Source: Bordetella genomosp. 4 (GTDB lineage Bacteria; Pseudomonadota; Gammaproteobacteria; Burkholderiales; Burkholderiaceae_B). From it: a stretch of 64,000 bases of DNA. The stretch is taken from assembly GCF_002261185.1 (NCBI RefSeq), contig NZ_NEVQ01000022.1, positions 310,001 to 374,000 of the forward strand, given 5' to 3'. The position numbers and the translations under genes were made by a program. Shown here one piece after another: positions 1 through 64,000 of this stretch. The stretch's first letter is position 1. Each line of letters starts with the position of its first letter. A model generated the notes under the pieces. It saw only the letters and a list, made by a program, of their open reading frames with translations. It did not search any database and was not told the DNA's origin.

Positions 1-317
1 GCCAGCTTGACGTTATCCAGCGCATTCAGATGGGGATACAGGTTGAACTGTTGAAACACCATCCCCACATCCTGACGCATCCGGTTGATATCCGTCTTCG
101 GGTCCAGCACGTTATGGCCATTGGCTACGATGCGGCCAGAGCTGGGGACTTCCAGCAGATTGCAGCATCGCAACATCGTGCTTTTCCCAGACCCCGAAGG
201 GCCGATCACACACACGAGTTGCCCTTTATTCACCTGCAGGTCTATGCCGCGCAACACCTCGGTCTGACCATACTGTTTGCGCAGACCGGAGATTTCAAGA
301 ATGGCATTGGTACTCAT
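1..317 (-). CDS. Polar amino acid ABC transporter ATP-binding protein (partial)
   Basis: This is the N-terminal part of a GlnQ-type ATPase that would energise uptake with the receptor encoded just upstream; the gene runs off the left edge. About 105 residues are visible. The Walker A motif GPSGSGKST lies at residues 39-47 and the Q-loop QQFNL at 89-93, both typical of the polar amino acid family. The ATG at 317 is preceded by a good Shine-Dalgarno (GAGGAGG, read on the minus strand). It follows the receptor gene by 29 bp, so the two are surely co-transcribed. The Walker B and signature motifs lie outside the window, as does any permease gene. The family call is firm; the transported solute is unknown. 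Confidence 0.93.
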   Translation of the reverse strand, partial: MSTNAILEISGLRKQYGQTEVLRGIDLQVNKGQLVCVIGPSGSGKSTMLRCCNLLEVPSSGRIVANGHNVLDPKTDINRMRQDVGMVFQQFNLYPHLNALDNVKL

Positions 318-346
318 GACATACCTCCTCAGTTCTCGTCTGCTGC

Positions 347-1201
347 TCAGGCGCACTTGGGCTGTACCGGTGCGGGGTCATAGCCTTCCATATCGGGCAC
401 GCCCGTTCCCGGCGCGACGTGAACGGCGGCATCTTCTGCCGCAGGCTTGAACCCGAACCACTTCTCGGCCAGTTTTGACACCGTTCCATCCTGCTTCATG
501 CACTTCAGGACATTCGATACCTGGAGGCGTCCGTCCTGGTCATCCTTGCGAAACGCCAGTGCCCATACCAGACCTGTCTTGATGGTGTAGCTGGTCACCA
601 GGCGCGGGTTCTGCTTCGCCACCCAGGCAACCACAGTGGTGCCCGCCAGGTTGAAATCCGCGCGCGATGCCTGCACCGCTTGCACCGCATCGGCATTGCC
701 GCCATAAACGTCATAGCGAAAACCATATTTCGCAGCGTTGTCGTGCGCCCAGGCCTCGTAATTGGAGCCCTTGTTCACGGCGATCACCTTGCCCTTCAGT
801 TGCTCCAGTGACTCGAGGGGCGGTTCATTCTTGCGGCCCAGAAACGTGTAATCCGTGTCCAGATATCCCTCTGTGAACAGCAAGGCCTTGGCGCGCTCCG
901 GTGTCACGGTGACCGGTGCAATCAGGAAATCGTATCGGCGGCTGTTCAGTCCCGGCACCAGCCCGGAAAACTCCGCGGGCTCGATGGTGATCTCGCGGCC
1001 CAGACGTTTTGCGATCTCTTTGCCGAGATCTACGTTAAATCCCTGCAGCCCTCCGCCCAGACTGGCCATCGCATGCGGCGCAAACGTCGCATCCACAGCC
1101 GTCCGTATGGGTGCGGATTGCGCAGCGCTCTGATTTGCCAACCCGACCAACAACGAACTTCCGATCAAGCAACTACCAAAAATCAGTTTCAGACCTTGCA
1201 T
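347..1201 (-). CDS. Amino-acid-type ABC transporter periplasmic substrate-binding protein (SBP_bac_3)
   Basis: Periplasmic receptor of the family-3 solute-binding proteins. It has a hydrophobic signal peptide (about residues 1-28, ending in SAAQSA), then the typical start of the mature domain and the later segment GLQGFNVDLGKEIAKRLG. An in-frame ATG lies at 1207, but the AGGGG ribosome site touches that codon; the ATG at 1201 has a 6-nt spacing and is the better start (284 residues). It lies between the hydantoinase gene and the ATPase gene on the same strand, which suggests the transporter imports a hydantoin, a pyrimidine or the derived amino acid. That substrate is inferred from context only. 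Confidence 0.9.
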   Translation of the reverse strand: MQGLKLIFGSCLIGSSLLVGLANQSAAQSAPIRTAVDATFAPHAMASLGGGLQGFNVDLGKEIAKRLGREITIEPAEFSGLVPGLNSRRYDFLIAPVTVTPERAKALLFTEGYLDTDYTFLGRKNEPPLESLEQLKGKVIAVNKGSNYEAWAHDNAAKYGFRYDVYGGNADAVQAVQASRADFNLAGTTVVAWVAKQNPRLVTSYTIKTGLVWALAFRKDDQDGRLQVSNVLKCMKQDGTVSKLAEKWFGFKPAAEDAAVHVAPGTGVPDMEGYDPAPVQPKCA

Positions 1202-1253
1202 GAACATCCCCTTGTTCTGTCAGGAATTCACCGGAATACCGGCTTGTGTGAAA

Positions 1254-2753
1254 CTACTCAGTTGCGGTTGCGGATTTCAGCCCTATAAATTGACTGAATA
1301 TTCCGCGGCCTTCGGCAGGCGCGCGGCGGTTCAGCACGGGGTCGGGACGAGACCTCGCGATAAATTGGCCGCTGCCGCGCTCGACTTGGAGCTGATTGTC
1401 TTTGATGACACAGCGCCCGCGGCTGTAGACCTCGACCGGCCAACCTTGGATTTCCCGGCCTTCATAGGGCGTGTAGCCGACACGGTCGTGCAGCATCTCG
1501 GCAGACACCACCGTCTTGCGATTCGGATCCCAAAGCACCAGGTCGGCATCCGCGCCCACAGCAATCGCTCCTTTTCTGGGAGCCAGACCGTACATGTGCG
1601 CATGATTCGTCGACGTCAAGGCCACGAACTCTTCGAGCGTCAAACGGCCTTTCATCACCCCTTCGGAAAACAGCAAGGGCAGGCGCAGCTCGATCCCCGG
1701 CACGCCATTGGCCATTTCTTTGAACGTGGTTGCGTCTCCTTTGGGCAGCTTCCCCGATTCGTCAAAACGATAAGGCGCATGGTCAGAGGAATAGACATTC
1801 AATGTCCCATCCTTGAAACCTTGCCACACGGCTTCTTGCGACGCTTTGTCTCCAGGAGGCGGGCTGCAGCAGAACTTCGCGCCCTCGAATCCCGGCAAAT
1901 CGGAGTCCTTCGCCTCGAGAAACAAGTACTGCGGGCAGCTCTCGGCATACACCTGAGCCCCCAAATGCTGCGCCTTGCGAATGATGTCCACGGTCTCGGC
2001 GCCTGCCACGTGCACGATGAGCACCGGCACATTGATCAATCGCGACAAGGCGATGGCGCGATGCGTCGCCTCTGACTCCGCCAGCGGGTCGTGCGATACC
2101 GCATGAAACTTTGGCGCCGTATGGCCGCGTTCGAGCAAGCGGCGCGCGACCCAACGGATCATGTCGTGATTCTCGGCATGCAACATGACCATCGCCCCGC
2201 GCTCACCTGCCACCGCCAGCACATCCAGCAGTTGGTAATCATCGAGCTTGAGCTTGTCATAGGTCATGTAGACCTTGAACGAGGTAATGCCGGCATCGAT
2301 CACAGCAGGCAGATCGTGCATCAGTGCCTGTTCGTCGGGATTGGCCAGGATCAAATGGAATCCGTAGTCGATCACGGCTTTTTCTCTGGCCCGGCGCGAG
2401 TAGTCCTCCAGCACATCGGGGATACGGTCGTTTCGATGCTGCGCGGCAAAGGACAGAATCGTGGTGGTGCCGCCAAAAGCGGCCGAAACCGTACCGGAGT
2501 AAAAATCGTCCGCGCACATCACACCCATGCCGGACAATTGCTCGATATGCGTATGGCTGTCGATGCCGCCCGGCAGTACCCACATTCCACCCGCATCCAC
2601 ATCCTGCTTGCCGGCGGGCAGCCCCCGCGCGACCTCAACGATGACACCGTTGCGCACGCCGATATCAGCGAAAAAAGTGCGGTCCGCATTGCTTATCCGC
2701 CCGTTGCGGATAGTGAGGTCGAATTCGACGGGAGGCGTGTCTGAAGGCTGCAT
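1254..2753 (-). CDS. hydA: Dihydropyrimidinase / D-hydantoinase family amidohydrolase
   Basis: Cyclic amidohydrolase of 499 residues, close to the usual 460-500. It hydrolyses dihydropyrimidines or 5-substituted hydantoins to N-carbamoyl acids, using a two-metal centre. Visible motifs are the metal-binding GGIDSHTHIE (His67, His69), the carbamylated lysine in TSFKVYMTYDKL (Lys160), LHAEN (His192), the later His in VHVAG, and SDHAPY with the catalytic aspartate. The ABC receptor gene starts about 50 bp downstream, so hydrolysis and uptake appear linked. A LysR gene diverges upstream. No carbamoylase gene is visible in the window. Allantoinase is a less likely alternative. Confidence 0.9.
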   Translation of the reverse strand: MQPSDTPPVEFDLTIRNGRISNADRTFFADIGVRNGVIVEVARGLPAGKQDVDAGGMWVLPGGIDSHTHIEQLSGMGVMCADDFYSGTVSAAFGGTTTILSFAAQHRNDRIPDVLEDYSRRAREKAVIDYGFHLILANPDEQALMHDLPAVIDAGITSFKVYMTYDKLKLDDYQLLDVLAVAGERGAMVMLHAENHDMIRWVARRLLERGHTAPKFHAVSHDPLAESEATHRAIALSRLINVPVLIVHVAGAETVDIIRKAQHLGAQVYAESCPQYLFLEAKDSDLPGFEGAKFCCSPPPGDKASQEAVWQGFKDGTLNVYSSDHAPYRFDESGKLPKGDATTFKEMANGVPGIELRLPLLFSEGVMKGRLTLEEFVALTSTNHAHMYGLAPRKGAIAVGADADLVLWDPNRKTVVSAEMLHDRVGYTPYEGREIQGWPVEVYSRGRCVIKDNQLQVERGSGQFIARSRPDPVLNRRAPAEGRGIFSQFIGLKSATATE

Positions 2754-2836
2754 CAGCGTATGGCTCAGGAAGTTCCAATTGAGAGAATTATTGGACCTCC
2801 GTTACCCTTATGCCTATTGCTTCTTTAGCCCCATTG

Positions 2837-2853
2837 CTTAACATGAGGTTAAG
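2837..2853. promoter_or_regulatory. Candidate LysR-type operator between hydantoinase and lysR genes
   Basis: A perfect inverted repeat, CTTAAC-N5-GTTAAG, containing a T-N11-A core, lies in the 253-bp divergent intergenic region. LysR-type regulators classically bind T-N11-A dyads in such regions. The assignment to the adjacent LysR gene is an inference. Confidence 0.5.
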
Positions 2854-3006
2854 GAATTTCAGCTGGCGCGGATATTTTTCTAGGGAAAACCCTTAATTAA
2901 CAGCGCCAAATTCGCCCTTTGTACAATTTTGGGCACCTGCCATTGGCATAAGTGTTAACCCTGAATTGCCGCCGAAAAACCTGGACCGGCCCCGATACGC
3001 CATTCT

Positions 3007-3948
3007 ATGAAGCTCAATATCCGACAGATCGAAGTGTTTCGAGCCGTGATGATTACCGGGTCCATCCGGGGCGCTTCCGAAATGCTGTTCGTCTCGCAGC
3101 CTGCCGTCAGCCGGCTGCTTTCGCATACCGAACAACGCATCGGTTTTCCGCTATTCAATCGGATCCGCGGACGCTTGCAGGCTACGCTGGAAGCCAAGAA
3201 ACTGTTCCATGAAGTCGAGGTCGTGTACGAAGGCGTGCAACGCGTAAACGATATGGCGCGCGAACTGTTTGAGCACCAGGAAGGGATTCTCAACATTGTC
3301 GCCAGCCCGAGCCTTGGCCAGATGCTCATACCGGTCGCCATTGCGAGCTATCGGCACACGCACCCGCATGTAAAGCTCACGTTCCATTATCTGAATCACA
3401 ACCCCTTGACCGAACGGCTGCTGAAACGGCAGGCCGACCTCGCCGTCACGATTCTGCCCATCAAACACCCCAGCCTGGAACAAGAAGAAATCGCGCGCGC
3501 CCAGTTGGTGTGCATCTGCCCATACAACCATCCGCTGTCGCGCAGGGCCGTCCTGGAGATCAAGGACCTGTTGGCTTATCCATTCATCTCGTACGAAAAA
3601 TCGTCGCCGTTCGGGCGCATGGTGCAGGGCATGTTCGAGGAAAGCGAGCTGCCGCTGCGCCCCGTCGTCGAGGTAGGGTCGCCGCAAAATGCGTGTGCGC
3701 TTGTCCAAGCCGGCGCAGGCATCGCCCTCGTTGACCAGTTCTCGGCCCGCAGCTGGTCGGCCAGCAGATTTGTCACGCGTCCCATTGCAGAGAGCCCAAC
3801 CCTCAGGGCTCACCTGGTTCGACTGCGCGATGAGCCTGTCTCGCAACTATCGCAGTCCTTTATTGATACGCTGAAGGACGTCATTCGGAAAGAAGGCCAT
3901 TCAGGGATCGAGATACCAGGTACAGAATCTATTGCCCAGCGATCCTGA
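3007..3948 (+). CDS. LysR family transcriptional regulator
   Basis: A 313-residue LysR protein with the N-terminal winged helix-turn-helix at about residues 4-62 (RQIEVFRAVMITGS, then SQPAVSRLLSHTE) and the C-terminal effector-binding domain. It is divergent from the hydantoinase operon and probably controls it, likely through the dyad at 2837-2853. The ligand is unknown. The 3' end is 75 bp from the convergent Bug gene. Confidence 0.92.
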   Translation: MKLNIRQIEVFRAVMITGSIRGASEMLFVSQPAVSRLLSHTEQRIGFPLFNRIRGRLQATLEAKKLFHEVEVVYEGVQRVNDMARELFEHQEGILNIVASPSLGQMLIPVAIASYRHTHPHVKLTFHYLNHNPLTERLLKRQADLAVTILPIKHPSLEQEEIARAQLVCICPYNHPLSRRAVLEIKDLLAYPFISYEKSSPFGRMVQGMFEESELPLRPVVEVGSPQNACALVQAGAGIALVDQFSARSWSASRFVTRPIAESPTLRAHLVRLRDEPVSQLSQSFIDTLKDVIRKEGHSGIEIPGTESIAQRS

Positions 3949-4023
3949 ACCTGCTGCGGCAAATATCGGACCCCGAGGGCATAACAACGCCGGCCGCTTC
4001 ACACGGCGCCTGCAAGTATGCGC

Positions 4024-4986
4024 CTATCGATCTTTCACAGGAGCCCCCGCCGCCTGCAGGCGCGGCAACATGAGCGTGTATTCCTGTTTGAGGAGTTGGG
4101 CATACTCCTTTCCGCTGAGGTAGGCGGGGTCTATGCCCATCTTGCTCAAGCCAGACACCAGATCGGGATTCTGCATCGCCGCCGCCAAGGCCTGTTCCAG
4201 CCTCGTACGTACAGCCGCAGGCGTTCCTTTCGGTACGGCGACACCCATCCAGGAACCGATTTCGACATCCACGCCGGCTTCTTTCAAGGTGGGCATGTCG
4301 GGCGAGGTCTGCCATCTATCAGGGCTGACCGACGCCAATAAGCGGACTTTTCCCGACTCTACGAACGGCGTTATCTCCGAAGGAGTCTGTATTACCGCGG
4401 CAATCTGTCCCGCGGCTAACGCCGTCACAGCTTCAGTGCCCGACTTATACAGTACTTGCTCCAGATTGGCGCCAGTCTTCTTGGCCATGTCGAAGAAAGC
4501 GAGATTATTAGGCGCTCCCGGCGTGCCGAAAAATAGCGGTTGTCCCTTTGCTCCTCGTGCGGTTTGCACAAATTCCTGCACCGTTTTGTACGGTGCGTTT
4601 GCCTGAACCGCCAATCCATATCGATATCGGCCTGAACCACCGATAAATTCGAAATCGTCGATCGTATAGGGAACATCGATCATGTGAGGCGTAATCGACA
4701 CGGCAGACAGCGTGATAATGCCCAGGGTATAGCCGTCAGGCGCCTGCCGCATCAGATGGGCAGGCCCCAATGTTGCCTGTGCCCCTGCCTTGTTTTCCAC
4801 GACGACAGGTTTCTTCAGTTCCTGTTCCAATGCTTTCGCCAACAGTCTGGCGGCGACATCCGTGACGCCCCCCGCGCCATAATTCACGATCAGACGCACT
4901 TCCCGATCGGGATACGATGCCGCACAGACCATCGGCATCGAAAAGCTGAGGCACAATCCCGCAAGCAGATATCTCATCCAGCTCAT
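4024..4986 (-). CDS. Bug/TctC family tripartite tricarboxylate receptor protein
   Basis: Periplasmic solute receptor of 320 residues. The signal peptide ends near VCAAS, followed by the family start YPDREVRLIVNYGAGG. A GGAGA ribosome site sits 6-7 nt before the ATG. Bug proteins bind carboxylates or related small molecules. No TctA or TctB membrane partner is encoded nearby. It is the last gene of the operon starting at 14335, 49 bp after the SDR gene, so its ligand may be an intermediate or substrate of that pathway. Confidence 0.92.
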   Translation of the reverse strand: MSWMRYLLAGLCLSFSMPMVCAASYPDREVRLIVNYGAGGVTDVAARLLAKALEQELKKPVVVENKAGAQATLGPAHLMRQAPDGYTLGIITLSAVSITPHMIDVPYTIDDFEFIGGSGRYRYGLAVQANAPYKTVQEFVQTARGAKGQPLFFGTPGAPNNLAFFDMAKKTGANLEQVLYKSGTEAVTALAAGQIAAVIQTPSEITPFVESGKVRLLASVSPDRWQTSPDMPTLKEAGVDVEIGSWMGVAVPKGTPAAVRTRLEQALAAAMQNPDLVSGLSKMGIDPAYLSGKEYAQLLKQEYTLMLPRLQAAGAPVKDR

Positions 4987-5035
4987 TTTTGTCTCCTGTT
5001 ATTGTGCGCGTCGGTCAAAAGCGACGCGCATCGTG

Positions 5036-5818
5036 CTAGCCCATAAACGAGCCGCCATTCACATCAAGTACCGCGCCGGTAACAAAACCGGCCTCCTCCG
5101 AGGCCAAGAACGCCACTGCTGCTGCAACGTCCTCCACCGTTCCCAACCGTCCGACCGGGATGCGAGTCAAATACTGAGCATTGACGTCAGCGCCTGCCGC
5201 ATTGGCCATCGGCGTCACGATGCGGCCGGGCGCCACGCAGTTCGCCGTCACGCCGTATGACCCAGCCTCGCCTGCGAGATTGCGCGCCAAGGTCACCAGT
5301 CCGGCCTTGGACGCCGCATAGTGGCCTCCAGCGACCGTTGACAGCGTGCGTGCGGCTTGAGACGAGATATTCACTATTCGTCCATAACCCTGATTTCTCA
5401 TGAGAGGCAAGCAAGCCTGTGCACACAGGAACGCGCCGGTTAGGTTGACCTCGATAACCTCGCGCCACTCGGTCACATCGACCGTTTCCATCGACGCCCG
5501 TTTGCCGCCGTGCTTTGGTGATATGCCTGCGTTGTTGACGAGAATATCGACTCTGCCAAATCGATCGGCGACGGCGCGAAAAGCCAATGCAACGGCCTTA
5601 CTTTCGGCCACGCTGCCCGAAACGGCCAATGACCGCTGCCCGCCCGCGTCCAGTTCTTCTTGCGCCCGACGCGTCTGTGCCTCGTCCACATCCCACAGCA
5701 CGACAGAAGCGCCCTCTGCATAAAGACGTCGTGCAACGGCATATCCAATCCCCTGGCGGGCGCCCGTCACAATCGCAACTCGGCCCTCGAAACGAGGTTT
5801 CATGATGTCTATTGCCAT
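5036..5818 (-). CDS. SDR family NAD(P)-dependent oxidoreductase
   Basis: Classical short-chain dehydrogenase of 260 residues: cofactor motif TGARQGIG near residue 18, NNAG, catalytic YAASK, and the C-terminal GAVLDVNGG. It is FabG-like and probably oxidises a hydroxy compound in the pathway encoded by this operon. The start lies two bases after the stop of the cyclase gene, indicating translational coupling; an alternative ATG five codons later is possible. Confidence 0.9.
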   Translation of the reverse strand: MAIDIMKPRFEGRVAIVTGARQGIGYAVARRLYAEGASVVLWDVDEAQTRRAQEELDAGGQRSLAVSGSVAESKAVALAFRAVADRFGRVDILVNNAGISPKHGGKRASMETVDVTEWREVIEVNLTGAFLCAQACLPLMRNQGYGRIVNISSQAARTLSTVAGGHYAASKAGLVTLARNLAGEAGSYGVTANCVAPGRIVTPMANAAGADVNAQYLTRIPVGRLGTVEDVAAAVAFLASEEAGFVTGAVLDVNGGSFMG

Positions 5819-5820
5819 AG

Positions 5821-6840
5821 CTAGACCGTCGCCACGGGAGTAAGAGGAGAACCGAACGAGCCCGGCAGTCGGAGCGGCGGGCTGGTCAGCATGAAGTGAT
5901 GCCGGTTATTGGCGCGCAACCAACGCGCAAGCGGCGTGAGATACCAGAGTTCGCCCAGATGGATACCCAACCGGAACAAACAGACCTGATGCAGCGGCAA
6001 TCCCTCGCAATGGTCGCAGCCCTGGTGATCATAGGGATAAGCCTCGACAGCAAAATTATCCGCGATCAAGACAGAGATGCCGCTATCCTCTATCCATTGC
6101 GCGAGCCGCTTGTCACGACCGTCCAGCACCGCGCACGAATGATGCAATACATGAGGATCCGGATCGCCTTTCATATCGACGAGTTTCTGAGCGAATCCAG
6201 TATGCAGGCACAACATATCGCCAGGAGCGACATCGATCTTATCCGTATCGATGACCCGCTTTAACATTTCATAGTCGACGAGCGTCCGTGCATCGCCATA
6301 GTGCGCATGCAGGTCTATCAACACGCCCCTGCCTTGAACACAAGTCTCAGCCATCTTCTCGATGCCCAATCGGTGGGCATACGCCGGCTGGCCTGACTGC
6401 GGTGGCCTGATGTGTTCGTCCGCACGAAAGCCGTTGTAGTACATCGGCTGCGCCGTGCCGTCACCCTGTGCGTCGAAATATTGACCCACGTGAGACAACG
6501 CGTCCCATTGCGTCGAATATTGGGTAAATAGCGTTACCGAGTCATCGCTGGAACAATCCACATAACGATGGTCTTCCAGTTTCAACGGGTAGTTGACGCT
6601 GGGCTTGCCTTCTCTGCGAGTAGCCACGTGACGTTGCGGCGGATGCCGATTGGGATTGAGCGCCGTCCCTCCAGGCAAATCCAATGGCAGGCTCAGGCAG
6701 AACGCAATCCCCTCGCGGATTTCCCGGGCTGCCGCCAGGCGCTTTTCAGGCGTGAGAAGATTCAGCCGCCCCAGTTCATCGTCCTCGCCATAATCCCCCC
6801 AGTTCGAACCGGGTGGACGCACTTTCCAACGCTTCGACAT
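5821..6840 (-). CDS. Cyclase family protein (kynurenine-formamidase-like metal hydrolase)
   Basis: A 339-residue member of the cyclase/kynurenine formamidase superfamily, metal-dependent amide or lactone hydrolases. It starts MSKRWKVRPPGSNWG; the segments TQYSTQWDALSHVGQYFD (metal-binding D-x-x-x-H), VLIDLHAHYG and CLHTGFAQK match the family. The reading frame is open to 6933, but that would overlap the upstream dehydrogenase gene. The ATG at 6840 has an AGGAG site 9 nt upstream. The substrate is unknown; a lactone or amide produced by the neighbouring dehydrogenases would fit. Confidence 0.85.
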   Translation of the reverse strand: MSKRWKVRPPGSNWGDYGEDDELGRLNLLTPEKRLAAAREIREGIAFCLSLPLDLPGGTALNPNRHPPQRHVATRREGKPSVNYPLKLEDHRYVDCSSDDSVTLFTQYSTQWDALSHVGQYFDAQGDGTAQPMYYNGFRADEHIRPPQSGQPAYAHRLGIEKMAETCVQGRGVLIDLHAHYGDARTLVDYEMLKRVIDTDKIDVAPGDMLCLHTGFAQKLVDMKGDPDPHVLHHSCAVLDGRDKRLAQWIEDSGISVLIADNFAVEAYPYDHQGCDHCEGLPLHQVCLFRLGIHLGELWYLTPLARWLRANNRHHFMLTSPPLRLPGSFGSPLTPVATV

Positions 6841-6883
6841 TTTCCTTGTACTCCTGTTGTGAGTAGCGTTTTGCCCCGCCGCG

Positions 6884-7921
6884 TCAAGGACGCAGGATGA
6901 CTTTCGACACTTCCCGATTTCGACAAAGGTCAAAGCCCAGCAATCCGTCGGACAATGGCATTTCGCGCGAGATCATGGCCCGCATGCTCTCTGGCTCGTT
7001 CGCAATCCGGTGTGCCACTGCGTGCCAAGAGGAACGGCGCGACGCGTGCGCTCCTCGTATTTGCTGACGATTTCGGACTAATGACGTCACATCGAACGTG
7101 GCTTGCTCTGCGTGGATCCCCGCGCATACCAGCACGCCCTCTTTACGTAGCAGGCCCAACCCATCGCCGATACTGGAGGCGCGCCCCGTCGCTTCCAACA
7201 CCACGTCAGCCAGTCGATTACCCGTGAGCGCCAGCACCGCGGACCTGATATCCGGCGTCTCGTTCAGATCGATGACATGGGTCGCCCCAACCTGCAATGC
7301 CGTTTTCAAGCGGGACTCATCACCTTTTCCCACCACGATGACCTGGGACGCCCCCCGCCATCGAGCGCTTCGTGCAATAGCCTGGCCGATAGTCCCCGGC
7401 CCTAGTACGACCACGGTGTCACCCATGGACACTGCGCCGATCTGCGCGGCGTTATCTCCCACACTCAGCGGCTCCATGAGCGCGGCGAGCGCCATATCGA
7501 TGTGCTCTGGCAATCGAATGCAGCTGATGGCGGGAACGCGGACATAGCGCGCAAACGCACCATCCCGAGTCAGCCCCACCGTGCTTCGCTGCATGCACCG
7601 CTGTGGATATCCGGCAAGACAATGCTCGCACTTCATACAACTGGTGCTGGGGATGATCGCTACCAGATCGCCGACCTTCGAACTGGAAACATCGGCCCCT
7701 ATATTGACTACGCGCCCGGAAAACTCATGGCCCAGCGTGACGGGAAGACGCTCACGCATGAACTCATAGTTCTCGCCCCAGTCGTACACATGAAGATCCG
7801 AACCGCAGATTCCCACAGCAGCAACCTCGACCAAGACCTCGTCGGGCTGCAGGTCGCGAGGCTCCTCCACGTGCTCCAGATTCAATCCATGGGCTGGTGC
7901 CGTTTTTCTCAATGCGAGCAT
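6884..7921 (-). CDS. Zinc-dependent medium-chain alcohol dehydrogenase
   Basis: A 345-residue MDR dehydrogenase of the threonine/sorbitol dehydrogenase type. The catalytic zinc ligands appear in VGICGSDLHVYD and GHEFSG. The structural zinc loop is CMKCEHCLAGYPQRC. A Rossmann segment follows (VVVLGPGTIGQ). It should oxidise a secondary alcohol with NAD(P)+. It sits between the ABC receptor and cyclase genes in one operon. Confidence 0.9.
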   Translation of the reverse strand: MLALRKTAPAHGLNLEHVEEPRDLQPDEVLVEVAAVGICGSDLHVYDWGENYEFMRERLPVTLGHEFSGRVVNIGADVSSSKVGDLVAIIPSTSCMKCEHCLAGYPQRCMQRSTVGLTRDGAFARYVRVPAISCIRLPEHIDMALAALMEPLSVGDNAAQIGAVSMGDTVVVLGPGTIGQAIARSARWRGASQVIVVGKGDESRLKTALQVGATHVIDLNETPDIRSAVLALTGNRLADVVLEATGRASSIGDGLGLLRKEGVLVCAGIHAEQATFDVTSLVRNRQQIRGAHASRRSSWHAVAHRIANEPESMRAMISREMPLSDGLLGFDLCRNREVSKVILRP

Positions 7922-7980
7922 GGCGACTCCTCATCTTTCAAGATATTGATCGAACGAATGCCCTCTAGGCAGCGATCGCC

Positions 7981-9234
7981 CTATTTGCCCACGTCCGCAC
8001 GTTTTCCCCACTCTGGCAGAGGCATGGTGATATTGCTGGTCACCCCAAATTCCGGCGGGTAAATCGTGCGGATTTGCCGCTCCTGCCACTGATCTATCAT
8101 CGGGAATGCACGCGTGTTGTTCCCCGTCTGAGGATCGAATTTCAAGCCCCAACCCACAATGGTCGAGCCCACGGGCTTATCCAACGCGAGGAATGCCGTC
8201 CGCACTTTTTCTGGATCAGTACCGCCAGCGGCAGGCAATATTTCCGACAGCAGCACCCACATGGCGTTAAAACCCATCGCGGAATGCGCCGACGGTTTTC
8301 GTTGGAATTTCTTTTCGTAGGCGGAATGAAAGTCTTTGAACAACTGCGCCGCCTCGGGGCTCAAGCCCTTCGGATTGAAATAGGCGGACGTGCCGGCATT
8401 GAACAGTCCATTGACATCGTCGCCCAAGGCTTCAGCAAAATCGGGAATATTATGGGCGCCGCCGTTGCCGATCAGCGCCTTCAGTTCCAGCTTGGCTTCA
8501 CGCGCCTGGCGCCAGAAAAGGATGCCATCAGGGGTATAGGAACACGCAATGACAATGTCCGGCTTGGCCGATTTGAAGCGCTGCACCACCGACGAAAGAT
8601 CAGTCGTTTTGTAGCTATAGCTGGCAGTATCCACCACCTGCACGCCTTTGTCCTGCAGCCACTTCTTTGCCCCTTCGGCAACGGCCGTGCCATAGGAGCT
8701 GTCCTCGTTCATGATGGCCACGCGGGCATCTTTCAACGGGATGTTGAGTTTGGGCAGGATGATATCAGTCGCATACTGAGCACCGCCACGGCCCAGCTCC
8801 GTAGCCGGGTAGATAAAACGGAAAAGATTCTTGAAACCCCGTTTGGTAATGTCATCGGCAACAGCGCCTTGCTCGACATAAATGACACCATTTCGTTCGG
8901 CGACCTGGCTGGCGGCAAATGAGATCGAACTCGCGTACGACCCAACGATCACCTGCACCCGGTCCCGTGTAATCAGCCGCGTGGCTTGTGACGCAGCCTC
9001 GTTCGATCCTGGCACATCACTGGTCGCAAATACAACTTTTTCACCATTCACGCCGCCCTTATCGTTCACCATGTCCCGGGCGAGTTCGAAGCCGCGATTG
9101 ACGTCATTGCCCAATGATGAAAGTGGGCCAGTCAAGGGCAACAGCACGCCGATCTTTACATCCGCGACCGCGCTGGCCGATGCCGCCACGACCAGCATAC
9201 CCAGGGCAAGACGGATGCTTTTATGTATGCTCAT
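7981..9234 (-). CDS. Branched-chain-type ABC transporter substrate-binding protein (Peripla_BP_6)
   Basis: Periplasmic receptor of 417 residues with a signal peptide (about 1-24, ending ASAVAD) and the LivK/AmiC-like opening VKIGVLLPLTGPLSSLGNDVNRG. Length and fold class match family-6 binding proteins that serve LivHMGF-type importers. It lies 41 bp downstream of livF on the same strand. Such systems often carry aromatic acids or amides as well as amino acids, so the name does not fix the solute. Confidence 0.92.
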   Translation of the reverse strand: MSIHKSIRLALGMLVVAASASAVADVKIGVLLPLTGPLSSLGNDVNRGFELARDMVNDKGGVNGEKVVFATSDVPGSNEAASQATRLITRDRVQVIVGSYASSISFAASQVAERNGVIYVEQGAVADDITKRGFKNLFRFIYPATELGRGGAQYATDIILPKLNIPLKDARVAIMNEDSSYGTAVAEGAKKWLQDKGVQVVDTASYSYKTTDLSSVVQRFKSAKPDIVIACSYTPDGILFWRQAREAKLELKALIGNGGAHNIPDFAEALGDDVNGLFNAGTSAYFNPKGLSPEAAQLFKDFHSAYEKKFQRKPSAHSAMGFNAMWVLLSEILPAAGGTDPEKVRTAFLALDKPVGSTIVGWGLKFDPQTGNNTRAFPMIDQWQERQIRTIYPPEFGVTSNITMPLPEWGKRADVGK

Positions 9235-9275
9235 ATCTCCTCCTTGTGGCGATTGACCCTCGCCTCTGTGTTCGA

Positions 9276-9992
9276 CTACATGCCCAGATAGGCCTTTCTT
9301 ACTTCCGGATTTCCCATCAGTTCATCGCTGCTGCCCGATAGCACCACTCGGCCATGTTTGATGACGTAGCCGCGGTCTGCCGCTTTGATAGCCTGGCGTA
9401 CGTTCTGCTCGACCAACAGCACGGTCGTGCCCAACTGCCTGATCTGCGCAATAGCTTCGTAAACCTTGGAAACGATGACAGGCGCCAGTCCAAGCGATAC
9501 TTCGTCGACCATCAGCAACCTCGGCTTTGACATCAGGCCCCGGCCAATTGCACACATCTGTTGCTCGCCACCCGACAACGTGCCGGCAAGCTGAGACTCG
9601 CGTTGTTTGAGCACGGGAAATAACTGAAATATCGTTTCCAGTGTGGCGTCGCGCTGGTCTCTCGCTCGCGGGCTGTAAGCGCCGAGTTCCAGATTTGTTC
9701 GCACAGACAATCGCGGAAACAGACGCCGACCCTCAGGGACATACACCAGTCCCTGTTCAACCGCCTCGTGCGTCGCCAGGGGACTCAAGCTTTTCCCTCC
9801 GAACCAGAGGTCTCCGCGGTTTGCCGGCATGAGTCTGGCGATCGTGCGCATCAACGTTGTCTTTCCCGCGCCGTTCGAGCCGACGATTGCGACGACCTCG
9901 CCTTCGTCGACCTGCATATCGACACCGAACAGAACTTCCGTATCGCCGTAGGAGGCATGCACGTCTCGCACTTCAAGCAACGGCATAGCCAT
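9276..9992 (-). CDS. livF: Branched-chain-type ABC transporter ATP-binding protein LivF
   Basis: ATPase of 238 residues: Walker A GSNGAGKTT at 38-46, signature LSGGEQQM, and Walker B LLMVDEVSLGLAP, where the usual DEPSLGL reads DEVSLGL. It overlaps livG by 20 bp. It is one of two ATPases of the importer encoded at 9276-12561. Confidence 0.93.
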   Translation of the reverse strand: MAMPLLEVRDVHASYGDTEVLFGVDMQVDEGEVVAIVGSNGAGKTTLMRTIARLMPANRGDLWFGGKSLSPLATHEAVEQGLVYVPEGRRLFPRLSVRTNLELGAYSPRARDQRDATLETIFQLFPVLKQRESQLAGTLSGGEQQMCAIGRGLMSKPRLLMVDEVSLGLAPVIVSKVYEAIAQIRQLGTTVLLVEQNVRQAIKAADRGYVIKHGRVVLSGSSDELMGNPEVRKAYLGM

Positions 9993-10692
9993 CTCCCAGG
10001 TATGAACGGATGACCTCCGGCTGGCTCAGCACCTCACGCGGCAAACCGTCTGCGATTTTTCGCCCCTGATCCATGACAATGACCCGATCGGCAATGTTCA
10101 GAACGGCATCGATATTGTGCTCGACCAACAGAATGGTCATGCCCCCTGCGCGCAACTCTCGGATCATCTCCAGCAATCCGTTCACCTCTGATAGATTCAG
10201 TCCCGCCATGACTTCATCCAACAACAGCACGCGAGGTTGGGTGGCCAGGGCTCGTGCGACTTCCAGACGTTTTTTTCCACTGATGGTCAATGCCGAGGAG
10301 GCCTGGTCTTCGCGCCCTGCCAGGCCGACCCGAGCCAGTACATCCATAGCTTCGATGCGGGCTAGACGGATTGATGAGCCGCGGCACAAGCCCGCAACCA
10401 GCACGGTGTCCAGCACAGTCATTGAGGTAAACAACTGCGGAATCTGGTAGGTTCTGGCAAGGCCGGCCAAACAGGTCGCGGCACTGCCTTGATGAGGTAG
10501 ATTACGACCGTCGAATAGCACCTCGCCGCCATCCCTCGGCATCGCCCCGGCAATCAGATTGAATAGCGTGGTTTTTCCGGCGCCGTTCGGCCCGATGAGC
10601 GCCACGATCTCGGCCTTGGCAACCGACAGACTGACTTCGTTTACTGCAGTCAAGCCGCCAAATCGCTTCGATAGTTTTTTAACCTCGAGCAT
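9973..10692 (-). CDS. livG: Branched-chain-type ABC transporter ATP-binding protein LivG
   Basis: ATPase of 239 residues with Walker A GPNGAGKTT at 34-42 and Walker B VLLLDEVMAGL. The signature region reads LTISGKKRLEVARAL, a degenerate form of the LSGGQ motif; LivG proteins often deviate here. It overlaps livM by 14 bp and livF by 20 bp. Confidence 0.93.
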   Translation of the reverse strand: MLEVKKLSKRFGGLTAVNEVSLSVAKAEIVALIGPNGAGKTTLFNLIAGAMPRDGGEVLFDGRNLPHQGSAATCLAGLARTYQIPQLFTSMTVLDTVLVAGLCRGSSIRLARIEAMDVLARVGLAGREDQASSALTISGKKRLEVARALATQPRVLLLDEVMAGLNLSEVNGLLEMIRELRAGGMTILLVEHNIDAVLNIADRVIVMDQGRKIADGLPREVLSQPEVIRSYLGDGYAVA

Positions 10693-11680
10693 GCTGGCCT
10701 CCGTGCCGGCGGCGTTTGGCGCTCCGGTCTTTCCACGCCCCCACGATTCCCTGCGGCAACAGCATGACGATCACCACCAATAGCGCGCCGTATACCACCA
10801 GGTGAGCCCCCGCTCCCGCCGAGCCCAGCCAGTCTCTGAGGAATTCCTGCAACGGCATGGTGACAGCCGCTCCGAGCAATGGGCCCCAGAGCGTTCCTAT
10901 CCCACCCAATATGGACATCAGCGCCAGATCGATGGAGATAGTCGTGTTGAATACCGTGCTAGGTTCGATATAAAGCACATACTGCGCCATCAGCGTTCCT
11001 CCCAGCGACGTAAAAGCCGCACTGATCAGAAACGCAATCAACTTGTATCGCCGCAGATCTATGCCCACGGCCTGCGCTGCGTCTTCGTTATCGCGCAAGG
11101 CTTGCAGATAGTAGCCAGCCCGGCTGCGAGACACGGCATAACAGACCCCAACAACGAGCAGCAGAAACATGCCTGCCATCAACGCATAACTGCGCGGCTC
11201 AGCAAAAATCATGCGGCCAAAGCCGGGCTTGTAGTCAATGCTGATACCGTACGGAATATCTGCAATGCGGCGATACCACAACAGCACAATACGTACGGTT
11301 TCCCCGACAGCAATCGTCGCCATCGCAAAGAACACACCACGCAGCCGGAATACGGGGTAAGAAATCAAGAAAGCCAGTGCCATCGAGATCGCCATACCTC
11401 CCAACGCCCCTAGCCAGGGGGAAACACCCGCCATCGTGTAAAGCAGCGTCGAACTGTACGCCCCGATCCCAAAGAACGCCGTATGCCCGAGAGAGAACTG
11501 CCCCGCATAGCCTCCGAGAAGATTCCAGGCCGAGGCCAAACCTCCGTACAGAAGGATCAGAAACAGCAGGTTCAGATAAAACCTGTCCGCCACGGCAAAT
11601 GGCAAACCGATCGCAATCGCCACAAGCAAGACGGCGCCGAGCGCATCGCCATCACGGTAATCAATGCGGTGTAAATTCAT
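10679..11680 (-). CDS. livM: Branched-chain-type ABC transporter permease LivM
   Basis: Inner-membrane permease of 333 residues with multiple hydrophobic helices and the family segments SAWNLLGGYAGQFSLGHTAF and SILGGIGTLWGPLLGA. Its ATG overlaps the livH stop codon by 4 bp, so translation is coupled. Confidence 0.93.
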   Translation of the reverse strand: MNLHRIDYRDGDALGAVLLVAIAIGLPFAVADRFYLNLLFLILLYGGLASAWNLLGGYAGQFSLGHTAFFGIGAYSSTLLYTMAGVSPWLGALGGMAISMALAFLISYPVFRLRGVFFAMATIAVGETVRIVLLWYRRIADIPYGISIDYKPGFGRMIFAEPRSYALMAGMFLLLVVGVCYAVSRSRAGYYLQALRDNEDAAQAVGIDLRRYKLIAFLISAAFTSLGGTLMAQYVLYIEPSTVFNTTISIDLALMSILGGIGTLWGPLLGAAVTMPLQEFLRDWLGSAGAGAHLVVYGALLVVIVMLLPQGIVGAWKDRSAKRRRHGGQHARG

Positions 11681-12561
11681 TTGAGCCCCTCTTTCTCGGC
11701 ACCGCCTACGCCAAACAATCCATTCGGCAAAAAGGCCAGCAACACAATCAACAGGACGAAATGCGTCGCCTCTTTCAAGTCGGGCTCCAGATATCCCACC
11801 AGCGTTTCAATCACTCCCAATATCAATCCACCCGCGACCGTTCCGGCTACGTTGCCTAAACCACCCAGTACGACGGCGACAAACGAGATCAGAACAAAAC
11901 TCGATCCCACGGTCGGAAAGGCGTAGAAACTGGGAACCAGAACGCCTCCCGCCAAGACAGTCAGACCTATACCGAGCGCAAACGCAACCGTCAGGACTTT
12001 ATTGACGTCGATGCCGACCAACCGGGCAGCAGACAGGTCCTGCGACACGGCCTCAATGGCGCGGCCGGTATAGGTGCGCTTCATGAAGAGCAGCGTGAGG
12101 ACCATCGCCACGGCGGCAAAGAGGAACGAAACCAGCCGCGTGGTACTGACGTAGCCACCCAGGAAGGGTATGGACTCCCAATCGGCGGTAAAGACCTTCA
12201 CCGTCAAGAAGTCCGCCGAAAACAACATCAGCGCGAGGTTCTGCAAGACGATGGACAAACCCAGTGTGGCAAACACCTGCGTCATCTCGGTCTTGTAGAT
12301 GGTGTAGCGAATCAAGCAGCGATAGAAAACCCAACCTATCGCCGCCCCGAACACGAGGATGACAGGCGCGCCAGCGTAAGGGTTCAATCCGGTCAGCTTC
12401 CACAGCCAATATGCCGCGTACATGCCGATCATCAAAAATTCGCCATGAGCGAAGTTGACCACCTTGGCCACGCCAAAAATCAGATTCAACCCCATCGCGC
12501 CCAAGGCATAGACGCCGCCTAACAGTACGCCAGAGATCAATAGTTGCAGAACCGTTTCCAT
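11677..12561 (-). CDS. livH: Branched-chain-type ABC transporter permease LivH
   Basis: Inner-membrane permease of 294 residues with the family marks GVYALGAMGLNLIFGVAKVV, NFAHGEF and AVVLGGLGNVAGTVAGG. It is the first transporter gene of the operon, 40 bp after the TPP-enzyme gene. Confidence 0.93.
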   Translation of the reverse strand: METVLQLLISGVLLGGVYALGAMGLNLIFGVAKVVNFAHGEFLMIGMYAAYWLWKLTGLNPYAGAPVILVFGAAIGWVFYRCLIRYTIYKTEMTQVFATLGLSIVLQNLALMLFSADFLTVKVFTADWESIPFLGGYVSTTRLVSFLFAAVAMVLTLLFMKRTYTGRAIEAVSQDLSAARLVGIDVNKVLTVAFALGIGLTVLAGGVLVPSFYAFPTVGSSFVLISFVAVVLGGLGNVAGTVAGGLILGVIETLVGYLEPDLKEATHFVLLIVLLAFLPNGLFGVGGAEKEGLK

Positions 12562-12601
12562 TCACCCTCCGCAGTGGGGCACGCTTATGCAGTGGATGAA
12601 A

Positions 12602-14335
12602 TCAGTTCGATTCGTACCACGTCACCGGTGGAAAAGCATTGGGGTCGGTGATGACGTCGATGAGGGTCACCGTATCTGACGACATGGCTCGGTCCAAGGC
12701 GGCACCGAGATCCTCTGCTTTTTCCACACGGATACCCTGAGCGCCCACCGCTCGGGCGATGGCAGCATGATCGACGGGGCTGAACTCGCAGGCGCTGGTG
12801 TATTCGCCGAACTTGATGTTTTCCGCATGCTTCTGATAGCCCAGGATCTGGTTGTTAAGCACGACCAGCACCACGGGCAGTTTCATCCGTACGGCGGTTT
12901 CGAGTTCTGCCCACGCATGGGCGAAACCGCCATCACCGACGACGCAGAATATCGGTGCCTGCGGCCGAGCCACCCGTACGCCCAACGCCATGGGGAATCC
13001 CCATCCCAGGCCTGCCAACCCACGAGGCGTAATGAACCGGCTGCCGGCTTTGCGCGCGCGCATATAGTTGGCAATCCAGATAGACGAGTAACTGGCATCC
13101 GCGACCACGACCGATTCGGCGGTCAATCGCTTGTCGATTTCGCGCATGATGCGTTCCGGACGCATGGGCGCGGAGTCACTGCCGACGAGAGCGGCGACTT
13201 GTTCTTCGTGCTGTTCTCGGCCACGTTTGATCGCCGATTCGACCTCGGCGCGTGCCCGCCTTCTGGCCGAGGTGTCTATCGAAGCAAGCTGATCGCATAG
13301 CGCCTCCAAGGTGGTACGCGCGTCCCCGATCAGCCGCAGTGCCTCATAGTTCCGGCCAATTTCCTGGGCGTCTACATCGATGTGAATAAACCGCGCGCCC
13401 GACGGATAGAGTTTCCAGGAGTCGGTGCCATTCTGATTGGTGCGATTCCCCACCAACAGCACGACGTCAGCATCCGATATCAAGTGGCGCATGTATCGGG
13501 CGGAGCCATTCTCACCCATAAAGTACGAAGCCACACCGATCGACAGGGGATGTGTCTCATCCACACTGCCCTTGCCCATCACGGTGGTCGCCACAGGCAG
13601 GCTGTACTGTTCCTGCAGGAGAGCCAAGGCCTGCGCTGCGCCTGATAAATGTATACCGCCGCCCGCAATCACTACCGGGCGCTGCGCTGAAGCCAACAGT
13701 TCGGCCGCCTCCTTCAGCGCCGCACTATGGGGCAGTGATCGGTCTAGCGGGAACTGCCCCAAATTCGCCTTGCGTGCCGCACTTGCCTGTGCGGGCTCCA
13801 ACAACAAGTCCGCTGGCAACAGCAAAACCGCCGGACCCGGACGGCCGCCGCAGGCTGCAGTGAATGCCATATCCAGATAGTCATCAATCCGGCTGGCCTC
13901 GGTCACTCGTCTGACCCATTTTGTGACCGGACGGAACATCGATTCATGATCCAGTTCCTGGAATGCATTCTTGTCCGTCTGGTCTCTGGAGACCTCCTGG
14001 ACCAAGGCTATGACTGGCACAGAAACCTTGAGGGCTTCGGCCAGCGGAGCCACCAGCAGCGCAGCCGCCGGGCCGTTTTGAGCCGTCACGATGCCTACTT
14101 TGCCCGTGGCTCGCGCATAGGCATCGGCCATATAGCCGCCCGTATTTTCCTGGCGATAGGCGATCTGCTTGATCCCGAATTCCCGCCCTGCCAGATGCAC
14201 CAGCGACGGCAGGCTTTGGCCAAACAAGCAGGTCACTCCGTGCCGCTTCAGCCCCTCTGCCAGTCGATGCGCCACGGTGCCTTGATACAAAAGCCCGCGC
14301 GAAACCAATGCGTTACCTGCCGCCGATGCCGCCAT
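12602..14335 (-). CDS. Thiamine pyrophosphate-dependent enzyme of the acetolactate synthase type
   Basis: A 577-residue protein with the three-domain layout of TPP enzymes: N-terminal PYR domain with the activating glutamate in YRQENTGGYMADAYARATG (Glu63), central domain, and C-terminal TPP-binding motif starting GDGGFAHAW and ending LNNQILGY. Such enzymes form or cleave C-C bonds next to a carbonyl (2-ketoacid decarboxylase, carboligase, lyase). It is the first gene of an operon containing a full ABC importer and several redox enzymes, so biosynthetic acetolactate synthase is unlikely and no small subunit is present. The substrate is unknown. Confidence 0.88.
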   Translation of the reverse strand: MAASAAGNALVSRGLLYQGTVAHRLAEGLKRHGVTCLFGQSLPSLVHLAGREFGIKQIAYRQENTGGYMADAYARATGKVGIVTAQNGPAAALLVAPLAEALKVSVPVIALVQEVSRDQTDKNAFQELDHESMFRPVTKWVRRVTEASRIDDYLDMAFTAACGGRPGPAVLLLPADLLLEPAQASAARKANLGQFPLDRSLPHSAALKEAAELLASAQRPVVIAGGGIHLSGAAQALALLQEQYSLPVATTVMGKGSVDETHPLSIGVASYFMGENGSARYMRHLISDADVVLLVGNRTNQNGTDSWKLYPSGARFIHIDVDAQEIGRNYEALRLIGDARTTLEALCDQLASIDTSARRRARAEVESAIKRGREQHEEQVAALVGSDSAPMRPERIMREIDKRLTAESVVVADASYSSIWIANYMRARKAGSRFITPRGLAGLGWGFPMALGVRVARPQAPIFCVVGDGGFAHAWAELETAVRMKLPVVLVVLNNQILGYQKHAENIKFGEYTSACEFSPVDHAAIARAVGAQGIRVEKAEDLGAALDRAMSSDTVTLIDVITDPNAFPPVTWYESN

Positions 14336-14375
14336 GAGAGATGTCTCCGAGTCAGTGTTGTGATGTTTTTTTAAG

Positions 14376-14389
14376 TATTTTATAAAATA
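14376..14389. promoter_or_regulatory. AT-rich palindrome between TPP-enzyme and gntR genes
   Basis: A perfect 14-bp palindrome TATTTTATAAAATA lies in an AT-rich patch 41 bp upstream of the TPP-enzyme start and 94 bp before the GntR gene. It is a candidate FCD-type GntR operator or part of the operon promoter. The function is inferred from position only. Confidence 0.35.
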
Positions 14390-14482
14390 TAATTTCCGTC
14401 AACATCTCTTTCAAAGTCGTCGAGTAGCCTGAGTACCCGTGTGGATGTGGTATGAAGCAGTACTGACAAGACAACCCACCCT

Positions 14483-15202
14483 ATGCGACTAGTCGATCCC
14501 ACCTCCTCCTCGGACCAGCCAGACAGTCTGTCCGCGGCTCGAATCAGCCACTCGAACCTGTCATCCAAGGTTTATCAAGCATTACGATCGTCGTTAGCGA
14601 TCGGAGAATTAATGCCGGGCCAAAAATTGACCGGCCGGATGCTCTCTGAAAAGCTGGGCGTCAGCCAGACCCCCGTGCGTGAAGCCATGTTGCAGTTGGT
14701 GGCAGAGCGGGCATTGACGATGAACATCAATCGTTCCGTCACCGTGCCGACGCTTTCACGCGAGAAGTTCGTGGAACTGCGCGACATGCGTGTCGCGCTA
14801 GAGGGCTTGGCGGCTCGCTGCGCAGCAGAACATGTTCAGGCGCAGCACATCACCGCGCTAAAAGCTCTGCATAAGAAAATGATTGCGGCCAAGCGAGAGG
14901 GTCAGTACTCGACCACCTTGCGATTAAACCGGGAAATTCACTTCGGCGTATACGAACTGAGTCAACGCCAAGAACTCGTGGCGATGATCGAATCGCTGTG
15001 GGTACGCACGGGGCCTTACCTCAACCTGATCTACAAGAACGTTGATCCAAACAAGATCGAGCCTCACGAGCACGAGGCCTTGTTTTCGGCACTGAAGGCT
15101 CGTGATGCGCAGGCGTGCGAGGCCAGCATCGTGCGCGACATCATCGAAGGCGGGCGACCCATCCTCGCCCACCTTGTCACGGCAGCCAACGTCGGCGGCT
15201 AG
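14483..15202 (+). CDS. GntR family regulator (FCD domain)
   Basis: A 239-residue FadR-subfamily regulator: N-terminal winged helix (GRMLSEKLGVSQTPVREAML, about residues 51-70) followed by a helical FCD ligand domain. It diverges from the TPP/Liv operon and probably represses it. No strong ribosome site precedes the ATG at 14483; no better in-frame start exists before the DNA-binding domain. Confidence 0.88.
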   Translation: MRLVDPTSSSDQPDSLSAARISHSNLSSKVYQALRSSLAIGELMPGQKLTGRMLSEKLGVSQTPVREAMLQLVAERALTMNINRSVTVPTLSREKFVELRDMRVALEGLAARCAAEHVQAQHITALKALHKKMIAAKREGQYSTTLRLNREIHFGVYELSQRQELVAMIESLWVRTGPYLNLIYKNVDPNKIEPHEHEALFSALKARDAQACEASIVRDIIEGGRPILAHLVTAANVGG

Positions 15203-15211
15203 AGAGGCAGG

Positions 15212-15556
15212 TTACGCATCCGCCCGGCAAAACGTAATCTGAAAACTGCCTGGCGACTCGAAAGCCACATGGTGTTGAACCTGTGGCTCGATGACTACCT
15301 GCTGCCCAGCCGTTAATACCACCTCGGCATGGGGGACGCTATCCCGGACATAGCGTAGTGCGCCGCTTTGCACTTTCAGCAACCCCCAAGTGCCTGCTTT
15401 GACAGTGTGTGCTGTTTTCAATGCCTCCGGCAGATTGTCTGGGGTGAAAACCGGGCTGACGCTGTAGGGTTTTATGCCAGCGGGCAATGTGTCCGTCAGG
15501 TTCGGCAGGGACTGCCCAGACGGTGGAGAAGGCTCATCGCGCATTTTTTCAGACAT
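15212..15556 (-). CDS. DUF1971 / YeaR-like cupin protein
   Basis: A 114-residue single-domain protein. The segment LPAGIKPYSVSPVFTPDNLP and the later WGLLKVQSGALRYV and QVQHHVAFE resemble the DUF1971 cupins (YeaR, and the extra domain of TehB-type proteins). GGGAG precedes the ATG by 7 nt. It lies 37 bp downstream of the GntR/UTRA gene and is probably co-transcribed with it. Its function is unknown; a small sensor or detoxification role is only a guess. Confidence 0.7.
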   Translation of the reverse strand: MSEKMRDEPSPPSGQSLPNLTDTLPAGIKPYSVSPVFTPDNLPEALKTAHTVKAGTWGLLKVQSGALRYVRDSVPHAEVVLTAGQQVVIEPQVQHHVAFESPGSFQITFCRADA

Positions 15557-15593
15557 GACTGAACTCCCGTGTGGTTCGGCACCTGCTTTCGTA

Positions 15594-16346
15594 TCACTGC
15601 TCTCGAATCAGCGTCGTAGAAAACTCATACCGTCCTGCAGGATGGTAGGAACACGACGCTTCGACCAATTGACCGGCCTGATCCTTGTACTGCCTGCGAA
15701 TCAACAGGCCAGGAGAATCTGCCGGCACCTCGAGTTCCTTTGCTACCAGCGCCGGAATCGCGACTGCCGAAATCGTTTGCTCGACTGAGGCAATGCGGCG
15801 GCCGTAATGCTCTTCGATCAACTCCGATACCAGTCGATCTGGATGTTCGCGGGCCAGCTTGCGTACGCCCTTGTAATGGGTGTCGACATAGAGATCTGTC
15901 CACGCTACGGGCGGAGCTCCAGCAACGCCGCGTGTCGACGAAAACTTCAACCATCGCGTCCCAGGCCCCACGCCCAGATAAGCGGCCAGTTCAACGTCCA
16001 CCACGACCTCTTGAACTTGCTTGATCGTGCGTGGGCTGCGCACCGCCAACTGGACGAGATCCTCCAGCGAGCTCAACGACTGGCTGAAACCCGCCTTTGG
16101 TCTGGTCGCAATCACCACCGTCCCACTACCGCGGCGGCGCGCGATCAAGCCCAGATCCTGTAACTGACGCAGCGCGGCACGCACCGTATGGCGGCTGGCG
16201 TCGAACTGCTCGGTCAACGTGTGCTCGGCAGGCAGCACCGTGCCCACGGGATACACGCCATTTGCGATCAGCCGTGCGAGTTCTTCTGAGATGCGGGTGT
16301 ACAGCGTAATTGACATGGCGTAGGGAAAATCAGCAACAGCCTCCAT
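15594..16346 (-). CDS. GntR family regulator (HutC type, UTRA domain)
   Basis: A 250-residue HutC-subfamily regulator with N-terminal winged helix (LPAEHTLTEQFDASRHTVRA, about 39-58) and C-terminal UTRA effector domain. It diverges from the fumarate-lyase gene and probably controls it via the TGTACGTACA element at 16422-16431, which fits the GT-rich palindromes of HutC-type proteins. An internal ATG at codon 11 (16316) is an alternative start. Confidence 0.88.
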   Translation of the reverse strand: MEAVADFPYAMSITLYTRISEELARLIANGVYPVGTVLPAEHTLTEQFDASRHTVRAALRQLQDLGLIARRRGSGTVVIATRPKAGFSQSLSSLEDLVQLAVRSPRTIKQVQEVVVDVELAAYLGVGPGTRWLKFSSTRGVAGAPPVAWTDLYVDTHYKGVRKLAREHPDRLVSELIEEHYGRRIASVEQTISAVAIPALVAKELEVPADSPGLLIRRQYKDQAGQLVEASCSYHPAGRYEFSTTLIREQ

Positions 16347-16393
16347 TCTATCTGTTGCCCCAAACGCCGCCCCTCTACGGGTAATTCCCGATA

Positions 16394-16422
16394 TTGACGG
16401 GCAAAATCGTGCCTGCTTAAAT
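16394..16422 (+). promoter_or_regulatory. Predicted sigma-70 promoter for the fumarate-lyase operon
   Basis: TTGACG (16394-16399) and TTAAAT (16417-16422) are separated by exactly 17 bp. Transcription would begin near 16429-16430, leaving a leader of only about 23 nt with no recognisable ribosome site before the ATG at 16453. The -10 end and start site are covered by the operator described next. Confidence 0.55.
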
Positions 16423-16452
16423 GTACGTACAATTTTCTATGAGCGTACATTT
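16419..16452. promoter_or_regulatory. Candidate GntR/UTRA operator overlapping promoter and start codon
   Basis: A perfect 10-bp palindrome TGTACGTACA (16422-16431) is nested in a larger inverted repeat: AAATGTACG (16419-16427) and CGTACATTT (16444-16452). The right arm abuts the ATG. The position over the -10 box and start site suits a repressor site for the divergent HutC-type regulator. The symmetry is seen directly; binding is inferred. Confidence 0.6.
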
Positions 16453-17808
16453 ATGCCGGTCTCCGTTCTCGAATCCTCCCTATTCAAAGACATGTTCGGC
16501 ACCGGCGCGATGCGCGCGGTGTTCGACGACGACGCCACCGTACGGCGCTATGTGGAAACCGAAGTCGCGCTGGCTCGTGTGCAAGGCCGGCTAGGCGTCA
16601 TCCCGGCGCAGGCCGCCGACGCGATTGCTGCGCGCTCGGACGCGGCAGCCATCGATATGGAAGCGCTGCGCATCGAAACCGAAATCGTCGGCTATCCCAT
16701 TTTGCCGCTCGTACACCAGCTGTCGCGAATATGTGGCGCCGAAGGGGAATACCTGCATTGGGGCGCCACCACTCAAGACATCATGGACACGGCCACTGTG
16801 CTGCAGGTGCGTGATGCGCTGGAGATCATCGACGCCGACCTGGCCGCACTGGACGACATACTGGACAAGCTCGCGCTCCAGTATCGCGACACACCGATGG
16901 CCGGCCGCACGCATCTGCAACATGCCTTGCCCATCACCTTCGGCTACAAGGCCGCTGTGTGGCTGCTAATGGTGCGCCGCCATCGCGAACGCCTGGCGCA
17001 ATTGCGCCCACGCGTGTTGATCGGCCAATTTGGCGGCGCCGCCGGCACACTGGCCTCGCTCGGGGACCAGGGCCTGGCCGTGCATGCAGCGCTCATGCAA
17101 GAACTGGGCCTCGGAGCAACGCCCATCACGTGGCATGTGGCCCGGGACGGCCTGGCGGAAACCGTGCAGTTTCTGGCGCTGGTCGCCGGATCGTTGGGCA
17201 AGATCGCTGTCGACATCATGTTGATGATGACCAACGAGTTCAGCGAAGCCTTTGAACCGTTTGTGAAAGGCCGCGGCGCATCCAGCACGATGCCGCAAAA
17301 ACGCAATCCGATTTCTTGCGAGCTGATGTGGAGCGCCTCCAAAACAGTGCGTCAACATGCCGGCCTCGCCTTGGATGCCATGTTGCAGGATTTCGAACGC
17401 GCGACAGGTCCGTGGCATATCGAATGGTCCGCCGTACCCGAAGCGTTCGTCCTGACCGCTGGCGCGCTGCATCAGGCGAAATTCATGCTGGGAGGCCTGG
17501 AGGTCGACACCGCACGCATGTCGAGCAACCTGGATATTTCCGGGGGCCTCATCGTGGCCGAAGCCGTCATGATGGGCCTGGCCCCGCACATCGGCCGCCA
17601 GACCGCGCATGACGTGGTCTATGACGCCTGCCGCTATGCCGCGACTTCACGCCGCCGCTTGGCGGATGTCCTGAAGGAGGATGCCCGCGTCACCGAGCGA
17701 CTGGACGGTACGGCCATTGAACGCCTGTGCGACCCCGCCAACTATCTGGGCGCAGCGCCCGCCATGGTGGATCGCATGCGCGCCTATTCACTCTCAGGGC
17801 GAGCCTAA
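16453..17808 (+). CDS. Fumarate lyase superfamily enzyme (PcaB/adenylosuccinate lyase-like)
   Basis: A 451-residue member of the aspartase/fumarase superfamily. The signature SSTMPQKRNPISCE is present, as are the conserved HWGATTQDIMDTA and TPMAGRTHLQHALP. Length and sequence style match 3-carboxy-cis,cis-muconate cycloisomerase (PcaB) more than argininosuccinate lyase. No other protocatechuate gene is present. The next genes are a Bug receptor and a class I fumarase, which suggests a lyase that releases fumarate from a C4 adduct, or an isomerase of a tricarboxylate. The reaction is not settled. Confidence 0.82.
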   Translation: MPVSVLESSLFKDMFGTGAMRAVFDDDATVRRYVETEVALARVQGRLGVIPAQAADAIAARSDAAAIDMEALRIETEIVGYPILPLVHQLSRICGAEGEYLHWGATTQDIMDTATVLQVRDALEIIDADLAALDDILDKLALQYRDTPMAGRTHLQHALPITFGYKAAVWLLMVRRHRERLAQLRPRVLIGQFGGAAGTLASLGDQGLAVHAALMQELGLGATPITWHVARDGLAETVQFLALVAGSLGKIAVDIMLMMTNEFSEAFEPFVKGRGASSTMPQKRNPISCELMWSASKTVRQHAGLALDAMLQDFERATGPWHIEWSAVPEAFVLTAGALHQAKFMLGGLEVDTARMSSNLDISGGLIVAEAVMMGLAPHIGRQTAHDVVYDACRYAATSRRRLADVLKEDARVTERLDGTAIERLCDPANYLGAAPAMVDRMRAYSLSGRA

Positions 17809-17847
17809 TCATTCGCCTCCACCACACATAACAGGACGGAGACACGC

Positions 17848-18828
17848 ATGAAAAACTTGATAGCAGCACTCACCATAGCGGGCGCATTCGCCCTGCCCAT
17901 GTCATCCCAAGCCCAAGACGACTATCCCAACCGGGCTATCACCTGGATCGTGCCCTTTGCCGCAGGCGGTCCCACGGACGCGATGGCGCGCAACGTCGCC
18001 AATCGTGTTTCGCAGGAGCTGGGGCAGACCATTCTAGTCGAGAACGTCGGCGGCGCAGGAGGCACGATAGGCGCAACCAAAGCCGCCAAATCAGCGCCGG
18101 ACGGCTATACATTCCTGGTCGGCCACATCGGCTATATGGCGGCAGCCCCTTCCCTCTATTCCAGCTTGCCTTACGATCCGGTCAAGGATTTCAAGGCCGT
18201 GTTTCGATTCCCAGACACTCCCTTGGTGTTGTTGGTAGGCGCATCCTCGCCCTACCAATCCGTGTCCGACCTGGTCGCCTATGGCAAACAACATCCCGGG
18301 AAACTTAACTTCAGCAATGCAGGCGTAGGGTCCACGTCGCACTTGGTGGCAGCGATGTTCGCCAGCCAGGCCGGGATAGAGATCACTCCTATCGCCTACA
18401 AAGGCGCCGGCCCCGCATTGAACGATCTGATGGGTAATCAAGTCGATGCCATGTTCGACCAGACTAATACCGCCTTGCCGCAAACCAAGGGCGGCAAAGT
18501 GCGGGCCCTGGGCCTGACCTCGCCGGACCGCATGGCGCAGTTTCCCGATGTGCCTACGATAGGAGAAAAAGCCATTCCCAAATTCGAGGTCGCGACGTGG
18601 TTTGGCCTATATGCACCGAAGGGCACGCCGGATCAAGTCGTACAGACCTTGTATCAAGCATGGCAAAAGGCCGTGCAAGACAAAGACTTCACCAGCAAAA
18701 TGAGTGACCAAGGCATCAAATTGCTGCCACCCGAACAGTATGCCCCCGCGGCATTCCAGCAGTTCACCGCAAACGAAGGCAAACGCTGGGCAGCGGTCAT
18801 CAAACAAGCCGGTATCACCCTGCAATAA
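17848..18828 (+). CDS. Bug/TctC family tripartite tricarboxylate receptor protein
   Basis: Periplasmic receptor of 326 residues: signal peptide ending SSQAQD, then YPNRAITWIVPFAAGGPTDA, and the mid-protein IAYKGAGPALNDLMG. ACGGAGA precedes the ATG. It is placed between the lyase and fumarase genes (39 and 12 bp spacing), so it most likely captures the substrate of the lyase. No membrane partner genes are nearby. Confidence 0.93.
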   Translation: MKNLIAALTIAGAFALPMSSQAQDDYPNRAITWIVPFAAGGPTDAMARNVANRVSQELGQTILVENVGGAGGTIGATKAAKSAPDGYTFLVGHIGYMAAAPSLYSSLPYDPVKDFKAVFRFPDTPLVLLVGASSPYQSVSDLVAYGKQHPGKLNFSNAGVGSTSHLVAAMFASQAGIEITPIAYKGAGPALNDLMGNQVDAMFDQTNTALPQTKGGKVRALGLTSPDRMAQFPDVPTIGEKAIPKFEVATWFGLYAPKGTPDQVVQTLYQAWQKAVQDKDFTSKMSDQGIKLLPPEQYAPAAFQQFTANEGKRWAAVIKQAGITLQ

Positions 18829-18840
18829 GGGAAAAACACC

Positions 18841-20346
18841 ATGCGCCGCGTGTCAGCAGCCGATATCGAAACCAGCATTGCTGACGCCCTGCAAGCGATC
18901 AGCTACACCCACCCCGCGGATTTCGTGCAAGCCCTGAAGACGGCACATGCAACGGAAAGCAAAGCCCCCGCGCGCCACGCATTGCTGCAGTTGCTGATCA
19001 ACAGCAAGCTCAGTGCGCAGGCTCGCCGGCCCGTCTGTCAGGACACGGGCGTTGCGCATGTCTACGTGACCATGGGCATGGATGTCCGCATCTGCCATGA
19101 TGAGCCGGACCCCACGCCCAGTCTGCAAAGCATTGCCAATCGCGCCGTCGCTCGCGCCTATGGCTGTCCGGCAAACCCTTTGCGAGCGTCGATGATCCAG
19201 GACCCGCTCGGAACACGCCGCAACACGCGAGACAATACTCCCGCCATTGTCCAAGTGGACCTTGTCGAAGGCGATGCATTGACGCTCACCGTCGTCGCAA
19301 AAGGGGGTGGCGGTGACGTCAAGACGCGCTACGCCATGCTCAATCCCAGCGATTCCGTCGCGGACTGGGTCGTGTCCCAGCTACCCGGCATGGGTGCGGG
19401 ATGGTGCCCGCCCGGCGTACTGGGCTTGGGTATTGGCGGCACACCCGAACAAGCCGTATCGATGGCGAAGCGCGCGCTGTTCACCCCCATCGACATGCAA
19501 GACCTGCTCCAACGCGGCGCACGTGATGCAGAAGAGCGGCTCAGGATGGAGGTCTTTCAGCGCGTCAACGCGCTGGGCATTGGCGCGCAGGGCCTGGGCG
19601 GCGACACGACCGTCCTGGACGTCAAGGTCGCTACCTCGGCCTCGCATGCAGCGCTCTTGCCCGTCGCCCTCGTACCAAACTGCGCGGCGACGCGCTTTGT
19701 TTCGTTTGATATGCCTGCAGAAGGTCCCGCGCGCGTGCCGCAAACGGATCCTCATGTCTGGGACGGCATCCCCGATGCACTACCCGTACAAGAAGGCAAA
19801 CGCGTTGATCTCAATACCCTGACGCCGAGCGATGTCGCGCAATGGACAGCTGGCGAGACACTCTTGTTGTCGGGCAAACTCCTGACCGGACGCGATGCGG
19901 CACACAAGCGCATGGTGGATTTGCTCGCTCAGGGACTGCCCTTGCCGGTGCCATTATGCAACCGTGCGCTCTATTATGTCGGCCCCGTGGATCCCATCGA
20001 AGGCGAAGCCGTCGGTCCGGCCGGCCCCACTACTGCCACCCGTATGGACAAATTCATGCCGCGGCTATTGGCCGAGACCGGCTTGCTCGTGACCATAGGC
20101 AAGGCGGAGCGCGGCCCTATTGCGATAGATGCCATCAAGGCAAACGGGGCCGCCTACCTGAGTGCGGTGGGCGGCGCCGCCTATCTCGTGGCGCGCGCGA
20201 TCCAGGCGGCGCGTGTCGTCGCCTTCGAAGACCTTGGCATGGAGGCGATCTATGAATTCGAGGTGCGCGACATGCCCGTTACGGTGGCAATCGACGCCAG
20301 GGGCGAACGCGTTCACACCGTTTTCCCGCTGAAGGCCGTTAGCTGA
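18841..20346 (+). CDS. fumA: Class I fumarate hydratase (iron-sulfur, fused alpha and beta regions)
   Basis: A 501-residue oxygen-sensitive type fumarase or closely related hydro-lyase. Cluster cysteines are visible in RRPVCQDTG (Cys66), GAGWCPPGV and LVPNCAATRF. The C-terminal part has the beta-region marks GPTTATRMDKFMP and AYLSAVGGAAYLVA. Both parts are in one chain. It converts fumarate to malate, or performs the analogous hydration of a related acid such as mesaconate. Co-location with a fumarate-releasing-type lyase supports a dedicated route into the TCA cycle. Confidence 0.88.
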   Translation: MRRVSAADIETSIADALQAISYTHPADFVQALKTAHATESKAPARHALLQLLINSKLSAQARRPVCQDTGVAHVYVTMGMDVRICHDEPDPTPSLQSIANRAVARAYGCPANPLRASMIQDPLGTRRNTRDNTPAIVQVDLVEGDALTLTVVAKGGGGDVKTRYAMLNPSDSVADWVVSQLPGMGAGWCPPGVLGLGIGGTPEQAVSMAKRALFTPIDMQDLLQRGARDAEERLRMEVFQRVNALGIGAQGLGGDTTVLDVKVATSASHAALLPVALVPNCAATRFVSFDMPAEGPARVPQTDPHVWDGIPDALPVQEGKRVDLNTLTPSDVAQWTAGETLLLSGKLLTGRDAAHKRMVDLLAQGLPLPVPLCNRALYYVGPVDPIEGEAVGPAGPTTATRMDKFMPRLLAETGLLVTIGKAERGPIAIDAIKANGAAYLSAVGGAAYLVARAIQAARVVAFEDLGMEAIYEFEVRDMPVTVAIDARGERVHTVFPLKAVS

Positions 20347-20393
20347 GACGTTGAAATCTGCTGTGCGGTGCAGTCAAAGGAGACAGTGCCCAC

Positions 20394-21332
20394 TCAATTT
20401 TCAGCGCTCGCCAACTGCCATACTTTCTCCGCAGATGGCGCCATTTCAAAGGGCTGCCGATACAGGCGAATATCCACGGGAACATATGCCGAGGATGGCG
20501 CAGCAGCCACCAATTCGCCTTGGTCCATTTCCCGGCGAATGAGGCTTTCGGGCAGCCACGCCACCCCACGGCCGGCTTGAACCATGGACTTGAGCAACAA
20601 GGCATGATGCGCCGTGAACACGACAGACGCTCCAGGATGCGCAATCGCTTCTGAGCTGCCCCCGAACCATTGGCGCATCTCCGCACGCAATATTCGTCCC
20701 AACCCAGCACCTTCGCTATAGGCCAGCAAAGGGGGAACACGCGTGGCGTCCAGGCTATATCGGGCCTGCCCTTGCTCATCGGGTGCAGATACCGGCATCA
20801 AGACGTCTTGTGCCAGGATCAATTTCGGATAATTTGCCTCATCCAATCGATTGACCATCCGGGCATGGCCATGGCAGAGCATAAATTGCACACGACGCTG
20901 CAGCATGGCGTCCTCGCAAGTTTGCGCACTGTCAGACATGGTCTGGATCGACCCGAGGTGCAGTTGTCCCTCCAGGCGGCTCAACCAGGACGGGAAAAAC
21001 GTCAATGACAACACGTGCGTCGCAGCAAATCGCAGGCTGGCGGCGGCCACATCATGCGCAATCTGCGCCTTGATGCGCGCGGCTTGCAAACTGGCAAGAA
21101 TGTCCTCCAGCAACGGATGAAAACGCTTGCCCGCCGCTGTCAGTGCGGCAGGATGCGCACTGCGATCGAACAGATCTACCCCCACCCATTCCTCCAGCGC
21201 CCGAATATGCCGGCTGAACGCGGGTTGTGCAATGCGGCGAGCCTCGGCTGCCCGCGAGAAATTGCCGCATTCCGCCAGGGCCAGAAAATCTTCTAGCCAT
21301 TCGAGATCGAGAGGTCGGTTTCCGGGGCCCAT
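20394..21332 (-). CDS. LysR family transcriptional regulator
   Basis: A 312-residue LysR protein starting MGPGNRPLDLEWLEDFLALA with the helix-turn-helix AARRIAQPAFSRHIRALEE. The frame is open to 21404, but the standard LysR N-terminus begins at the ATG at 21332; the ribosome site is weak. It diverges from the DapA-family gene and presumably regulates it. I did not find a convincing T-N11-A dyad in the 115-bp gap. Confidence 0.9.
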   Translation of the reverse strand: MGPGNRPLDLEWLEDFLALAECGNFSRAAEARRIAQPAFSRHIRALEEWVGVDLFDRSAHPAALTAAGKRFHPLLEDILASLQAARIKAQIAHDVAAASLRFAATHVLSLTFFPSWLSRLEGQLHLGSIQTMSDSAQTCEDAMLQRRVQFMLCHGHARMVNRLDEANYPKLILAQDVLMPVSAPDEQGQARYSLDATRVPPLLAYSEGAGLGRILRAEMRQWFGGSSEAIAHPGASVVFTAHHALLLKSMVQAGRGVAWLPESLIRREMDQGELVAAAPSSAYVPVDIRLYRQPFEMAPSAEKVWQLASAEN

Positions 21333-21447
21333 CTTTGCCGTGAATAGTTCTATGCGATTCGAGTATTGGACGGACGGCAGGCGGATGAGAAACCATAGCG
21401 GCATCCGAGTTCGAACAGAAACTCGCTATCTACACCCGGAGACGACT

Positions 21448-22386
21448 ATGCCTTCCATTAATAATTATCGGGGAATCATACCTGCTATTTCCTGCCCTTT
21501 TACACCCGATCATCGCATCGACGAACCTGCCCTGCGCAAGCTGGCCTCCTGGCTCGCTGGTCATGAGGGAGTCGTTGCCGTCATGACTAACGGCCACACC
21601 GGCGAAGTCTTCGCGCTGACGCCGCACGAGCGAGCCGAAGTCACCCGTATCGTCGCCGACGAACTGAAAGGCAAAATCCCCGTCATTTCGTCGATCGTGT
21701 GCGAAGGGCTCGCCGATGCCGCAGACCACGCCCGTGCCGCCAAAGAAGCAGGCGCGGCCGCGCTGGACGTCATGCCGCCGCACCATTGGCTGCGCTTTGG
21801 ATTCACCTCCGGCCATGCGCTGCAATATTTCGAGGCGATTCACAATGCTGCACCGGACCTCGACCTGGTCTGCCATGTCTATCCCGCCTGGACACGCGCC
21901 TCGTACTCGTCTCAGTTATTGGCGGATCTGGCTCGTCTGCCCTATGTACAGGCGTTCAAGGTCGGCCAACGCGACATGAACAAGTATGCCCGCGACATTC
22001 AGGCCATCCGCGAGGCCAACGCCAGCAAGGCCATTCTGACCTGCCACGATGAATATCTGCTCGCGTCGATGGTCCAGGGCGTGGATGGTGCACTGGTCGG
22101 TTTTGCCACCTTTATCCCGCAACTGATCATTGACCTGTGGAATGCCGTCAAGGCAGGCGACCTCAAAAAGGCGGTGGAAATCCAGGCCGTCATCACCCCC
22201 CTGAAAGACGCCGTCTATGGCGGCGGCGAGCCTACAGGCGAAGCCCATGCGCGCATGAAGGGCGGCATGTATCTCGCCGGCGTCATCGACGATGCCACGG
22301 TGCGCCCGCCTACCGAGGCGCCTTCCAAAGGCGAACTCGACGCATTGCGTGCCGCGGTCGAACAGGCGGGGCTACTCGCACGCTGA
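21448..22386 (+). CDS. Dihydrodipicolinate synthase (DapA) family aldolase/lyase
   Basis: A 312-residue Schiff-base class I lyase. Key features are NGHTGE (substrate carboxylate loop), the tyrosine in HVYPAWTRASY, and the Schiff-base lysine in QAFKVGQRD. GGAG precedes the ATG at 21448. The family includes lyases and dehydratases that act on 2-keto acids. The companion Bug receptor and SDR argue for a catabolic 2-keto acid enzyme, not lysine synthesis. Confidence 0.88.
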   Translation: MPSINNYRGIIPAISCPFTPDHRIDEPALRKLASWLAGHEGVVAVMTNGHTGEVFALTPHERAEVTRIVADELKGKIPVISSIVCEGLADAADHARAAKEAGAAALDVMPPHHWLRFGFTSGHALQYFEAIHNAAPDLDLVCHVYPAWTRASYSSQLLADLARLPYVQAFKVGQRDMNKYARDIQAIREANASKAILTCHDEYLLASMVQGVDGALVGFATFIPQLIIDLWNAVKAGDLKKAVEIQAVITPLKDAVYGGGEPTGEAHARMKGGMYLAGVIDDATVRPPTEAPSKGELDALRAAVEQAGLLAR

Positions 22387-22425
22387 CACCATAACGGCCA
22401 ACATATAACAAGGAGGAAGACAATC

Positions 22426-23391
22426 ATGCACATCAAGACCTTGCTCAGCGCGTGCGTCACAGCAGTGACTCTGGCGGTGTCTGCTCAAGCCAGCGCAGCA
22501 GACTATCCCACCCGCCCGATACGTATGATCATTCCCTTTCCGCCCGGCGGCACGCTGGATATTGTTGGCCGCATGCTCGCGGAAAAACTGGGCACGCAGA
22601 TGGGTCGATCCATCATTGTGGAGAATCGCCCCGGCGGCAATGGCATCATCGGCGGCGACGCCGTTGCCCGCGCGACACCCGACGGCTATACCCTGTTGTT
22701 CAGCGCGTCGACTTTTACCACGACGCAAATGACAATGAAGTCCGTTCCCTATCGGGTCGAAAAGAATTTCACTCCCATTGCGTTGGTCGCAAAGGCCCCG
22801 CTCTCCGTGGCCATCAATAAAGACCTTCCCATTACCGACATCAAGTCGCTCATCAGCTATGCGCAGGCCAACCCCGGAAAAATGACCTTTGCGGTGGGAT
22901 CCATAGGATCAGCCGGCCACCTGGCCACCGAATCACTCAAGCGTGCCGGTCATCTGGAGTATTTGACGGTGCCCTACAAAGGAACCGCCCCAGCATTCAA
23001 TGACCTGATCGGCGGACAGATCAATGGCTTTATTGACCCTATTCTCGGATCACTGCAGTACCACAGGACGGGCATGCTACGGGTCATCGCCGTCACGTCC
23101 TCGGAACGCGCAAGCAGTTTGCCGGATGTACCGACCGTCGCAGAAACGATTCCCGGTTATGCGTTCTACAGTTGGTATGGACTGTGGGGGCCGGCCAATC
23201 TACCCGACGAGGTCACCGAGCGTTTGAATAAGGAAGTCAACATCGCGCTAGCCTCCGATATGCGAGCCAAGCTCACCGAACAAGGCCTGATGTTCCAGCC
23301 CGGTTCGGTAGCAGATTTCGCGAACTTTCAACGCGAGGAGATGGCGCAAGCACAAAAAATTGTGACCGAGGCCAATATCCGTGCGCAATGA
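22426..23391 (+). CDS. Bug/TctC family tripartite tricarboxylate receptor protein
   Basis: Periplasmic receptor of 321 residues: signal peptide ending AQASAAD, then YPTRPIRMIIPFPPGGTLD and VPYKGTAPAFNDLIGG. An AAGGAGG site precedes the ATG. It lies in the operon between the DapA-family and SDR genes and likely binds that pathway's substrate. Confidence 0.93.
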   Translation: MHIKTLLSACVTAVTLAVSAQASAADYPTRPIRMIIPFPPGGTLDIVGRMLAEKLGTQMGRSIIVENRPGGNGIIGGDAVARATPDGYTLLFSASTFTTTQMTMKSVPYRVEKNFTPIALVAKAPLSVAINKDLPITDIKSLISYAQANPGKMTFAVGSIGSAGHLATESLKRAGHLEYLTVPYKGTAPAFNDLIGGQINGFIDPILGSLQYHRTGMLRVIAVTSSERASSLPDVPTVAETIPGYAFYSWYGLWGPANLPDEVTERLNKEVNIALASDMRAKLTEQGLMFQPGSVADFANFQREEMAQAQKIVTEANIRAQ

Positions 23392-24103
23392 TCGATATGT
23401 GAATGATGAGGCCCCGCAAAAACACGCCGTCGTAACCGGTGCCAGCGCAGGAATCGGACGAGCGATCGCCGAGTTTCTGTTGCAGGCTGGATGGCGTGTG
23501 ACGGGGGTGGACCGCACAGCACCGACGCTGGAGTCCGAACACTTCCGCTCCGTCACGGCCGACCTAGGCATCGGCGCTGAAGTCGAAAGCATAGCCTCCC
23601 AACTGCTTGATGCCGATGCCTTGGTACATGCAGCAGGCATGCTGCGGGTGGGACGCATCGGTGCGTTGGATCGCCATGCAGCCGAGCTGATGTGGCGTCT
23701 TCACGTCGACGCTGCCAGCATATTGTGTAATGCCATCCTGCCAGCCATGGTGGACCGCCGTGACGGCAGGGTCGTATTCATCGGCAGTCGCGTCGCGCAA
23801 GGCATGCCGGGCCGTGGCCAGTACGCTGCAACCAAGGCCGCATTGATTGCGCTATCGCGCAGCTGGGCGGCAGAGGTCGCCGCACAAGGCGTCACGGTCA
23901 ACGTGGTTTCGCCCGCTGCTACCGCGACAGGCATGGTGAACGACCCGGCGCGATCTGCCAGCTCAGCGCAGCTGCCGCCTATTGGCAGGTTGATCGAGCC
24001 TGGTGAAATTGCACAATTGGTTGGATACCTGCTGTCGCCGGCAGCGGCCGCGATCACCGGGCAGGACATAAGCATCTGTGGAGGCGCATCGCTGCAACGC
24101 TGA
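23381..24103 (+). CDS. SDR family NAD(P)-dependent oxidoreductase
   Basis: A 240-residue short-chain dehydrogenase starting at a GTG that lies inside the end of the Bug gene (11-bp overlap), with GAGG 8 nt upstream. It shows TGASAGIG, HAAG in place of NNAG, and the catalytic YAATK. The start within the receptor gene points to translational coupling in the LysR-controlled operon. Confidence 0.88.
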   Translation: MRNDRYVNDEAPQKHAVVTGASAGIGRAIAEFLLQAGWRVTGVDRTAPTLESEHFRSVTADLGIGAEVESIASQLLDADALVHAAGMLRVGRIGALDRHAAELMWRLHVDAASILCNAILPAMVDRRDGRVVFIGSRVAQGMPGRGQYAATKAALIALSRSWAAEVAAQGVTVNVVSPAATATGMVNDPARSASSAQLPPIGRLIEPGEIAQLVGYLLSPAAAAITGQDISICGGASLQR

Positions 24104-24224
24104 ATGACGCGGACTGTGCACTGCCTCCACGTGCTCATCTCAAAATGGAGTTTCCGCACGCTATAACGATCGACAGGTATAGACTGCGCCTACAATTCAG
24201 CCTTTACATCTAAGGACGAACACA

Positions 24225-24404
24225 ATGTCCTCCTCTGATCGCAACCCGGCTCAACTCACAACGCGCGAACCTATCCTTCAACTCATCGAGGATGCCACGG
24301 CCGGCCTGGCTGATGTAATAGCCCACCGAGTCAAGGACGCTCATCGCACCCTATCCGCGATGAAATACGAACGTGCCATGCGAAACGATACGAGGCGACG
24401 TTAG
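24225..24404 (+). CDS. Possible small hypothetical protein (59 residues)
   Basis: An ATG at 24225 with AGGA 9 nt upstream opens a 59-codon frame rich in charged and alanine residues (EDATAGLADVIAHRVKDAHR), probably helical. It fills the middle of the otherwise empty 396-bp stretch between the SDR and ABC exporter genes. I do not recognise a family. It lacks a signal peptide and a membrane segment. It could be a chance frame. Confidence 0.4.
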   Translation: MSSSDRNPAQLTTREPILQLIEDATAGLADVIAHRVKDAHRTLSAMKYERAMRNDTRRR

Positions 24405-24499
24405 AAAGGGCCACGGAGCCCCCGCCATGAAATCGGGCACTCGAATACGACCATCGAATGTCGTAAAGTCTCCTTTTCCCTGCATTACCGGAGGCTATC

Positions 24500-26341
24500 T
24501 TGCCCCGCCCGATTGAACACCTGCTAGACCCCTTTCCCGCCGAATCCCCCGCCATCGCTCCCAAGGGGCTGTTGCGGTTTCTATGGGCGTGCTCGAAAGG
24601 CGCCCGTGGCTATCTCGCCCTGCTGGCGCTGTTCAGCGCCAGCGTCTCGATCTATGAGGCTTGGTTATTTGCCTTTCTCGGCCAGATCGTGGATTTTCTG
24701 GCCGATTGGCAGACGGACGCGATATCCGCCGAGGAAACGCGGGTACTGTGGAGCATAGGTATCGTGCTGGTCGCCAGTATCGGCCTGGTTGCGGCACGGA
24801 CCCTCATCCAGCATCAGATATTGGCGATCAATCTGCCGCTGCGGCTGCGCTGGAACTTTCACCGCCTGATGCTGCAGCAAAGCCTGTCGTTCTTTGCCGA
24901 CGAGTTTGCCGGACGTGTCACCACCAAGGTCATGCAGACCGCTCTCGCCGTACGCGAGGTGCTGTTTACGTTTTCCGAAATAGTGCTGGGCATCGGCATT
25001 TATTTTGTGACCATCATCGCCTTGGCCGGGGGTTTTGACAGCCGGCTGATGATCCCCTTTCTCGCCTGGATCGTCCTGTATGGGCTGACGATGCGATATT
25101 TCATCCCGCGATTGGGCAAGGTATCGCAGGAACAGGCACACGCGCGCTCGTCCATGACGGGCCGGGTGACAGATGCGTATTCCAACATCATCACGGTTAA
25201 GTTGTTCTCGCATACCAACCGCGAGGCGCATTTCGCGCGCGCCGCGATGGAGGACTTTAAGCTGACCGGTTATAAGCAGATGCGCCTGGTCAGCCAATTC
25301 GAAATTATTAATCAGGCCTTGGTTGTCGGGCTGATTCTTTCTGCTGGCGGATATGCCTTGTATTTGTGGCATGCTGGTTCAGTGGGCCCCGGCGCGGTGG
25401 CCGCCGTGACGGCAATGGCCTTGAGGGTCAACGGCATGTCGCACTGGATCATGTGGCAGATGACGTCGCTCTTTGAGGCTATCGGCACGGTACAGGATGG
25501 CATCGGGACGTTTTCCCGCAAAGTCAAAGTCGAGGATCAACCTGGCGCAACGGCGCTGCAAATCACCAAGGGCGAAGTCGTATTCGACCAGATCTCGTTC
25601 AACTACAACGGCAACCGTCAGGTGCTGGATGGCCTGAGCCTGACCGTGAAACCGGGCGAGAAAATCGGTCTGGTCGGCCGGTCGGGCGCAGGCAAGTCCA
25701 CACTCGTCAATCTGCTGCTGCGCTTTTACGATGTCGATGCGGGCCGCATCTGCATTGATGGGCAAAACATTGCTCACGTCACGCAGGACAGTTTGCGGCA
25801 AGCCATCGGCATGGTCACCCAAGACACCTCATTGCTCCATCGCAGTATTCGCGACAACATTGCCTACGGTCTGCCCGAGGCCAGCGACGCGGATATACAA
25901 GCCGCCGCCATGCATGCCCAAGCCAATGATTTCATTCAACGCCTGAGCGACCCGCAGGGCCGCACAGGCTACGACACCCAGGTCGGCGAACGCGGGGCGA
26001 AGCTGTCGGGCGGACAGCGCCAACGCATCGCGATTGCACGGGTCATGCTAAAAAATGCCCCAATCCTGTTGCTGGACGAGGCCACCAGCGCCCTCGACTC
26101 GGAAGTCGAAGCCGCGATACAGGAGAGCCTGAGCGAAATGATGCAAGGCAAGACGGTGATTGCGATCGCGCATCGCCTGTCCACGATCGCAGCGATGGAC
26201 CGGCTGATCGTGATGGACCAAGGACGCATCATCGAACAAGGCACTCACGCTGAACTGCTGCAGCAGAATGGCGTCTACGCCAATCTGTGGCAACACCAAA
26301 GCGGCGGCTTTCTGGGTCAGGACGACTTACCTGCGGCATAG
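24500..26341 (+). CDS. ABC exporter, fused membrane and ATPase domains (MsbA/ABCB type)
   Basis: A 613-residue half-transporter: about six membrane helices in residues 30-330, then an ATPase domain with Walker A GRSGAGKST (about 392-400), signature LSGGQRQRIAIARV (about 502) and Walker B ILLLDEATSALD. The start is a TTG preceded by GGAGG at 5-bp spacing; no suitable ATG exists upstream. It would work as a homodimer exporting lipid, peptide or drug; the substrate cannot be told. The 3' end overlaps the convergent GntR gene by 25 bp. Confidence 0.9.
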   Translation: MPRPIEHLLDPFPAESPAIAPKGLLRFLWACSKGARGYLALLALFSASVSIYEAWLFAFLGQIVDFLADWQTDAISAEETRVLWSIGIVLVASIGLVAARTLIQHQILAINLPLRLRWNFHRLMLQQSLSFFADEFAGRVTTKVMQTALAVREVLFTFSEIVLGIGIYFVTIIALAGGFDSRLMIPFLAWIVLYGLTMRYFIPRLGKVSQEQAHARSSMTGRVTDAYSNIITVKLFSHTNREAHFARAAMEDFKLTGYKQMRLVSQFEIINQALVVGLILSAGGYALYLWHAGSVGPGAVAAVTAMALRVNGMSHWIMWQMTSLFEAIGTVQDGIGTFSRKVKVEDQPGATALQITKGEVVFDQISFNYNGNRQVLDGLSLTVKPGEKIGLVGRSGAGKSTLVNLLLRFYDVDAGRICIDGQNIAHVTQDSLRQAIGMVTQDTSLLHRSIRDNIAYGLPEASDADIQAAAMHAQANDFIQRLSDPQGRTGYDTQVGERGAKLSGGQRQRIAIARVMLKNAPILLLDEATSALDSEVEAAIQESLSEMMQGKTVIAIAHRLSTIAAMDRLIVMDQGRIIEQGTHAELLQQNGVYANLWQHQSGGFLGQDDLPAA

Positions 26342-27015
26342 GCGGCCTGAATCGTCGTGCGCACATGGTTCACGTGCGCACTGGCTGCCGCCTCGGCCTG
26401 CTCTGGCTTGGCTTCCAGTACCGCCAAGGCAATGCGCCGATAATCGTCAAGGCGCATTTTCTGCAGGCTGGGCAAGCGATGCTGGGCGTGCACCACCGGC
26501 ATCAGAATCGTAGGAAACAGGCGCTTGAGCTCCAGGTTTCCTCCCATATCCAGCAGTACCCGATAAAACCGCCGGCGGGCGCGGGCAAAAGCAATGCTGT
26601 CCTGCGTCTGATCGGCCTGTTCCAACTGCTGCAAGGTCTCTTGTAACGATGCGCGGACAGACGGCTCGCCCACGCCTCGAACCGCCGTACGCGCCAACAG
26701 GCCCAGCATCCGCTCGGCCACGTCCAGCACATCCAGTGTTTCCTGCTGGCTCAACGACCGTATCGCCGCCCCCTTGTGCCGCGAGAGCTCGATGACCCCC
26801 TCTGCCGCCAGCCGCTGCAAGGCTTCGCGCACAGAGTTGCGGCCCACCCCGAAATGGGCGGCCAGATCGACCTCGACCAGACGTTGGCCTGGCACCAAGG
26901 CATGCGCCTCGAGCTCTCGCAAAATGCCCTGAAACACCACATCGGAGGCGCTTTTGGCTTTCTGTTGTAGCGACGGCAACTCGCCGGTGTCAGCAATCAG
27001 GGCAGATGGGCTCAT
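26317..27015 (-). CDS. GntR family regulator (FCD domain)
   Basis: A 232-residue FadR-subfamily regulator beginning MSPSALIADTG. The winged helix contains VDLAAHFGVGRNSVREALQR and the FCD domain follows. An upstream in-frame TTG would add seven residues; the ATG at 27015 is preferred. It diverges from the SDR-acyl-CoA dehydrogenase operon, with direct repeats in the gap that could be its target. Confidence 0.88.
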   Translation of the reverse strand: MSPSALIADTGELPSLQQKAKSASDVVFQGILRELEAHALVPGQRLVEVDLAAHFGVGRNSVREALQRLAAEGVIELSRHKGAAIRSLSQQETLDVLDVAERMLGLLARTAVRGVGEPSVRASLQETLQQLEQADQTQDSIAFARARRRFYRVLLDMGGNLELKRLFPTILMPVVHAQHRLPSLQKMRLDDYRRIALAVLEAKPEQAEAAASAHVNHVRTTIQAAYAAGKSS

Positions 27016-27070
27016 AAGCAAGTTCCGGGCACACAAAACAAAGGTCTGGTCACGAGAAAAAAATCATCCT

Positions 27071-27092
27071 ACAATTTTATGGAACAATTTTA
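27071..27092. repeat. Direct repeat ACAATTTTA x2 in divergent intergenic region
   Basis: ACAATTTTA occurs at 27071-27079 and 27084-27092, a 13-bp period, between the GntR/FCD gene and its divergent target operon. It is a candidate regulator binding region or promoter element; no experiment-level support exists in the sequence. Confidence 0.35.
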
Positions 27093-27169
27093 CCTTACGG
27101 GTGAAAAAACATCGTCCTTCCCCCCGAATTAAGGCGGCAGGGCCAATAGAACCAGAGGAGACCAGCGCT

Positions 27170-27916
27170 ATGGCGTCATCACTATCCGTCGCGAACAAAC
27201 GGGTGCTCATCACGGGCGCCTCCAGCGGCCTGGGACAGCACTTTGCCAAGACCTTGGCCGCCGAAGGTGCGCAATTGATCCTCGCCGCCCGACGTCTGGA
27301 CCGGCTGCAGGCCTTTGCCGACACGCTATCGTGCAGCGTAGCCCCGCTGTGCCTGCCCTTTGATGTCACGGATGCCTCCAGCCATGGAGAGCTGGTCAAG
27401 CACATCGACACCCTGGATGTGCTGATCAATAACGCCGGCATCGTGCGCGAAAGTGCCGCAGCCAAGCACAGTTCAGAGGATTGGGATGCCGTGCTGGACA
27501 CCAACCTCAAAGGGATGTTTTTTCTGGCTCAGTCCCTGCTGCCCGCGCTACAGGTCAATGGCGGCAGCATCATCAATGTGGCCTCCATTCTCGGCCTGCG
27601 CCAGGCAGGCGGCGTCGTGTCGTATGCCGTATCCAAGGCTGGGGTCATTCAGCTGAGCAAGACGCTGGCGCTGGAATGGGCGCGCTATGGCATTCGCGTC
27701 AATGCCTTGGCGCCCGGTTATATCGAGACCGAGATCAATGCCGATTTTTGGCAGTCCGACGCGGGCAAAGCGTTGATCAAACGCATTCCGCAACGGCGCC
27801 TGGGCCAACTCGAGGATCTCGACGGCCCCTTGCTGCTGTTGTGCAGCGACGCGTCGCGCTACATGACTGGCTCGGTGATCGTCGTCGACGGCGGCCATCT
27901 CGTCAACACGCTTTGA
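27170..27916 (+). CDS. SDR family NAD(P)-dependent oxidoreductase
   Basis: A 248-residue SDR with TGASSGLG, NNAGIV and catalytic YAVSK. The open frame extends to 26954, but the ATG at 27170 has a GAGGAG site at about 9 nt and gives the standard N-terminus. It is the first gene of the operon with acyl-CoA dehydrogenase and APH-type kinase, comparable to the SDR of levulinate-type operons. Confidence 0.9.
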   Translation: MASSLSVANKRVLITGASSGLGQHFAKTLAAEGAQLILAARRLDRLQAFADTLSCSVAPLCLPFDVTDASSHGELVKHIDTLDVLINNAGIVRESAAAKHSSEDWDAVLDTNLKGMFFLAQSLLPALQVNGGSIINVASILGLRQAGGVVSYAVSKAGVIQLSKTLALEWARYGIRVNALAPGYIETEINADFWQSDAGKALIKRIPQRRLGQLEDLDGPLLLLCSDASRYMTGSVIVVDGGHLVNTL

Positions 27917-27926
27917 GGAAACAGGC

Positions 27927-29120
27927 ATGTACACACCCTACCCCAGCGAACGCAGCCGCGAAGTCGGCGAACGTGTCGAGGCATTTGTGCGTAACGTCGT
28001 CGTCCCGTACGAGAACGATCCGCGCCGCACCGCACATGGCCCGACACAGGAGCTCGTCGAAGAACTGCGTGCCAAGGCTCGCGCGGCCGGCGTGATGACG
28101 CCGCACATCCTGTCCGATGGCAGCCACATGACGCAGTTGGAAACCGCAGCCGTGCTCAAGCGTTCAGGTCTGTCGCCGTTGGGGCCGATAGCGGTCAACA
28201 CCATGGCGCCCGACGAAGGCAATATGTTTTTGCTAGGCAAAGTCGCCACCCCAGCGCAAAAAGCCAAGTACCTGGACCGCCTGGTCAGCGGACATGCACG
28301 CTCGGCCTTTTACATGACCGAACCTGCTGTGGATGGCGGTGCGGGATCGGACCCATCGATGTTGCAGACGACCGCCGTTCAACAAGGCGATCGCTGGGTC
28401 ATCAATGGCCGCAAGATGTTCATCACCGGCGCAGAAGGCGCCGAAGTCGGCATCGTGATGGCGCGCAGCAATACCGGCGACAAAGTCCAGGCCACGATGT
28501 TTCTGGTCTCATTGCCCCACCCTGCCATTCGTATCGAACGCATTCTCGATACGATCGACAGCTCGATGCCCGGCGGCCACGCCCTGATCGTCATCGATAA
28601 CCTCGTCGTTCCGCAGGAAGACGTCCTAGGCGAGGTGCACGAGGGATTCCGCTACGCGCAGATCCGCCTGTCTCCGGCCCGCCTGTCGCACTGCATGCGT
28701 TGGTTTGGCGGCGCCGCGCGTGCGCACGAAATCGCGACCGCCTATGCGGTAAAACGCAAGGCCTTCGGCAAGCCGTTGATCGACCACGAGGGTGTAGGTT
28801 TCATGCTGGCCGACAACCTGATCGATCTGCAGCAAGCCGCCTTGATGATCGATTGGTGCGCTGGCGTGTTGGATTCCGGATCTCAGGCCACGACTGAAAG
28901 CTCCATGGCCAAGGTCGCGGTATCGGACGCACTATTTCGCGTGGCAGACCGCTGCGTGCAGGTCATGGGCGGCACCGGTGTCTCGCGCGACACCATCGTC
29001 GAGCAGATATTCCGCGAAGTCCGTGCGTTCCGCATTTATGACGGCCCGACCGAGGTCCACAAATGGTCGCTGGCGAAAAAGATGAAACGTGATGCACTGC
29101 ATGGAGGCTCGCATGACTAA
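27927..29120 (+). CDS. Acyl-CoA dehydrogenase, ACAD10/11-like
   Basis: A 397-residue FAD flavoprotein with FYMTEPAVDGGAGSDPSMLQ in the FAD/substrate region and QVMGGTGVSRDTIVEQIFRE near the C-terminus. The usual catalytic YEG motif reads IYDGPTEVH, with Asp in place of Glu, as in the ACAD10/11 branch. In that branch the enzymes act on 4-phosphoacyl-CoAs and do not carry out plain beta-oxidation. The overlapping kinase gene supports this reading. Confidence 0.88.
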   Translation: MYTPYPSERSREVGERVEAFVRNVVVPYENDPRRTAHGPTQELVEELRAKARAAGVMTPHILSDGSHMTQLETAAVLKRSGLSPLGPIAVNTMAPDEGNMFLLGKVATPAQKAKYLDRLVSGHARSAFYMTEPAVDGGAGSDPSMLQTTAVQQGDRWVINGRKMFITGAEGAEVGIVMARSNTGDKVQATMFLVSLPHPAIRIERILDTIDSSMPGGHALIVIDNLVVPQEDVLGEVHEGFRYAQIRLSPARLSHCMRWFGGAARAHEIATAYAVKRKAFGKPLIDHEGVGFMLADNLIDLQQAALMIDWCAGVLDSGSQATTESSMAKVAVSDALFRVADRCVQVMGGTGVSRDTIVEQIFREVRAFRIYDGPTEVHKWSLAKKMKRDALHGGSHD

Positions 29121-30180
29121 AGCGACTGGCAATTTCGCTGGCACCACCGCCGTGCGGCCCGAGCATCGCATTGACCAGCCTGCTTTAGAGGCCTGGATGC
29201 AAGCCAACGTCGAAGGATACCAAGGACCACTGACGATAGACCAGTTCAAAGGCGGGCAATCCAACCCGACCTATCGCCTGCAGACACCGGCCCGCAACTA
29301 CGTCCTGCGACGCAAGCCGCCGGGCGTACTACTCAAGGGTGCCCACGCCGTCGAACGCGAGGCCCGCGTGATGAGCGCACTGGGCACCGTAGGTTTCGCA
29401 GTACCGCGGATCTATGGCCTATGCACAGATGACAGCGTCATCGGCAGCTGGTTCTTTGTCATGGCCATGGTGGAGGGGCGCGTATTCTGGGATGCCAGTT
29501 TTTCCGACGTACCGCGTGAGGCACGCGCTCAGTACATGGATGCTATGAATGCCACCCTGGCAGCGCTGCACCAAATCGACTACGCCGCTATCGGCCTGGG
29601 TGATTACGGCCGGCCAGGCGGCTACGTCAAACGCCAAATCGACCGCTGGTCCAAGCAATATCTCGAGGACGATCTCGCAGGCCGTTATCCGGCGATGGAC
29701 CAACTCGTCAAATGGCTGCCCAAACATCTGCCCGATGCTGAGGATGTCACCATCACTCATGGCGACTTTCGAGCAGACAACATGATTTTCCATCCGACAG
29801 AACCCAAGGTACTCGCGGTGCTGGATTGGGAATTGTCCACCTTGGGCGACCCTCTCGCGGATTTTGCGTATCACGCCATGATGTTCCGCATGCCTCCGGA
29901 CATATTGGGCGGGATCGGGGGGCTGGACCTGCAGGCCTCGGGGTTGCCCGATGAACAGGCCTATGTGCGAGCCTATTGCGAACGCACAGGGCGCGCGGGG
30001 ATACCTGACCTGGATTTTTACGTCGTCTTCAACATGTTCCGTTTTGCCGCCATCCTGCACGGGATCAAGGGCCGCGTGCTTCGGGGAACCGCAGCGAACG
30101 CGGATGCAGAGGCGATGGGGAATCGGTTTACGCGAGTCGCCGATATCGCGTGGGAACAGGTAAAGACCCGAATCGCCTGA
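29113..30180 (+). CDS. Aminoglycoside phosphotransferase (APH)-family kinase, ACAD10/11 or LvaA-like
   Basis: A 355-residue small-molecule kinase. It has the catalytic loop ITHGDFRADNMIFHP and the metal-binding LAVLDWELSTLGDPLADF. The ATG at 29113 has GGAGG 6 nt upstream and overlaps the end of the dehydrogenase gene by 8 bp. In mammals the homologous kinase and dehydrogenase domains are fused (ACAD10/11); in Pseudomonas the levulinate kinase LvaA is of this family. A hydroxyacyl-CoA is therefore the likely phosphate acceptor, not an antibiotic. Confidence 0.87.
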   Translation: MTKATGNFAGTTAVRPEHRIDQPALEAWMQANVEGYQGPLTIDQFKGGQSNPTYRLQTPARNYVLRRKPPGVLLKGAHAVEREARVMSALGTVGFAVPRIYGLCTDDSVIGSWFFVMAMVEGRVFWDASFSDVPREARAQYMDAMNATLAALHQIDYAAIGLGDYGRPGGYVKRQIDRWSKQYLEDDLAGRYPAMDQLVKWLPKHLPDAEDVTITHGDFRADNMIFHPTEPKVLAVLDWELSTLGDPLADFAYHAMMFRMPPDILGGIGGLDLQASGLPDEQAYVRAYCERTGRAGIPDLDFYVVFNMFRFAAILHGIKGRVLRGTAANADAEAMGNRFTRVADIAWEQVKTRIA

Positions 30181-30363
30181 CCGGCAGTCCCCTCCCTCAC
30201 CTATACTCTGCAAAAAAGTCCTAGACGACGTCTGATCTGTCCTAACGCGTTGTTCCTCTGACTGCGTACAGTACCACTCGTACTAATTCGCCATCCCACG
30301 GCAAAAAGTGCAAGTGGCTGTCGCAGCCTGGCATCAATACTCATGCTACACGAAGGAACACGC

Positions 30364-30681
30364 ATGCTTTACGACGTCCGTACCTACACCTGCCGCCCCG
30401 GCACGATCAAAAAACATCTCGCCCTATATGCGGAACATGGCTACGAGATACAGAGCCGGCACCTGGGCAAGCCCCTGGCCTATATGCAGACCGAGACGGG
30501 CAATGTGAACAGCTACATGCACATCTGGGTCTACCAAGACGCCGCAGACCGCGCCACCCGCCGCCAGGCCCTGCAAAGCGATCCCGAATGGGCAAGCTAC
30601 CTGACCAAGAGCGCCGAAGCAGGCTATGTCGTCAGCCAGGAAAACCGCCTGATGACTCCCGTACCTTTCTTCAAACCCTGA
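30364..30681 (+). CDS. NIPSNAP family protein
   Basis: A 105-residue dimeric alpha-beta barrel type protein: MLYDVRTYTCRPGTIKKHL, then HIWVYQDAADRATRRQAL and an NRLMTPVPF ending. The ATG at 30364 has AAGGA at 7 nt; an earlier ATG at 30343 lacks a site. The biochemical role of this family in bacteria is unclear. It follows the APH-family kinase gene after 183 bp. Confidence 0.85.
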   Translation: MLYDVRTYTCRPGTIKKHLALYAEHGYEIQSRHLGKPLAYMQTETGNVNSYMHIWVYQDAADRATRRQALQSDPEWASYLTKSAEAGYVVSQENRLMTPVPFFKP

Positions 30682-30744
30682 CCTTCCGCGGACCACGCCT
30701 CGGCGGACAGAAAAGCAATCACTGCCGGGGGTGAAGGAGACACC

Positions 30745-32436
30745 ATGTTCCAACAGGTATACGACCCCGTCGGCGGGTCGCTTTTGTTGTCGGCGCTTTG
30801 CGCCGCGCTGCCCTTGCTCACCATGTTCATCCTGCTGGGATGGTTTCGCGTGACGCCGCATCGGGCCGCACTTGTGTCACTGCTGGTGTGCATCGGCGTA
30901 GCGCTATTTGGTTACGGAATGCCGATCAGCACGACCTTGAATACCGGCATCTACGGCTCGGCCTTCAGCGTATTGACGGTGCTGTGGATCATTGTCAATG
31001 CAATCTGGCTCTATAACCTGACGGTTAAATCCGGACATTTCGCCACGCTCAAGGACAGTTTTGCGCTGATCAGTCCCGATCCGCGTATTCAAGCCATTCT
31101 GATTGCGTACAACTTTGGCGCCTTGATGGAGGCCCTCGCGGGCGCGGGCACTCCTATCGCCATCTCGGGCGCCATGTTGCTGGCCATCGGTATGCGCCCT
31201 ATCAAAGCTGCGGTACTGGCCCTGGTCGCCAATACTGCGCCCGTGGCCTTTGGTGCGCTGGCCGTGCCGATCACGACACTCGCGCAAGTTACCGGCATTC
31301 CGTTTGAGCACCTGGGCGCCATCGTCGGACACCAGACGCCGCTCATCGCAGCCTTCGTGCCGCTGATCCTGGTGTGGTTGACAGATAGCAAGCGCGGCCT
31401 GACTCAGGTATGGCCAGCTGCCGTCGTCGCGGGCGTCGGTTTTGGCCTGAGCCAATGGGCCAGTGCAACGTTTATCTCGGTTGCGCTTGCAGACGTGATC
31501 GGTGCATTAGGTTCGGCGTTCGCATTGATTCTGTTCTTGAAAGTCTGGCGTTGCCCGAGCCCTGACTCAGCGAGCGACATGGATGCCTCCTCGTCGACGG
31601 CCGAGCATTCACGGGGCGCGCGAGACACCGCAGCACCGGTGCACGAAGCCATTCCTCATAGTGTTGGAGCGTATTTGCCTCCAGGCACCGTCGTGCGGCC
31701 AACCACAGGCTCCATGTTCCAAGCCTACCTGCCTTACATCCTGATCATCGCCATTTTCTCGCTGGCACAAATGCAGGTCGTAAAGCAGTGGCTCTCGGTA
31801 GGGACGTTCAGCTTTGCCTGGCCAGGATTGAGCATCACCAACGCTGCGGGCGCCAAAGTCGGCACCATGTTTACGTTGAATAGCCTTTCCGCCACGGGCT
31901 CGCTGCTGCTGTTGTCCGGCATCCTGTCTGCCATCCTGCTGCGCATCGACGCCAGGACTGCCATCGTCACCTATCGTGAAACCGTCTATCAGTTGCGATG
32001 GGCGATACCCACGGTGTTGTGCGTGCTGGCCATCGCTTTCATCATGAATTATTCCGGTCAAACCGTCACCCTGGGCGTCTGGCTGGCACAAACGGGATCG
32101 GCGTTCGCCTTCCTGTCGCCCGTCATCGGTTGGATCGGCGTGGCGGTCACGGGATCGGACAACTCGGCCAATGCCTTGTTCGGCGCTTTGCAAGTCGCCG
32201 CGGCGAACGCTACCGGCCTGAATCCCGCATTGCTCGCCGCCGCCAACGCATCCGGCGGCGTGCTGGGCAAAATGATCTCGCCGCAAAGCCTTGCCGTTGG
32301 CGCGGCGGCAGTGGGTATCATTGGCCAAGAGGGATTGATTTTCCGCAAAGTCATCGGCTGGAGCCTGCTGTTGTTGGCCGTCCTGTCTCTGCTGGTGTAT
32401 CTGCAAACGAATGTACTTGCGTGGATGGTGCCTTAA
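30745..32436 (+). CDS. lctP: L-lactate permease family transporter
   Basis: A 563-residue inner-membrane protein with about 12-14 hydrophobic helices. The family marks IAYNFGALMEALAGAGTPIA, TGSDNSANALFG and ASGGVLGKMISPQSLAVG are clear. LctP members carry lactate, glycolate or other short 2-hydroxy acids with protons. AAGGAGA precedes the ATG. Its place after the dehydrogenase-kinase genes suggests a hydroxy acid as the operon's substrate. Confidence 0.9.
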   Translation: MFQQVYDPVGGSLLLSALCAALPLLTMFILLGWFRVTPHRAALVSLLVCIGVALFGYGMPISTTLNTGIYGSAFSVLTVLWIIVNAIWLYNLTVKSGHFATLKDSFALISPDPRIQAILIAYNFGALMEALAGAGTPIAISGAMLLAIGMRPIKAAVLALVANTAPVAFGALAVPITTLAQVTGIPFEHLGAIVGHQTPLIAAFVPLILVWLTDSKRGLTQVWPAAVVAGVGFGLSQWASATFISVALADVIGALGSAFALILFLKVWRCPSPDSASDMDASSSTAEHSRGARDTAAPVHEAIPHSVGAYLPPGTVVRPTTGSMFQAYLPYILIIAIFSLAQMQVVKQWLSVGTFSFAWPGLSITNAAGAKVGTMFTLNSLSATGSLLLLSGILSAILLRIDARTAIVTYRETVYQLRWAIPTVLCVLAIAFIMNYSGQTVTLGVWLAQTGSAFAFLSPVIGWIGVAVTGSDNSANALFGALQVAAANATGLNPALLAAANASGGVLGKMISPQSLAVGAAAVGIIGQEGLIFRKVIGWSLLLLAVLSLLVYLQTNVLAWMVP

Positions 32437-32501
32437 GCACTTCCTGCCAGCACCACCAAGCGACCTCAGTAACCCCGAACGACCTGTATTACGGATTTTC
32501 T

Positions 32502-33311
32502 ATGATCAACTACCCAGAACTTTTCAACCTGCGCGGCAAGATTGCGGTCGTGCTCGGTGCGGCATCGGGCATCGGCCAGGCATCAGCTCACGCGCTGGGC
32601 GCCATGGGGGCTCATGTCTTGTGCGCGGACCGTGACAGCGACGGTGCACGTGCTACCGCAGAGCAAATCAGCGCAAACGGCGTAGCCACCTGGATGCAAA
32701 CGGACGCCGCCAGCGGCGCCGACATCGCCGCGCTCGCTGACAAGGCGTTGGCCGAGCATGGCCGCATTGATATCGCGGTCTCTACCCCGGCCCTGAACAT
32801 CCGCAAACTCATCGTCGATTACACAGAGGAGGAGTTCGATCAGGTGATGAATCTCAACCTGAAGGGCGCTTTTCATTTCATGCGCAGTTTCGGCCGGCCG
32901 ATGATCAAGCAGGGCTCGGGCAGCATGATTCTGTGCTCGTCCATGCGTGCTGTAACGATCGAGCCGGGCCTGGGTATCTATGCCGCTACCAAAGCCGGTA
33001 TCGCCCAGATGGTCAAAGCCTTTTCTGCCGAAGTCGGCAGCTACGGCGTACGTGTCAATGCCGTCATGCCCAGCATTATCGAAACGAGACTGACAGCGCC
33101 GCTAAAGGAAAAGCAGGACATCTACAACACCTATGCCGGCCATACCGTGCTGAACCGCTGGGGCCAGCCCTCGGAGGTTGGCGCCGCAGTAGCATTCCTG
33201 GCATCCGATGCTGCCAGCTATATTTCGGGTAGCAGCTTATCGGTGGATGCCGGATGGACGGCGATTGATGGGCCTCCTACAGGGCTGACGCAAACGCGGC
33301 CGTCGGAGTAA
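32502..33311 (+). CDS. SDR family oxidoreductase with altered NNAG motif
   Basis: A 269-residue SDR: cofactor loop GAASGIGQ near residue 18 and catalytic YAATK. The strand-4 NNAG motif is replaced by STPALNIRK. The frame is open far upstream within lctP, but the standard SDR start is the ATG at 32502. The ribosome site is weak. It lies 65 bp after lctP and probably shares its transcript. Confidence 0.87.
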   Translation: MINYPELFNLRGKIAVVLGAASGIGQASAHALGAMGAHVLCADRDSDGARATAEQISANGVATWMQTDAASGADIAALADKALAEHGRIDIAVSTPALNIRKLIVDYTEEEFDQVMNLNLKGAFHFMRSFGRPMIKQGSGSMILCSSMRAVTIEPGLGIYAATKAGIAQMVKAFSAEVGSYGVRVNAVMPSIIETRLTAPLKEKQDIYNTYAGHTVLNRWGQPSEVGAAVAFLASDAASYISGSSLSVDAGWTAIDGPPTGLTQTRPSE

Positions 33312-33333
33312 CAGGCCTGCGATAAGAGCATGG

Positions 33334-33371
33334 CGCGAAGTACTGCCAGGAGTATTGTTCAGCACTTCGCG
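33334..33371 (+). terminator. Hairpin downstream of the lctP-SDR genes
   Basis: CGCGAAGT (33334-33341) pairs with ACTTCGCG (33364-33371), and an inner CTG/CAG extends the stem after one mismatch. A short T-run (GTTTT) follows a few bases later. It lies between convergent genes, so it could stop the SDR transcript. Confidence 0.5.
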
Positions 33372-33422
33372 TCGTGCGTTTTGGCTACAGTCAGGACAAG
33401 CAACGAACTATTGCCTGATACG

Positions 33423-34001
33423 CTAATTTTTCAGCAAGGCTAAGGCAGTTTCAACTGCCCCCTCCAGCAGCGCCTTTTCCGGCCGAGCACGCGCCAATAC
33501 ACGCACGCCCATCAAGACACTGAGCAAATGGCGCGCCAACTGCGCTGCGGGTAGCACACGCGTGATCGTCCCATCGGCCTGCCCCGCAGTGATGCAACGT
33601 AGAAAGAACCTCTCAATGTTCTTCAATGCATCGGCAATGACCTTTCGAAACTCGGGATCATGAGGGGCGAGCTCCAACGCGGAGTTCACCAACATGCAAC
33701 CCTTGTGTTCGCGATCATTCAGCGAGCGGCTCAGAATCTGTTCAAAGAAATAGGCGATGGCTTCGCTAGGCGGGAGCGTTTCGCCCTTTTGTATGCGCTC
33801 TGTGATGTGCACGACGTAGCGATCGAGCGCGACCCGGAACAGCCCTCGTTTATCCCCATAGGCATTGTAGAGACTGGCTGCGGTGATGCCCGTCTCGCAG
33901 GTGAGGTCTTTCACCGACGTTGCCTCATAGCCTTGCGACCAAAAGCAATGCATCACTGCATCGAGCAGTGCGTCTTCGTCGAACTCTCTGGGCCTTGCCA
34001 T
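33423..34001 (-). CDS. TetR family transcriptional regulator
   Basis: A 192-residue regulator starting MARPREFDEDALLDAVMHCF, with the DNA-binding helix region TCETGITAASLYNAYGDKRG. The overall look is that of the NemR/AcrR-like branch that senses electrophiles. It diverges from two glutathione-enzyme genes, which fits such a role. Confidence 0.9.
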   Translation of the reverse strand: MARPREFDEDALLDAVMHCFWSQGYEATSVKDLTCETGITAASLYNAYGDKRGLFRVALDRYVVHITERIQKGETLPPSEAIAYFFEQILSRSLNDREHKGCMLVNSALELAPHDPEFRKVIADALKNIERFFLRCITAGQADGTITRVLPAAQLARHLLSVLMGVRVLARARPEKALLEGAVETALALLKN

Positions 34002-34065
34002 ATCGCTTTTCTAGATCCCGTTATGGCATCGCAGCGCTTGCCATTCTTGTCGTGTTGGGCCATTA

Positions 34066-34081
34066 TAGAATGGTCGTACTA
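34066..34081. promoter_or_regulatory. Candidate TetR operator (imperfect palindrome)
   Basis: TAGAATGGTCGTACTA is an imperfect 16-bp palindrome (5 of 8 pairs match) in the 110-bp gap between the TetR gene and the GST gene, ending 30 bp before the GST start. Position and TAG/CTA ends suggest a TetR-family site; the evidence is weak. Confidence 0.3.
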
Positions 34082-34111
34082 AAACTCAAAACCGTTGCTC
34101 GGAGCAAAAAG

Positions 34112-34819
34112 ATGATCCGATTCTATTTTCACCCTACGCCCAATCCCGCAAAGATTTCCCTCTTTCTCGAGGAGGCGGGCGTGCCCTACGAAGTCATCCC
34201 GGTCGACACCAGCAAGGGCGAGCAACATACGCCCGCGTTTCGGGCGATCAACCCTAATGGCAAAGTCCCTGCCATCGTCGACACGGCCGGGCCCGATAGC
34301 AAAGAAGCGCGCGTCTTTGACTCCACCGCGATCCTGCTCTACCTCGGAGAAAAGACCGGCAAGTTCATGGGCGCCGCCCAAGACCGGCCCGAGCTGCTCT
34401 CGTGGCTGCTGTTCCTTGCGTCCGGCCTGGGCCCGTTTTCGGGACAAGCGGTACATTTTCAGTTTGCCGCGCCAGAGGGCCTGGACTATGCCGTGAACCG
34501 CTATCGGCGCGAAGCCGAACGGCATTACCAAGTGTTGAACGATCACCTCGAGGGACGCACCTACATCGTCGGCGACACATACACCATCGCAGATATGTCG
34601 GCCTGGGGCTGGCTCGATCGCGCCTCGCGAGTGCGCAAAGGCGCAGATGATCCGCTTGCGCCCTTCCCTAATCTCAAGCGTCTCTTTGAAACCGTTGATG
34701 CACGGCCTGCCGTGGCGCGAGCGCGCGCCGTCGGCCAGAACCACGAGTTCAAGCGCGTCAACGACGAGGAAACCAAACGCGCGCTGTTTCCTTCCAACTA
34801 TCCCCCAGCCGCCGCCTGA
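34112..34819 (+). CDS. Glutathione S-transferase family protein
   Basis: A 235-residue GST: N-terminal thioredoxin-like domain (MIRFYFHPTPNPAKISLFLE, then NPNGKVPAIVD and ESA-like FDSTAILLYL) and all-helical C-terminal domain with YTIADMSAWGWL. GGAG lies 7 nt before the ATG. It conjugates or reduces electrophiles with glutathione; the substrate is unknown. It is the first gene of the TetR-controlled set. Confidence 0.9.
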   Translation: MIRFYFHPTPNPAKISLFLEEAGVPYEVIPVDTSKGEQHTPAFRAINPNGKVPAIVDTAGPDSKEARVFDSTAILLYLGEKTGKFMGAAQDRPELLSWLLFLASGLGPFSGQAVHFQFAAPEGLDYAVNRYRREAERHYQVLNDHLEGRTYIVGDTYTIADMSAWGWLDRASRVRKGADDPLAPFPNLKRLFETVDARPAVARARAVGQNHEFKRVNDEETKRALFPSNYPPAAA

Positions 34820-34849
34820 GCGGCCTCGACGCTATCCCGGAGCATCAGC

Positions 34850-35728
34850 ATGGCAGACTCCCCCGAATATGTTCCTCCAAAGGTCTGGACTTGGACCCAA
34901 CCCAGCGGCGGCCATTTCGCCAGCATCAACCGGCCCATCGCGGGGCCTACGCACGACAAGGAATTGCCGGTCGGCCGGCATCCGCTGCAACTCTATTCGC
35001 TAGGCACACCCAATGGCGTCAAGGTGACGATCCTGCTGGAGGAACTGCTGGCGTTGGGGCACACCGGCGCCGAATACGACGCGTGGCTGATCAATATCCG
35101 TGACGGCGATCAGTTTGGCAGCGGATTTGTCGGCGTCAATCCCAACTCCAAGATCCCCGCCCTGCTCGATCGCAGCGGCCCTGAGCCGATTCGCGTGTTC
35201 GAGTCGGGCTCGATCCTGTTGTACCTGGCCGAGAAATTTGGCGCCTTCATCCCCAAAGACATCCAGGGGCGTACCGAGACGTTGAACTGGTTGTTCTGGC
35301 AAATGGGCAGCGCCCCTTATCTGGGCGGCGGTTTTGGTCATTTCTATGCCTATGCGCCGACCAAAATCGAATACGCCATCGATCGTTTCGCCATGGAGGT
35401 CAAACGTCAACTCGACGTGCTGGATCGGCGTCTCGCGGAGAGCGAGTACCTGGCGGGCAACGACTATACGATTGCCGATATCGCCGTGTTCCCATGGTAC
35501 GGTGGGCTCGCGAAGGGCTGGCAATACGGCGCCGCAGAGTTCCTCAGCGTCCAGGATTACAAGCACGTTCAACGCTGGGCCAACACCATCCTGGCACGCC
35601 CCGCAGTACGCCGCGGACGTATGGTCAATCGCATGAGCGGAGAGCCATCCGAACAATTGCGCGAGCGCCACGACCCGAGTGACTTTGAAACCAAAACTCA
35701 GGATAAGATCGAAGCGAACCAATCCTGA
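34850..35728 (+). CDS. yghU: Glutathione-dependent disulfide-bond oxidoreductase YghU
   Basis: A 292-residue YghU-type nu-class GST: the N-terminal extension with PPKVWTWTQPSGGHFASINR, the thioredoxin-like domain with NPNSKIPALLD and FESGSILLYLAEKFG, and the C-terminal helical domain. YghU proteins reduce organic hydroperoxides and disulfides with two glutathiones. It starts 30 bp after the GST gene in the same operon. Confidence 0.93.
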   Translation: MADSPEYVPPKVWTWTQPSGGHFASINRPIAGPTHDKELPVGRHPLQLYSLGTPNGVKVTILLEELLALGHTGAEYDAWLINIRDGDQFGSGFVGVNPNSKIPALLDRSGPEPIRVFESGSILLYLAEKFGAFIPKDIQGRTETLNWLFWQMGSAPYLGGGFGHFYAYAPTKIEYAIDRFAMEVKRQLDVLDRRLAESEYLAGNDYTIADIAVFPWYGGLAKGWQYGAAEFLSVQDYKHVQRWANTILARPAVRRGRMVNRMSGEPSEQLRERHDPSDFETKTQDKIEANQS

Positions 35729-35769
35729 CGATCATTCACGCCCGTCAACACGCAAAGGAGACACCCCGC

Positions 35770-36156
35770 ATGACCGATATCGTACGCAGAGAGTCCAACG
35801 AGCGCTTGAGCCGCGTCGTGATTCACGGAGATACCGTGTATGTGGCGGGCGTGACATCGAATGCCGCGGGAGGCATTACCGAACAGACCCGCGATGTACT
35901 GAAAAAAATCGACGGCTATCTGGCACAGGCCAAATCGGACAAGTCCCGGCTCTTGTCCGTGCAAATCTGGCTCAAAGACATCGAACGCGATTTTGACGGT
36001 ATGAACGCCGCCTGGGCCGAATGGGTCCCGGCGAATGCAATGCCGACGCGTGCAACGTGCGAGGCCAAATTGGCCTCGCCGGAGTTGCTGGTGGAAATCA
36101 TTGTCACTGCAGCCAAGCGTCCGAAATATCCGGGCGGGCCGATGTCTGAGGCATGA
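35770..36156 (+). CDS. RidA (YjgF/YER057c/UK114) family protein
   Basis: A 128-residue RidA-family trimer-forming protein with VYVAGVTSNAAGGITEQTRDVL and AMPTRATCEAKLASPELLVE. The conserved arginine that in RidA contacts the substrate carboxylate is present (PTRAT). AAGGAGA precedes the ATG. True RidA hydrolyses reactive enamines and imines; this subgroup may act on another reactive intermediate. It is third in the GST-YghU operon. Confidence 0.88.
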   Translation: MTDIVRRESNERLSRVVIHGDTVYVAGVTSNAAGGITEQTRDVLKKIDGYLAQAKSDKSRLLSVQIWLKDIERDFDGMNAAWAEWVPANAMPTRATCEAKLASPELLVEIIVTAAKRPKYPGGPMSEA

Positions 36157-36190
36157 TTGGGCGTCGGAACTACATGGCAGCACCCGCCCA

Positions 36191-36970
36191 TTACCTCTTT
36201 CTCGCAGGCAAAAAATTCTCGTCCAGTGTTCTCATCCTGGAATTGTGAATGTGTTCTCGCATCGCATCACGTGCCGCGTCAGGTTGCTGATCGCGAATCG
36301 CCTGGAAAATACATTCATGCTCGCGCTGCACCTGCTGGCCTCGTGTCACCGCGCTGGATAAGGCCAAGCTGCGCATGACGCGCATGTAGTCGAATATCTG
36401 CTGCGAAAGCGACTGCAACGTCGTCACGAATAGATCGTTACCGCAGGCCACGGCAATCGCTTGGTGAAAACGGTAATCGGCGTCGTTGCCGACTTGACGT
36501 GCCTCGAAAGCGACTCGCATATCGTCGAGGGCTTTGGCCATGATGTCGAGATCATCTTCACTGCGTCGCGCCGCAGCCATATAGGCAGCATCACCCTCGA
36601 TTGCGCTGCGTAGCTCCATACAGCGCACCAGCTCGGCCAAGCCTCCTATCGGAGCCAACCGTATCAACTCGGGACTGGGACGCTTTCGCACATAAGACCC
36701 CGCCCCACGCTGCGACACGATGACGCCATCAGCCTGCAGGCGAAACAATGCCTCGCGAACTACCGGGCGGGAAACGCCGAACGTTGCGCATAAATCGAAC
36801 TCTGACGGGAGGCGGCTTTCTTCGGGATATTTCCCGTAGGTGATCTGTTGCAACAGACGGTCATAGAGTTGATCGGCCAATCGCGGTGGACGCGTTGCCC
36901 GCAGGTCCTCGTCGGAAGGCTCATTGGGAGGCGTTTTCCGCGAGCGGTCATTTGTCGGAGCGCTAGCCAT
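36191..36970 (-). CDS. GntR family regulator (FCD domain)
   Basis: A 259-residue FadR-subfamily regulator. The start is taken as the ATG at 36970 (MASAPTNDRSRK); the frame is open further upstream but that would run into the divergent operon's control region. The winged helix includes SEFDLCATFGVSRPVVREAL-like sequence and the FCD domain follows. It diverges from the Bug-GST-enolase-superfamily operon. Confidence 0.87.
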   Translation of the reverse strand: MASAPTNDRSRKTPPNEPSDEDLRATRPPRLADQLYDRLLQQITYGKYPEESRLPSEFDLCATFGVSRPVVREALFRLQADGVIVSQRGAGSYVRKRPSPELIRLAPIGGLAELVRCMELRSAIEGDAAYMAAARRSEDDLDIMAKALDDMRVAFEARQVGNDADYRFHQAIAVACGNDLFVTTLQSLSQQIFDYMRVMRSLALSSAVTRGQQVQREHECIFQAIRDQQPDAARDAMREHIHNSRMRTLDENFLPARKR

Positions 36971-36975
36971 AAAAT

Positions 36976-36990
36976 AGTTGCCTGACAACT
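36976..36990. promoter_or_regulatory. Candidate FCD-type GntR operator
   Basis: AGTTG-N5-CAACT is a perfect inverted repeat 6 bp upstream of the GntR start codon. It resembles the TTGTC/GACAA-type sites of FadR-subfamily regulators, so autorepression and control of the divergent operon are plausible. Confidence 0.45.
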
Positions 36991-37104
36991 TAACAATGAT
37001 GTAATTTACCAAACAAATAATCGTCGGCCACGAGAGCCGAGAAGACGAGTTTGACATGCAAAGCATGTCTATCGGTAGTACGAACAAAAATTCGGAGACA
37101 AGCA

Positions 37105-38070
37105 ATGTTGAAAAGGCTGTTATGCGCGGCTGGCATCGCGCTCGGACTACCACTCGTTCCTATCGCTGCGAGCGCGCAGGGCGGGCAACCGGTGCAATTG
37201 ATTGTGCCGTACAACCCTGGCGGCGGCTCTGACCTGTTCGGCCGCATGGTGGCGCCAGCGCTGGGAAAAGCGCTGCAAGAAACCATCGTCGTAGAAAACC
37301 GCGCCGGTGCAGGCGGCATCATAGGCACCGAAGCAGTCGTCAAATCAGCCCATCCGAATAAGATGCTGTTGGTGTCGGACTCGGCGGTCTATAGCATCAT
37401 CCCTTCTCTTTACGCCTCTCTGAGCTACTCGCGCAAAGACTTGGTCCCCGTGGCCAACCTGGCGAGTTTTGGCAACGTACTTGTCGTCCCCGCCAACTCG
37501 CGCTTCAAGACATTCCAGGACGTACTCGAAGCCGCCCGCAAAACACCAGGCAAGCTCACCATCGGCTCTTCCGGCGCAGGTGGCATCACGCATTTGGCTG
37601 CAGAGAAACTCATGGAGCAGGCAAAGATCAAGCTGGTGCACGTCCCCTACAAAGGCAGCGGCCCTGCCATTTCGGATACCGTGGGCGGTCATATCGACAT
37701 GGTGTTTACGGGATTGCCGTCCGTGTTGGAGTTGCTACGGGCAGGCAAGCTGCGTGCTCTGGCGATCGCGACTCCCAATCGCTCGCCCTACGCATCAGAC
37801 ATCCCGACCATCAGCGAATCCGGTGTGCCGGGATTTTCCGCGATGATCTCGCAAGGCCTATTCGCGCCGGCAACGATGCCGGCAGCAGATATCCAGAAGC
37901 TTAATCAGGCAGTGCAGGATTTCATGCGTGATCCTAGAACCGTGGAGACGCTGCGAAAAATGATGGTCGAGCCTGTGTACCAGTCCGCCGCTGAATACAA
38001 ACAATGGTTGGATGCGGAATCCAAGGACTGGGCCGGATTGATCAAACGGGCAAACGTGAAAGTGGAATGA
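37105..38070 (+). CDS. Bug/TctC family tripartite tricarboxylate receptor protein
   Basis: Periplasmic receptor of 321 residues: signal peptide ending AASAQG, then QLIVPYNPGGGSDLFGRM, and VPYKGSGPAISDTVGG. The ATG at 37105 has CGGAGA 8 nt upstream. It is the first gene of the operon with a GST and an enolase-superfamily enzyme. Confidence 0.92.
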   Translation: MLKRLLCAAGIALGLPLVPIAASAQGGQPVQLIVPYNPGGGSDLFGRMVAPALGKALQETIVVENRAGAGGIIGTEAVVKSAHPNKMLLVSDSAVYSIIPSLYASLSYSRKDLVPVANLASFGNVLVVPANSRFKTFQDVLEAARKTPGKLTIGSSGAGGITHLAAEKLMEQAKIKLVHVPYKGSGPAISDTVGGHIDMVFTGLPSVLELLRAGKLRALAIATPNRSPYASDIPTISESGVPGFSAMISQGLFAPATMPAADIQKLNQAVQDFMRDPRTVETLRKMMVEPVYQSAAEYKQWLDAESKDWAGLIKRANVKVE

Positions 38071-38136
38071 TCCGAAGGAAGCTGGCCGCATCGTCGGCAA
38101 AGCGCTGTCACAGCACATCAACAGAAAGGTAAATGA

Positions 38137-38763
38137 ATGATAGATGTCTACGCTTGGCGTACCAGCAACGGTCTACGCGCCACTATCGCTTTAGCGGAAT
38201 CAGGTTTGCCGCACCGCGTGATCCCTATTGATGTAGGTGCAGGCGCGCACAAGACCCCGGACTATCTGGACATCAATCCGGCCAGCCAGATTCCTGCCAT
38301 AGTGGACCCTGACGGCCCGGATGGCCGCCCGCTTGTGTTGGCGCAATCCGGAGCCATCGTGCTGTATGTGTGCCAGAAATCCGGCCGCTTTGTACCTCAA
38401 GACGCAGCAGAACAGGCCCTGGCAATGCAATGGGCCTGGCAAGCCGGCACCGATATTGGCGGCACCAGCGCCGCCATGAATCAGGTGGAGGTCGTATCCC
38501 CTGAAAAAGTCCAATCACACATCGATCTGTTTCGAAAGCGCTTCCTGCGCTATTTCGGCATTGTCGAGCAACATCTCCAAACGCGCGAGTATCTGGCCGG
38601 TGCGATCAGCTATGCCGACTTCATCCTTTACCCCAACTATGCGCTACGCCGCAACCTGCTGGATCCTGCGATATGTCCCGCATTGACCGCGTGGGCCGAA
38701 CGCATGGCGGCACGGCCCGGCGTAATTGAGGGTATGCGCTTATATACCGAAGCCAGTCATTGA
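38137..38763 (+). CDS. Glutathione S-transferase family protein
   Basis: A 208-residue GST-fold protein: MIDVYAWRTSNGLRATIALA, then NPASQIPAIVD and AQSGAIVLYVCQKSG, with the helical C-terminal domain ending ARPGVIEGM. AAAGG precedes the ATG. It may be a glutathione-dependent isomerase or dehalogenase in the catabolic operon; it is not obviously a stress enzyme. Confidence 0.87.
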   Translation: MIDVYAWRTSNGLRATIALAESGLPHRVIPIDVGAGAHKTPDYLDINPASQIPAIVDPDGPDGRPLVLAQSGAIVLYVCQKSGRFVPQDAAEQALAMQWAWQAGTDIGGTSAAMNQVEVVSPEKVQSHIDLFRKRFLRYFGIVEQHLQTREYLAGAISYADFILYPNYALRRNLLDPAICPALTAWAERMAARPGVIEGMRLYTEASH

Positions 38764-38832
38764 TCACCGAGGCTGCCGCTGCACTACTGCATTGAGCTGA
38801 ACAACAGCGAGCCGCCTCACCTCGGAGCATTC

Positions 38833-39939
38833 ATGAAGATCGACAATGTCAGCGTCACCCTCTTCTCTTGGGATGACATTCCTCCTACCAGCTACGCGGC
38901 CCATACTGGCAAGTTCGCCGGATCAAGCAAAATGGGTCTGCTATCCATCCAGACCGACGACGGCGTGACCGGGCATGCGTTTCTGGGGTCCGCGTACTAT
39001 CCGGCGGACTTGGATGCTCCTAATCTGATCAAATATCTCAAGCCCATTTTGATGGGTCAGGACCCTCTGGATCGGGAGCGGCTGTTTCAAGCCATGTGGC
39101 GTCGCGCCCGCACCACCACCATACGGACGATTGGCGCATGCGACGTGGCGCTATGGGACATTGCGGGTAAAGTCGCCGGCCTGCCCATTCATCGCCTGAT
39201 CGGCAGCTATCGCACCAAGATCAAGGCTTATGCCAGCTCAATGATTTTGGACTCGGCTCAGGAATATGCCGACGAAGCGTTGCATTATCAATCCTTGAAC
39301 TGGGCCGCCTACAAGATCCACCCTCCTCACCCGTGGCAAGAGGATATCCGAGTATGCCAAGCAGTACGCAAGGCGGTCGGCGACGATTATCTGGTCATGC
39401 TCGATGCCGCGTGGGCATATCAGTACCCCGAGGCCGTCCGCGTTGGTCGCGCTATCGAGGAATTGAATTACTACTGGTACGAAGACCCGCTACAGGACTC
39501 AGACCTCTACAACTACGTAAAGCTCAAGCAGCAACTGCATATTCCCATCATGGCCACCGAGGCCCCGGCGGCTGTGCTCGATGCTTATGTGCCGTGGATC
39601 CAACAGAATGCGACTGATTTCCTGCGAGGGGACATCCCACTCAAAGGCGGCATCACCAGCATGCTGAAAACCGCTCATCTGGCCGAAGCCTTTCGCATGA
39701 ACTATGAAATTCACCATGGTGGAAACTCATTGAACAACGTGGCTCAACTGCACGTTGCAATGGCTTTGAAGAACACCGAGTTCTTTGAAGTGCTCTTGCC
39801 TGGCGGCGCACAAAAGTACGGTTTGATCGAAGACATCGAGCCTGATGCGCAGGGGTTTGTTCATGCTCCGACCGAACCAGGGCTCGGGGCAAAAATCGAT
39901 TTTGATCTTATCGAGCGTAAGCGTATCGCCGTATTGTGA
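38833..39939 (+). CDS. Mandelate racemase/muconate lactonizing enzyme family protein
   Basis: A 368-residue enolase-superfamily enzyme. The metal ligands appear in MLDAAWAY (Asp), YYWYEDPL (Glu) and MATEAPA (Glu), and the acid/base histidine in IHHGGNSLN. The second-strand base motif reads YKIHPP, K-x-H and not K-x-K, so the specificity is uncertain: an acid-sugar dehydratase or a racemase are both possible. GGAG lies 8 nt before the ATG. It closes the GntR/FCD-controlled operon. Confidence 0.88.
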   Translation: MKIDNVSVTLFSWDDIPPTSYAAHTGKFAGSSKMGLLSIQTDDGVTGHAFLGSAYYPADLDAPNLIKYLKPILMGQDPLDRERLFQAMWRRARTTTIRTIGACDVALWDIAGKVAGLPIHRLIGSYRTKIKAYASSMILDSAQEYADEALHYQSLNWAAYKIHPPHPWQEDIRVCQAVRKAVGDDYLVMLDAAWAYQYPEAVRVGRAIEELNYYWYEDPLQDSDLYNYVKLKQQLHIPIMATEAPAAVLDAYVPWIQQNATDFLRGDIPLKGGITSMLKTAHLAEAFRMNYEIHHGGNSLNNVAQLHVAMALKNTEFFEVLLPGGAQKYGLIEDIEPDAQGFVHAPTEPGLGAKIDFDLIERKRIAVL

Positions 39940-39952
39940 ATCCGGCGGGGTG

Positions 39953-39982
39953 AGGCAGGCAGGTGCTGCATCGGCCTGCCTG
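39953..39982 (+). terminator. Hairpin downstream of the enolase-superfamily gene
   Basis: CAGGCAGG (39956-39963) pairs with CCTGCCTG (39975-39982); a shifted 8-bp pairing is also possible. It starts 14 bp after the stop codon. No T-run follows, so it may be a weak terminator or an mRNA-stabilising hairpin. Confidence 0.35.
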
Positions 39983-40096
39983 GAGGAGTAGCGCGCCGGC
40001 GTGCCGCAGTTGCATTGAAATGTTATTACATTACAATTCAGTCACTTTTAAGCACCGACGCATTTGCCGCATTGCCGGCACGCCTGCCTCCATTAC

Positions 40097-41275
40097 ATGT
40101 CTGCCGTCCAGCCTCACTCGCCTAACCCATCTGCCGTCTTTCACCGTCTTTATTCCATCGATGCCTTGCGTGGCTTGGTCATCGTCATCATGCTGCTGGA
40201 TCACGTTCGCGAAACGTTCTACCTGCATTTTCAGGTGGGCGATCCGATGGATGCCGCGGCCACGCCCCCCGATCTGTTTTTCTCCCGTCTGCTGGCGCAC
40301 TTGTGCGCCCCGGTGTTCGTTTTACTGACCGGCATTTCGGCTTGGTTATACGGCGACCGTGCCGGCAGCCGAGCCGCCACGGCAGCATTCCTGGCCAAGC
40401 GGGGTCTGTTCCTGATCGTGCTGGAAATTGTGGTCGTGAACGTCGCGTGGACGTTTGCTTTTCCGCCATCGGTCATTTATCTGCAAGTCATCTGGGTCAT
40501 CGGCCTGAGTATGCTGGCTCTGGCGGCGTTACTGTGGCTGCCGCGCTCAGTCGTGGCAGGCGTGGGACTGGTGCTGGTTGCAGGCCACAATCTGCTGGAT
40601 TCGGTCCACTTCGCACAAGGCCACTGGGCACACATCCTCTGGGCCGTCCTTCACGATCGCGGCTGGATCGAAGTGAGCGACGCGTTGCGTCTGCGCACCT
40701 CATATCCTCTGCTGCCCTGGATAGGCGTCATCGCACTGGGATATGCCGCCGGTCCCTGGTTTCACGCGAGAGTCCAATCGACGGTGCGACAACGGGGCCT
40801 GCTTTATGGCGGCTTGGGAGTATTGGCGGCGTTTATCGTACTGCGTGCGATCAATGGCTATGGCCAAGCGCAAAAATGGGGGATGCAGGACGACACGATA
40901 CACACGCTCATGAGCTTTTTGAACGTGACGAAGTACCCGCCATCGCTCATGTTCCTGTTGCTGACCCTAGGCCTGGGATTGGTGTTGCTGGCGTTGATGG
41001 AACGCGCAGGACGAGCCGCCTGGATACGCGTGTTGTGCGTGTTTGGCGCCGCGCCCATGTTCTTTTATCTGCTGCACCTTTATGTCCTGAAAGCGCTATA
41101 TCTGGCGTGCGTTGCGATCTGGGGATTGAACCAGGGCGACTACTTTGGTGTGTCTGGCGTGCCTGCGTTGTGGGTCATTTCGATACTGCTGGCCGCCGCG
41201 TTGTTTGTACCGGTGCGCTGGTATGGCCAACTGAAAGCGCGCCGTCGTGACATCACCTGGCTGAAGTATCTGTGA
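40097..41275 (+). CDS. DUF1624 / heparan-alpha-glucosaminide N-acetyltransferase-like membrane protein
   Basis: A 392-residue polytopic membrane protein with the family start YSIDALRGLVIVIMLLDHVR and about ten hydrophobic helices. The family is acyltransferase-like; its bacterial substrates are mostly unknown. The ATG at 40097 is chosen because it gives the shortest sensible N-terminus; no clear ribosome site is seen. The stop codon overlaps the porin start (TGATG). Confidence 0.83.
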   Translation: MSAVQPHSPNPSAVFHRLYSIDALRGLVIVIMLLDHVRETFYLHFQVGDPMDAAATPPDLFFSRLLAHLCAPVFVLLTGISAWLYGDRAGSRAATAAFLAKRGLFLIVLEIVVVNVAWTFAFPPSVIYLQVIWVIGLSMLALAALLWLPRSVVAGVGLVLVAGHNLLDSVHFAQGHWAHILWAVLHDRGWIEVSDALRLRTSYPLLPWIGVIALGYAAGPWFHARVQSTVRQRGLLYGGLGVLAAFIVLRAINGYGQAQKWGMQDDTIHTLMSFLNVTKYPPSLMFLLLTLGLGLVLLALMERAGRAAWIRVLCVFGAAPMFFYLLHLYVLKALYLACVAIWGLNQGDYFGVSGVPALWVISILLAAALFVPVRWYGQLKARRRDITWLKYL

Positions 41276-42381
41276 TGCGCAGTTGGCTACGGAATGCGGC
41301 AATTCATGCCGGATGCGCGGCTGCCGTCTGCGCGCCGTACGTCGCACACGCGCAATCGCAGAAACTCGTGCTGTATGGCGTCATCGACCTGAGCATCGCG
41401 GGCATCAACTCACAAGAACAAGGCACGTCGATCTCCATGCAGAGCGGCGTGCAATCGGGATCGCGATGGGGCCTGCGCGGCACCGAAGACCTGGGCTCGG
41501 GTTGGCGTGCAAGCTTCAATCTGGAAAGCGGCATTCTGGCGGCCAACGGACGGTCCGCGCAGGGAGGCCGGCTATTTGGGCGAGCCGCCTGGGTGGGGCT
41601 GTCAGGCCCCATTGGCGAGTTACGACTGGGGCGTCAGGCCTCGGCATCGTCCGCTACGCTGGCTGAGTTCGATCCGTTCCTGGCGTCATATCTGAATACC
41701 GGTGCGCAGACCGATCTGTTGCCGTTCAATGCAAATCGCGCCGACAACATGGTGTCCTATTGGACGCCATCGTGGAACGGATGGCGCGTCGGCACGGACT
41801 ATAGCTTCGGCTACGACGGTGCAGGCGGTTTCGCCACGGATACCTCCAATAAGCTGGCCAGCGCGGCGCTTGTCTATGAACAAGACGCCTACGCGATTAC
41901 CTTGACGCACGAGCGCGCCCACTGGGCAGAAAACACCCCGCAGGCCCAGGCGATGGCGGCACAGGGCGCCGCACGCCAACCCTATTCCACAACGGCCGCG
42001 GCGCGTGCCACGTGGGACGCGTTGACGGTCTATGTCGCATGGTCATGGATACGGCACGGCTCCACGATTCCCGCCGTTCCGTCTCCGGGGCAGCAGGCGT
42101 ATTTTCCCGATAGCACGGTACATGGACTATTGGCGGGCCTGACCTGGCGCGTGGGCGCAGGATCGGTCATGGCGTCCTGGCAGGCGAGCGTGCCGCAGAA
42201 CGACGGTGCATTGGCAGCAGCCAATGCCACGCATCACCAGCAAGTCTATTCACTGGGTTACACCCACGAACTGTCCAAACGCACGGGCGTTTACGCCATT
42301 GCGGGATACTTACGTGGTGCTTGGGACGATCCGTCGTGGCACCAGACGCAGTATGCGGTGGGGCTGAGACACAGGTTTTAA
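41275..42381 (+). CDS. Gram-negative porin (Porin_4/OmpC-like)
   Basis: A 368-residue outer-membrane porin: signal peptide ending VAHAQSQ, then KLVLYGVIDLSIAG, the typical SRWGLRGTEDLGSGWRASF and a C-terminal phenylalanine (GLRHRF) needed for BAM assembly. The ATG overlaps the stop of the preceding membrane-protein gene by one base, suggesting coupled translation. It forms a trimeric general or selective pore. Confidence 0.92.
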   Translation: MRSWLRNAAIHAGCAAAVCAPYVAHAQSQKLVLYGVIDLSIAGINSQEQGTSISMQSGVQSGSRWGLRGTEDLGSGWRASFNLESGILAANGRSAQGGRLFGRAAWVGLSGPIGELRLGRQASASSATLAEFDPFLASYLNTGAQTDLLPFNANRADNMVSYWTPSWNGWRVGTDYSFGYDGAGGFATDTSNKLASAALVYEQDAYAITLTHERAHWAENTPQAQAMAAQGAARQPYSTTAAARATWDALTVYVAWSWIRHGSTIPAVPSPGQQAYFPDSTVHGLLAGLTWRVGAGSVMASWQASVPQNDGALAAANATHHQQVYSLGYTHELSKRTGVYAIAGYLRGAWDDPSWHQTQYAVGLRHRF

Positions 42382-42385
42382 GCAC

Positions 42386-42426
42386 GGCATAGATGTAGCG
42401 CGAGTACCTGCACCATTGTCTATGCC
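42386..42426. terminator. Inverted repeat between convergent porin and nasA genes
   Basis: GGCATAGA (42386-42393) and TCTATGCC (42419-42426) are perfect complements, with a 25-nt loop and no T-run. It lies between the two convergent stop codons and could act weakly in either direction. Confidence 0.35.
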
Positions 42427-42470
42427 CGTTCCTATGAGGATGCCGGAGAAGCATCGAAACGCTCAGAGGA

Positions 42471-45203
42471 TCAAGCCGCCGCGCGCATCAATACCTGTGT
42501 CTCCGTGAGCAATCGTTTGAGCTCTGGCACGCACGAACCGCAGTTGCCGCCGGCTTTGACACAGGCCGTTATCTCACCCGTCGTCTGCAACCCCTTGTCG
42601 CGGATCGCGTCGCAGATGGTATTGCGGCCGACGCCGAAGCACGAGCAAATGACTGAACCGGTATCCGCTCCAGCCACGATGGGCTGGCCGAGCAACACAC
42701 CTGCGCGATCGATGTCCTCCAGACGCTCCTGAGCGAATAAACTTGCCAACCATTGGCGCGACGGTAGATCGGGACGTGGCGACAGATAAACACAGGCTTC
42801 GATGCGATCATCGATGAGGTACACGGCGCGATAGACGCGTGCGGTACGGTCTTCGTATTCCAGCCAATCGGCCTGCATGTCGCTCACGCCCAGTAGCGCG
42901 CGGGCCCAATCCTGAGGGGTATCGACGAGCTGCCGACCGGCCAATTCATAGCGCAGAAACTTCCGACCCTGGATACGCGTCCACCAAGCGACATCGTCGG
43001 TCTTCAGCTCTCGGCGCGTCAGCACAAAACCGTGCCATGCCACGTCGAAAGGCTCCACCATCACCGGTGTGTGCTTGAACTCTGGCTCGCCCGAAACAGG
43101 GTCGACGACTGGATTGACCACAGCCCCCACGCGCGCGTCGGAAGCAAACTGGCCATTCCAGTGAATGGGCACGAATACACTGCCGCGAGCGATGCCGCCC
43201 CCTTGGCGCACTCTGGCAACCATGCTGCCCCAGCGAGAACGTACCCGTGCCAACGCTCCTTCTCGTACGCCAGCCAAGAGCGCATCGTGCGGGTGCAGGT
43301 CAATGAAGGGCTCGGGAACATGCTCGGCGAGTTTTGGAGCACGACCCGTGCGTGTCATGGTGTGCCATTGGTCGCGCACACGGCCCGTGTTGAGAATCAG
43401 CGGATATTCGTCATCTACGGCGTGTTCCGGAGTACGCACCGGCGTAGGAACAAAGCGTGCGCGTCCGTCCGCATGGGAGAAAGCGCCATCGCTGAACAGG
43501 CGCGCAGCGCCACTGCCACCCGACGGCAGTGGCCATTGCACCGGCGTCAACGCATCGTATGCCGCTGGAGATAAACCCGCCAGCCCGCCAATATGAAATG
43601 CTCTAGGTATGAGATTCGCTTCATTGGACTCAGCCGATAAGCGGGCATGCTCGTCGAATACCTCTCGTTGGTGACGATACGAAAAGCCCTCATAACCCAT
43701 ACGTCTCGCCACGTCGGCAATGATGTCCCAATCTGCTCGCGCCTCGCCTGGCACCGGCAGGAAAGCGCGTTGGCGCGAAATCCGGCGTTCCGAGTTGGTG
43801 ACGGTGCCGTCTTTTTCGCCCCAGCCCAAGGCAGGCAGCACGATATCGGCATGAGCCATGGTGTCGGTATGAGCGACGATATCGCTCACCACGACGAGTT
43901 CACACGCATCCAGGGCACGTCGGACCTGGTCGGCATCAGGCAGGCTGACCACGGGATTCGTTCCCATGATCCATACTGCCTTGACGCGCCCCGCCTCGAT
44001 GGCCCGAAACAAGTCAACGGCCTTCAAACCCACACGATCGGCCATACGCGGCGCATCCCAGAATGCCTGTACGAGTTCGCGATGCGCCGGCTCATGGAGT
44101 TCCAGATGAGCGGCCAGCATATTGGCCAAGCCCCCCACCTCGCGTCCGCCCATGGCATTGGGCTGGCCGGTGATTGAGAATGGCCCCGTTCCGGGTTGAC
44201 CGATACGGCCGGTAAGCAGATGGCAGTTGATGATGCTGTTGACTTTGTCTGTGCCTGCCGAGGACTGATTCACGCCTTGCGAGAATGCAGTGATCGTCCG
44301 AGGCCGTTCGATGAACCACTGAAAGAAAGTGCGAACCGATTCCTCATCGAGCCGGCAGTCGCGGGCCACGGATGCGATGTCGCTATCAGCGCCTGCGGCG
44401 AGCAGCGCCTCATCAAGGCCCGCGGTGTGCTCGGCAACGAAACGCTCGTCTGCCAGGCCCTGCCGCACCAGATGCGCCAGCAAACCATTGAACAGCCAGA
44501 CATCGGTGCCGGGCTTGATCGGCAGGTGCAGATCCGCCAACTCGCACGTCGCGGTATGGCGCGGGTCGACCACCACCAGCTTCATGTCGGGCCGGGCTTC
44601 TTTCGCGCGCGCGATCCGTTGGAACAGGATGGGATGGCACCATGCCGCATTCGATCCCACCAGAACCACCAGGTCAGCCAATTCCAGATCGTCATAGCAG
44701 ACAGGCACCAGGTCTTCACCAAAGGCACGCTTGTGTCCCGCCACAGCCGACGACATGCACAGCCGGGAGTTCGTGTCGATGTTGGCGCTGCCGATAAAGC
44801 CCTTCATCAATTTATTGGCAACGTAATAGTCTTCGGTCAGTAACTGACCAGAGACATAAAACGCCACGGCGTCAGGACCATGCGACTCGATGATGCGACG
44901 CAATCCCTGGGCTGCGGTGTCGAGCGCCTGATCCCACGATACGCGTTGCAAAGGCGCGCTTTTATCGGACACGGCCTGCCGCATCGCAGGATAAAGCAGA
45001 CGGCCTTCCAAGCCAACGGTCTCACCGAGCGCGGAGCCTTTCACGCATAGACGTCCGCCATTGGCGGGATGTTGAATATCCCCTTCAATGCGGACTTCGC
45101 CATCCGACTGCGGCATAGCCAGCACCCCGCAACCGACGCCGCAGTACGGGCACGTGGTACGTACCGACGTATCAACGGGAGCTATCTTAATCGTCGTTGT
45201 CAT
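42471..45203 (-). CDS. nasA: Assimilatory nitrate reductase catalytic subunit with C-terminal [2Fe-2S] domain
   Basis: A 910-residue molybdopterin enzyme reducing nitrate to nitrite in the cytoplasm. The N-terminal [4Fe-4S] site is CPYCGVGC (residues 18-25) with a later Cys in RLCVKG; bis-MGD segments follow (NSRLCMSSAVAGHKRAFG, WIMGTNPVVSLPDADQVR). The last 60 residues form a BFD-like [2Fe-2S] domain (ICSCFGVG, then GNCGSCVPEL), as in NasA/NasC of assimilatory systems. The ATG at 45203 is chosen over an upstream frame extension because it yields the standard start and has AGGA nearby. It is the last gene of the nitrate operon. Confidence 0.93.
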   Translation of the reverse strand: MTTTIKIAPVDTSVRTTCPYCGVGCGVLAMPQSDGEVRIEGDIQHPANGGRLCVKGSALGETVGLEGRLLYPAMRQAVSDKSAPLQRVSWDQALDTAAQGLRRIIESHGPDAVAFYVSGQLLTEDYYVANKLMKGFIGSANIDTNSRLCMSSAVAGHKRAFGEDLVPVCYDDLELADLVVLVGSNAAWCHPILFQRIARAKEARPDMKLVVVDPRHTATCELADLHLPIKPGTDVWLFNGLLAHLVRQGLADERFVAEHTAGLDEALLAAGADSDIASVARDCRLDEESVRTFFQWFIERPRTITAFSQGVNQSSAGTDKVNSIINCHLLTGRIGQPGTGPFSITGQPNAMGGREVGGLANMLAAHLELHEPAHRELVQAFWDAPRMADRVGLKAVDLFRAIEAGRVKAVWIMGTNPVVSLPDADQVRRALDACELVVVSDIVAHTDTMAHADIVLPALGWGEKDGTVTNSERRISRQRAFLPVPGEARADWDIIADVARRMGYEGFSYRHQREVFDEHARLSAESNEANLIPRAFHIGGLAGLSPAAYDALTPVQWPLPSGGSGAARLFSDGAFSHADGRARFVPTPVRTPEHAVDDEYPLILNTGRVRDQWHTMTRTGRAPKLAEHVPEPFIDLHPHDALLAGVREGALARVRSRWGSMVARVRQGGGIARGSVFVPIHWNGQFASDARVGAVVNPVVDPVSGEPEFKHTPVMVEPFDVAWHGFVLTRRELKTDDVAWWTRIQGRKFLRYELAGRQLVDTPQDWARALLGVSDMQADWLEYEDRTARVYRAVYLIDDRIEACVYLSPRPDLPSRQWLASLFAQERLEDIDRAGVLLGQPIVAGADTGSVICSCFGVGRNTICDAIRDKGLQTTGEITACVKAGGNCGSCVPELKRLLTETQVLMRAAA

Positions 45204-45217
45204 CTGCAATCCTGCCG

Positions 45218-46441
45218 TCAACCTGCTTCGCAGAGCTTTTGGCCGAACAATAGGCGTTGCCGAATCGAGGTGATCGGCGCTTGCCGTTGGATCAAATCGA
45301 AATACCACGGCCCATCCGTCACGTCGCCGTACAACACCGCGCCGACGACGCAATCATTCTTGAGTACCAGCCGCTTATAAATGCCCCGCCGTGGATCACG
45401 CAGAACGATATCCTCAGTATCGGCGCCGCCGACAATATTTCCGGCCGAATAAAGATCGACGCCCGTGACTTTGAGCTTGGTCGCAGTGGCACGCTGTACA
45501 TAGCGGCGGTGGCCCGCCCCCGCCAGATGCGCCGCACATACGCGCGCCTGTTCCCATATAGGGGCGACTAAACCGAACGTGCTGCGGCGATGCTCGACAC
45601 ACTCTCCCACCGCGTACACGCACGGATCATAGGTTTGCAGCGTATCGTCCACAACAATCGCACGCTCGCAATGCAGGCCCGAGTCACGAGCCAGGTCGAC
45701 ATTTGGCCGCACACCTGTCGCCATCACGACCAGATCGGCTGCAATCTCGCGCCCGTCGTTGAAACGCACGGCGGTAACGCGCTCCGTGCCTACCAGCTCG
45801 GCAGTTTGCGCGCCCATTTCAAAACGCAGGCCGCTGGACTCCAGTGCCCGCTGCAACAATGCAGAGGCCGGCGCATCCAGCTGGCGCTCCATCAAACTCG
45901 GGTGCAGGTGCACCACCGTTACCGTCATTCCTTGACGCAACAGACCGTTGGCAGCCTCCAGCCCCAGCAGTCCACCTCCGATCACCACGGCATGATGATG
46001 CTGGCGCGAGGCTTCGAGCATGGTTTCCACGTCCTGAATATCGCGAAACCCGATTACGCCATCGAGATCGCTGCCCGGCACAGGAGGAATAAATGGTCTC
46101 GACCCCGTGGCGATCAACAATCGGTCATAGCGAACCTGCAGTCCGCTTTGCGCATGCACGAGCCGGCGCGAACGATCGATCTGCACCACCGGATCGCCGG
46201 CATGCAAGGTGATACCGTATTCGGCATACCATTCGCGCGTATTGAGCATGATATCGCCGACGCTCTTTTCGCCAGCCAATACTGGGGACAGCAGGATACG
46301 GTTGTAGTTGCCATGCGGCTCTGCGCCGAACACAGTGATGTCGTACAAGTCCGGGGCGAGCTGCAGCAGTTCCTCTACGGTACGCATGCCAGCCATACCG
46401 TTGCCTACTACCACCAAACTGGGGCGCCCCGACTGACTCAT
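45218..46441 (-). CDS. NAD(P)/FAD-dependent oxidoreductase, NirB N-terminal-like (probable nitrate reductase electron donor)
   Basis: A 407-residue flavoprotein with FAD motif VVVGNGMAGMRTVEELL, NAD motif VVIGGGLLGLEAANGLL and the late FAD motif VYAVGECVEHR. It resembles the first 400 residues of NirB and rubredoxin reductases but lacks the siroheme domains. Its ATG overlaps the nirD stop by 4 bp and it ends 14 bp before nasA. The likely role is to pass NADH electrons to the BFD cluster of NasA, comparable to NasB of other systems. Confidence 0.87.
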   Translation of the reverse strand: MSQSGRPSLVVVGNGMAGMRTVEELLQLAPDLYDITVFGAEPHGNYNRILLSPVLAGEKSVGDIMLNTREWYAEYGITLHAGDPVVQIDRSRRLVHAQSGLQVRYDRLLIATGSRPFIPPVPGSDLDGVIGFRDIQDVETMLEASRQHHHAVVIGGGLLGLEAANGLLRQGMTVTVVHLHPSLMERQLDAPASALLQRALESSGLRFEMGAQTAELVGTERVTAVRFNDGREIAADLVVMATGVRPNVDLARDSGLHCERAIVVDDTLQTYDPCVYAVGECVEHRRSTFGLVAPIWEQARVCAAHLAGAGHRRYVQRATATKLKVTGVDLYSAGNIVGGADTEDIVLRDPRRGIYKRLVLKNDCVVGAVLYGDVTDGPWYFDLIQRQAPITSIRQRLLFGQKLCEAG

Positions 46442-46773
46442 GCTGCCACCCAGATCCGAGCCTTGTCGATCTTGGCGGGGTAGGCCGGCACCGAGTGCTC
46501 TGGCTCCTCCAGGCACTCGCCGGTGAACAAGTCGAAATGCTGCTTGTACAGCGGCGACGCGACGACGACACGATCACCGATATTTCCGACCAAGCCGCGT
46601 GCCAGCACGCTGGCGCCGCTCTTGGGGTCGATATTGCCAATGGCAAAGATGCGCCCGTCACCCAGACGAAACACCGCCACATGCTGCCCGCCGACCAAGG
46701 CACAGACGCCGGTGCCGGACACGATGTCTTGAACTGCGCAGACGTCTGCCCAGCCTTTTTCAAGGGTTGTCAT
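46438..46773 (-). CDS. nirD: Nitrite reductase (NADH) small subunit NirD
   Basis: A 111-residue Rieske-like fold protein: VCALVGGQHVAVFRLGDG, NIDPKSGASVLARGLVG and SPLYKQHFDLFTGECLE. As usual for NirD, the Rieske cysteine/histidine ligands are absent. It partners with NirB, 35 bp upstream. Confidence 0.94.
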   Translation of the reverse strand: MTTLEKGWADVCAVQDIVSGTGVCALVGGQHVAVFRLGDGRIFAIGNIDPKSGASVLARGLVGNIGDRVVVASPLYKQHFDLFTGECLEEPEHSVPAYPAKIDKARIWVAA

Positions 46774-46808
46774 GCTGCCATTCCTTCTCTATATCCAATG
46801 AGGCCGTA

Positions 46809-49367
46809 CTAGACGGTGAGGGCTTCCGCCCGCTCGGTCTCTTCGCGCTCCTGCGGCGACGCCGGGCGTATCTGTCCGCGTTCCGGTACAAAGACGATTT
46901 TTTCGTCCAGCGATTCGCTGTTCACAAAACTGCGAAAACGCTTGCGAACCTCCGGTTGCGTGACAGCGACCTTCCACTCATCCTGATAGGTATCCACGAC
47001 ATGCTGCATCTCGGCTTCCAGCTCGGCCGCAATGCCCAGCTTGTCGTGCACCACGACATCTTGCAGATACTGCAGACCGCCCTCTAGGTTGTCGCGCCAG
47101 GTGCTGGTGCGTTGCAAGCGATCAGCGGTACGTACATAGAACATCAGGAATCGGTCGACATACTTCACAAGCGTGGCCTGATCCAGATCGGATGCCAACA
47201 GCTCGGCGTGCCGCGGTTTCATGCCGCCATTGCCGCACACGTAGAGGTTCCAGCCTTTCTCGGTAGCAATGATGCCCACGTCCTTGCCCTGCGCTTCGGC
47301 GCATTCACGTGTGCAGCCCGACACGCCGAACTTGATCTTGTGCGGGGAACGCAGGCCTTTGTACCGGTTCTCCAGAGAGATGGCGAAGCCCACGGAATCC
47401 CCCACACCATAACGGCACCACGTGGATCCCACGCAACTTTTGACGGTACGCAGGGATTTTCCATACGCATGACCGGACTCGAAGCCCGCCGCGATCAACT
47501 CTTCCCAAATCAAGGGCAGCTGCTCTACTCGCGCGCCGAACATATCCACGCGCTGACCGCCCGTGATTTTGGTGTAGAGCCCGTATTTCTTGGCGACCTG
47601 TCCCACGGCGATCAGCCCCTCGGGCGTAACCTCGCCACCGGGCATGCGGGGCACAACGGAGTAACTGCCGTCCTTCTGGATGTTGCCGAGGTAATAGTCA
47701 TTGCTGTCCTGCAGGCCAGCCAACGGCGGCTGCAGAACGAACTCGTTCCAGCAGGACGCGAGAACGCTCGCCGCGACGGGTTTACAGATGTCGCAGCCCA
47801 GCCCCTTGCCATGCTTTTCCAACAATGCTTCGAAAGTCTTGATCTCACCCACGCGCACCAAGTGGTAGATCTCTTGGCGCGAATAGGGAAAATGCTCGCA
47901 CAAATGGTTGTTGACGGCCATTCCCTGCTTTTTCATCTCGGCCTTCATGACCTGCGTCACCAACGGCACACAACCGCCGCAAGTCGACCCGGCCTTGGTG
48001 CAAGCCTTTAGATCGCCGATCGTGCACACCCCTTCCCCTACAGCCGCGCAGATCTGTCCTTTGGTGACGTTATTGCAGGAACAAATCTGTGCGCTGTCGG
48101 GCAGCGCGTCCACGCCCAGGCCAGGCTTGGCCTTGCCGTCGCTCGAAGGCAGAATCAGAAACTCGGGTTCCTCTGGCAGGGCGATACCGTTGAGCGCCAT
48201 CTGCAGCAGCGTGCCATACTCATCGGCGTTGCCTACCAGCACGGCGCCGAGCAATTTTTTGCCATCCTCGCTGGTGACGATTTTCTTGTAGACCTGCTTG
48301 CGTTCATCGACATATTGGTAGCTGCGGCAGTCTTTCGTCTTGCCATGCGCATCCCCGATGCTGGCCACATCCACGCCCATCAGCTTGAGCTTCGTGCTCA
48401 TGTCGGCGCCGGCGAAACGGGTGGCCTCGACACCCATCAGGCCAGCCTCGCTGGCGATATGACGAGCCGCCACACGCGCCATGTCATAACCGGGCGCCAC
48501 CAGGCCAAACACCTGCTCCTGCCACGACGCGCATTCGCCTATCGCATAAACATTACGATCGCTCGTGCGACAGAAGTCATCGATCACTACACCGCCACGC
48601 GAGCCTACCGCCAGCAAACACTGACGCGCCAGTTCGTCTCTCGGCCGTATCCCGGCCGAGAACACAATCATGTCGGTTTCCAGGAGTTTGCCGTCGGCAA
48701 ACACCATGCGGTGCTGCGCCAGCGCTCCGTCTACGATCTCTACCGTATTGCGATCGGTGTGCACTTGCACGCCCAATGCCTCGATCTTGCGGCGTAGCAT
48801 CTGGCCGCCGCTCTCGTCCACCTGTACCGTCATCAGCCGAGGCGAGAATTCGACTACATGCGTTTCCAGACCCATATCCCTCAAGGCTTTCGCACACTCC
48901 AGCCCCAACAGTCCGCCACCGACCACCACACCGCGCCTGGCCCCACGGCCTGCAGCCTGCATCGCCTCCAGGTCTTCGATCGTGCGATAAACGAAGCAAT
49001 TCGGACGATCCCGCCCGGGCAACCCTGGCACAAAAGGATTAGAGCCCGTGGCCAGCACCAGCTTGTCGTAGGGCAGCACTTCGCCATCCGCAGTGGTCAC
49101 CGTATTGTTACGGCGTTCGACGGCAACAGCGCGCGCAGCCAGGCGCAGCTTGAAACCGGTACGTTCAAAGAAACCAGGTTCTACCAGCGATAGATCGTCA
49201 GCGGTACGGCCGCTGAAGAACTCGGACAAGTGCACCCGGTCATAAGCAGGACGGGGTTCCTCGCACAACACCGTGACTTCGACATCTTGCAGTCCCGTCT
49301 CAGCGAGGCTTTCCAGAAACTTGTGGCCCACCATCCCGTGGCCAACAACGATGATCTTCATACTCAT
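46809..49367 (-). CDS. nirB: Nitrite reductase (NADH) large subunit NirB
   Basis: An 852-residue cytoplasmic siroheme enzyme reducing nitrite to ammonium with NADH. The order is FAD/NAD domain (VVGHGMVGHKFLE at the start), BFD [2Fe-2S] domain (ICSCNNVTKG, STCGGCVPL), nitrite/sulfite reductase ferredoxin-like domain, and the siroheme-[4Fe-4S] domain with CVGSTWC (C-x5-C) and SGCTRECA (C-x3-C) at about residues 640-690. GGAGGAA precedes the ATG by 7 nt. It is second in the operon after narK. Confidence 0.96.
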   Translation of the reverse strand: MSMKIIVVGHGMVGHKFLESLAETGLQDVEVTVLCEEPRPAYDRVHLSEFFSGRTADDLSLVEPGFFERTGFKLRLAARAVAVERRNNTVTTADGEVLPYDKLVLATGSNPFVPGLPGRDRPNCFVYRTIEDLEAMQAAGRGARRGVVVGGGLLGLECAKALRDMGLETHVVEFSPRLMTVQVDESGGQMLRRKIEALGVQVHTDRNTVEIVDGALAQHRMVFADGKLLETDMIVFSAGIRPRDELARQCLLAVGSRGGVVIDDFCRTSDRNVYAIGECASWQEQVFGLVAPGYDMARVAARHIASEAGLMGVEATRFAGADMSTKLKLMGVDVASIGDAHGKTKDCRSYQYVDERKQVYKKIVTSEDGKKLLGAVLVGNADEYGTLLQMALNGIALPEEPEFLILPSSDGKAKPGLGVDALPDSAQICSCNNVTKGQICAAVGEGVCTIGDLKACTKAGSTCGGCVPLVTQVMKAEMKKQGMAVNNHLCEHFPYSRQEIYHLVRVGEIKTFEALLEKHGKGLGCDICKPVAASVLASCWNEFVLQPPLAGLQDSNDYYLGNIQKDGSYSVVPRMPGGEVTPEGLIAVGQVAKKYGLYTKITGGQRVDMFGARVEQLPLIWEELIAAGFESGHAYGKSLRTVKSCVGSTWCRYGVGDSVGFAISLENRYKGLRSPHKIKFGVSGCTRECAEAQGKDVGIIATEKGWNLYVCGNGGMKPRHAELLASDLDQATLVKYVDRFLMFYVRTADRLQRTSTWRDNLEGGLQYLQDVVVHDKLGIAAELEAEMQHVVDTYQDEWKVAVTQPEVRKRFRSFVNSESLDEKIVFVPERGQIRPASPQEREETERAEALTV

Positions 49368-49380
49368 GAAAAATTCCTCC

Positions 49381-50706
49381 TCAGGCGCCCGCGGCGCTGG
49401 GGTTCAGCGTGTTGTCGTACAGGGCTTGCTCGCGGGCCTTATGTTCTGCAGAAAAGCGCACGGCGATCGCACATGCCGCCGACAGGATCACCAACACACC
49501 CAGCACGGATAGCGTGCTCTGCGTATCGCCCATCCCCTTCATCAAGAAACCCGCCGCCACCGCGCCCACATTGCCGCCGGCGCCGATAATGCCCGCCACG
49601 CCGCCCAATGCATTGCGATCCACAAAGGGCACCAGCGCATACGTCGCGCCGCAGGCCATATGGGTAAAGAGGCCGAACACCAGCATTGCCAGCACGGCTA
49701 GCGTGGCGTTATCCGCATGAGCAAAGCCCAACAGTCCCACGCCCTCACCGACCATCAGCACGCATAGCAGCAGCGTGCGTCCATCCAGCCCGCGCCGCTG
49801 CGCCATCCGATCAGACACGATGCCGCCCAACGCGCGGGCAAACAACGCCAGCAAGCCAAAGCTCGCCGCCGCTATGCCTGCCGACGAGAGGGACAGGCCG
49901 AAACGCTCGACGTAGTAAATAGCCGCCACGTTATGGATGAAAATCTCCACACCAAAGCAGGCGCCATAGGTCACGAACAAGAGCCATACGCGATAGTTAC
50001 AGGCGGCCGCGGCAAAGCTGGCCCAGCCGCCTTTCTTGCCGCTGTCGATAGTCTTTCCTGCTGCTCGCAAGTCTGAATAGTTGCCTTCCGGGCAATCCTG
50101 GGTGTAGCGCCAGTAGAGCGCGGCAACGATCAGCATCGCGACACCAGGCACCACCATGGCCAGACGCCAGCCCAGGCTTTGGCTCACGCCCATCATCACG
50201 ATGGCCGTCAACAGCAGCGGCATCGTGCCTTGCGCCACACCGCCGCCGGCGTTGCCCCAGCCCGCTGTGGTGGCATTGGCCGTGCCGACCACATTGGGCG
50301 CGAACATGACAGAGGTGTGATACTGCGTGATGACGAAGCTCGCCCCGATCGCGCCTATCGCCAACCGGAAGAACAAAAACGCTTCATAACTCTGCGCCAG
50401 TGCCACACCCAATACCGGAATCGCTCCTAATACCAGCAAGCCGGTATAAGCCTTGCGCGGCCCATAGCGATCACACAGCGGCCCGACAATGAGACGCACA
50501 AGGATGGTCACTGCCACCGCGGCAATATTGATATTGGCGATCTGTCCCGGCGTGAGATTGAATTCGCCCTTTAGTACGGGCATCAGCGGCGCGCACGCGA
50601 ACCACGCGTAGAAACACACAAAGAATGCCAGCCAAGTCAGGTGAAAGGCACGCATCTGCGGCGTACGCAGGCTGAATAGATCAATGCGAGTAGCTTTGGC
50701 AGTCAT
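49381..50706 (-). CDS. narK: Nitrate/nitrite transporter, major facilitator superfamily (NarK/NasA type)
   Basis: A 441-residue MFS protein with about 12 helices, starting MTAKATRIDLFSLRTPQMRAF; NarK-family marks include FACAPLMPVLKGEFNLTPGQ and GWGNAGGGVAQGTMPLL. The ATG at 50706 is preferred over an extended frame. It imports nitrate for the reductases encoded directly downstream (nirB starts 14 bp after the stop). The gene follows a sigma-54 promoter with NtrC-type boxes, so expression likely responds to nitrogen limitation. Confidence 0.94.
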   Translation of the reverse strand: MTAKATRIDLFSLRTPQMRAFHLTWLAFFVCFYAWFACAPLMPVLKGEFNLTPGQIANINIAAVAVTILVRLIVGPLCDRYGPRKAYTGLLVLGAIPVLGVALAQSYEAFLFFRLAIGAIGASFVITQYHTSVMFAPNVVGTANATTAGWGNAGGGVAQGTMPLLLTAIVMMGVSQSLGWRLAMVVPGVAMLIVAALYWRYTQDCPEGNYSDLRAAGKTIDSGKKGGWASFAAAACNYRVWLLFVTYGACFGVEIFIHNVAAIYYVERFGLSLSSAGIAAASFGLLALFARALGGIVSDRMAQRRGLDGRTLLLCVLMVGEGVGLLGFAHADNATLAVLAMLVFGLFTHMACGATYALVPFVDRNALGGVAGIIGAGGNVGAVAAGFLMKGMGDTQSTLSVLGVLVILSAACAIAVRFSAEHKAREQALYDNTLNPSAAGA

Positions 50707-50780
50707 GTCTGTCCCAATAACGTAGTACTTGAGACCAGCTGGTGTACCGGCTGGCACGGGTCTTTTTTGCCTTAGAAACT

Positions 50781-50797
50781 ATGCAAAAACCATGCCA
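50781..50797 (-). promoter_or_regulatory. Sigma-54 (RpoN) promoter of the nitrate assimilation operon
   Basis: Read on the minus strand, TGGCATGGTTTTTGCAT matches the consensus TGGCACG-N4-TTGCW closely. The invariant GG (50796-50795) and GC (50784-50783) are separated by exactly 10 bp. Transcription would begin near 50771, giving a leader of about 65 nt before narK. That leader contains a CCAGC/GCTGG inverted repeat (50735-50754). Confidence 0.8.
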
Positions 50798-50830
50798 AGC
50801 AGGACTACCAAGACGAGACAATGTTGCGTC

Positions 50831-50845
50831 GCACCAAACGAGTGC
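50831..50845. promoter_or_regulatory. NtrC-type binding site, promoter-proximal
   Basis: GCACCAAACGAGTGC matches the GCAC-N7-GTGC pattern of NtrC (GlnG) boxes. Its centre lies about 67 bp upstream of the predicted start site of the sigma-54 promoter. Confidence 0.7.
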
Positions 50846-50871
50846 TGGACGCACTCATTCCGGGTAAAAGC

Positions 50872-50886
50872 GCACCAACGAGGTGC
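50872..50886. promoter_or_regulatory. NtrC-type binding site, promoter-distal
   Basis: GCACCAACGAGGTGC is a near-ideal NtrC box with perfect GCACC/GGTGC arms. Its centre is 41 bp (about four helical turns) from the proximal box and about 108 bp upstream of the predicted start site, the usual paired enhancer arrangement. Confidence 0.75.
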
Positions 50887-50962
50887 TGACGGGTTTTTGC
50901 GGACATCTGCCCGCACGACAATGGTGCTGATCGTTCCCGCTAAAGGGGACGCATGAACCAAC

Positions 50963-50999
50963 AAGGGGAATGCTGGATATCGGCGCCAGCATTCCCCTT
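50963..50999 (-). terminator. Strong 14-bp hairpin between Bug gene and nitrate operon
   Basis: AAGGGGAATGCTGG (50963-50976) pairs perfectly with CCAGCATTCCCCTT (50986-50999) around a 9-nt loop. It is 90 bp downstream of the Bug gene (minus strand) and upstream of the NtrC boxes. Only a short T-rich stretch follows on the minus strand. It probably insulates the nitrate operon from read-through. Confidence 0.55.
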
Positions 51000-51088
51000 C
51001 AATGAAGATCTGAGCATCCTCGGTTGCCCTAGGCCGCCTGAGCTTGCTCGGACATTAACGAACTCCTGCCATCAAACCAGGCGCGAAG

Positions 51089-52057
51089 TTATTGCTTTTC
51101 TACTAAACCCAGGCGCTTGATCAGATCGCCATACATTTTGAACTGGTCCTGTGCAAACGCGGCGAAGGCTTGCGAGTCCATGTAATAGGCTGGGGTATCT
51201 AGCGGCTCGACGTCAGCCCGATAGGCATCGCTTTTCAATGCCGTTTGGCAGGCGTTTTCCAATGCACCCATCGCCTCTTTAGGCAGGCCCTTGGGCGCAA
51301 TCAATCCGCCCCAGATAGAGGCATTGATAGACCATCCCGCCTCTTTAATGGTCGGAACATCCGGGTAGCCGGCAAGCCTCGTGTCCGAGAACACCGCCAA
51401 TGGGCGCAGCTTATAGCGCTTGGACACCGTCGGCGTTTCATTGAATACCATGATCTGCTTACCCATTAGATCGGTGACCATCTCGCCAGAGCTTTTGTAT
51501 GGAACGTGCAGTGCCGTAGCCCCAGCCTGGTCCATCAACATTTCCATGGCCAGATGCAGCAATGTGCCATGCCCCGAAGACCCATACGTCAGCTTGCCCG
51601 GGTTTTCTTTCGCGTAGGCAATGACATCCGACACACTCCGAAAAGGCGAGTCCTCGGTAACCATCATCATCAGCGGCACTGAATAGGTCGCACATACGTG
51701 ATCAAAATCCTGATAGGTGTACCCCGTCTTGCGGATGGCCGGCTGCAGGACTTCCGGCCCGATCACAGACAGGCCGACCGTGTATCCGTCCGCCGCTGAT
51801 CGCTTTAGTTGGGTCATACCGATGGCCCCGCCCGCCCCGGCTTTGTTTTCAACAACAATCGTCGCAGGCAACGCGGCGCTCAGATGCTTTGCCAGGATTC
51901 GAGCCATGATGTCGGAGGTGCCGCCTGGACCGAACGGCACGATCATGGTGATGGGTTTACTGGGGTAGTTCGCTTGCTGTGCAGACACGATCTGAGGTGC
52001 CATTGCCAGCGCCGCGGCCGCCGCGATCGCGCTCACCAGAGCCGATGGTGATTTCAT
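51089..52057 (-). CDS. Bug/TctC family tripartite tricarboxylate receptor protein
   Basis: Periplasmic receptor of 322 residues: signal peptide ending QIVSAQQ, then YPSKPITMIVPFGPGGTSD and VPYKSSGEMVTDLMG. The ATG at 52057 has GGAGA 7 nt upstream. It follows the aldolase gene by 25 bp and is the last gene of the LacI-regulated operon. Confidence 0.92.
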   Translation of the reverse strand: MKSPSALVSAIAAAAALAMAPQIVSAQQANYPSKPITMIVPFGPGGTSDIMARILAKHLSAALPATIVVENKAGAGGAIGMTQLKRSAADGYTVGLSVIGPEVLQPAIRKTGYTYQDFDHVCATYSVPLMMMVTEDSPFRSVSDVIAYAKENPGKLTYGSSGHGTLLHLAMEMLMDQAGATALHVPYKSSGEMVTDLMGKQIMVFNETPTVSKRYKLRPLAVFSDTRLAGYPDVPTIKEAGWSINASIWGGLIAPKGLPKEAMGALENACQTALKSDAYRADVEPLDTPAYYMDSQAFAAFAQDQFKMYGDLIKRLGLVEKQ

Positions 52058-52082
52058 CGTGATGTCTCCCAATCTCTCTTTT

Positions 52083-52892
52083 TTAGTACACGCTGCTTTC
52101 GAATTTTTTTGCGATGGCGGGCCGGATAGCACCGATGAAAGCAGTCGCCTGCCGCATCATCATGCCCATATCCGAAGCCACGGCAACGAACGAATAACCG
52201 AGTTCGATGAACTCGGAAACCATCTCTGGGGTAGGACCGACAATGCCGCAAGGTTTGCCGATCGCCTGGCAACGTTTGGCCACATTGGCGATCACGGCTT
52301 TCACGTCGGGATGAGCGATATTGCCGATATGCCCCATGTTGGCAGATAAATCGCCCGGTCCCAGGAAAAGCGCATCGACGCCCGGCACACTCGCAATATC
52401 CTCCAACGCGGCCACGGCCTGCGGCGTTTCCAGCTGGATGATGGTGAAGACCGAGTCATTCGCACGTTTGGCGTACTCGCTGGCAGTGCCATAGCCGCTG
52501 GCTCGATGCACGGCCGCAAAACCGCGAATCCCTTCGGGCGGATACTTTGCATACGACACCGCTTGCCGGGCAGCAGCGGCACTATCCACGAACGGCACCA
52601 TGACGGTTTTGGCACCCAGGTCCAAGGCGCGCTTGAACAGGATCGGATCATTGGCAGCCAGGCGGGCGATGGGGCAGGCATTGGTGCCAGCGATCGCCTG
52701 CAATACCGCGAGCGTTTCTTTTTCATCTAGCGGGACATGCTCCAGATCGACCAATAGCCAATCGAATCCAGCGTGACCCATGGCCTCTGCTGTGCTGGAC
52801 GTGCCCGACATCAGCCACGTCCCAAGCGGCACGCCTGGTTCGTTCAAACGGGTGCGAAATGCGTTTTCTAACAGGTCTTTCGGCGCTGGCAT
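52083..52892 (-). CDS. HpcH/HpaI family class II aldolase (2-keto-3-deoxy acid type)
   Basis: A 269-residue metal-dependent aldolase: GTWLMSGTSSTAEAMGHAGF, DWLLVDLEHVPLD, IIQLETPQAVAALEDI (metal-binding Glu) and DALFLGPGDLSANMG (Asp). The family cleaves 4-hydroxy-2-keto acids or 2-keto-3-deoxy sugar acids to pyruvate and an aldehyde. Together with the adjacent IlvD/Edd dehydratase it forms a two-step non-phosphorylative sugar-acid pathway. Confidence 0.9.
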   Translation of the reverse strand: MPAPKDLLENAFRTRLNEPGVPLGTWLMSGTSSTAEAMGHAGFDWLLVDLEHVPLDEKETLAVLQAIAGTNACPIARLAANDPILFKRALDLGAKTVMVPFVDSAAAARQAVSYAKYPPEGIRGFAAVHRASGYGTASEYAKRANDSVFTIIQLETPQAVAALEDIASVPGVDALFLGPGDLSANMGHIGNIAHPDVKAVIANVAKRCQAIGKPCGIVGPTPEMVSEFIELGYSFVAVASDMGMMMRQATAFIGAIRPAIAKKFESSVY

Positions 52893-52913
52893 TGCGTGTC
52901 CTTGTCTGCGTCT

Positions 52914-54665
52914 TTAGTAAATGGAGGGTTCGGGCGTAGGCGCGGTCCCTTCGAGGGCCTTGAAATCGCAGCCCTGATGGGCCTGCGTCACTTCTGCCTG
53001 GTAAATGCGGGTGTAGCCGCGTTCGTAGGTCTTGGCGGGTGGCGCCCATTGTTTTCTCCGCTCAGCCAGTTCGGCGTCGGAAATCAGAACATCGAGTTGC
53101 CGTTTCGCGATATCGAGCTGGATCAGATCGCCCGTACGAATCAGAGCCAAAGGCCCGCCTACAGCGGACTCGGGGCTGATGTGCAGAACACACGTCCCAT
53201 AATGCGTGCCGCTCATTCGCGAATCCGAGAGACGCAGAATGTCGGTAACGCCTTTTTCGAGCAGCTTTTTGGGAATCGGCAGATTGCCCCATTCCGGCAT
53301 GCCAGGACCACCGACCGGCCCACCATTGCGCAACACCAGAACAGTATTCTCATCAACCTCCAATGCGGGATCGTTGATGGCGGCCAACATATCGGCGTTG
53401 GAATCGAATACCAACGCTGGTCCGGTATGTTTCAGCAGCCGTGCCGATGCGGCAGACGGCTTGATGACAGCTCCCTCTGGGCATAGATTTCCATGCAACA
53501 CGGCGAGCGCCATGCTGGCCTCAGGACAGCCCTCCGCCGCACTCACAACCGGATTATTCAACGGTCGAATCACATCGTCGTCTGTGCTGACATGACCCTC
53601 GATATTGGCGCCTAAGGTCTTGCCCGTACACGTCAATGCATCCAGTGCCAAGACATCGCTGATACGGTTCAGCAATGCAGGCAGCCCACCCGCGTAATAG
53701 AAGTCTTCCATCAGGCGGTTACCCGACGGGAATAGATTGGCGATGACGGGGACCTTGCGCGCCATGCTATCGAAATCATCCAGCCCCAGCTCAATGCCGG
53801 CGCGGTTCGCCATGGCAGGTAGATGAACAGCCGCATTGGTCGACCCACCCAACGCCATCCACGTCGCCACCCCGTTCAGGAACGACGCACGGCTCAAGAT
53901 CTTCGACGGTGTAAGGTCGTCCCACACCATGTCGACAATCCGCGCTCCGCATGACCAGGCCATTCGTGTATGCCCCGCGTCCATGGCAGGCACACTCGTG
54001 GAGCCTGGCAAGGCCAGCCCCATGGCCTCTACGATGGCGGTCATCGTGCTGGCCGTGCCCATCGTGTTGCACGTGCCGGGAGCACGCGTCATCCGCGCCT
54101 CTAGCGATATCCATTCTTCCTGATCGATCGCGCCTATGGTGTACTGTTCCCAGTATTTCTTGGTATGCGTGCCGGCTCCGACTGCTTGTCCCTTGTATCG
54201 GTCGTTCAACATGGGACCCGCTGGGCAAAAGATGGCAGGGATCCCCATGGAGATAGCGCCCATCACCAACCCCGGTGTGGTTTTATCGCATCCGCCCAGT
54301 AGCACCACGCCATCCAGAGGCAAGCTGCGGATAAGCTCCTCGGCCTCCATGGCCAGAAAGTTTCGATAGAGCATGGTGGTCGGTTTCACCATGACTTCGC
54401 CCAAGCTCATTGCCGGGAGCTCCAACGGATATCCCCCTGTCTGCAAGACGCCCCTTTTGATCGCCTGTGCACGGTCTCTCAGGTGAGCATGGCACGGCGA
54501 CAGATCGCTCCACGTGTTCAGGATGCCGATAATAGGCCGCCCCATGAACTCTTCGCGATTCAGCCCTTGCTGCTGCATTCGTTGCCGATGTGCAAAACCG
54601 CGAATGCTTTCCCCAGCGAACCAGCGTTGGCTGCGCAGTTCGCCGATTTTCTTTTTTTCAACCAT
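52914..54665 (-). CDS. IlvD/Edd family sugar-acid dehydratase
   Basis: A 583-residue iron-sulfur dehydratase: LLGGCDKTTPGLVMGAISM (cluster Cys), APGTCNTMGTASTM (cluster Cys) and MALGGSTNAAVHLPAMANR. The length and the pairing with an HpaI-type aldolase suit L-arabinonate, D-xylonate or gluconate-type dehydratases better than valine biosynthesis. It would produce a 2-keto-3-deoxy acid. It is 3 bp from the upstream Bug gene and 21 bp from the aldolase gene. Confidence 0.9.
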   Translation of the reverse strand: MVEKKKIGELRSQRWFAGESIRGFAHRQRMQQQGLNREEFMGRPIIGILNTWSDLSPCHAHLRDRAQAIKRGVLQTGGYPLELPAMSLGEVMVKPTTMLYRNFLAMEAEELIRSLPLDGVVLLGGCDKTTPGLVMGAISMGIPAIFCPAGPMLNDRYKGQAVGAGTHTKKYWEQYTIGAIDQEEWISLEARMTRAPGTCNTMGTASTMTAIVEAMGLALPGSTSVPAMDAGHTRMAWSCGARIVDMVWDDLTPSKILSRASFLNGVATWMALGGSTNAAVHLPAMANRAGIELGLDDFDSMARKVPVIANLFPSGNRLMEDFYYAGGLPALLNRISDVLALDALTCTGKTLGANIEGHVSTDDDVIRPLNNPVVSAAEGCPEASMALAVLHGNLCPEGAVIKPSAASARLLKHTGPALVFDSNADMLAAINDPALEVDENTVLVLRNGGPVGGPGMPEWGNLPIPKKLLEKGVTDILRLSDSRMSGTHYGTCVLHISPESAVGGPLALIRTGDLIQLDIAKRQLDVLISDAELAERRKQWAPPAKTYERGYTRIYQAEVTQAHQGCDFKALEGTAPTPEPSIY

Positions 54666-54668
54666 GTT

Positions 54669-55673
54669 TCAATCCAGCTTGATATTGGCAGCCTCGATGA
54701 GCTCGCCCATTGCTTTCAGATCCTTGTTCAATAGATCCGAGAATTCTTGCGGAGAAGACGACAGGACTTCGTAGCCCTGCGCCTCTAGCGTTTTGCGAAA
54801 TGCGGGATCGGTGAGGATGGCCACGATCTCGGTGTTCAGCTTTTTCACGATGGCACCGGGCGTGCCTTGCCGTACCAACAACCCGTTCCATACGCGAGAG
54901 ACCACCCCATCGACGCCCTCCTCACTGAAGGTAGGCACGCCGGGCGCGCTGTTGGCGCGCTTGGTGTCCGTCACCGCCAGAATGCGAATCTTGTCCGACT
55001 TTTGATAGCCGACGATGGCGGGCAGGTTGATAAACATCATCGGAATAGCGCCGCCCATGACATCAGTCAATGCCGGCGGTGCCCCCTGATACGGGACATG
55101 CATCAACTCGATGCCCGCTTGCTTTTGAAACAGCACTCCCGCCAAATGCATGGAATTGCCGTTCCCCGCTGATCCGAACGCAATCTGCCCCGGCGCCTTC
55201 TTGGCCGCGGCAACCACATCCGCAACGCTGTGATATGGCGTGCCGGTATTGACGATCAGCACGTTAGGCATTTGATGCGTCAGCGTGATTGGCTGCAGGT
55301 CCTTGACGGGGTCGTAGCCCATGTTCTTGTACAGATGCGGGTTGACCGCCAGCGTGCTGGTCGAGCCGAGCAGCAAGGTATAGCCGTCCGCGGCCTGCTT
55401 GGCCACCAGGGCCGAGCCTATGTTGCCATTCGCGCCAGGACGATTTTCCACAATGACGCTTTGCCCCAGGCGCTTGCCCAATTCACTGGCCATGCTGCGC
55501 GCGAACTGGTCGGCGACGCCGCCGGCCGGATACGGCACCACCAGAGATACCGGCTTTTTGGGGTAATCCTGCGCCTCATCCGCCAACGCGGACAGTGGGG
55601 ATAGCGGCAGGCAGCTCAGCAACGCTGCAGCAAAGGCAAATCGACGTCTGGATCCAGATCCATTTACGGCCAT
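54669..55673 (-). CDS. Bug/TctC family tripartite tricarboxylate receptor protein
   Basis: Periplasmic receptor of 334 residues with an arginine-rich signal start (SGSRRRFAFAAALL) and cleavage near ALADEA, followed by YPKKPVSLVVPYPAGGVAD and VPYQGAPPALTDVMGG. GGAGA lies 6 nt before the ATG at 55673. It is the first gene of the operon and lies closest to the double operator, so it likely binds the sugar acid degraded downstream. Confidence 0.92.
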   Translation of the reverse strand: MAVNGSGSRRRFAFAAALLSCLPLSPLSALADEAQDYPKKPVSLVVPYPAGGVADQFARSMASELGKRLGQSVIVENRPGANGNIGSALVAKQAADGYTLLLGSTSTLAVNPHLYKNMGYDPVKDLQPITLTHQMPNVLIVNTGTPYHSVADVVAAAKKAPGQIAFGSAGNGNSMHLAGVLFQKQAGIELMHVPYQGAPPALTDVMGGAIPMMFINLPAIVGYQKSDKIRILAVTDTKRANSAPGVPTFSEEGVDGVVSRVWNGLLVRQGTPGAIVKKLNTEIVAILTDPAFRKTLEAQGYEVLSSSPQEFSDLLNKDLKAMGELIEAANIKLD

Positions 55674-55748
55674 CTTTTGTCTCCCGGGGCACAAAGTCCC
55701 TCTTCGTTCTCGTGCAATTTCTAGCGAATTGGCATCTCAGGGTTAGCT

Positions 55749-55783
55749 CCAATGTTACCGGTAACTGTTACCGGTAACATTGG
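55749..55783. promoter_or_regulatory. Tandem GntR/LacI-family operator (35-bp double palindrome)
   Basis: Two identical perfect palindromes GTTACCGGTAAC (55754-55765 and 55767-55778) are separated by one base. The flanks CCAAT and ATTGG extend the symmetry, so all 35 bp are palindromic except the centre base. The outer arms resemble the ATGTTACC-GGTAACAT motif of the gluconate repressor GntR. The site lies between the divergent operon and repressor genes. Confidence 0.8.
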
Positions 55784-55829
55784 ACGCAGTGTAGGATCAA
55801 CATTCGATCTGGCGCCATCAGTAGAAACC

Positions 55830-56906
55830 ATGACTCAACACAATAAGTCCGACACTAAAGAGACCCCACGCGCGGCCCGTCGCAAGACCGGGACGTACAC
55901 CATCCATGACGTTGCCAATATGGCTGGGGTGTCCTCGATTACCGTCTCCCGCTACTTCAACTCGCCCGATAAAGTGTCCGCCGCATTGCGCGAGCGCCTG
56001 AAAGAGATCGTCGACAGCATTGGCTATGTTCCCAGTCAAGTCGCCGGCGGACTCGCCTCGGGCAGAGGCCGCGTGGTCTGCGCCGTCATGCAGAACATTG
56101 CCAGTACAACGTTTGCGGATCTCGTAAAGGGAATGACCGATGAACTGCAGTCGTCGGGTCTGCAGCTCTTGCTGGCGAACGCGCAGTATTCAAAAGAACA
56201 GGAAGAACAAGCCATCCGCACTTTTGTGGGTTGGCATCCCAGTGCGCTGATATTGACCCGTGATGATCACACCCCCGCGTCGGAGACCATACTGAGAGGG
56301 TTGAACATTCCAATCGTCGAGGCCTGGGGATTTGTGCCGCAGCGCCCTTTTCATCAAGTGGGATTTCCGCACGCTGAAGTCGGCGCAGTACTCGCCGGAC
56401 ACTTTCTGGATCAAGGATGCCAGCGCATTCAGTTTGTATTGCCAATGGCCTCAGAAGATTTCCGTGCCAAACAACGGGCTGACGGATATGCATCGCAGAT
56501 GCGAAAAGCCGGTTTCAAACCAGATATCCAGGTCGCGACGCATGCTGACGACTTTGATGTCGGCGAAAAATGGATCGAGTCATTCGCAAAAGCGCCAAAA
56601 CGCTCGCGCCCCGAGGCCGTGATTTTCTCCAACGACAACATGGCCGCCGGGGCTATTCTGCATGCGCCGGCGTGTGGTGTAGCGCTGCCTCGTGATTGCC
56701 TGATGGCGGGGTTCGGAGATGCGGCGATATCTGCACGCTTGACGCCTGCGTTGACGACGGTGAGGCCGCCTAGATACCAGATCGGTCAACACGCGGCGCG
56801 GGCGATATTGAAACTCTTGAATGCTGAAGGGGAAAACCCGGCGGATCTGGTGCGGGATGAGTTCGAGAGTGAGTTGATTGTCAGGGAAAGCAGCCGACGT
56901 AGATGA
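55830..56906 (+). CDS. LacI family transcriptional regulator, gluconate-repressor (GntR)-like
   Basis: A 358-residue LacI-family repressor: DNA-binding TIHDVANMAGVSSITVSRYF, hinge region, and periplasmic-binding-protein-like core. SPDKVSAALRERL, SALILTRDDHTP and FSNDNMAAGA closely parallel E. coli GntR. The ATG at 55830 starts a typical N-terminus; an earlier in-frame ATG at 55752 lies inside the operator. It probably represses itself and the divergent sugar-acid operon until a ligand is bound. Confidence 0.9.
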   Translation: MTQHNKSDTKETPRAARRKTGTYTIHDVANMAGVSSITVSRYFNSPDKVSAALRERLKEIVDSIGYVPSQVAGGLASGRGRVVCAVMQNIASTTFADLVKGMTDELQSSGLQLLLANAQYSKEQEEQAIRTFVGWHPSALILTRDDHTPASETILRGLNIPIVEAWGFVPQRPFHQVGFPHAEVGAVLAGHFLDQGCQRIQFVLPMASEDFRAKQRADGYASQMRKAGFKPDIQVATHADDFDVGEKWIESFAKAPKRSRPEAVIFSNDNMAAGAILHAPACGVALPRDCLMAGFGDAAISARLTPALTTVRPPRYQIGQHAARAILKLLNAEGENPADLVRDEFESELIVRESSRRR

Positions 56907-56940
56907 TCTGCGCGGTACGTCCGTCAGGACTGGCTCATTC

Positions 56941-57846
56941 TTATGAGCATGGTGCAGACGCCTGTACTATCCCACGTAATCGAGAGGCGTCCTTGGCAGG
57001 CGGAGCGCCAAACATACGGGCATAGTCGCGGCTGAACTGAGACGGGCTTTCGTAGCCGACACAAAACCCCGCGACTGCAGCGTCCATCGCCTCAGAGACC
57101 ATCAGCCGGCGCGCTTCCTGCAACCGCAATTGGCTGCGAAAATCCAGGGGGCTCATGAATGTGACCGCCTTGAAGTGCGCATAGAACGTCGAGCGGCTCA
57201 TGCCGGCCACGTCGGCGATTTCTTCGATCCGGCGGTTTTCGCGGTAGTGTGCCCGCAGCCAGGCAATACCCTTGGCGATCTGATTCAGTCGGCTGTCCGC
57301 CGCCGCCATCTGCCGCAGAATGCCATTTCCCGAATCCGTTAGAAGACGATAGAGAATCTCGCGGATCATTAGCGGGGCCAGGGCATCGATATCGCGCGGC
57401 GTATCGAGCAGCGCTGCCAGCCGTACCGCTGCGTCCAACAGTTCCGGGGTGGTGTCGTTGAGCGCGATGCCGGCCGACGGTGCATCGTCGTTCCGGCCAT
57501 GGACCGGATAACGCAAACAAAGATCGCTCAGTTCGGCCAAATCGAGATCGACTACCAGGCACAGATAGGGAGCCGCCTCGCTGGCCTCGATGACTGCCCC
57601 GGTAACAGGCAGATCGACTGATGCCACCAAATACCTCGCCGGATCGTACACGTAGGTAGTTGTTCCCAGCATCACCCGCTTCCGCCCCTGTGCAATAAGA
57701 CAAAGTGTCGGCTCATACACGACAGGCATCGGCAGGGTAGGAGTATCTGAGCGGATCAGGCTCACACCTGGAATCGGCGTGCCGTAGGTGCCATTACCCG
57801 GAGTATGACGATCCAAAATATCGACAAGCTTTGTCAGGGAACCCAT
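56941..57846 (-). CDS. AraC family transcriptional regulator
   Basis: A 301-residue regulator with an AraC_N-type effector domain (VYEPTLCLIAQGRKRVMLG, AAPYLCLVVDLDLAEL) and the C-terminal two-HTH domain (ADVAGMSRSTFYAHFKAVTF, then GYESPSQFSRDYARMFG). It diverges from an aldo/keto reductase gene and probably activates it, an arrangement often seen for this subfamily. Confidence 0.92.
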   Translation of the reverse strand: MGSLTKLVDILDRHTPGNGTYGTPIPGVSLIRSDTPTLPMPVVYEPTLCLIAQGRKRVMLGTTTYVYDPARYLVASVDLPVTGAVIEASEAAPYLCLVVDLDLAELSDLCLRYPVHGRNDDAPSAGIALNDTTPELLDAAVRLAALLDTPRDIDALAPLMIREILYRLLTDSGNGILRQMAAADSRLNQIAKGIAWLRAHYRENRRIEEIADVAGMSRSTFYAHFKAVTFMSPLDFRSQLRLQEARRLMVSEAMDAAVAGFCVGYESPSQFSRDYARMFGAPPAKDASRLRGIVQASAPCS

Positions 57847-58004
57847 GTGTCACTCTAAGAGGATGTTGGCGCTCCAACGACTGGAGAGCCGTCAGTTCGG
57901 ACGATCGTACAAGAACTCAGGACGATCCCGCTACAACGATTCGCATCACTCGGCTCAAACTTCTGCCTGCGGATTCAACACCTTCACTCAGGCAGGAGAT
58001 CATC

Positions 58005-59075
58005 ATGTCCCATCCCACTGCGCTCGATCAATACCGTCTTCTCGGACGATCCGGCATGCGCGTCTCGCCACTGGCTCTCGGCACCATGACCTTTGGTGCC
58101 GACTGGGGCTGGGGCGCCGACGATGAGCAGGCACGCAGGATCTTTGATATCTACGTAGACAGCGGCGGCAATTTCATTGATACGTCGGTCAACTACACAA
58201 ACGGCACATCGGAACGCATTCTGGGCCAGTTGTTGAAAGGCAGGCGCGATCGCATTGTGGTTTCAACCAAGTTCACCATGGCGCGTGATCCAAGCGACCC
58301 CAATTCAGGAGGAAATCACCGAATGAACCTGGTGCGCTCGGTGGAGGCCAGCCTGCGGCAGCTCGACACCGACCGGATCGAACTGCTGCACCTGCACGCC
58401 TGGGACTTTACAACCTCGGCCGATGAAGTCATGCGTGCGCTGGACGATCTGGTGCGATCCGGCAAGGTCCTCTATCTCGGCATCTGCAATACACCGGCCT
58501 GGAAGGTCGCGCAACTGCAAACCCTGGCTGATCTGCGCGGATGGTCTCCACTCGTGGCTCTGCAAATCGAGTACAGCCTGGTCGAACGCACCCCCGAACA
58601 TGAATTGATGCCGATGGCGCAGGAAATGGGCTTGGGAGTCATGCCGTGGTCACCGCTCGGCGGCGGCATTCTAACCGGCAAATACAGCCGGGACGACCTG
58701 CAACAGGCGAGCGAAGCCGGTGTCTCTGTGACGCGGAAGGGAGTGATCGCATCGTCTGGGCATATGACAGCGCGCTCGCTGGACATCGCTGAGGTCGTGA
58801 ACGCCGTTGCCCATGAGATCGGTGCAACGCCGTCTCAGGTCGCACTGGCCTGGACGCTGCTGAACCCTGCTGTCGTCGCACCTGTCATCGGGGCCAGAAC
58901 GCTGATACAGGCTCAGGACAACCTGGGTGCGCTGAGGATCTGTCTGGACACCGAGCATATCGCCCGATTGAGTCAAGCTAGTGCACCCGAGGCCATCTTT
59001 CCCAATCGTTTTGTGGAACGCCCCATGGTTCAGCAGCTGATTTTCGGCCAGACAAATCTGCAGCGCCGCGTCTGA
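58005..59075 (+). CDS. Aldo/keto reductase
   Basis: A 356-residue NADPH-dependent reductase. The catalytic set Asp59 and Tyr64 (FIDTSVNYTNG), Lys89 (VVSTKF) and His (ELLHLHAWD) is complete. The C-terminal VIGARTLIQAQDNLGAL is typical. AGGAG lies 7 nt before the ATG at 58005; the frame open to 57831 overlaps the AraC gene and is not used. The substrate is unknown. Confidence 0.92.
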   Translation: MSHPTALDQYRLLGRSGMRVSPLALGTMTFGADWGWGADDEQARRIFDIYVDSGGNFIDTSVNYTNGTSERILGQLLKGRRDRIVVSTKFTMARDPSDPNSGGNHRMNLVRSVEASLRQLDTDRIELLHLHAWDFTTSADEVMRALDDLVRSGKVLYLGICNTPAWKVAQLQTLADLRGWSPLVALQIEYSLVERTPEHELMPMAQEMGLGVMPWSPLGGGILTGKYSRDDLQQASEAGVSVTRKGVIASSGHMTARSLDIAEVVNAVAHEIGATPSQVALAWTLLNPAVVAPVIGARTLIQAQDNLGALRICLDTEHIARLSQASAPEAIFPNRFVERPMVQQLIFGQTNLQRRV

Positions 59076-59119
59076 ACGAAGCGGCTTGGTTTTCTCTCAT
59101 AAACACAGGAGCACACCGC

Positions 59120-59875
59120 ATGTTGATTTTCAGATACATCACCACAGTAACGGCGCTGATTTTCATCACACTGCTCAACGGTTGCGCGAATGCTCACACC
59201 GCCGGCTCGACAACCGAGCGTAATCGGCAGTTCATCGTGCAGGCCTTCGAACAATGGGCGGCCGGCAACGGGACGTTCTTTCAAGACGTGCTGTCGCCTG
59301 ACGTCGTCTGGATAATCAAAGGAACGAGCCCCGCAGCCGGAACCTACCGAGGCCGGGACGCGTTCATGGAGCAGGCAGTAGCCCCCTTTGCAGCGCGACT
59401 GGCTGCACCCGTGCGGCCCACAGTGAAAGATGTATGGGCCGAGGGTGACGATGTCATTGTTCACTGGGACGGCGCCGCAACAGCTGCCGACGGCGAGCCT
59501 TACCACAACAGCTATGTGTGGATTTTCCGAATGGAAAATCAACGCGCAACTGAAGTCATCGCCTTCCTAGACCTCGTCCCCTATGACGACGTCATAAAAC
59601 GGGTTTCTATTGAGCAACAAGGAAAAACGCAAATGAATGAGCATCCTTACATTGGAATGTGGGTAACTGACGACGGACACATCCGCCATGAGCTTCTTGC
59701 CAACGGCCGATACGACGAGGCCCGCGGCAGCCGCGAAAGCGCCTATCAAGGCCGCTATGAGGTGAAAGGCAAGCACATCGATTATTGGGACGACACCGGA
59801 TTCACCGCCGATGGCGTATTCGTCGATGAGAACACCCTTCATCACGGCGGAATGGTTTTTCGCCGTCAAGGATAG
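59120..59875 (+). CDS. Lipoprotein with SnoaL/NTF2-like and Atu4866-like domains
   Basis: A 251-residue protein: signal with lipobox LLNGC (Cys about residue 22), a SnoaL-like fold (residues about 30-150, FEQWAAGNGTFFQDVLSPDV and EGDDVIVHWDGAA), and a C-terminal segment from about residue 175 (HPYIGMWVTDDGHIRHELL, GRYEVKGKHIDYWDDTGFTA) that resembles the small Atu4866 family. The two domains occur in one chain. It lies 44 bp after the aldo/keto reductase gene. Membrane anchoring is inferred from the lipobox; the function is unknown. Confidence 0.82.
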   Translation: MLIFRYITTVTALIFITLLNGCANAHTAGSTTERNRQFIVQAFEQWAAGNGTFFQDVLSPDVVWIIKGTSPAAGTYRGRDAFMEQAVAPFAARLAAPVRPTVKDVWAEGDDVIVHWDGAATAADGEPYHNSYVWIFRMENQRATEVIAFLDLVPYDDVIKRVSIEQQGKTQMNEHPYIGMWVTDDGHIRHELLANGRYDEARGSRESAYQGRYEVKGKHIDYWDDTGFTADGVFVDENTLHHGGMVFRRQG

Positions 59876-59952
59876 GGTCGTGTAATGATGCGAGTGCCTG
59901 GCTCACCGATCAGTTATCCGGTTCCTCGGCAATGGCTACCATGTGACATGCG

Positions 59953-60996
59953 CTATGCCGCAATCGCTCGAGCGAGTTCTTGAATAGAAAGCGGCGCACA
60001 ACCCTCGGCATCATTGCTGACAGTCACATAGGCAGGCTGGCCTGCGCCCGTGATGCCGCGGATGGTGCGTGCCAGCACGGCACGTGTATGAGGATCTTCG
60101 CTAAGAATGGCGTTGAATGGATCGTGCTTTTTTTGCGCGTCGGAATAGCCATACGCGCCAAAGATCCGATTCAAGGTCCAACGGCAGACCAGCGGGCCCG
60201 GCCATAGCGCACGCAGCATGGGCAGCTGCTCCTCGATCGGCGGCATCTTGCCGTGCAGGCCCAGGCAGAACGTAGCCCCGTGCGCCTTGAGTGTGTCTAC
60301 CAGCCCCTGGCTCAGCAACTCGGGATCTCGGACTTCCACCGCCACGATGACGGCGCCATCCGCAGGCAGCGCCTCCCGGACGGCAGCCAGCATAGCGTCC
60401 AGCCGCTCTAACAGAGACGCGGGATGGCCAAGCCAGTTCCAGGGCAAAGGACTGAGTTGAAAGACCAGGACGCCCAGCTTGGCGCGCAAGCCGGCGAGCG
60501 CCGGCTGGACAAAGTGTTCCACGGCCAGGCGCGGATCGAGAAAATTCGGATTGGCCTTGCGCGCCTTGCCGTCCTCGCTGCGTATCTGGGCATCGGTGAT
60601 GCTGGCGGGACACTTGACGACAAAACGGAAATCCTCGTCGACCTGCCCTGCGTAAGCGGCGTATTGGCTGGTCGTCAACGGCCGCCAGAAAGTACGGTCC
60701 ACGCACACTGTCCGCAGCAACGGATGCCGATGGTAGGCCTGCAGGCCATTTTTGGACAGCGTAGCCGGAGCGTAATCACCATCCCACACCAGTCCATCCC
60801 AGCCCGGATAGGACCAGGTAGAGACACCAAAACGCAATTGCGCTGGCAGTTGCTGCGCAAGATCGCGCCAGCCCTCGACGCTGGCCGCGGGCTGCACCCC
60901 GTTCGGGTTCAAGCTGATGAAAGAAACCGGATCCCCCTGAGGGGCAGTAGTGTCCTCCGGCTGCGTAGCGGTATCTCCAAATAGGTCGTCTTGCAT
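59953..60996 (-). CDS. DUF72 domain protein
   Basis: A 347-residue protein starting MQDDLFGD with the DUF72 pattern RFGVSTWSYPGWDGLVWDG, DFRFVVKCP and VCRWTLN. DUF72 proteins are TIM-barrel-like and of unknown function. The ATG at 60996 is preferred because the upstream extension is not protein-like; the ribosome site is weak. Confidence 0.83.
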   Translation of the reverse strand: MQDDLFGDTATQPEDTTAPQGDPVSFISLNPNGVQPAASVEGWRDLAQQLPAQLRFGVSTWSYPGWDGLVWDGDYAPATLSKNGLQAYHRHPLLRTVCVDRTFWRPLTTSQYAAYAGQVDEDFRFVVKCPASITDAQIRSEDGKARKANPNFLDPRLAVEHFVQPALAGLRAKLGVLVFQLSPLPWNWLGHPASLLERLDAMLAAVREALPADGAVIVAVEVRDPELLSQGLVDTLKAHGATFCLGLHGKMPPIEEQLPMLRALWPGPLVCRWTLNRIFGAYGYSDAQKKHDPFNAILSEDPHTRAVLARTIRGITGAGQPAYVTVSNDAEGCAPLSIQELARAIAA

Positions 60997-61204
60997 GCTT
61001 GGATACTGGCATTGAAACAGGCTAAAGCGTACCGTATTGCCGCCTGGATGGCGGAAAGGAGTAATCTCACCCTGCAGAGCGATCCAGCTCCTCCCGGCCC
61101 GTCGCCCGAAAGGATTACACTTGCTGACAACGGGCACGTGATCCCGGCCTGCGGCTTTGCCTTTTGATTCAAGCCGTTATTTCAGTGAACTAGCGAATAT
61201 TCCC

Positions 61205-62308
61205 ATGTCCAACACCGTCTCTTCTCCTGTTTCCTTCACTACGATACGTTCTACGACAGCGCGGACGGTCGCCGAACGCGACTCCATCCTGGCCGATCCC
61301 GGGTTTGGGAAATATTTCACGGATCACATGGTCTCGATCGACTGGACCAAGGAAAAGGGTTGGCATGATGCCGAGGTACGGCCTTACGGTCCGTTGCAGC
61401 TGGATCCGGCGGCCTCGGTCCTGCATTATGCGCAGGAAATCTTCGAGGGCCTGAAGGTCTACCGCCATGCCGATGGCTCGGTCTGGACGTTCCGTCCGCA
61501 AGCCAATGCGGAACGCATGCAGCGCTCCGCGCGCCGCCTGGCCCTGCCGGAACTGCCCACCGAGATATTCATCGAGTCGCTCAAGCAGTTGCTGGCCGTC
61601 GACGCCCCCTGGGTGCCATCCGCACCGGAAACCAGCCTGTACCTGCGTCCGTTCATGATCGCCAACGAGAGCTTCCTGGGTGTTCGTTCGGCGCACCGTG
61701 CGGCCTACTACGTGATCGCCAGCCCGGCGGGCTCGTATTTCGCCGGCGGGGTCAAGCCCGTCTCGATCTGGCTGTCGACCGACTACGCGCGTGCGGCCAA
61801 GGGGGGTACGGGTGCTGCCAAGTGCGGCGGCAACTATGCAGCCTCGCTGCTGCCTCAACAGGAAGCCTACGAAAACGGCTGCGCTCAGGTGCTGTTCCTG
61901 GACCCGCTCGAGGGCAAATACCTCGAAGAACTCGGCGGCATGAATGTGTTCCTGGTCCGAAAGGACGGAACCTTGGTCACTCCCGAGTTGTCCGGCAGCA
62001 TTCTCGAGGGCGTGACCCGCGCCAGCATCATTCAATTGGCCCGTGACCGCGGCCATGAGGTGCAAGAACGCAAAGTCTCGGTACAAGAATGGCGCGATGG
62101 CTTTGCATCAGGCGAGATCGTGGAGGCTTTCGCTTGCGGTACCGCAGCGGTGGTCACGCCGATATCGGTGCTGAAAGGAGCCGACTTCACCGTGGGCGAC
62201 GAGAATGCGCCCGCAGGCAAGCTCACCATGGCCTTGCGCGAGGAATTGACGAATATCCAGTATGGCCGTACGGCTGACCGTCACGGCTGGATGATGCGTC
62301 TGGCCTGA
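61205..62308 (+). CDS. ilvE: Branched-chain amino acid aminotransferase
   Basis: A 367-residue PLP enzyme catalysing the last step of leucine, isoleucine and valine synthesis and the first step of their breakdown. Marks include [19 protein letters not shown], the PLP lysine in [14 protein letters not shown] and [15 protein letters not shown]. The length matches the type II (mammal-like) bacterial subgroup. The ATG at 61205 gives the normal N-terminus. It stands alone, with a hairpin after it. Confidence 0.95.
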
Positions 62309-62320
62309 CGGTTACTGCAA

Positions 62321-62352
62321 AGTAAGCCTTTCGAACTACCGGAAGGTTTACT
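62321..62352. terminator. Bidirectional hairpin between ilvE and the XRE regulator
   Basis: AGTAAGCCTTTCG (62321-62333) pairs with CGGAAGGTTTACT (62340-62352), a 13-bp stem with two G-T pairs and a 6-nt loop. It lies between convergent genes and overlaps the end of the XRE coding region, so it can serve both. Confidence 0.55.
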
Positions 62353-62932
62353 CCTCGCCGATGTCTGCGTGCGTAGACACCCACAGTACCAGCGCGTCTT
62401 TCTTGCTCACGCTGATCACTCGATGGCCCATGCGGCTGTCGATGTAGAAACTCTCGCCCGCTCGCAGGCGGGCCGGCTCGTAAAACTCGGTGTAGAGCTG
62501 GACTTCACCTTCCAGGACGTAGACAAACTCCTCGCCCCGATGGCGGCTCCAGTCGTGGAACTCCTCAAACGAGCGAGCCTTCACTCGGGTATGGAACGGC
62601 ATCATGCGCTTGTGCGACAGCGCGGTGCACAGCAGACGGTGGTCGTAGTACGGCGTTTCGTACGGGCGTCCTTCCCCCGCAAGGCTGAGACTGCGGCGTC
62701 CGGTGCCCATATGGGCGTCCGATGCTGTGAACAATTCGGCCACGTCCAGATCCAGGCCCGCTGCGATCTTGATCAAGTTGTCATAGGTAGGCGACAGCAG
62801 GCCGTTCTCGATTTTGGACAACGTGGACGCGGACACGCCGGTAGCCGCTGCCGCCTGCTTCAAAGTCCAAGTCCGCGCTCGACGCAAGGCTCTCAGCCGT
62901 TGTGCCAACACGCTCTGTTTGTCGTCTTCCAT
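62348..62932 (-). CDS. XRE family regulator with C-terminal cupin domain
   Basis: A 194-residue regulator: N-terminal helix-turn-helix (TLKQAAAATGVSASTLSKIE) and a C-terminal cupin (HRGEEFVYVLEGEVQLY, RAGESFYIDSRMGHRV). This PuuR/YdcN-like architecture often controls polyamine or amino-acid catabolism. It starts 12 bp after the FAD-oxidase gene on the same strand, so it probably regulates that gene. Confidence 0.9.
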   Translation of the reverse strand: MEDDKQSVLAQRLRALRRARTWTLKQAAAATGVSASTLSKIENGLLSPTYDNLIKIAAGLDLDVAELFTASDAHMGTGRRSLSLAGEGRPYETPYYDHRLLCTALSHKRMMPFHTRVKARSFEEFHDWSRHRGEEFVYVLEGEVQLYTEFYEPARLRAGESFYIDSRMGHRVISVSKKDALVLWVSTHADIGEE

Positions 62933-62944
62933 CTATACGCCCTG

Positions 62945-64000
62945 TCATGCCCGCGACCGCCTCTCCCGCCACCAGTCGCGGGCCTGGTACGACCAATAAG
63001 TCAATTGAACCGCCGCCCTGCCGACACTGCCACCGGCCCATGCAAGCCCAAAGGGGGCAAACAACTTGTAGCGCTGGGTATCGCCTGCGATGCCCTCGGC
63101 GACGACTCGGCCGCCAATCGCGGTGGTATTCATGCCATGTCCGCCGAACGCCGTGCAGTACCAGACATCCGGAGCCAACTGGCCAATCTGTGGCATCAGG
63201 TGCCGCGCGTAGGCCATGCGTCCCGACCATGCCGTCTCGACCTTCAACCCGGTCAGCTGAGGGTAAACGGAAAGTAATTCGCGACGCAGCGACTCTGCCA
63301 GATCCGGCGGATCGTTCACACGGGTGGTGATTCTACTGCCCCAACCAATCCGGCCGCCATCGAGTACCCGGTAATAGTTGCCGGCGCGGCGGTCATCGCC
63401 GATGGCGGCATTGGTGCGGATGGCGTCCCGGACCCGATCGCCCAGAGGCTCCGTCAGCATGATGTAGGTGACTATCGGCTGCATTGCCCGGCGCAACGCG
63501 GGCACGATTCCATCCGTATAGCCGCCGGTGGCCAGCACCACGGAGCGGGCGTCGACTTGGCCCTGCCCGGTTCTCACGCGCTTGACTGCGGCGTCCAGTT
63601 CGACATGCTGGACGGCAGTATCCTCGTGAATCCGCACGCCCAGCCGCGCGCATTCGCGGGCCAGCGCGCGAGCGTAGTTCAACGGATGAAAGTGAAACGA
63701 CGAAGGATCTTCGATCCCCTGGTGATAGACGTCCGATAGCAGCCGCTCACGCACCTCGGCACGGGTCAGAAAGCGGACATCTCGGCCGAAGTCGCGCTGC
63801 TGGCTATCGCACCATTGCCGCAGCGCGTCGGTCGCCTCATAGCGCACCACGCGTAAACGGCCGTCTACCTTGTGCGCGTCGTCGATCGACAGATCGCGGA
63901 TATTGGCGCGGATGATTTCCACGCCTTCCATAGAAAGCCGGTATAGCTGACGGTAGTGGTCTTCGTCCACGTGCCGGCGTATGGTATCCGTGCCTGCAGC
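62945..64000 (-). CDS. FAD-dependent amine/amino-acid oxidoreductase (DAO family, partial)
   Basis: The C-terminal 351 residues of a DadA/PuuB/glycine-oxidase-type flavoprotein; the coding frame is open to the right edge, so the N-terminal FAD motif is missing. Visible marks are SVVLATGGYTDGI, ETAWSGRMAYARHLMPQIG and YCTAFGGHGMNTTAIGG. It would oxidise an amine or D-amino acid, or gamma-glutamylputrescine. The neighbouring XRE-cupin gene supports the polyamine option without proving it. Confidence 0.85.
   Translation of the reverse strand, partial: AAGTDTIRRHVDEDHYRQLYRLSMEGVEIIRANIRDLSIDDAHKVDGRLRVVRYEATDALRQWCDSQQRDFGRDVRFLTRAEVRERLLSDVYHQGIEDPSSFHFHPLNYARALARECARLGVRIHEDTAVQHVELDAAVKRVRTGQGQVDARSVVLATGGYTDGIVPALRRAMQPIVTYIMLTEPLGDRVRDAIRTNAAIGDDRRAGNYYRVLDGGRIGWGSRITTRVNDPPDLAESLRRELLSVYPQLTGLKVETAWSGRMAYARHLMPQIGQLAPDVWYCTAFGGHGMNTTAIGGRVVAEGIAGDTQRYKLFAPFGLAWAGGSVGRAAVQLTYWSYQARDWWRERRSRA

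Follow-up and report, generated by a model that had tools for sequence, protein, structure and literature searches.

A nitrate assimilation operon in Bordetella genomosp. 4 with a three-box NtrC-type array, a sigma-54 promoter element and no nitrate-responsive leader found at narK

The DNA analysed here (the window) is a 64-kb stretch, G000:C9:310001-374000, of a source genome, G000, that is available as a 5.53-Mb draft in 23 contigs. It holds an assimilatory nitrate operon in which genes for a transporter, NirB, NirD, an additional reductase and a nitrate reductase are read in one direction with short gaps. These genes and the features upstream of them are as follows.

42471..45203, minus strand: nasA, molybdopterin nitrate reductase, 910 aa (Pfam Molybdopterin, Molydop_binding, Molybdop_Fe4S4, Fer2_BFD)
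45218..46441, minus strand: nasB (name used here), FAD/NAD reductase, 407 aa (Pfam Pyr_redox_2, Rubredoxin_C)
46438..46773, minus strand: nirD, nitrite reductase small subunit, 111 aa (TIGR02378, 111.8 bits, above cut-off)
46809..49367, minus strand: nirB, nitrite reductase large subunit, 852 aa (TIGR02374, 1117.8 bits, above cut-off)
49381..50706, minus strand: narK-like nitrate/nitrite MFS transporter, 441 aa (TIGR00886, 304.5 bits, just below the cut-off of 311.7)
50707..50771, minus strand: narK leader, 65 nt; neither an ANTAR-type leader nor a terminator was found in it
50771, minus strand: predicted transcription start, 12 nt past C(-12) of the sigma-54 element
50782..50797, minus strand: sigma-54 promoter element TGGCATGGTTTTTGCA, GG at -25/-24 and GC at -13/-12
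50831..50845, minus strand: NtrC-type box 1, GCACTCGTTTGGTGC, exact GCAC-N7-GTGC, centre -67
50872..50886, minus strand: NtrC-type box 2, GCACCTCGTTGGTGC, exact GCAC-N7-GTGC, centre -108
50913..50927, minus strand: NtrC-type box 3, GCACCATTGTCGTGC, exact GCAC-N7-GTGC, centre -149
50965..50997, no strand: inverted repeat of two perfect 12-bp arms around a 9-nt loop, followed by a weak T tract; lies between tctC and box 3

All five reading frames of the operon are open, and the gaps from narK through nirB, nirD and nasB to nasA are 13, 35, -4 and 14 bp, in agreement with the five closely spaced nitrate genes described in an earlier reading of the letters alone (the sequence-only reading). The window narK is 88-90% identical to the genes of seven Ralstonia-clade loci (L001-L006 and L009), and the nasB product, which is related to the N-terminal half of NirB, has equivalents at the same position in Ralstonia-clade operons with 78-80% identity. 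The nasA product has a C-terminal BFD-like [2Fe-2S] domain and only NCBIfam matches below cut-off; it was named by its domains, its synteny and its 79-80% identity to five full-length Ralstonia-clade copies. Between 41300 and 51100 a scan of both strands gives 11 terminator-like sites, where shuffles average 7.9, and the 9 on the operon strand speak against the single transcript that our preferred explanation would involve. The inverted repeat at 50965..50997, which does not come up as terminator-like in a scan of 50000-51400, is perhaps the end of the upstream transcript.

The sigma-54 promoter with an exact GG-N10-GC that the sequence-only reading had placed before narK is borne out. TGGCATGGTTTTTGCA, on the minus strand at 50797-50782, is the sole zero-mismatch match to TGGCAYNNNNNTTGCW in the window; its exact GG-N10-GC stands within TGGCAYR-N4-TTGCW, it agrees at 11 of 12 scored positions, and its C(-12) is placed 77 nt ahead of the narK start codon (ATG, 50706). 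Matches to TGGCAYNNNNNTTGCW with at most one mismatch are at chance level (6 in the window vs a shuffle mean of 6.25). Across the genome we counted 48 TGGCAYNNNNNTTGC sites vs 13 for the reversed control, and in a control with one base more of spacing (N6 for N5) the count was 32, with 34 for its own reversed pattern. No sigma-70 promoter was found in 50000-51400, and 0 sigma-70-like sites were found over 41300-51100. For comparison we fetched 80 narK relatives, the best 80 of at least 585 confirmed stretches, and a GG-N10-GC element scoring at least 9/12 is present within 450 bp upstream of narK in 75 of these 80; the exceptions are L045, L076, L079, L080 and L054, the last with just 37 bp of upstream DNA.

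Farther upstream, the two GCAC-N7-GTGC boxes reported earlier at about -67 and -108, 41 bp apart, are confirmed at 50831-50845 and 50872-50886; that set was incomplete, because a third exact box lies 41 bp beyond them at 50913-50927. Counted from the predicted start at 50771, the three exact sites of this putative NtrC enhancer are centred at -67, -108 and -149. Since 41 bp is about four helical turns, the boxes would lie on one face of the DNA, and since the spacers between them have just 6 of 26 bases in common pairwise, as in unrelated DNA, the three boxes are not a tandem duplication. Single exact boxes are common in this genome (166 in 5,526,746 bp vs 147 for the reversed control), and the window has 5, compared with 2.46 on average in shuffles. 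If boxes were placed independently at the density seen in the genome, about 2e-6 triples with an equal spacing of 35-47 bp would be expected per genome, a figure that leaves the sigma-54 site out. A search of the whole 5.5-Mb genome for the box pair, as the sequence-only reading had proposed, returned no pairs 35-47 bp apart other than the two at narK, and in a survey of the family 21 of 151 genomes had at least one such pair.

To place this array among the genome's other sigma-54 promoters, all 48 TGGCAYNNNNNTTGC sites were read with their flanks and exact boxes were sought at -260 to -20. Seven of the 48 have an exact box in this range, with three boxes at narK alone, and the 48 stretches together contain 11 exact boxes in 11,520 bp vs 0.35 expected from genome density. 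The promoter of glnA-ntrB-ntrC (C16:458073-458087) has, like that of narK, a sigma-54 element and exact boxes, but there are two of these, at -118 and -85 and 33 bp apart, rather than three 41 bp apart. An ABC-type gene has two boxes at -155 and -124, 31 bp apart, a PII-protein (glnK/glnB-like) gene has a sigma-54 element with one exact box (both names read from the ORF starts), and three further sites have one exact box each. The description of the narK spacing as that of a classic enhancer thus holds only in part, as it is 41 bp vs 31-33 bp at the genome's other two-box promoters. Within 450 bp upstream of narK in the relatives (best 80 of at least 585), 49 have no exact box, 26 have one, five have two and none has three; because 49 of the 80 have none, exact NtrC boxes are not a constant part of these promoters.

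Several arrangements in the same genome are worth recording in their own right. At 50840-50856 of the window, GAGTGC-GTCCA-GCACTC forms a perfect inverted repeat that shares bases with the upstream half of box 1 and possibly arose by chance from half-sites. The sigma-54 element at C10:40940-40954 (L183), with its boxes at -155/-124, precedes the ABC-type ORF, which is substrate-binding-like and is a candidate member of the NtrC regulon, and at C21:417159-417468 (L204) two divergent sigma-54 elements have three one-mismatch NtrC-type boxes between them. One of the rpoN genes (C16:153465-154871) has a sigma-54 element of its own at C16:154964-154978 (L188), with C(-12) 51 nt before the likely ATG, suggesting possible RpoN control of an RpoN; this site resembles one listed for R. 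solanacearum rpoN2 in the excerpts of PMC4371752.

The regulators of such a promoter are encoded in G000. NtrC scores 671 bits vs a cut-off of 558.6 and its gene lies downstream of glnA and ntrB, NtrB is present, and both of two RpoN loci are above cut-off. The arrangement of elements at narK is not a chance one, and the genes for NtrB, NtrC and RpoN are there. The sequence-only reading had proposed that NtrC and RpoN control this operon, and the proposal gains support from a box array far beyond chance, from the encoded NtrC, NtrB and two RpoN proteins, from the same elements at glnA and the PII-protein gene, and from mutants of relatives that depend on RpoN and NtrC (excerpts of PMC4371752 and PMC5491218). 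NtrC/sigma-54 control of the narK operon is very likely right.

Control of this kind is known in relatives. According to the excerpted text of PMC4371752, rpoN1 is required for growth of R. solanacearum on nitrate, and the nitrate operon RSp1219-RSp1223 has a predicted sigma-54 site, TGGCACACCTGTTGCA, at 151; the same 16-mer also precedes narK in L001 and L002. The Ralstonia-clade loci (L001-L006, L009) share with the window the order narK-nirB-nirD-reductase-nasA where the contig allows, a sigma-54 element and at least one exact NtrC box, with one or two such boxes vs three in the window. According to PMC5491218, a B. cenocepacia H111 ntrC mutant is unable to use nitrate, with NtrC and sigma-54 both needed for nirB-nirD-nasA and the transporter genes; the genes for the transporter and for nitrate and nitrite reductase change by -6.5 to -6.8 in this mutant and nasT, itself NtrC-dependent, by -8.1 (values read as log2). 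B. cenocepacia CMCC(B)23006, taken from plasmid records, likewise has a sigma-54 element before narK, with two exact boxes vs three in the window. NtrC/sigma-54 control of the operon is therefore known in kind, and the unusual part is the missing nitrate-responsive leader downstream of the promoter.

Such a leader is regularly present in the betaproteobacterial relatives. When the 15 loci from outside the Betaproteobacteria and L054 are set aside from the best 80 of at least 585, all 64 remaining betaproteobacterial loci have a leader of 110-191 nt in which ANTAR-type hairpins overlap a strong terminator, with 121-202 nt from C(-12) to narK. The 5' part typically forms a hexaloop hairpin whose first and fourth loop bases are A and G (GGATC-AACGGC-GATCC type), often followed by a second, and the 3' part forms a hairpin, GGAC-AACGGC-GTCC, whose 3' arm is also the 5' arm of the strong terminator with its T tract. 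In an alignment of 27 leaders, 13 of 21 predicted pairs show pair-keeping changes on both sides, the 5' hexaloop hairpin contributing 4 of its 5 pairs and the terminator 9 of its 16, counts that ignore kinship among the 27. A covariance model built from these leaders (R1) matches at narK in all 37 betaproteobacterial loci held out from it and in 3 of 15 loci outside the Betaproteobacteria (both sets from the best 80 of at least 585), so the leader is not universal in the latter group, in which the predicted leader of Alcanivorax L075 is just 30 nt. R1 also matches at narK in B. cenocepacia and C. metallidurans. At L060 the predicted start may be wrong, because the R1 match begins upstream of it. 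An Rfam scan assigned the leader to no family in three relatives' loci.

Hexaloops that have A as first and G as fourth base, together with a second hairpin that excludes the terminator, are the mark of ANTAR targets in the excerpts of PMC3369931 and PMC7496416, and by this likeness the relatives' leaders probably act in nitrate-responsive antitermination. At least one ANTAR protein is encoded in all 32 relatives sampled from the best 80 of at least 585. In three Burkholderia/Paraburkholderia loci (L030:10537-10668, L036:10554-10681 and L062:1946-2077) a second R1 match of 62-66 bits lies just 3' of narK, which looks as though nitrate were checked twice along one operon.

The window differs in this respect. 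We found no leader there with A1/G4 hexaloop hairpins of which the last overlaps a terminator, and with filters off the best R1 score in 41000-53000 is 8.7 bits, located outside the narK leader. The fold of the 65-nt leader has a z-score of -0.84, no better than shuffles, compared with -2.4 to -5.9 for the leaders of four relatives; no terminator-like site was found in 50000-51400, and Rfam gave just one sub-threshold match on the stretch. We also looked for a remnant of the Ralstonia leader and rejected it: local alignment scores of the window leader to five such leaders were reached by 15-118 of 200 shuffles. Nor were NarL-, FNR- or IHF-like motifs found in the 294 bp upstream of narK. Genome-wide, R1 has 0 matches in G000 with 150 of 2022 candidates scored, and the ANTAR domain, which by itself is no proof of NasT, has 0 matches with 56 candidates scored; because the assembly is a 23-contig draft an ANTAR gene could sit in a gap, though completeness is given as 100. 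The absence of a nitrate-responsive leader at narK and of an ANTAR match in the assembly is well supported. The sequence-only reading, which had no comparison at hand, was right about the promoter region and missed this absence.

The difference is seen against the known nitrate systems that we compared. Whereas the window locus lacks the leader, 7 of 7 Ralstonia-clade loci keep one that is 136-148 nt long and includes hexaloop hairpins as well as a terminator, and an ANTAR gene, not found in G000, is present in 6 of 6 of their genomes tested (L001-L006); B. cenocepacia CMCC(B)23006 also has the leader (69.4 bits). The nasF/NasR and NasS/NasT systems serve assimilatory nitrate operons, as in the window, and these operons are under general nitrogen control in their hosts. 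They differ from the window in having an ANTAR leader and protein, neither of which was found in G000. Nitrate-responsive ANTAR antitermination is described for K. oxytoca nasF with NasR and for NasS/NasT of Paracoccus, Pseudomonas and Bradyrhizobium in excerpts of PMC7496416, PMC3369931 and PMC7261876 and in the abstracts of PMC3795266, PMC5424462 and PMC6759348.

Within the family, a narK at E <= 1e-120 occurs in 8 of 268 genomes. Five of these are from outside the genus, and each of the five shows a leader match (35.8 to 74.6 bits) and encodes an ANTAR protein; the three genus genomes are all leaderless, G000 and G103 having no ANTAR match and G123 having one. G103 and G123 each have a lone narK, on another branch of the tree than the window narK, with a sigma-54 element, one exact box and a leader of 28 and 27 nt, respectively; neither is the same operon as in the window, as the 13 kb read contain no nirB, nirD or nasA match. 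An ANTAR gene is present in 5 of 8 other genus members. In each of these five (L208-L212) there is one no more than about 4 kb away from a different nas locus, whose reductase is 60-61% identical, and four of the five show a weak leader match at that locus, G141 being marginal at 21.1 bits; this locus is perhaps an older nitrate system, not found in G000. Another genus-mate, G151, has a leader match of 31.3 bits (C18:55499-55608, L215) and no ANTAR domain found. As G123, with its ANTAR gene and no leader match, and G151 each have one without the other, leader and ANTAR protein are not always paired. The genus, then, can carry the leader/ANTAR system, which in G000 was not found.

Phylogeny groups at least part of the operon with Ralstonia-type genes. 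The sister group of the window narK consists of seven Ralstonia-type genes (support 100/100), and in a quick tree nasA is sister to five such genes (SH-aLRT 100); nirB falls on a long branch without firm support and so speaks neither for nor against a Ralstonia origin. Over its first 90 nt, narK shares 82-86% identity with three Ralstonia-clade loci, homology resuming at the start codon, and the leaders of the window and the Ralstonia clade align no better than shuffles. Among plasmid records we found no close copy, the best being 78% at the protein level. As the leader is retained at all seven loci of the Ralstonia clade, at those of Cupriavidus and in the five genomes of the family from outside the genus, the simplest history is that the operon was acquired and its promoter-leader stretch then replaced. 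Most likely, then, the nitrate switch was lost after acquisition and the operon is now run by NtrC alone.

Taken together, these data lead us to consider it probable that a three-box NtrC enhancer and a sigma-54 promoter drive narK-nirB-nirD-nasB-nasA and that, with the leader gone, the operon is blind to nitrate and responds to nitrogen limitation alone; NtrC binding, a single transcript and independence from nitrate are the parts that we infer. When nitrogen is short, NtrB would phosphorylate NtrC, NtrC-P would oligomerise on the three boxes as one array, and the DNA would loop so that RpoN polymerase could open the promoter, with the five genes made as one transcript. In the relatives a second checkpoint would follow the promoter, the leader RNA terminating unless an ANTAR protein of the NasT type, freed on sensing nitrate or nitrite, refolds it. 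The window operon would have no leader terminator to pass, and we predict its expression to be independent of nitrate, occurring with or without it under nitrogen limitation. That it should be nitrate-blind follows from the missing leader and from the ANTAR protein not being found.

The joint loss of both parts bears on whether such an operon would still be of use. In P. putida, which has NasS/NasT, deletion of nasT abolishes growth on nitrate (excerpts of PMC7261876), so loss of NasT alone should disable an operon of this kind, and loss of the leader along with the ANTAR protein should keep it usable. That the operon is rewired, as opposed to decaying, is argued best by the pairing of these two apparent losses; its five frames are open. 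On the fuller account we are a little short of even confidence: that a horizontally acquired operon was rewired from two signals to one, its NasT/ANTAR switch removed in cis and in trans and the one or two boxes seen in sister operons replaced by a three-box array in helical register, permitting foraging whenever nitrogen is short, whether nitrate is present or not.

Other explanations deserve weighing against the nitrate-blind operon with its three-box enhancer. NtrC/sigma-54 control could be ordinary here and nitrate sensed by another route, such as a NarXL-type pair, that replaced the leader; relatives do carry both kinds of element, NtrC/sigma-54 and leader, and the P. putida nasT phenotype, as excerpted, indicates that sensing can matter. 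We nevertheless think this unlikely, given that no ANTAR protein was found among 56 scored candidates, which argues against NasT and NasR types alike, and that the 294 bp upstream contain no NarL- or FNR-like motif. A different question is how many of the boxes make up the enhancer. In E. coli glnA, a low-affinity governor site limits expression at high NtrC-P. The box at -67, which is near the promoter, could possibly be such a governor, or it or the distal box could be used in some other way, leaving an enhancer of two boxes, as at the genome's other multi-box promoters (glnA at -85/-118, the ABC-type gene at -124/-155). All three boxes at narK are exact and equally spaced, however, which suggests one array and makes the two-box alternative doubtful in our view. 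That the boxes are chance matches and the promoter free of NtrC control might be argued from the slight enrichment of single boxes genome-wide (166 vs 147) and from the 49 relatives (best 80 of at least 585) with no exact box within 450 bp of narK. With three boxes in register beside the window's sole exact sigma-54 match, and some 2e-6 triples expected per genome, this is very improbable.

Accounts of bacterial nitrate assimilation, the papers cited here among them, usually have it depend on two signals, a shortage of nitrogen and the presence of nitrate. Among the titles and abstracts of one open-access library, the wordings that we searched gave no report of a natural assimilatory operon that had lost this leader. 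Beyond this one locus, the comparison documents an ANTAR-type leader conserved among the narK operons of Betaproteobacteria. An operon with no nitrate signal in cis, in a genome where no ANTAR protein was found, can be set beside sister operons that keep both signals and so permits the value of the second signal to be tested directly; the same comparison would test whether extra NtrC sites compensate. If the nitrate-blind reading is true, the operon may respond to nitrogen hunger alone.
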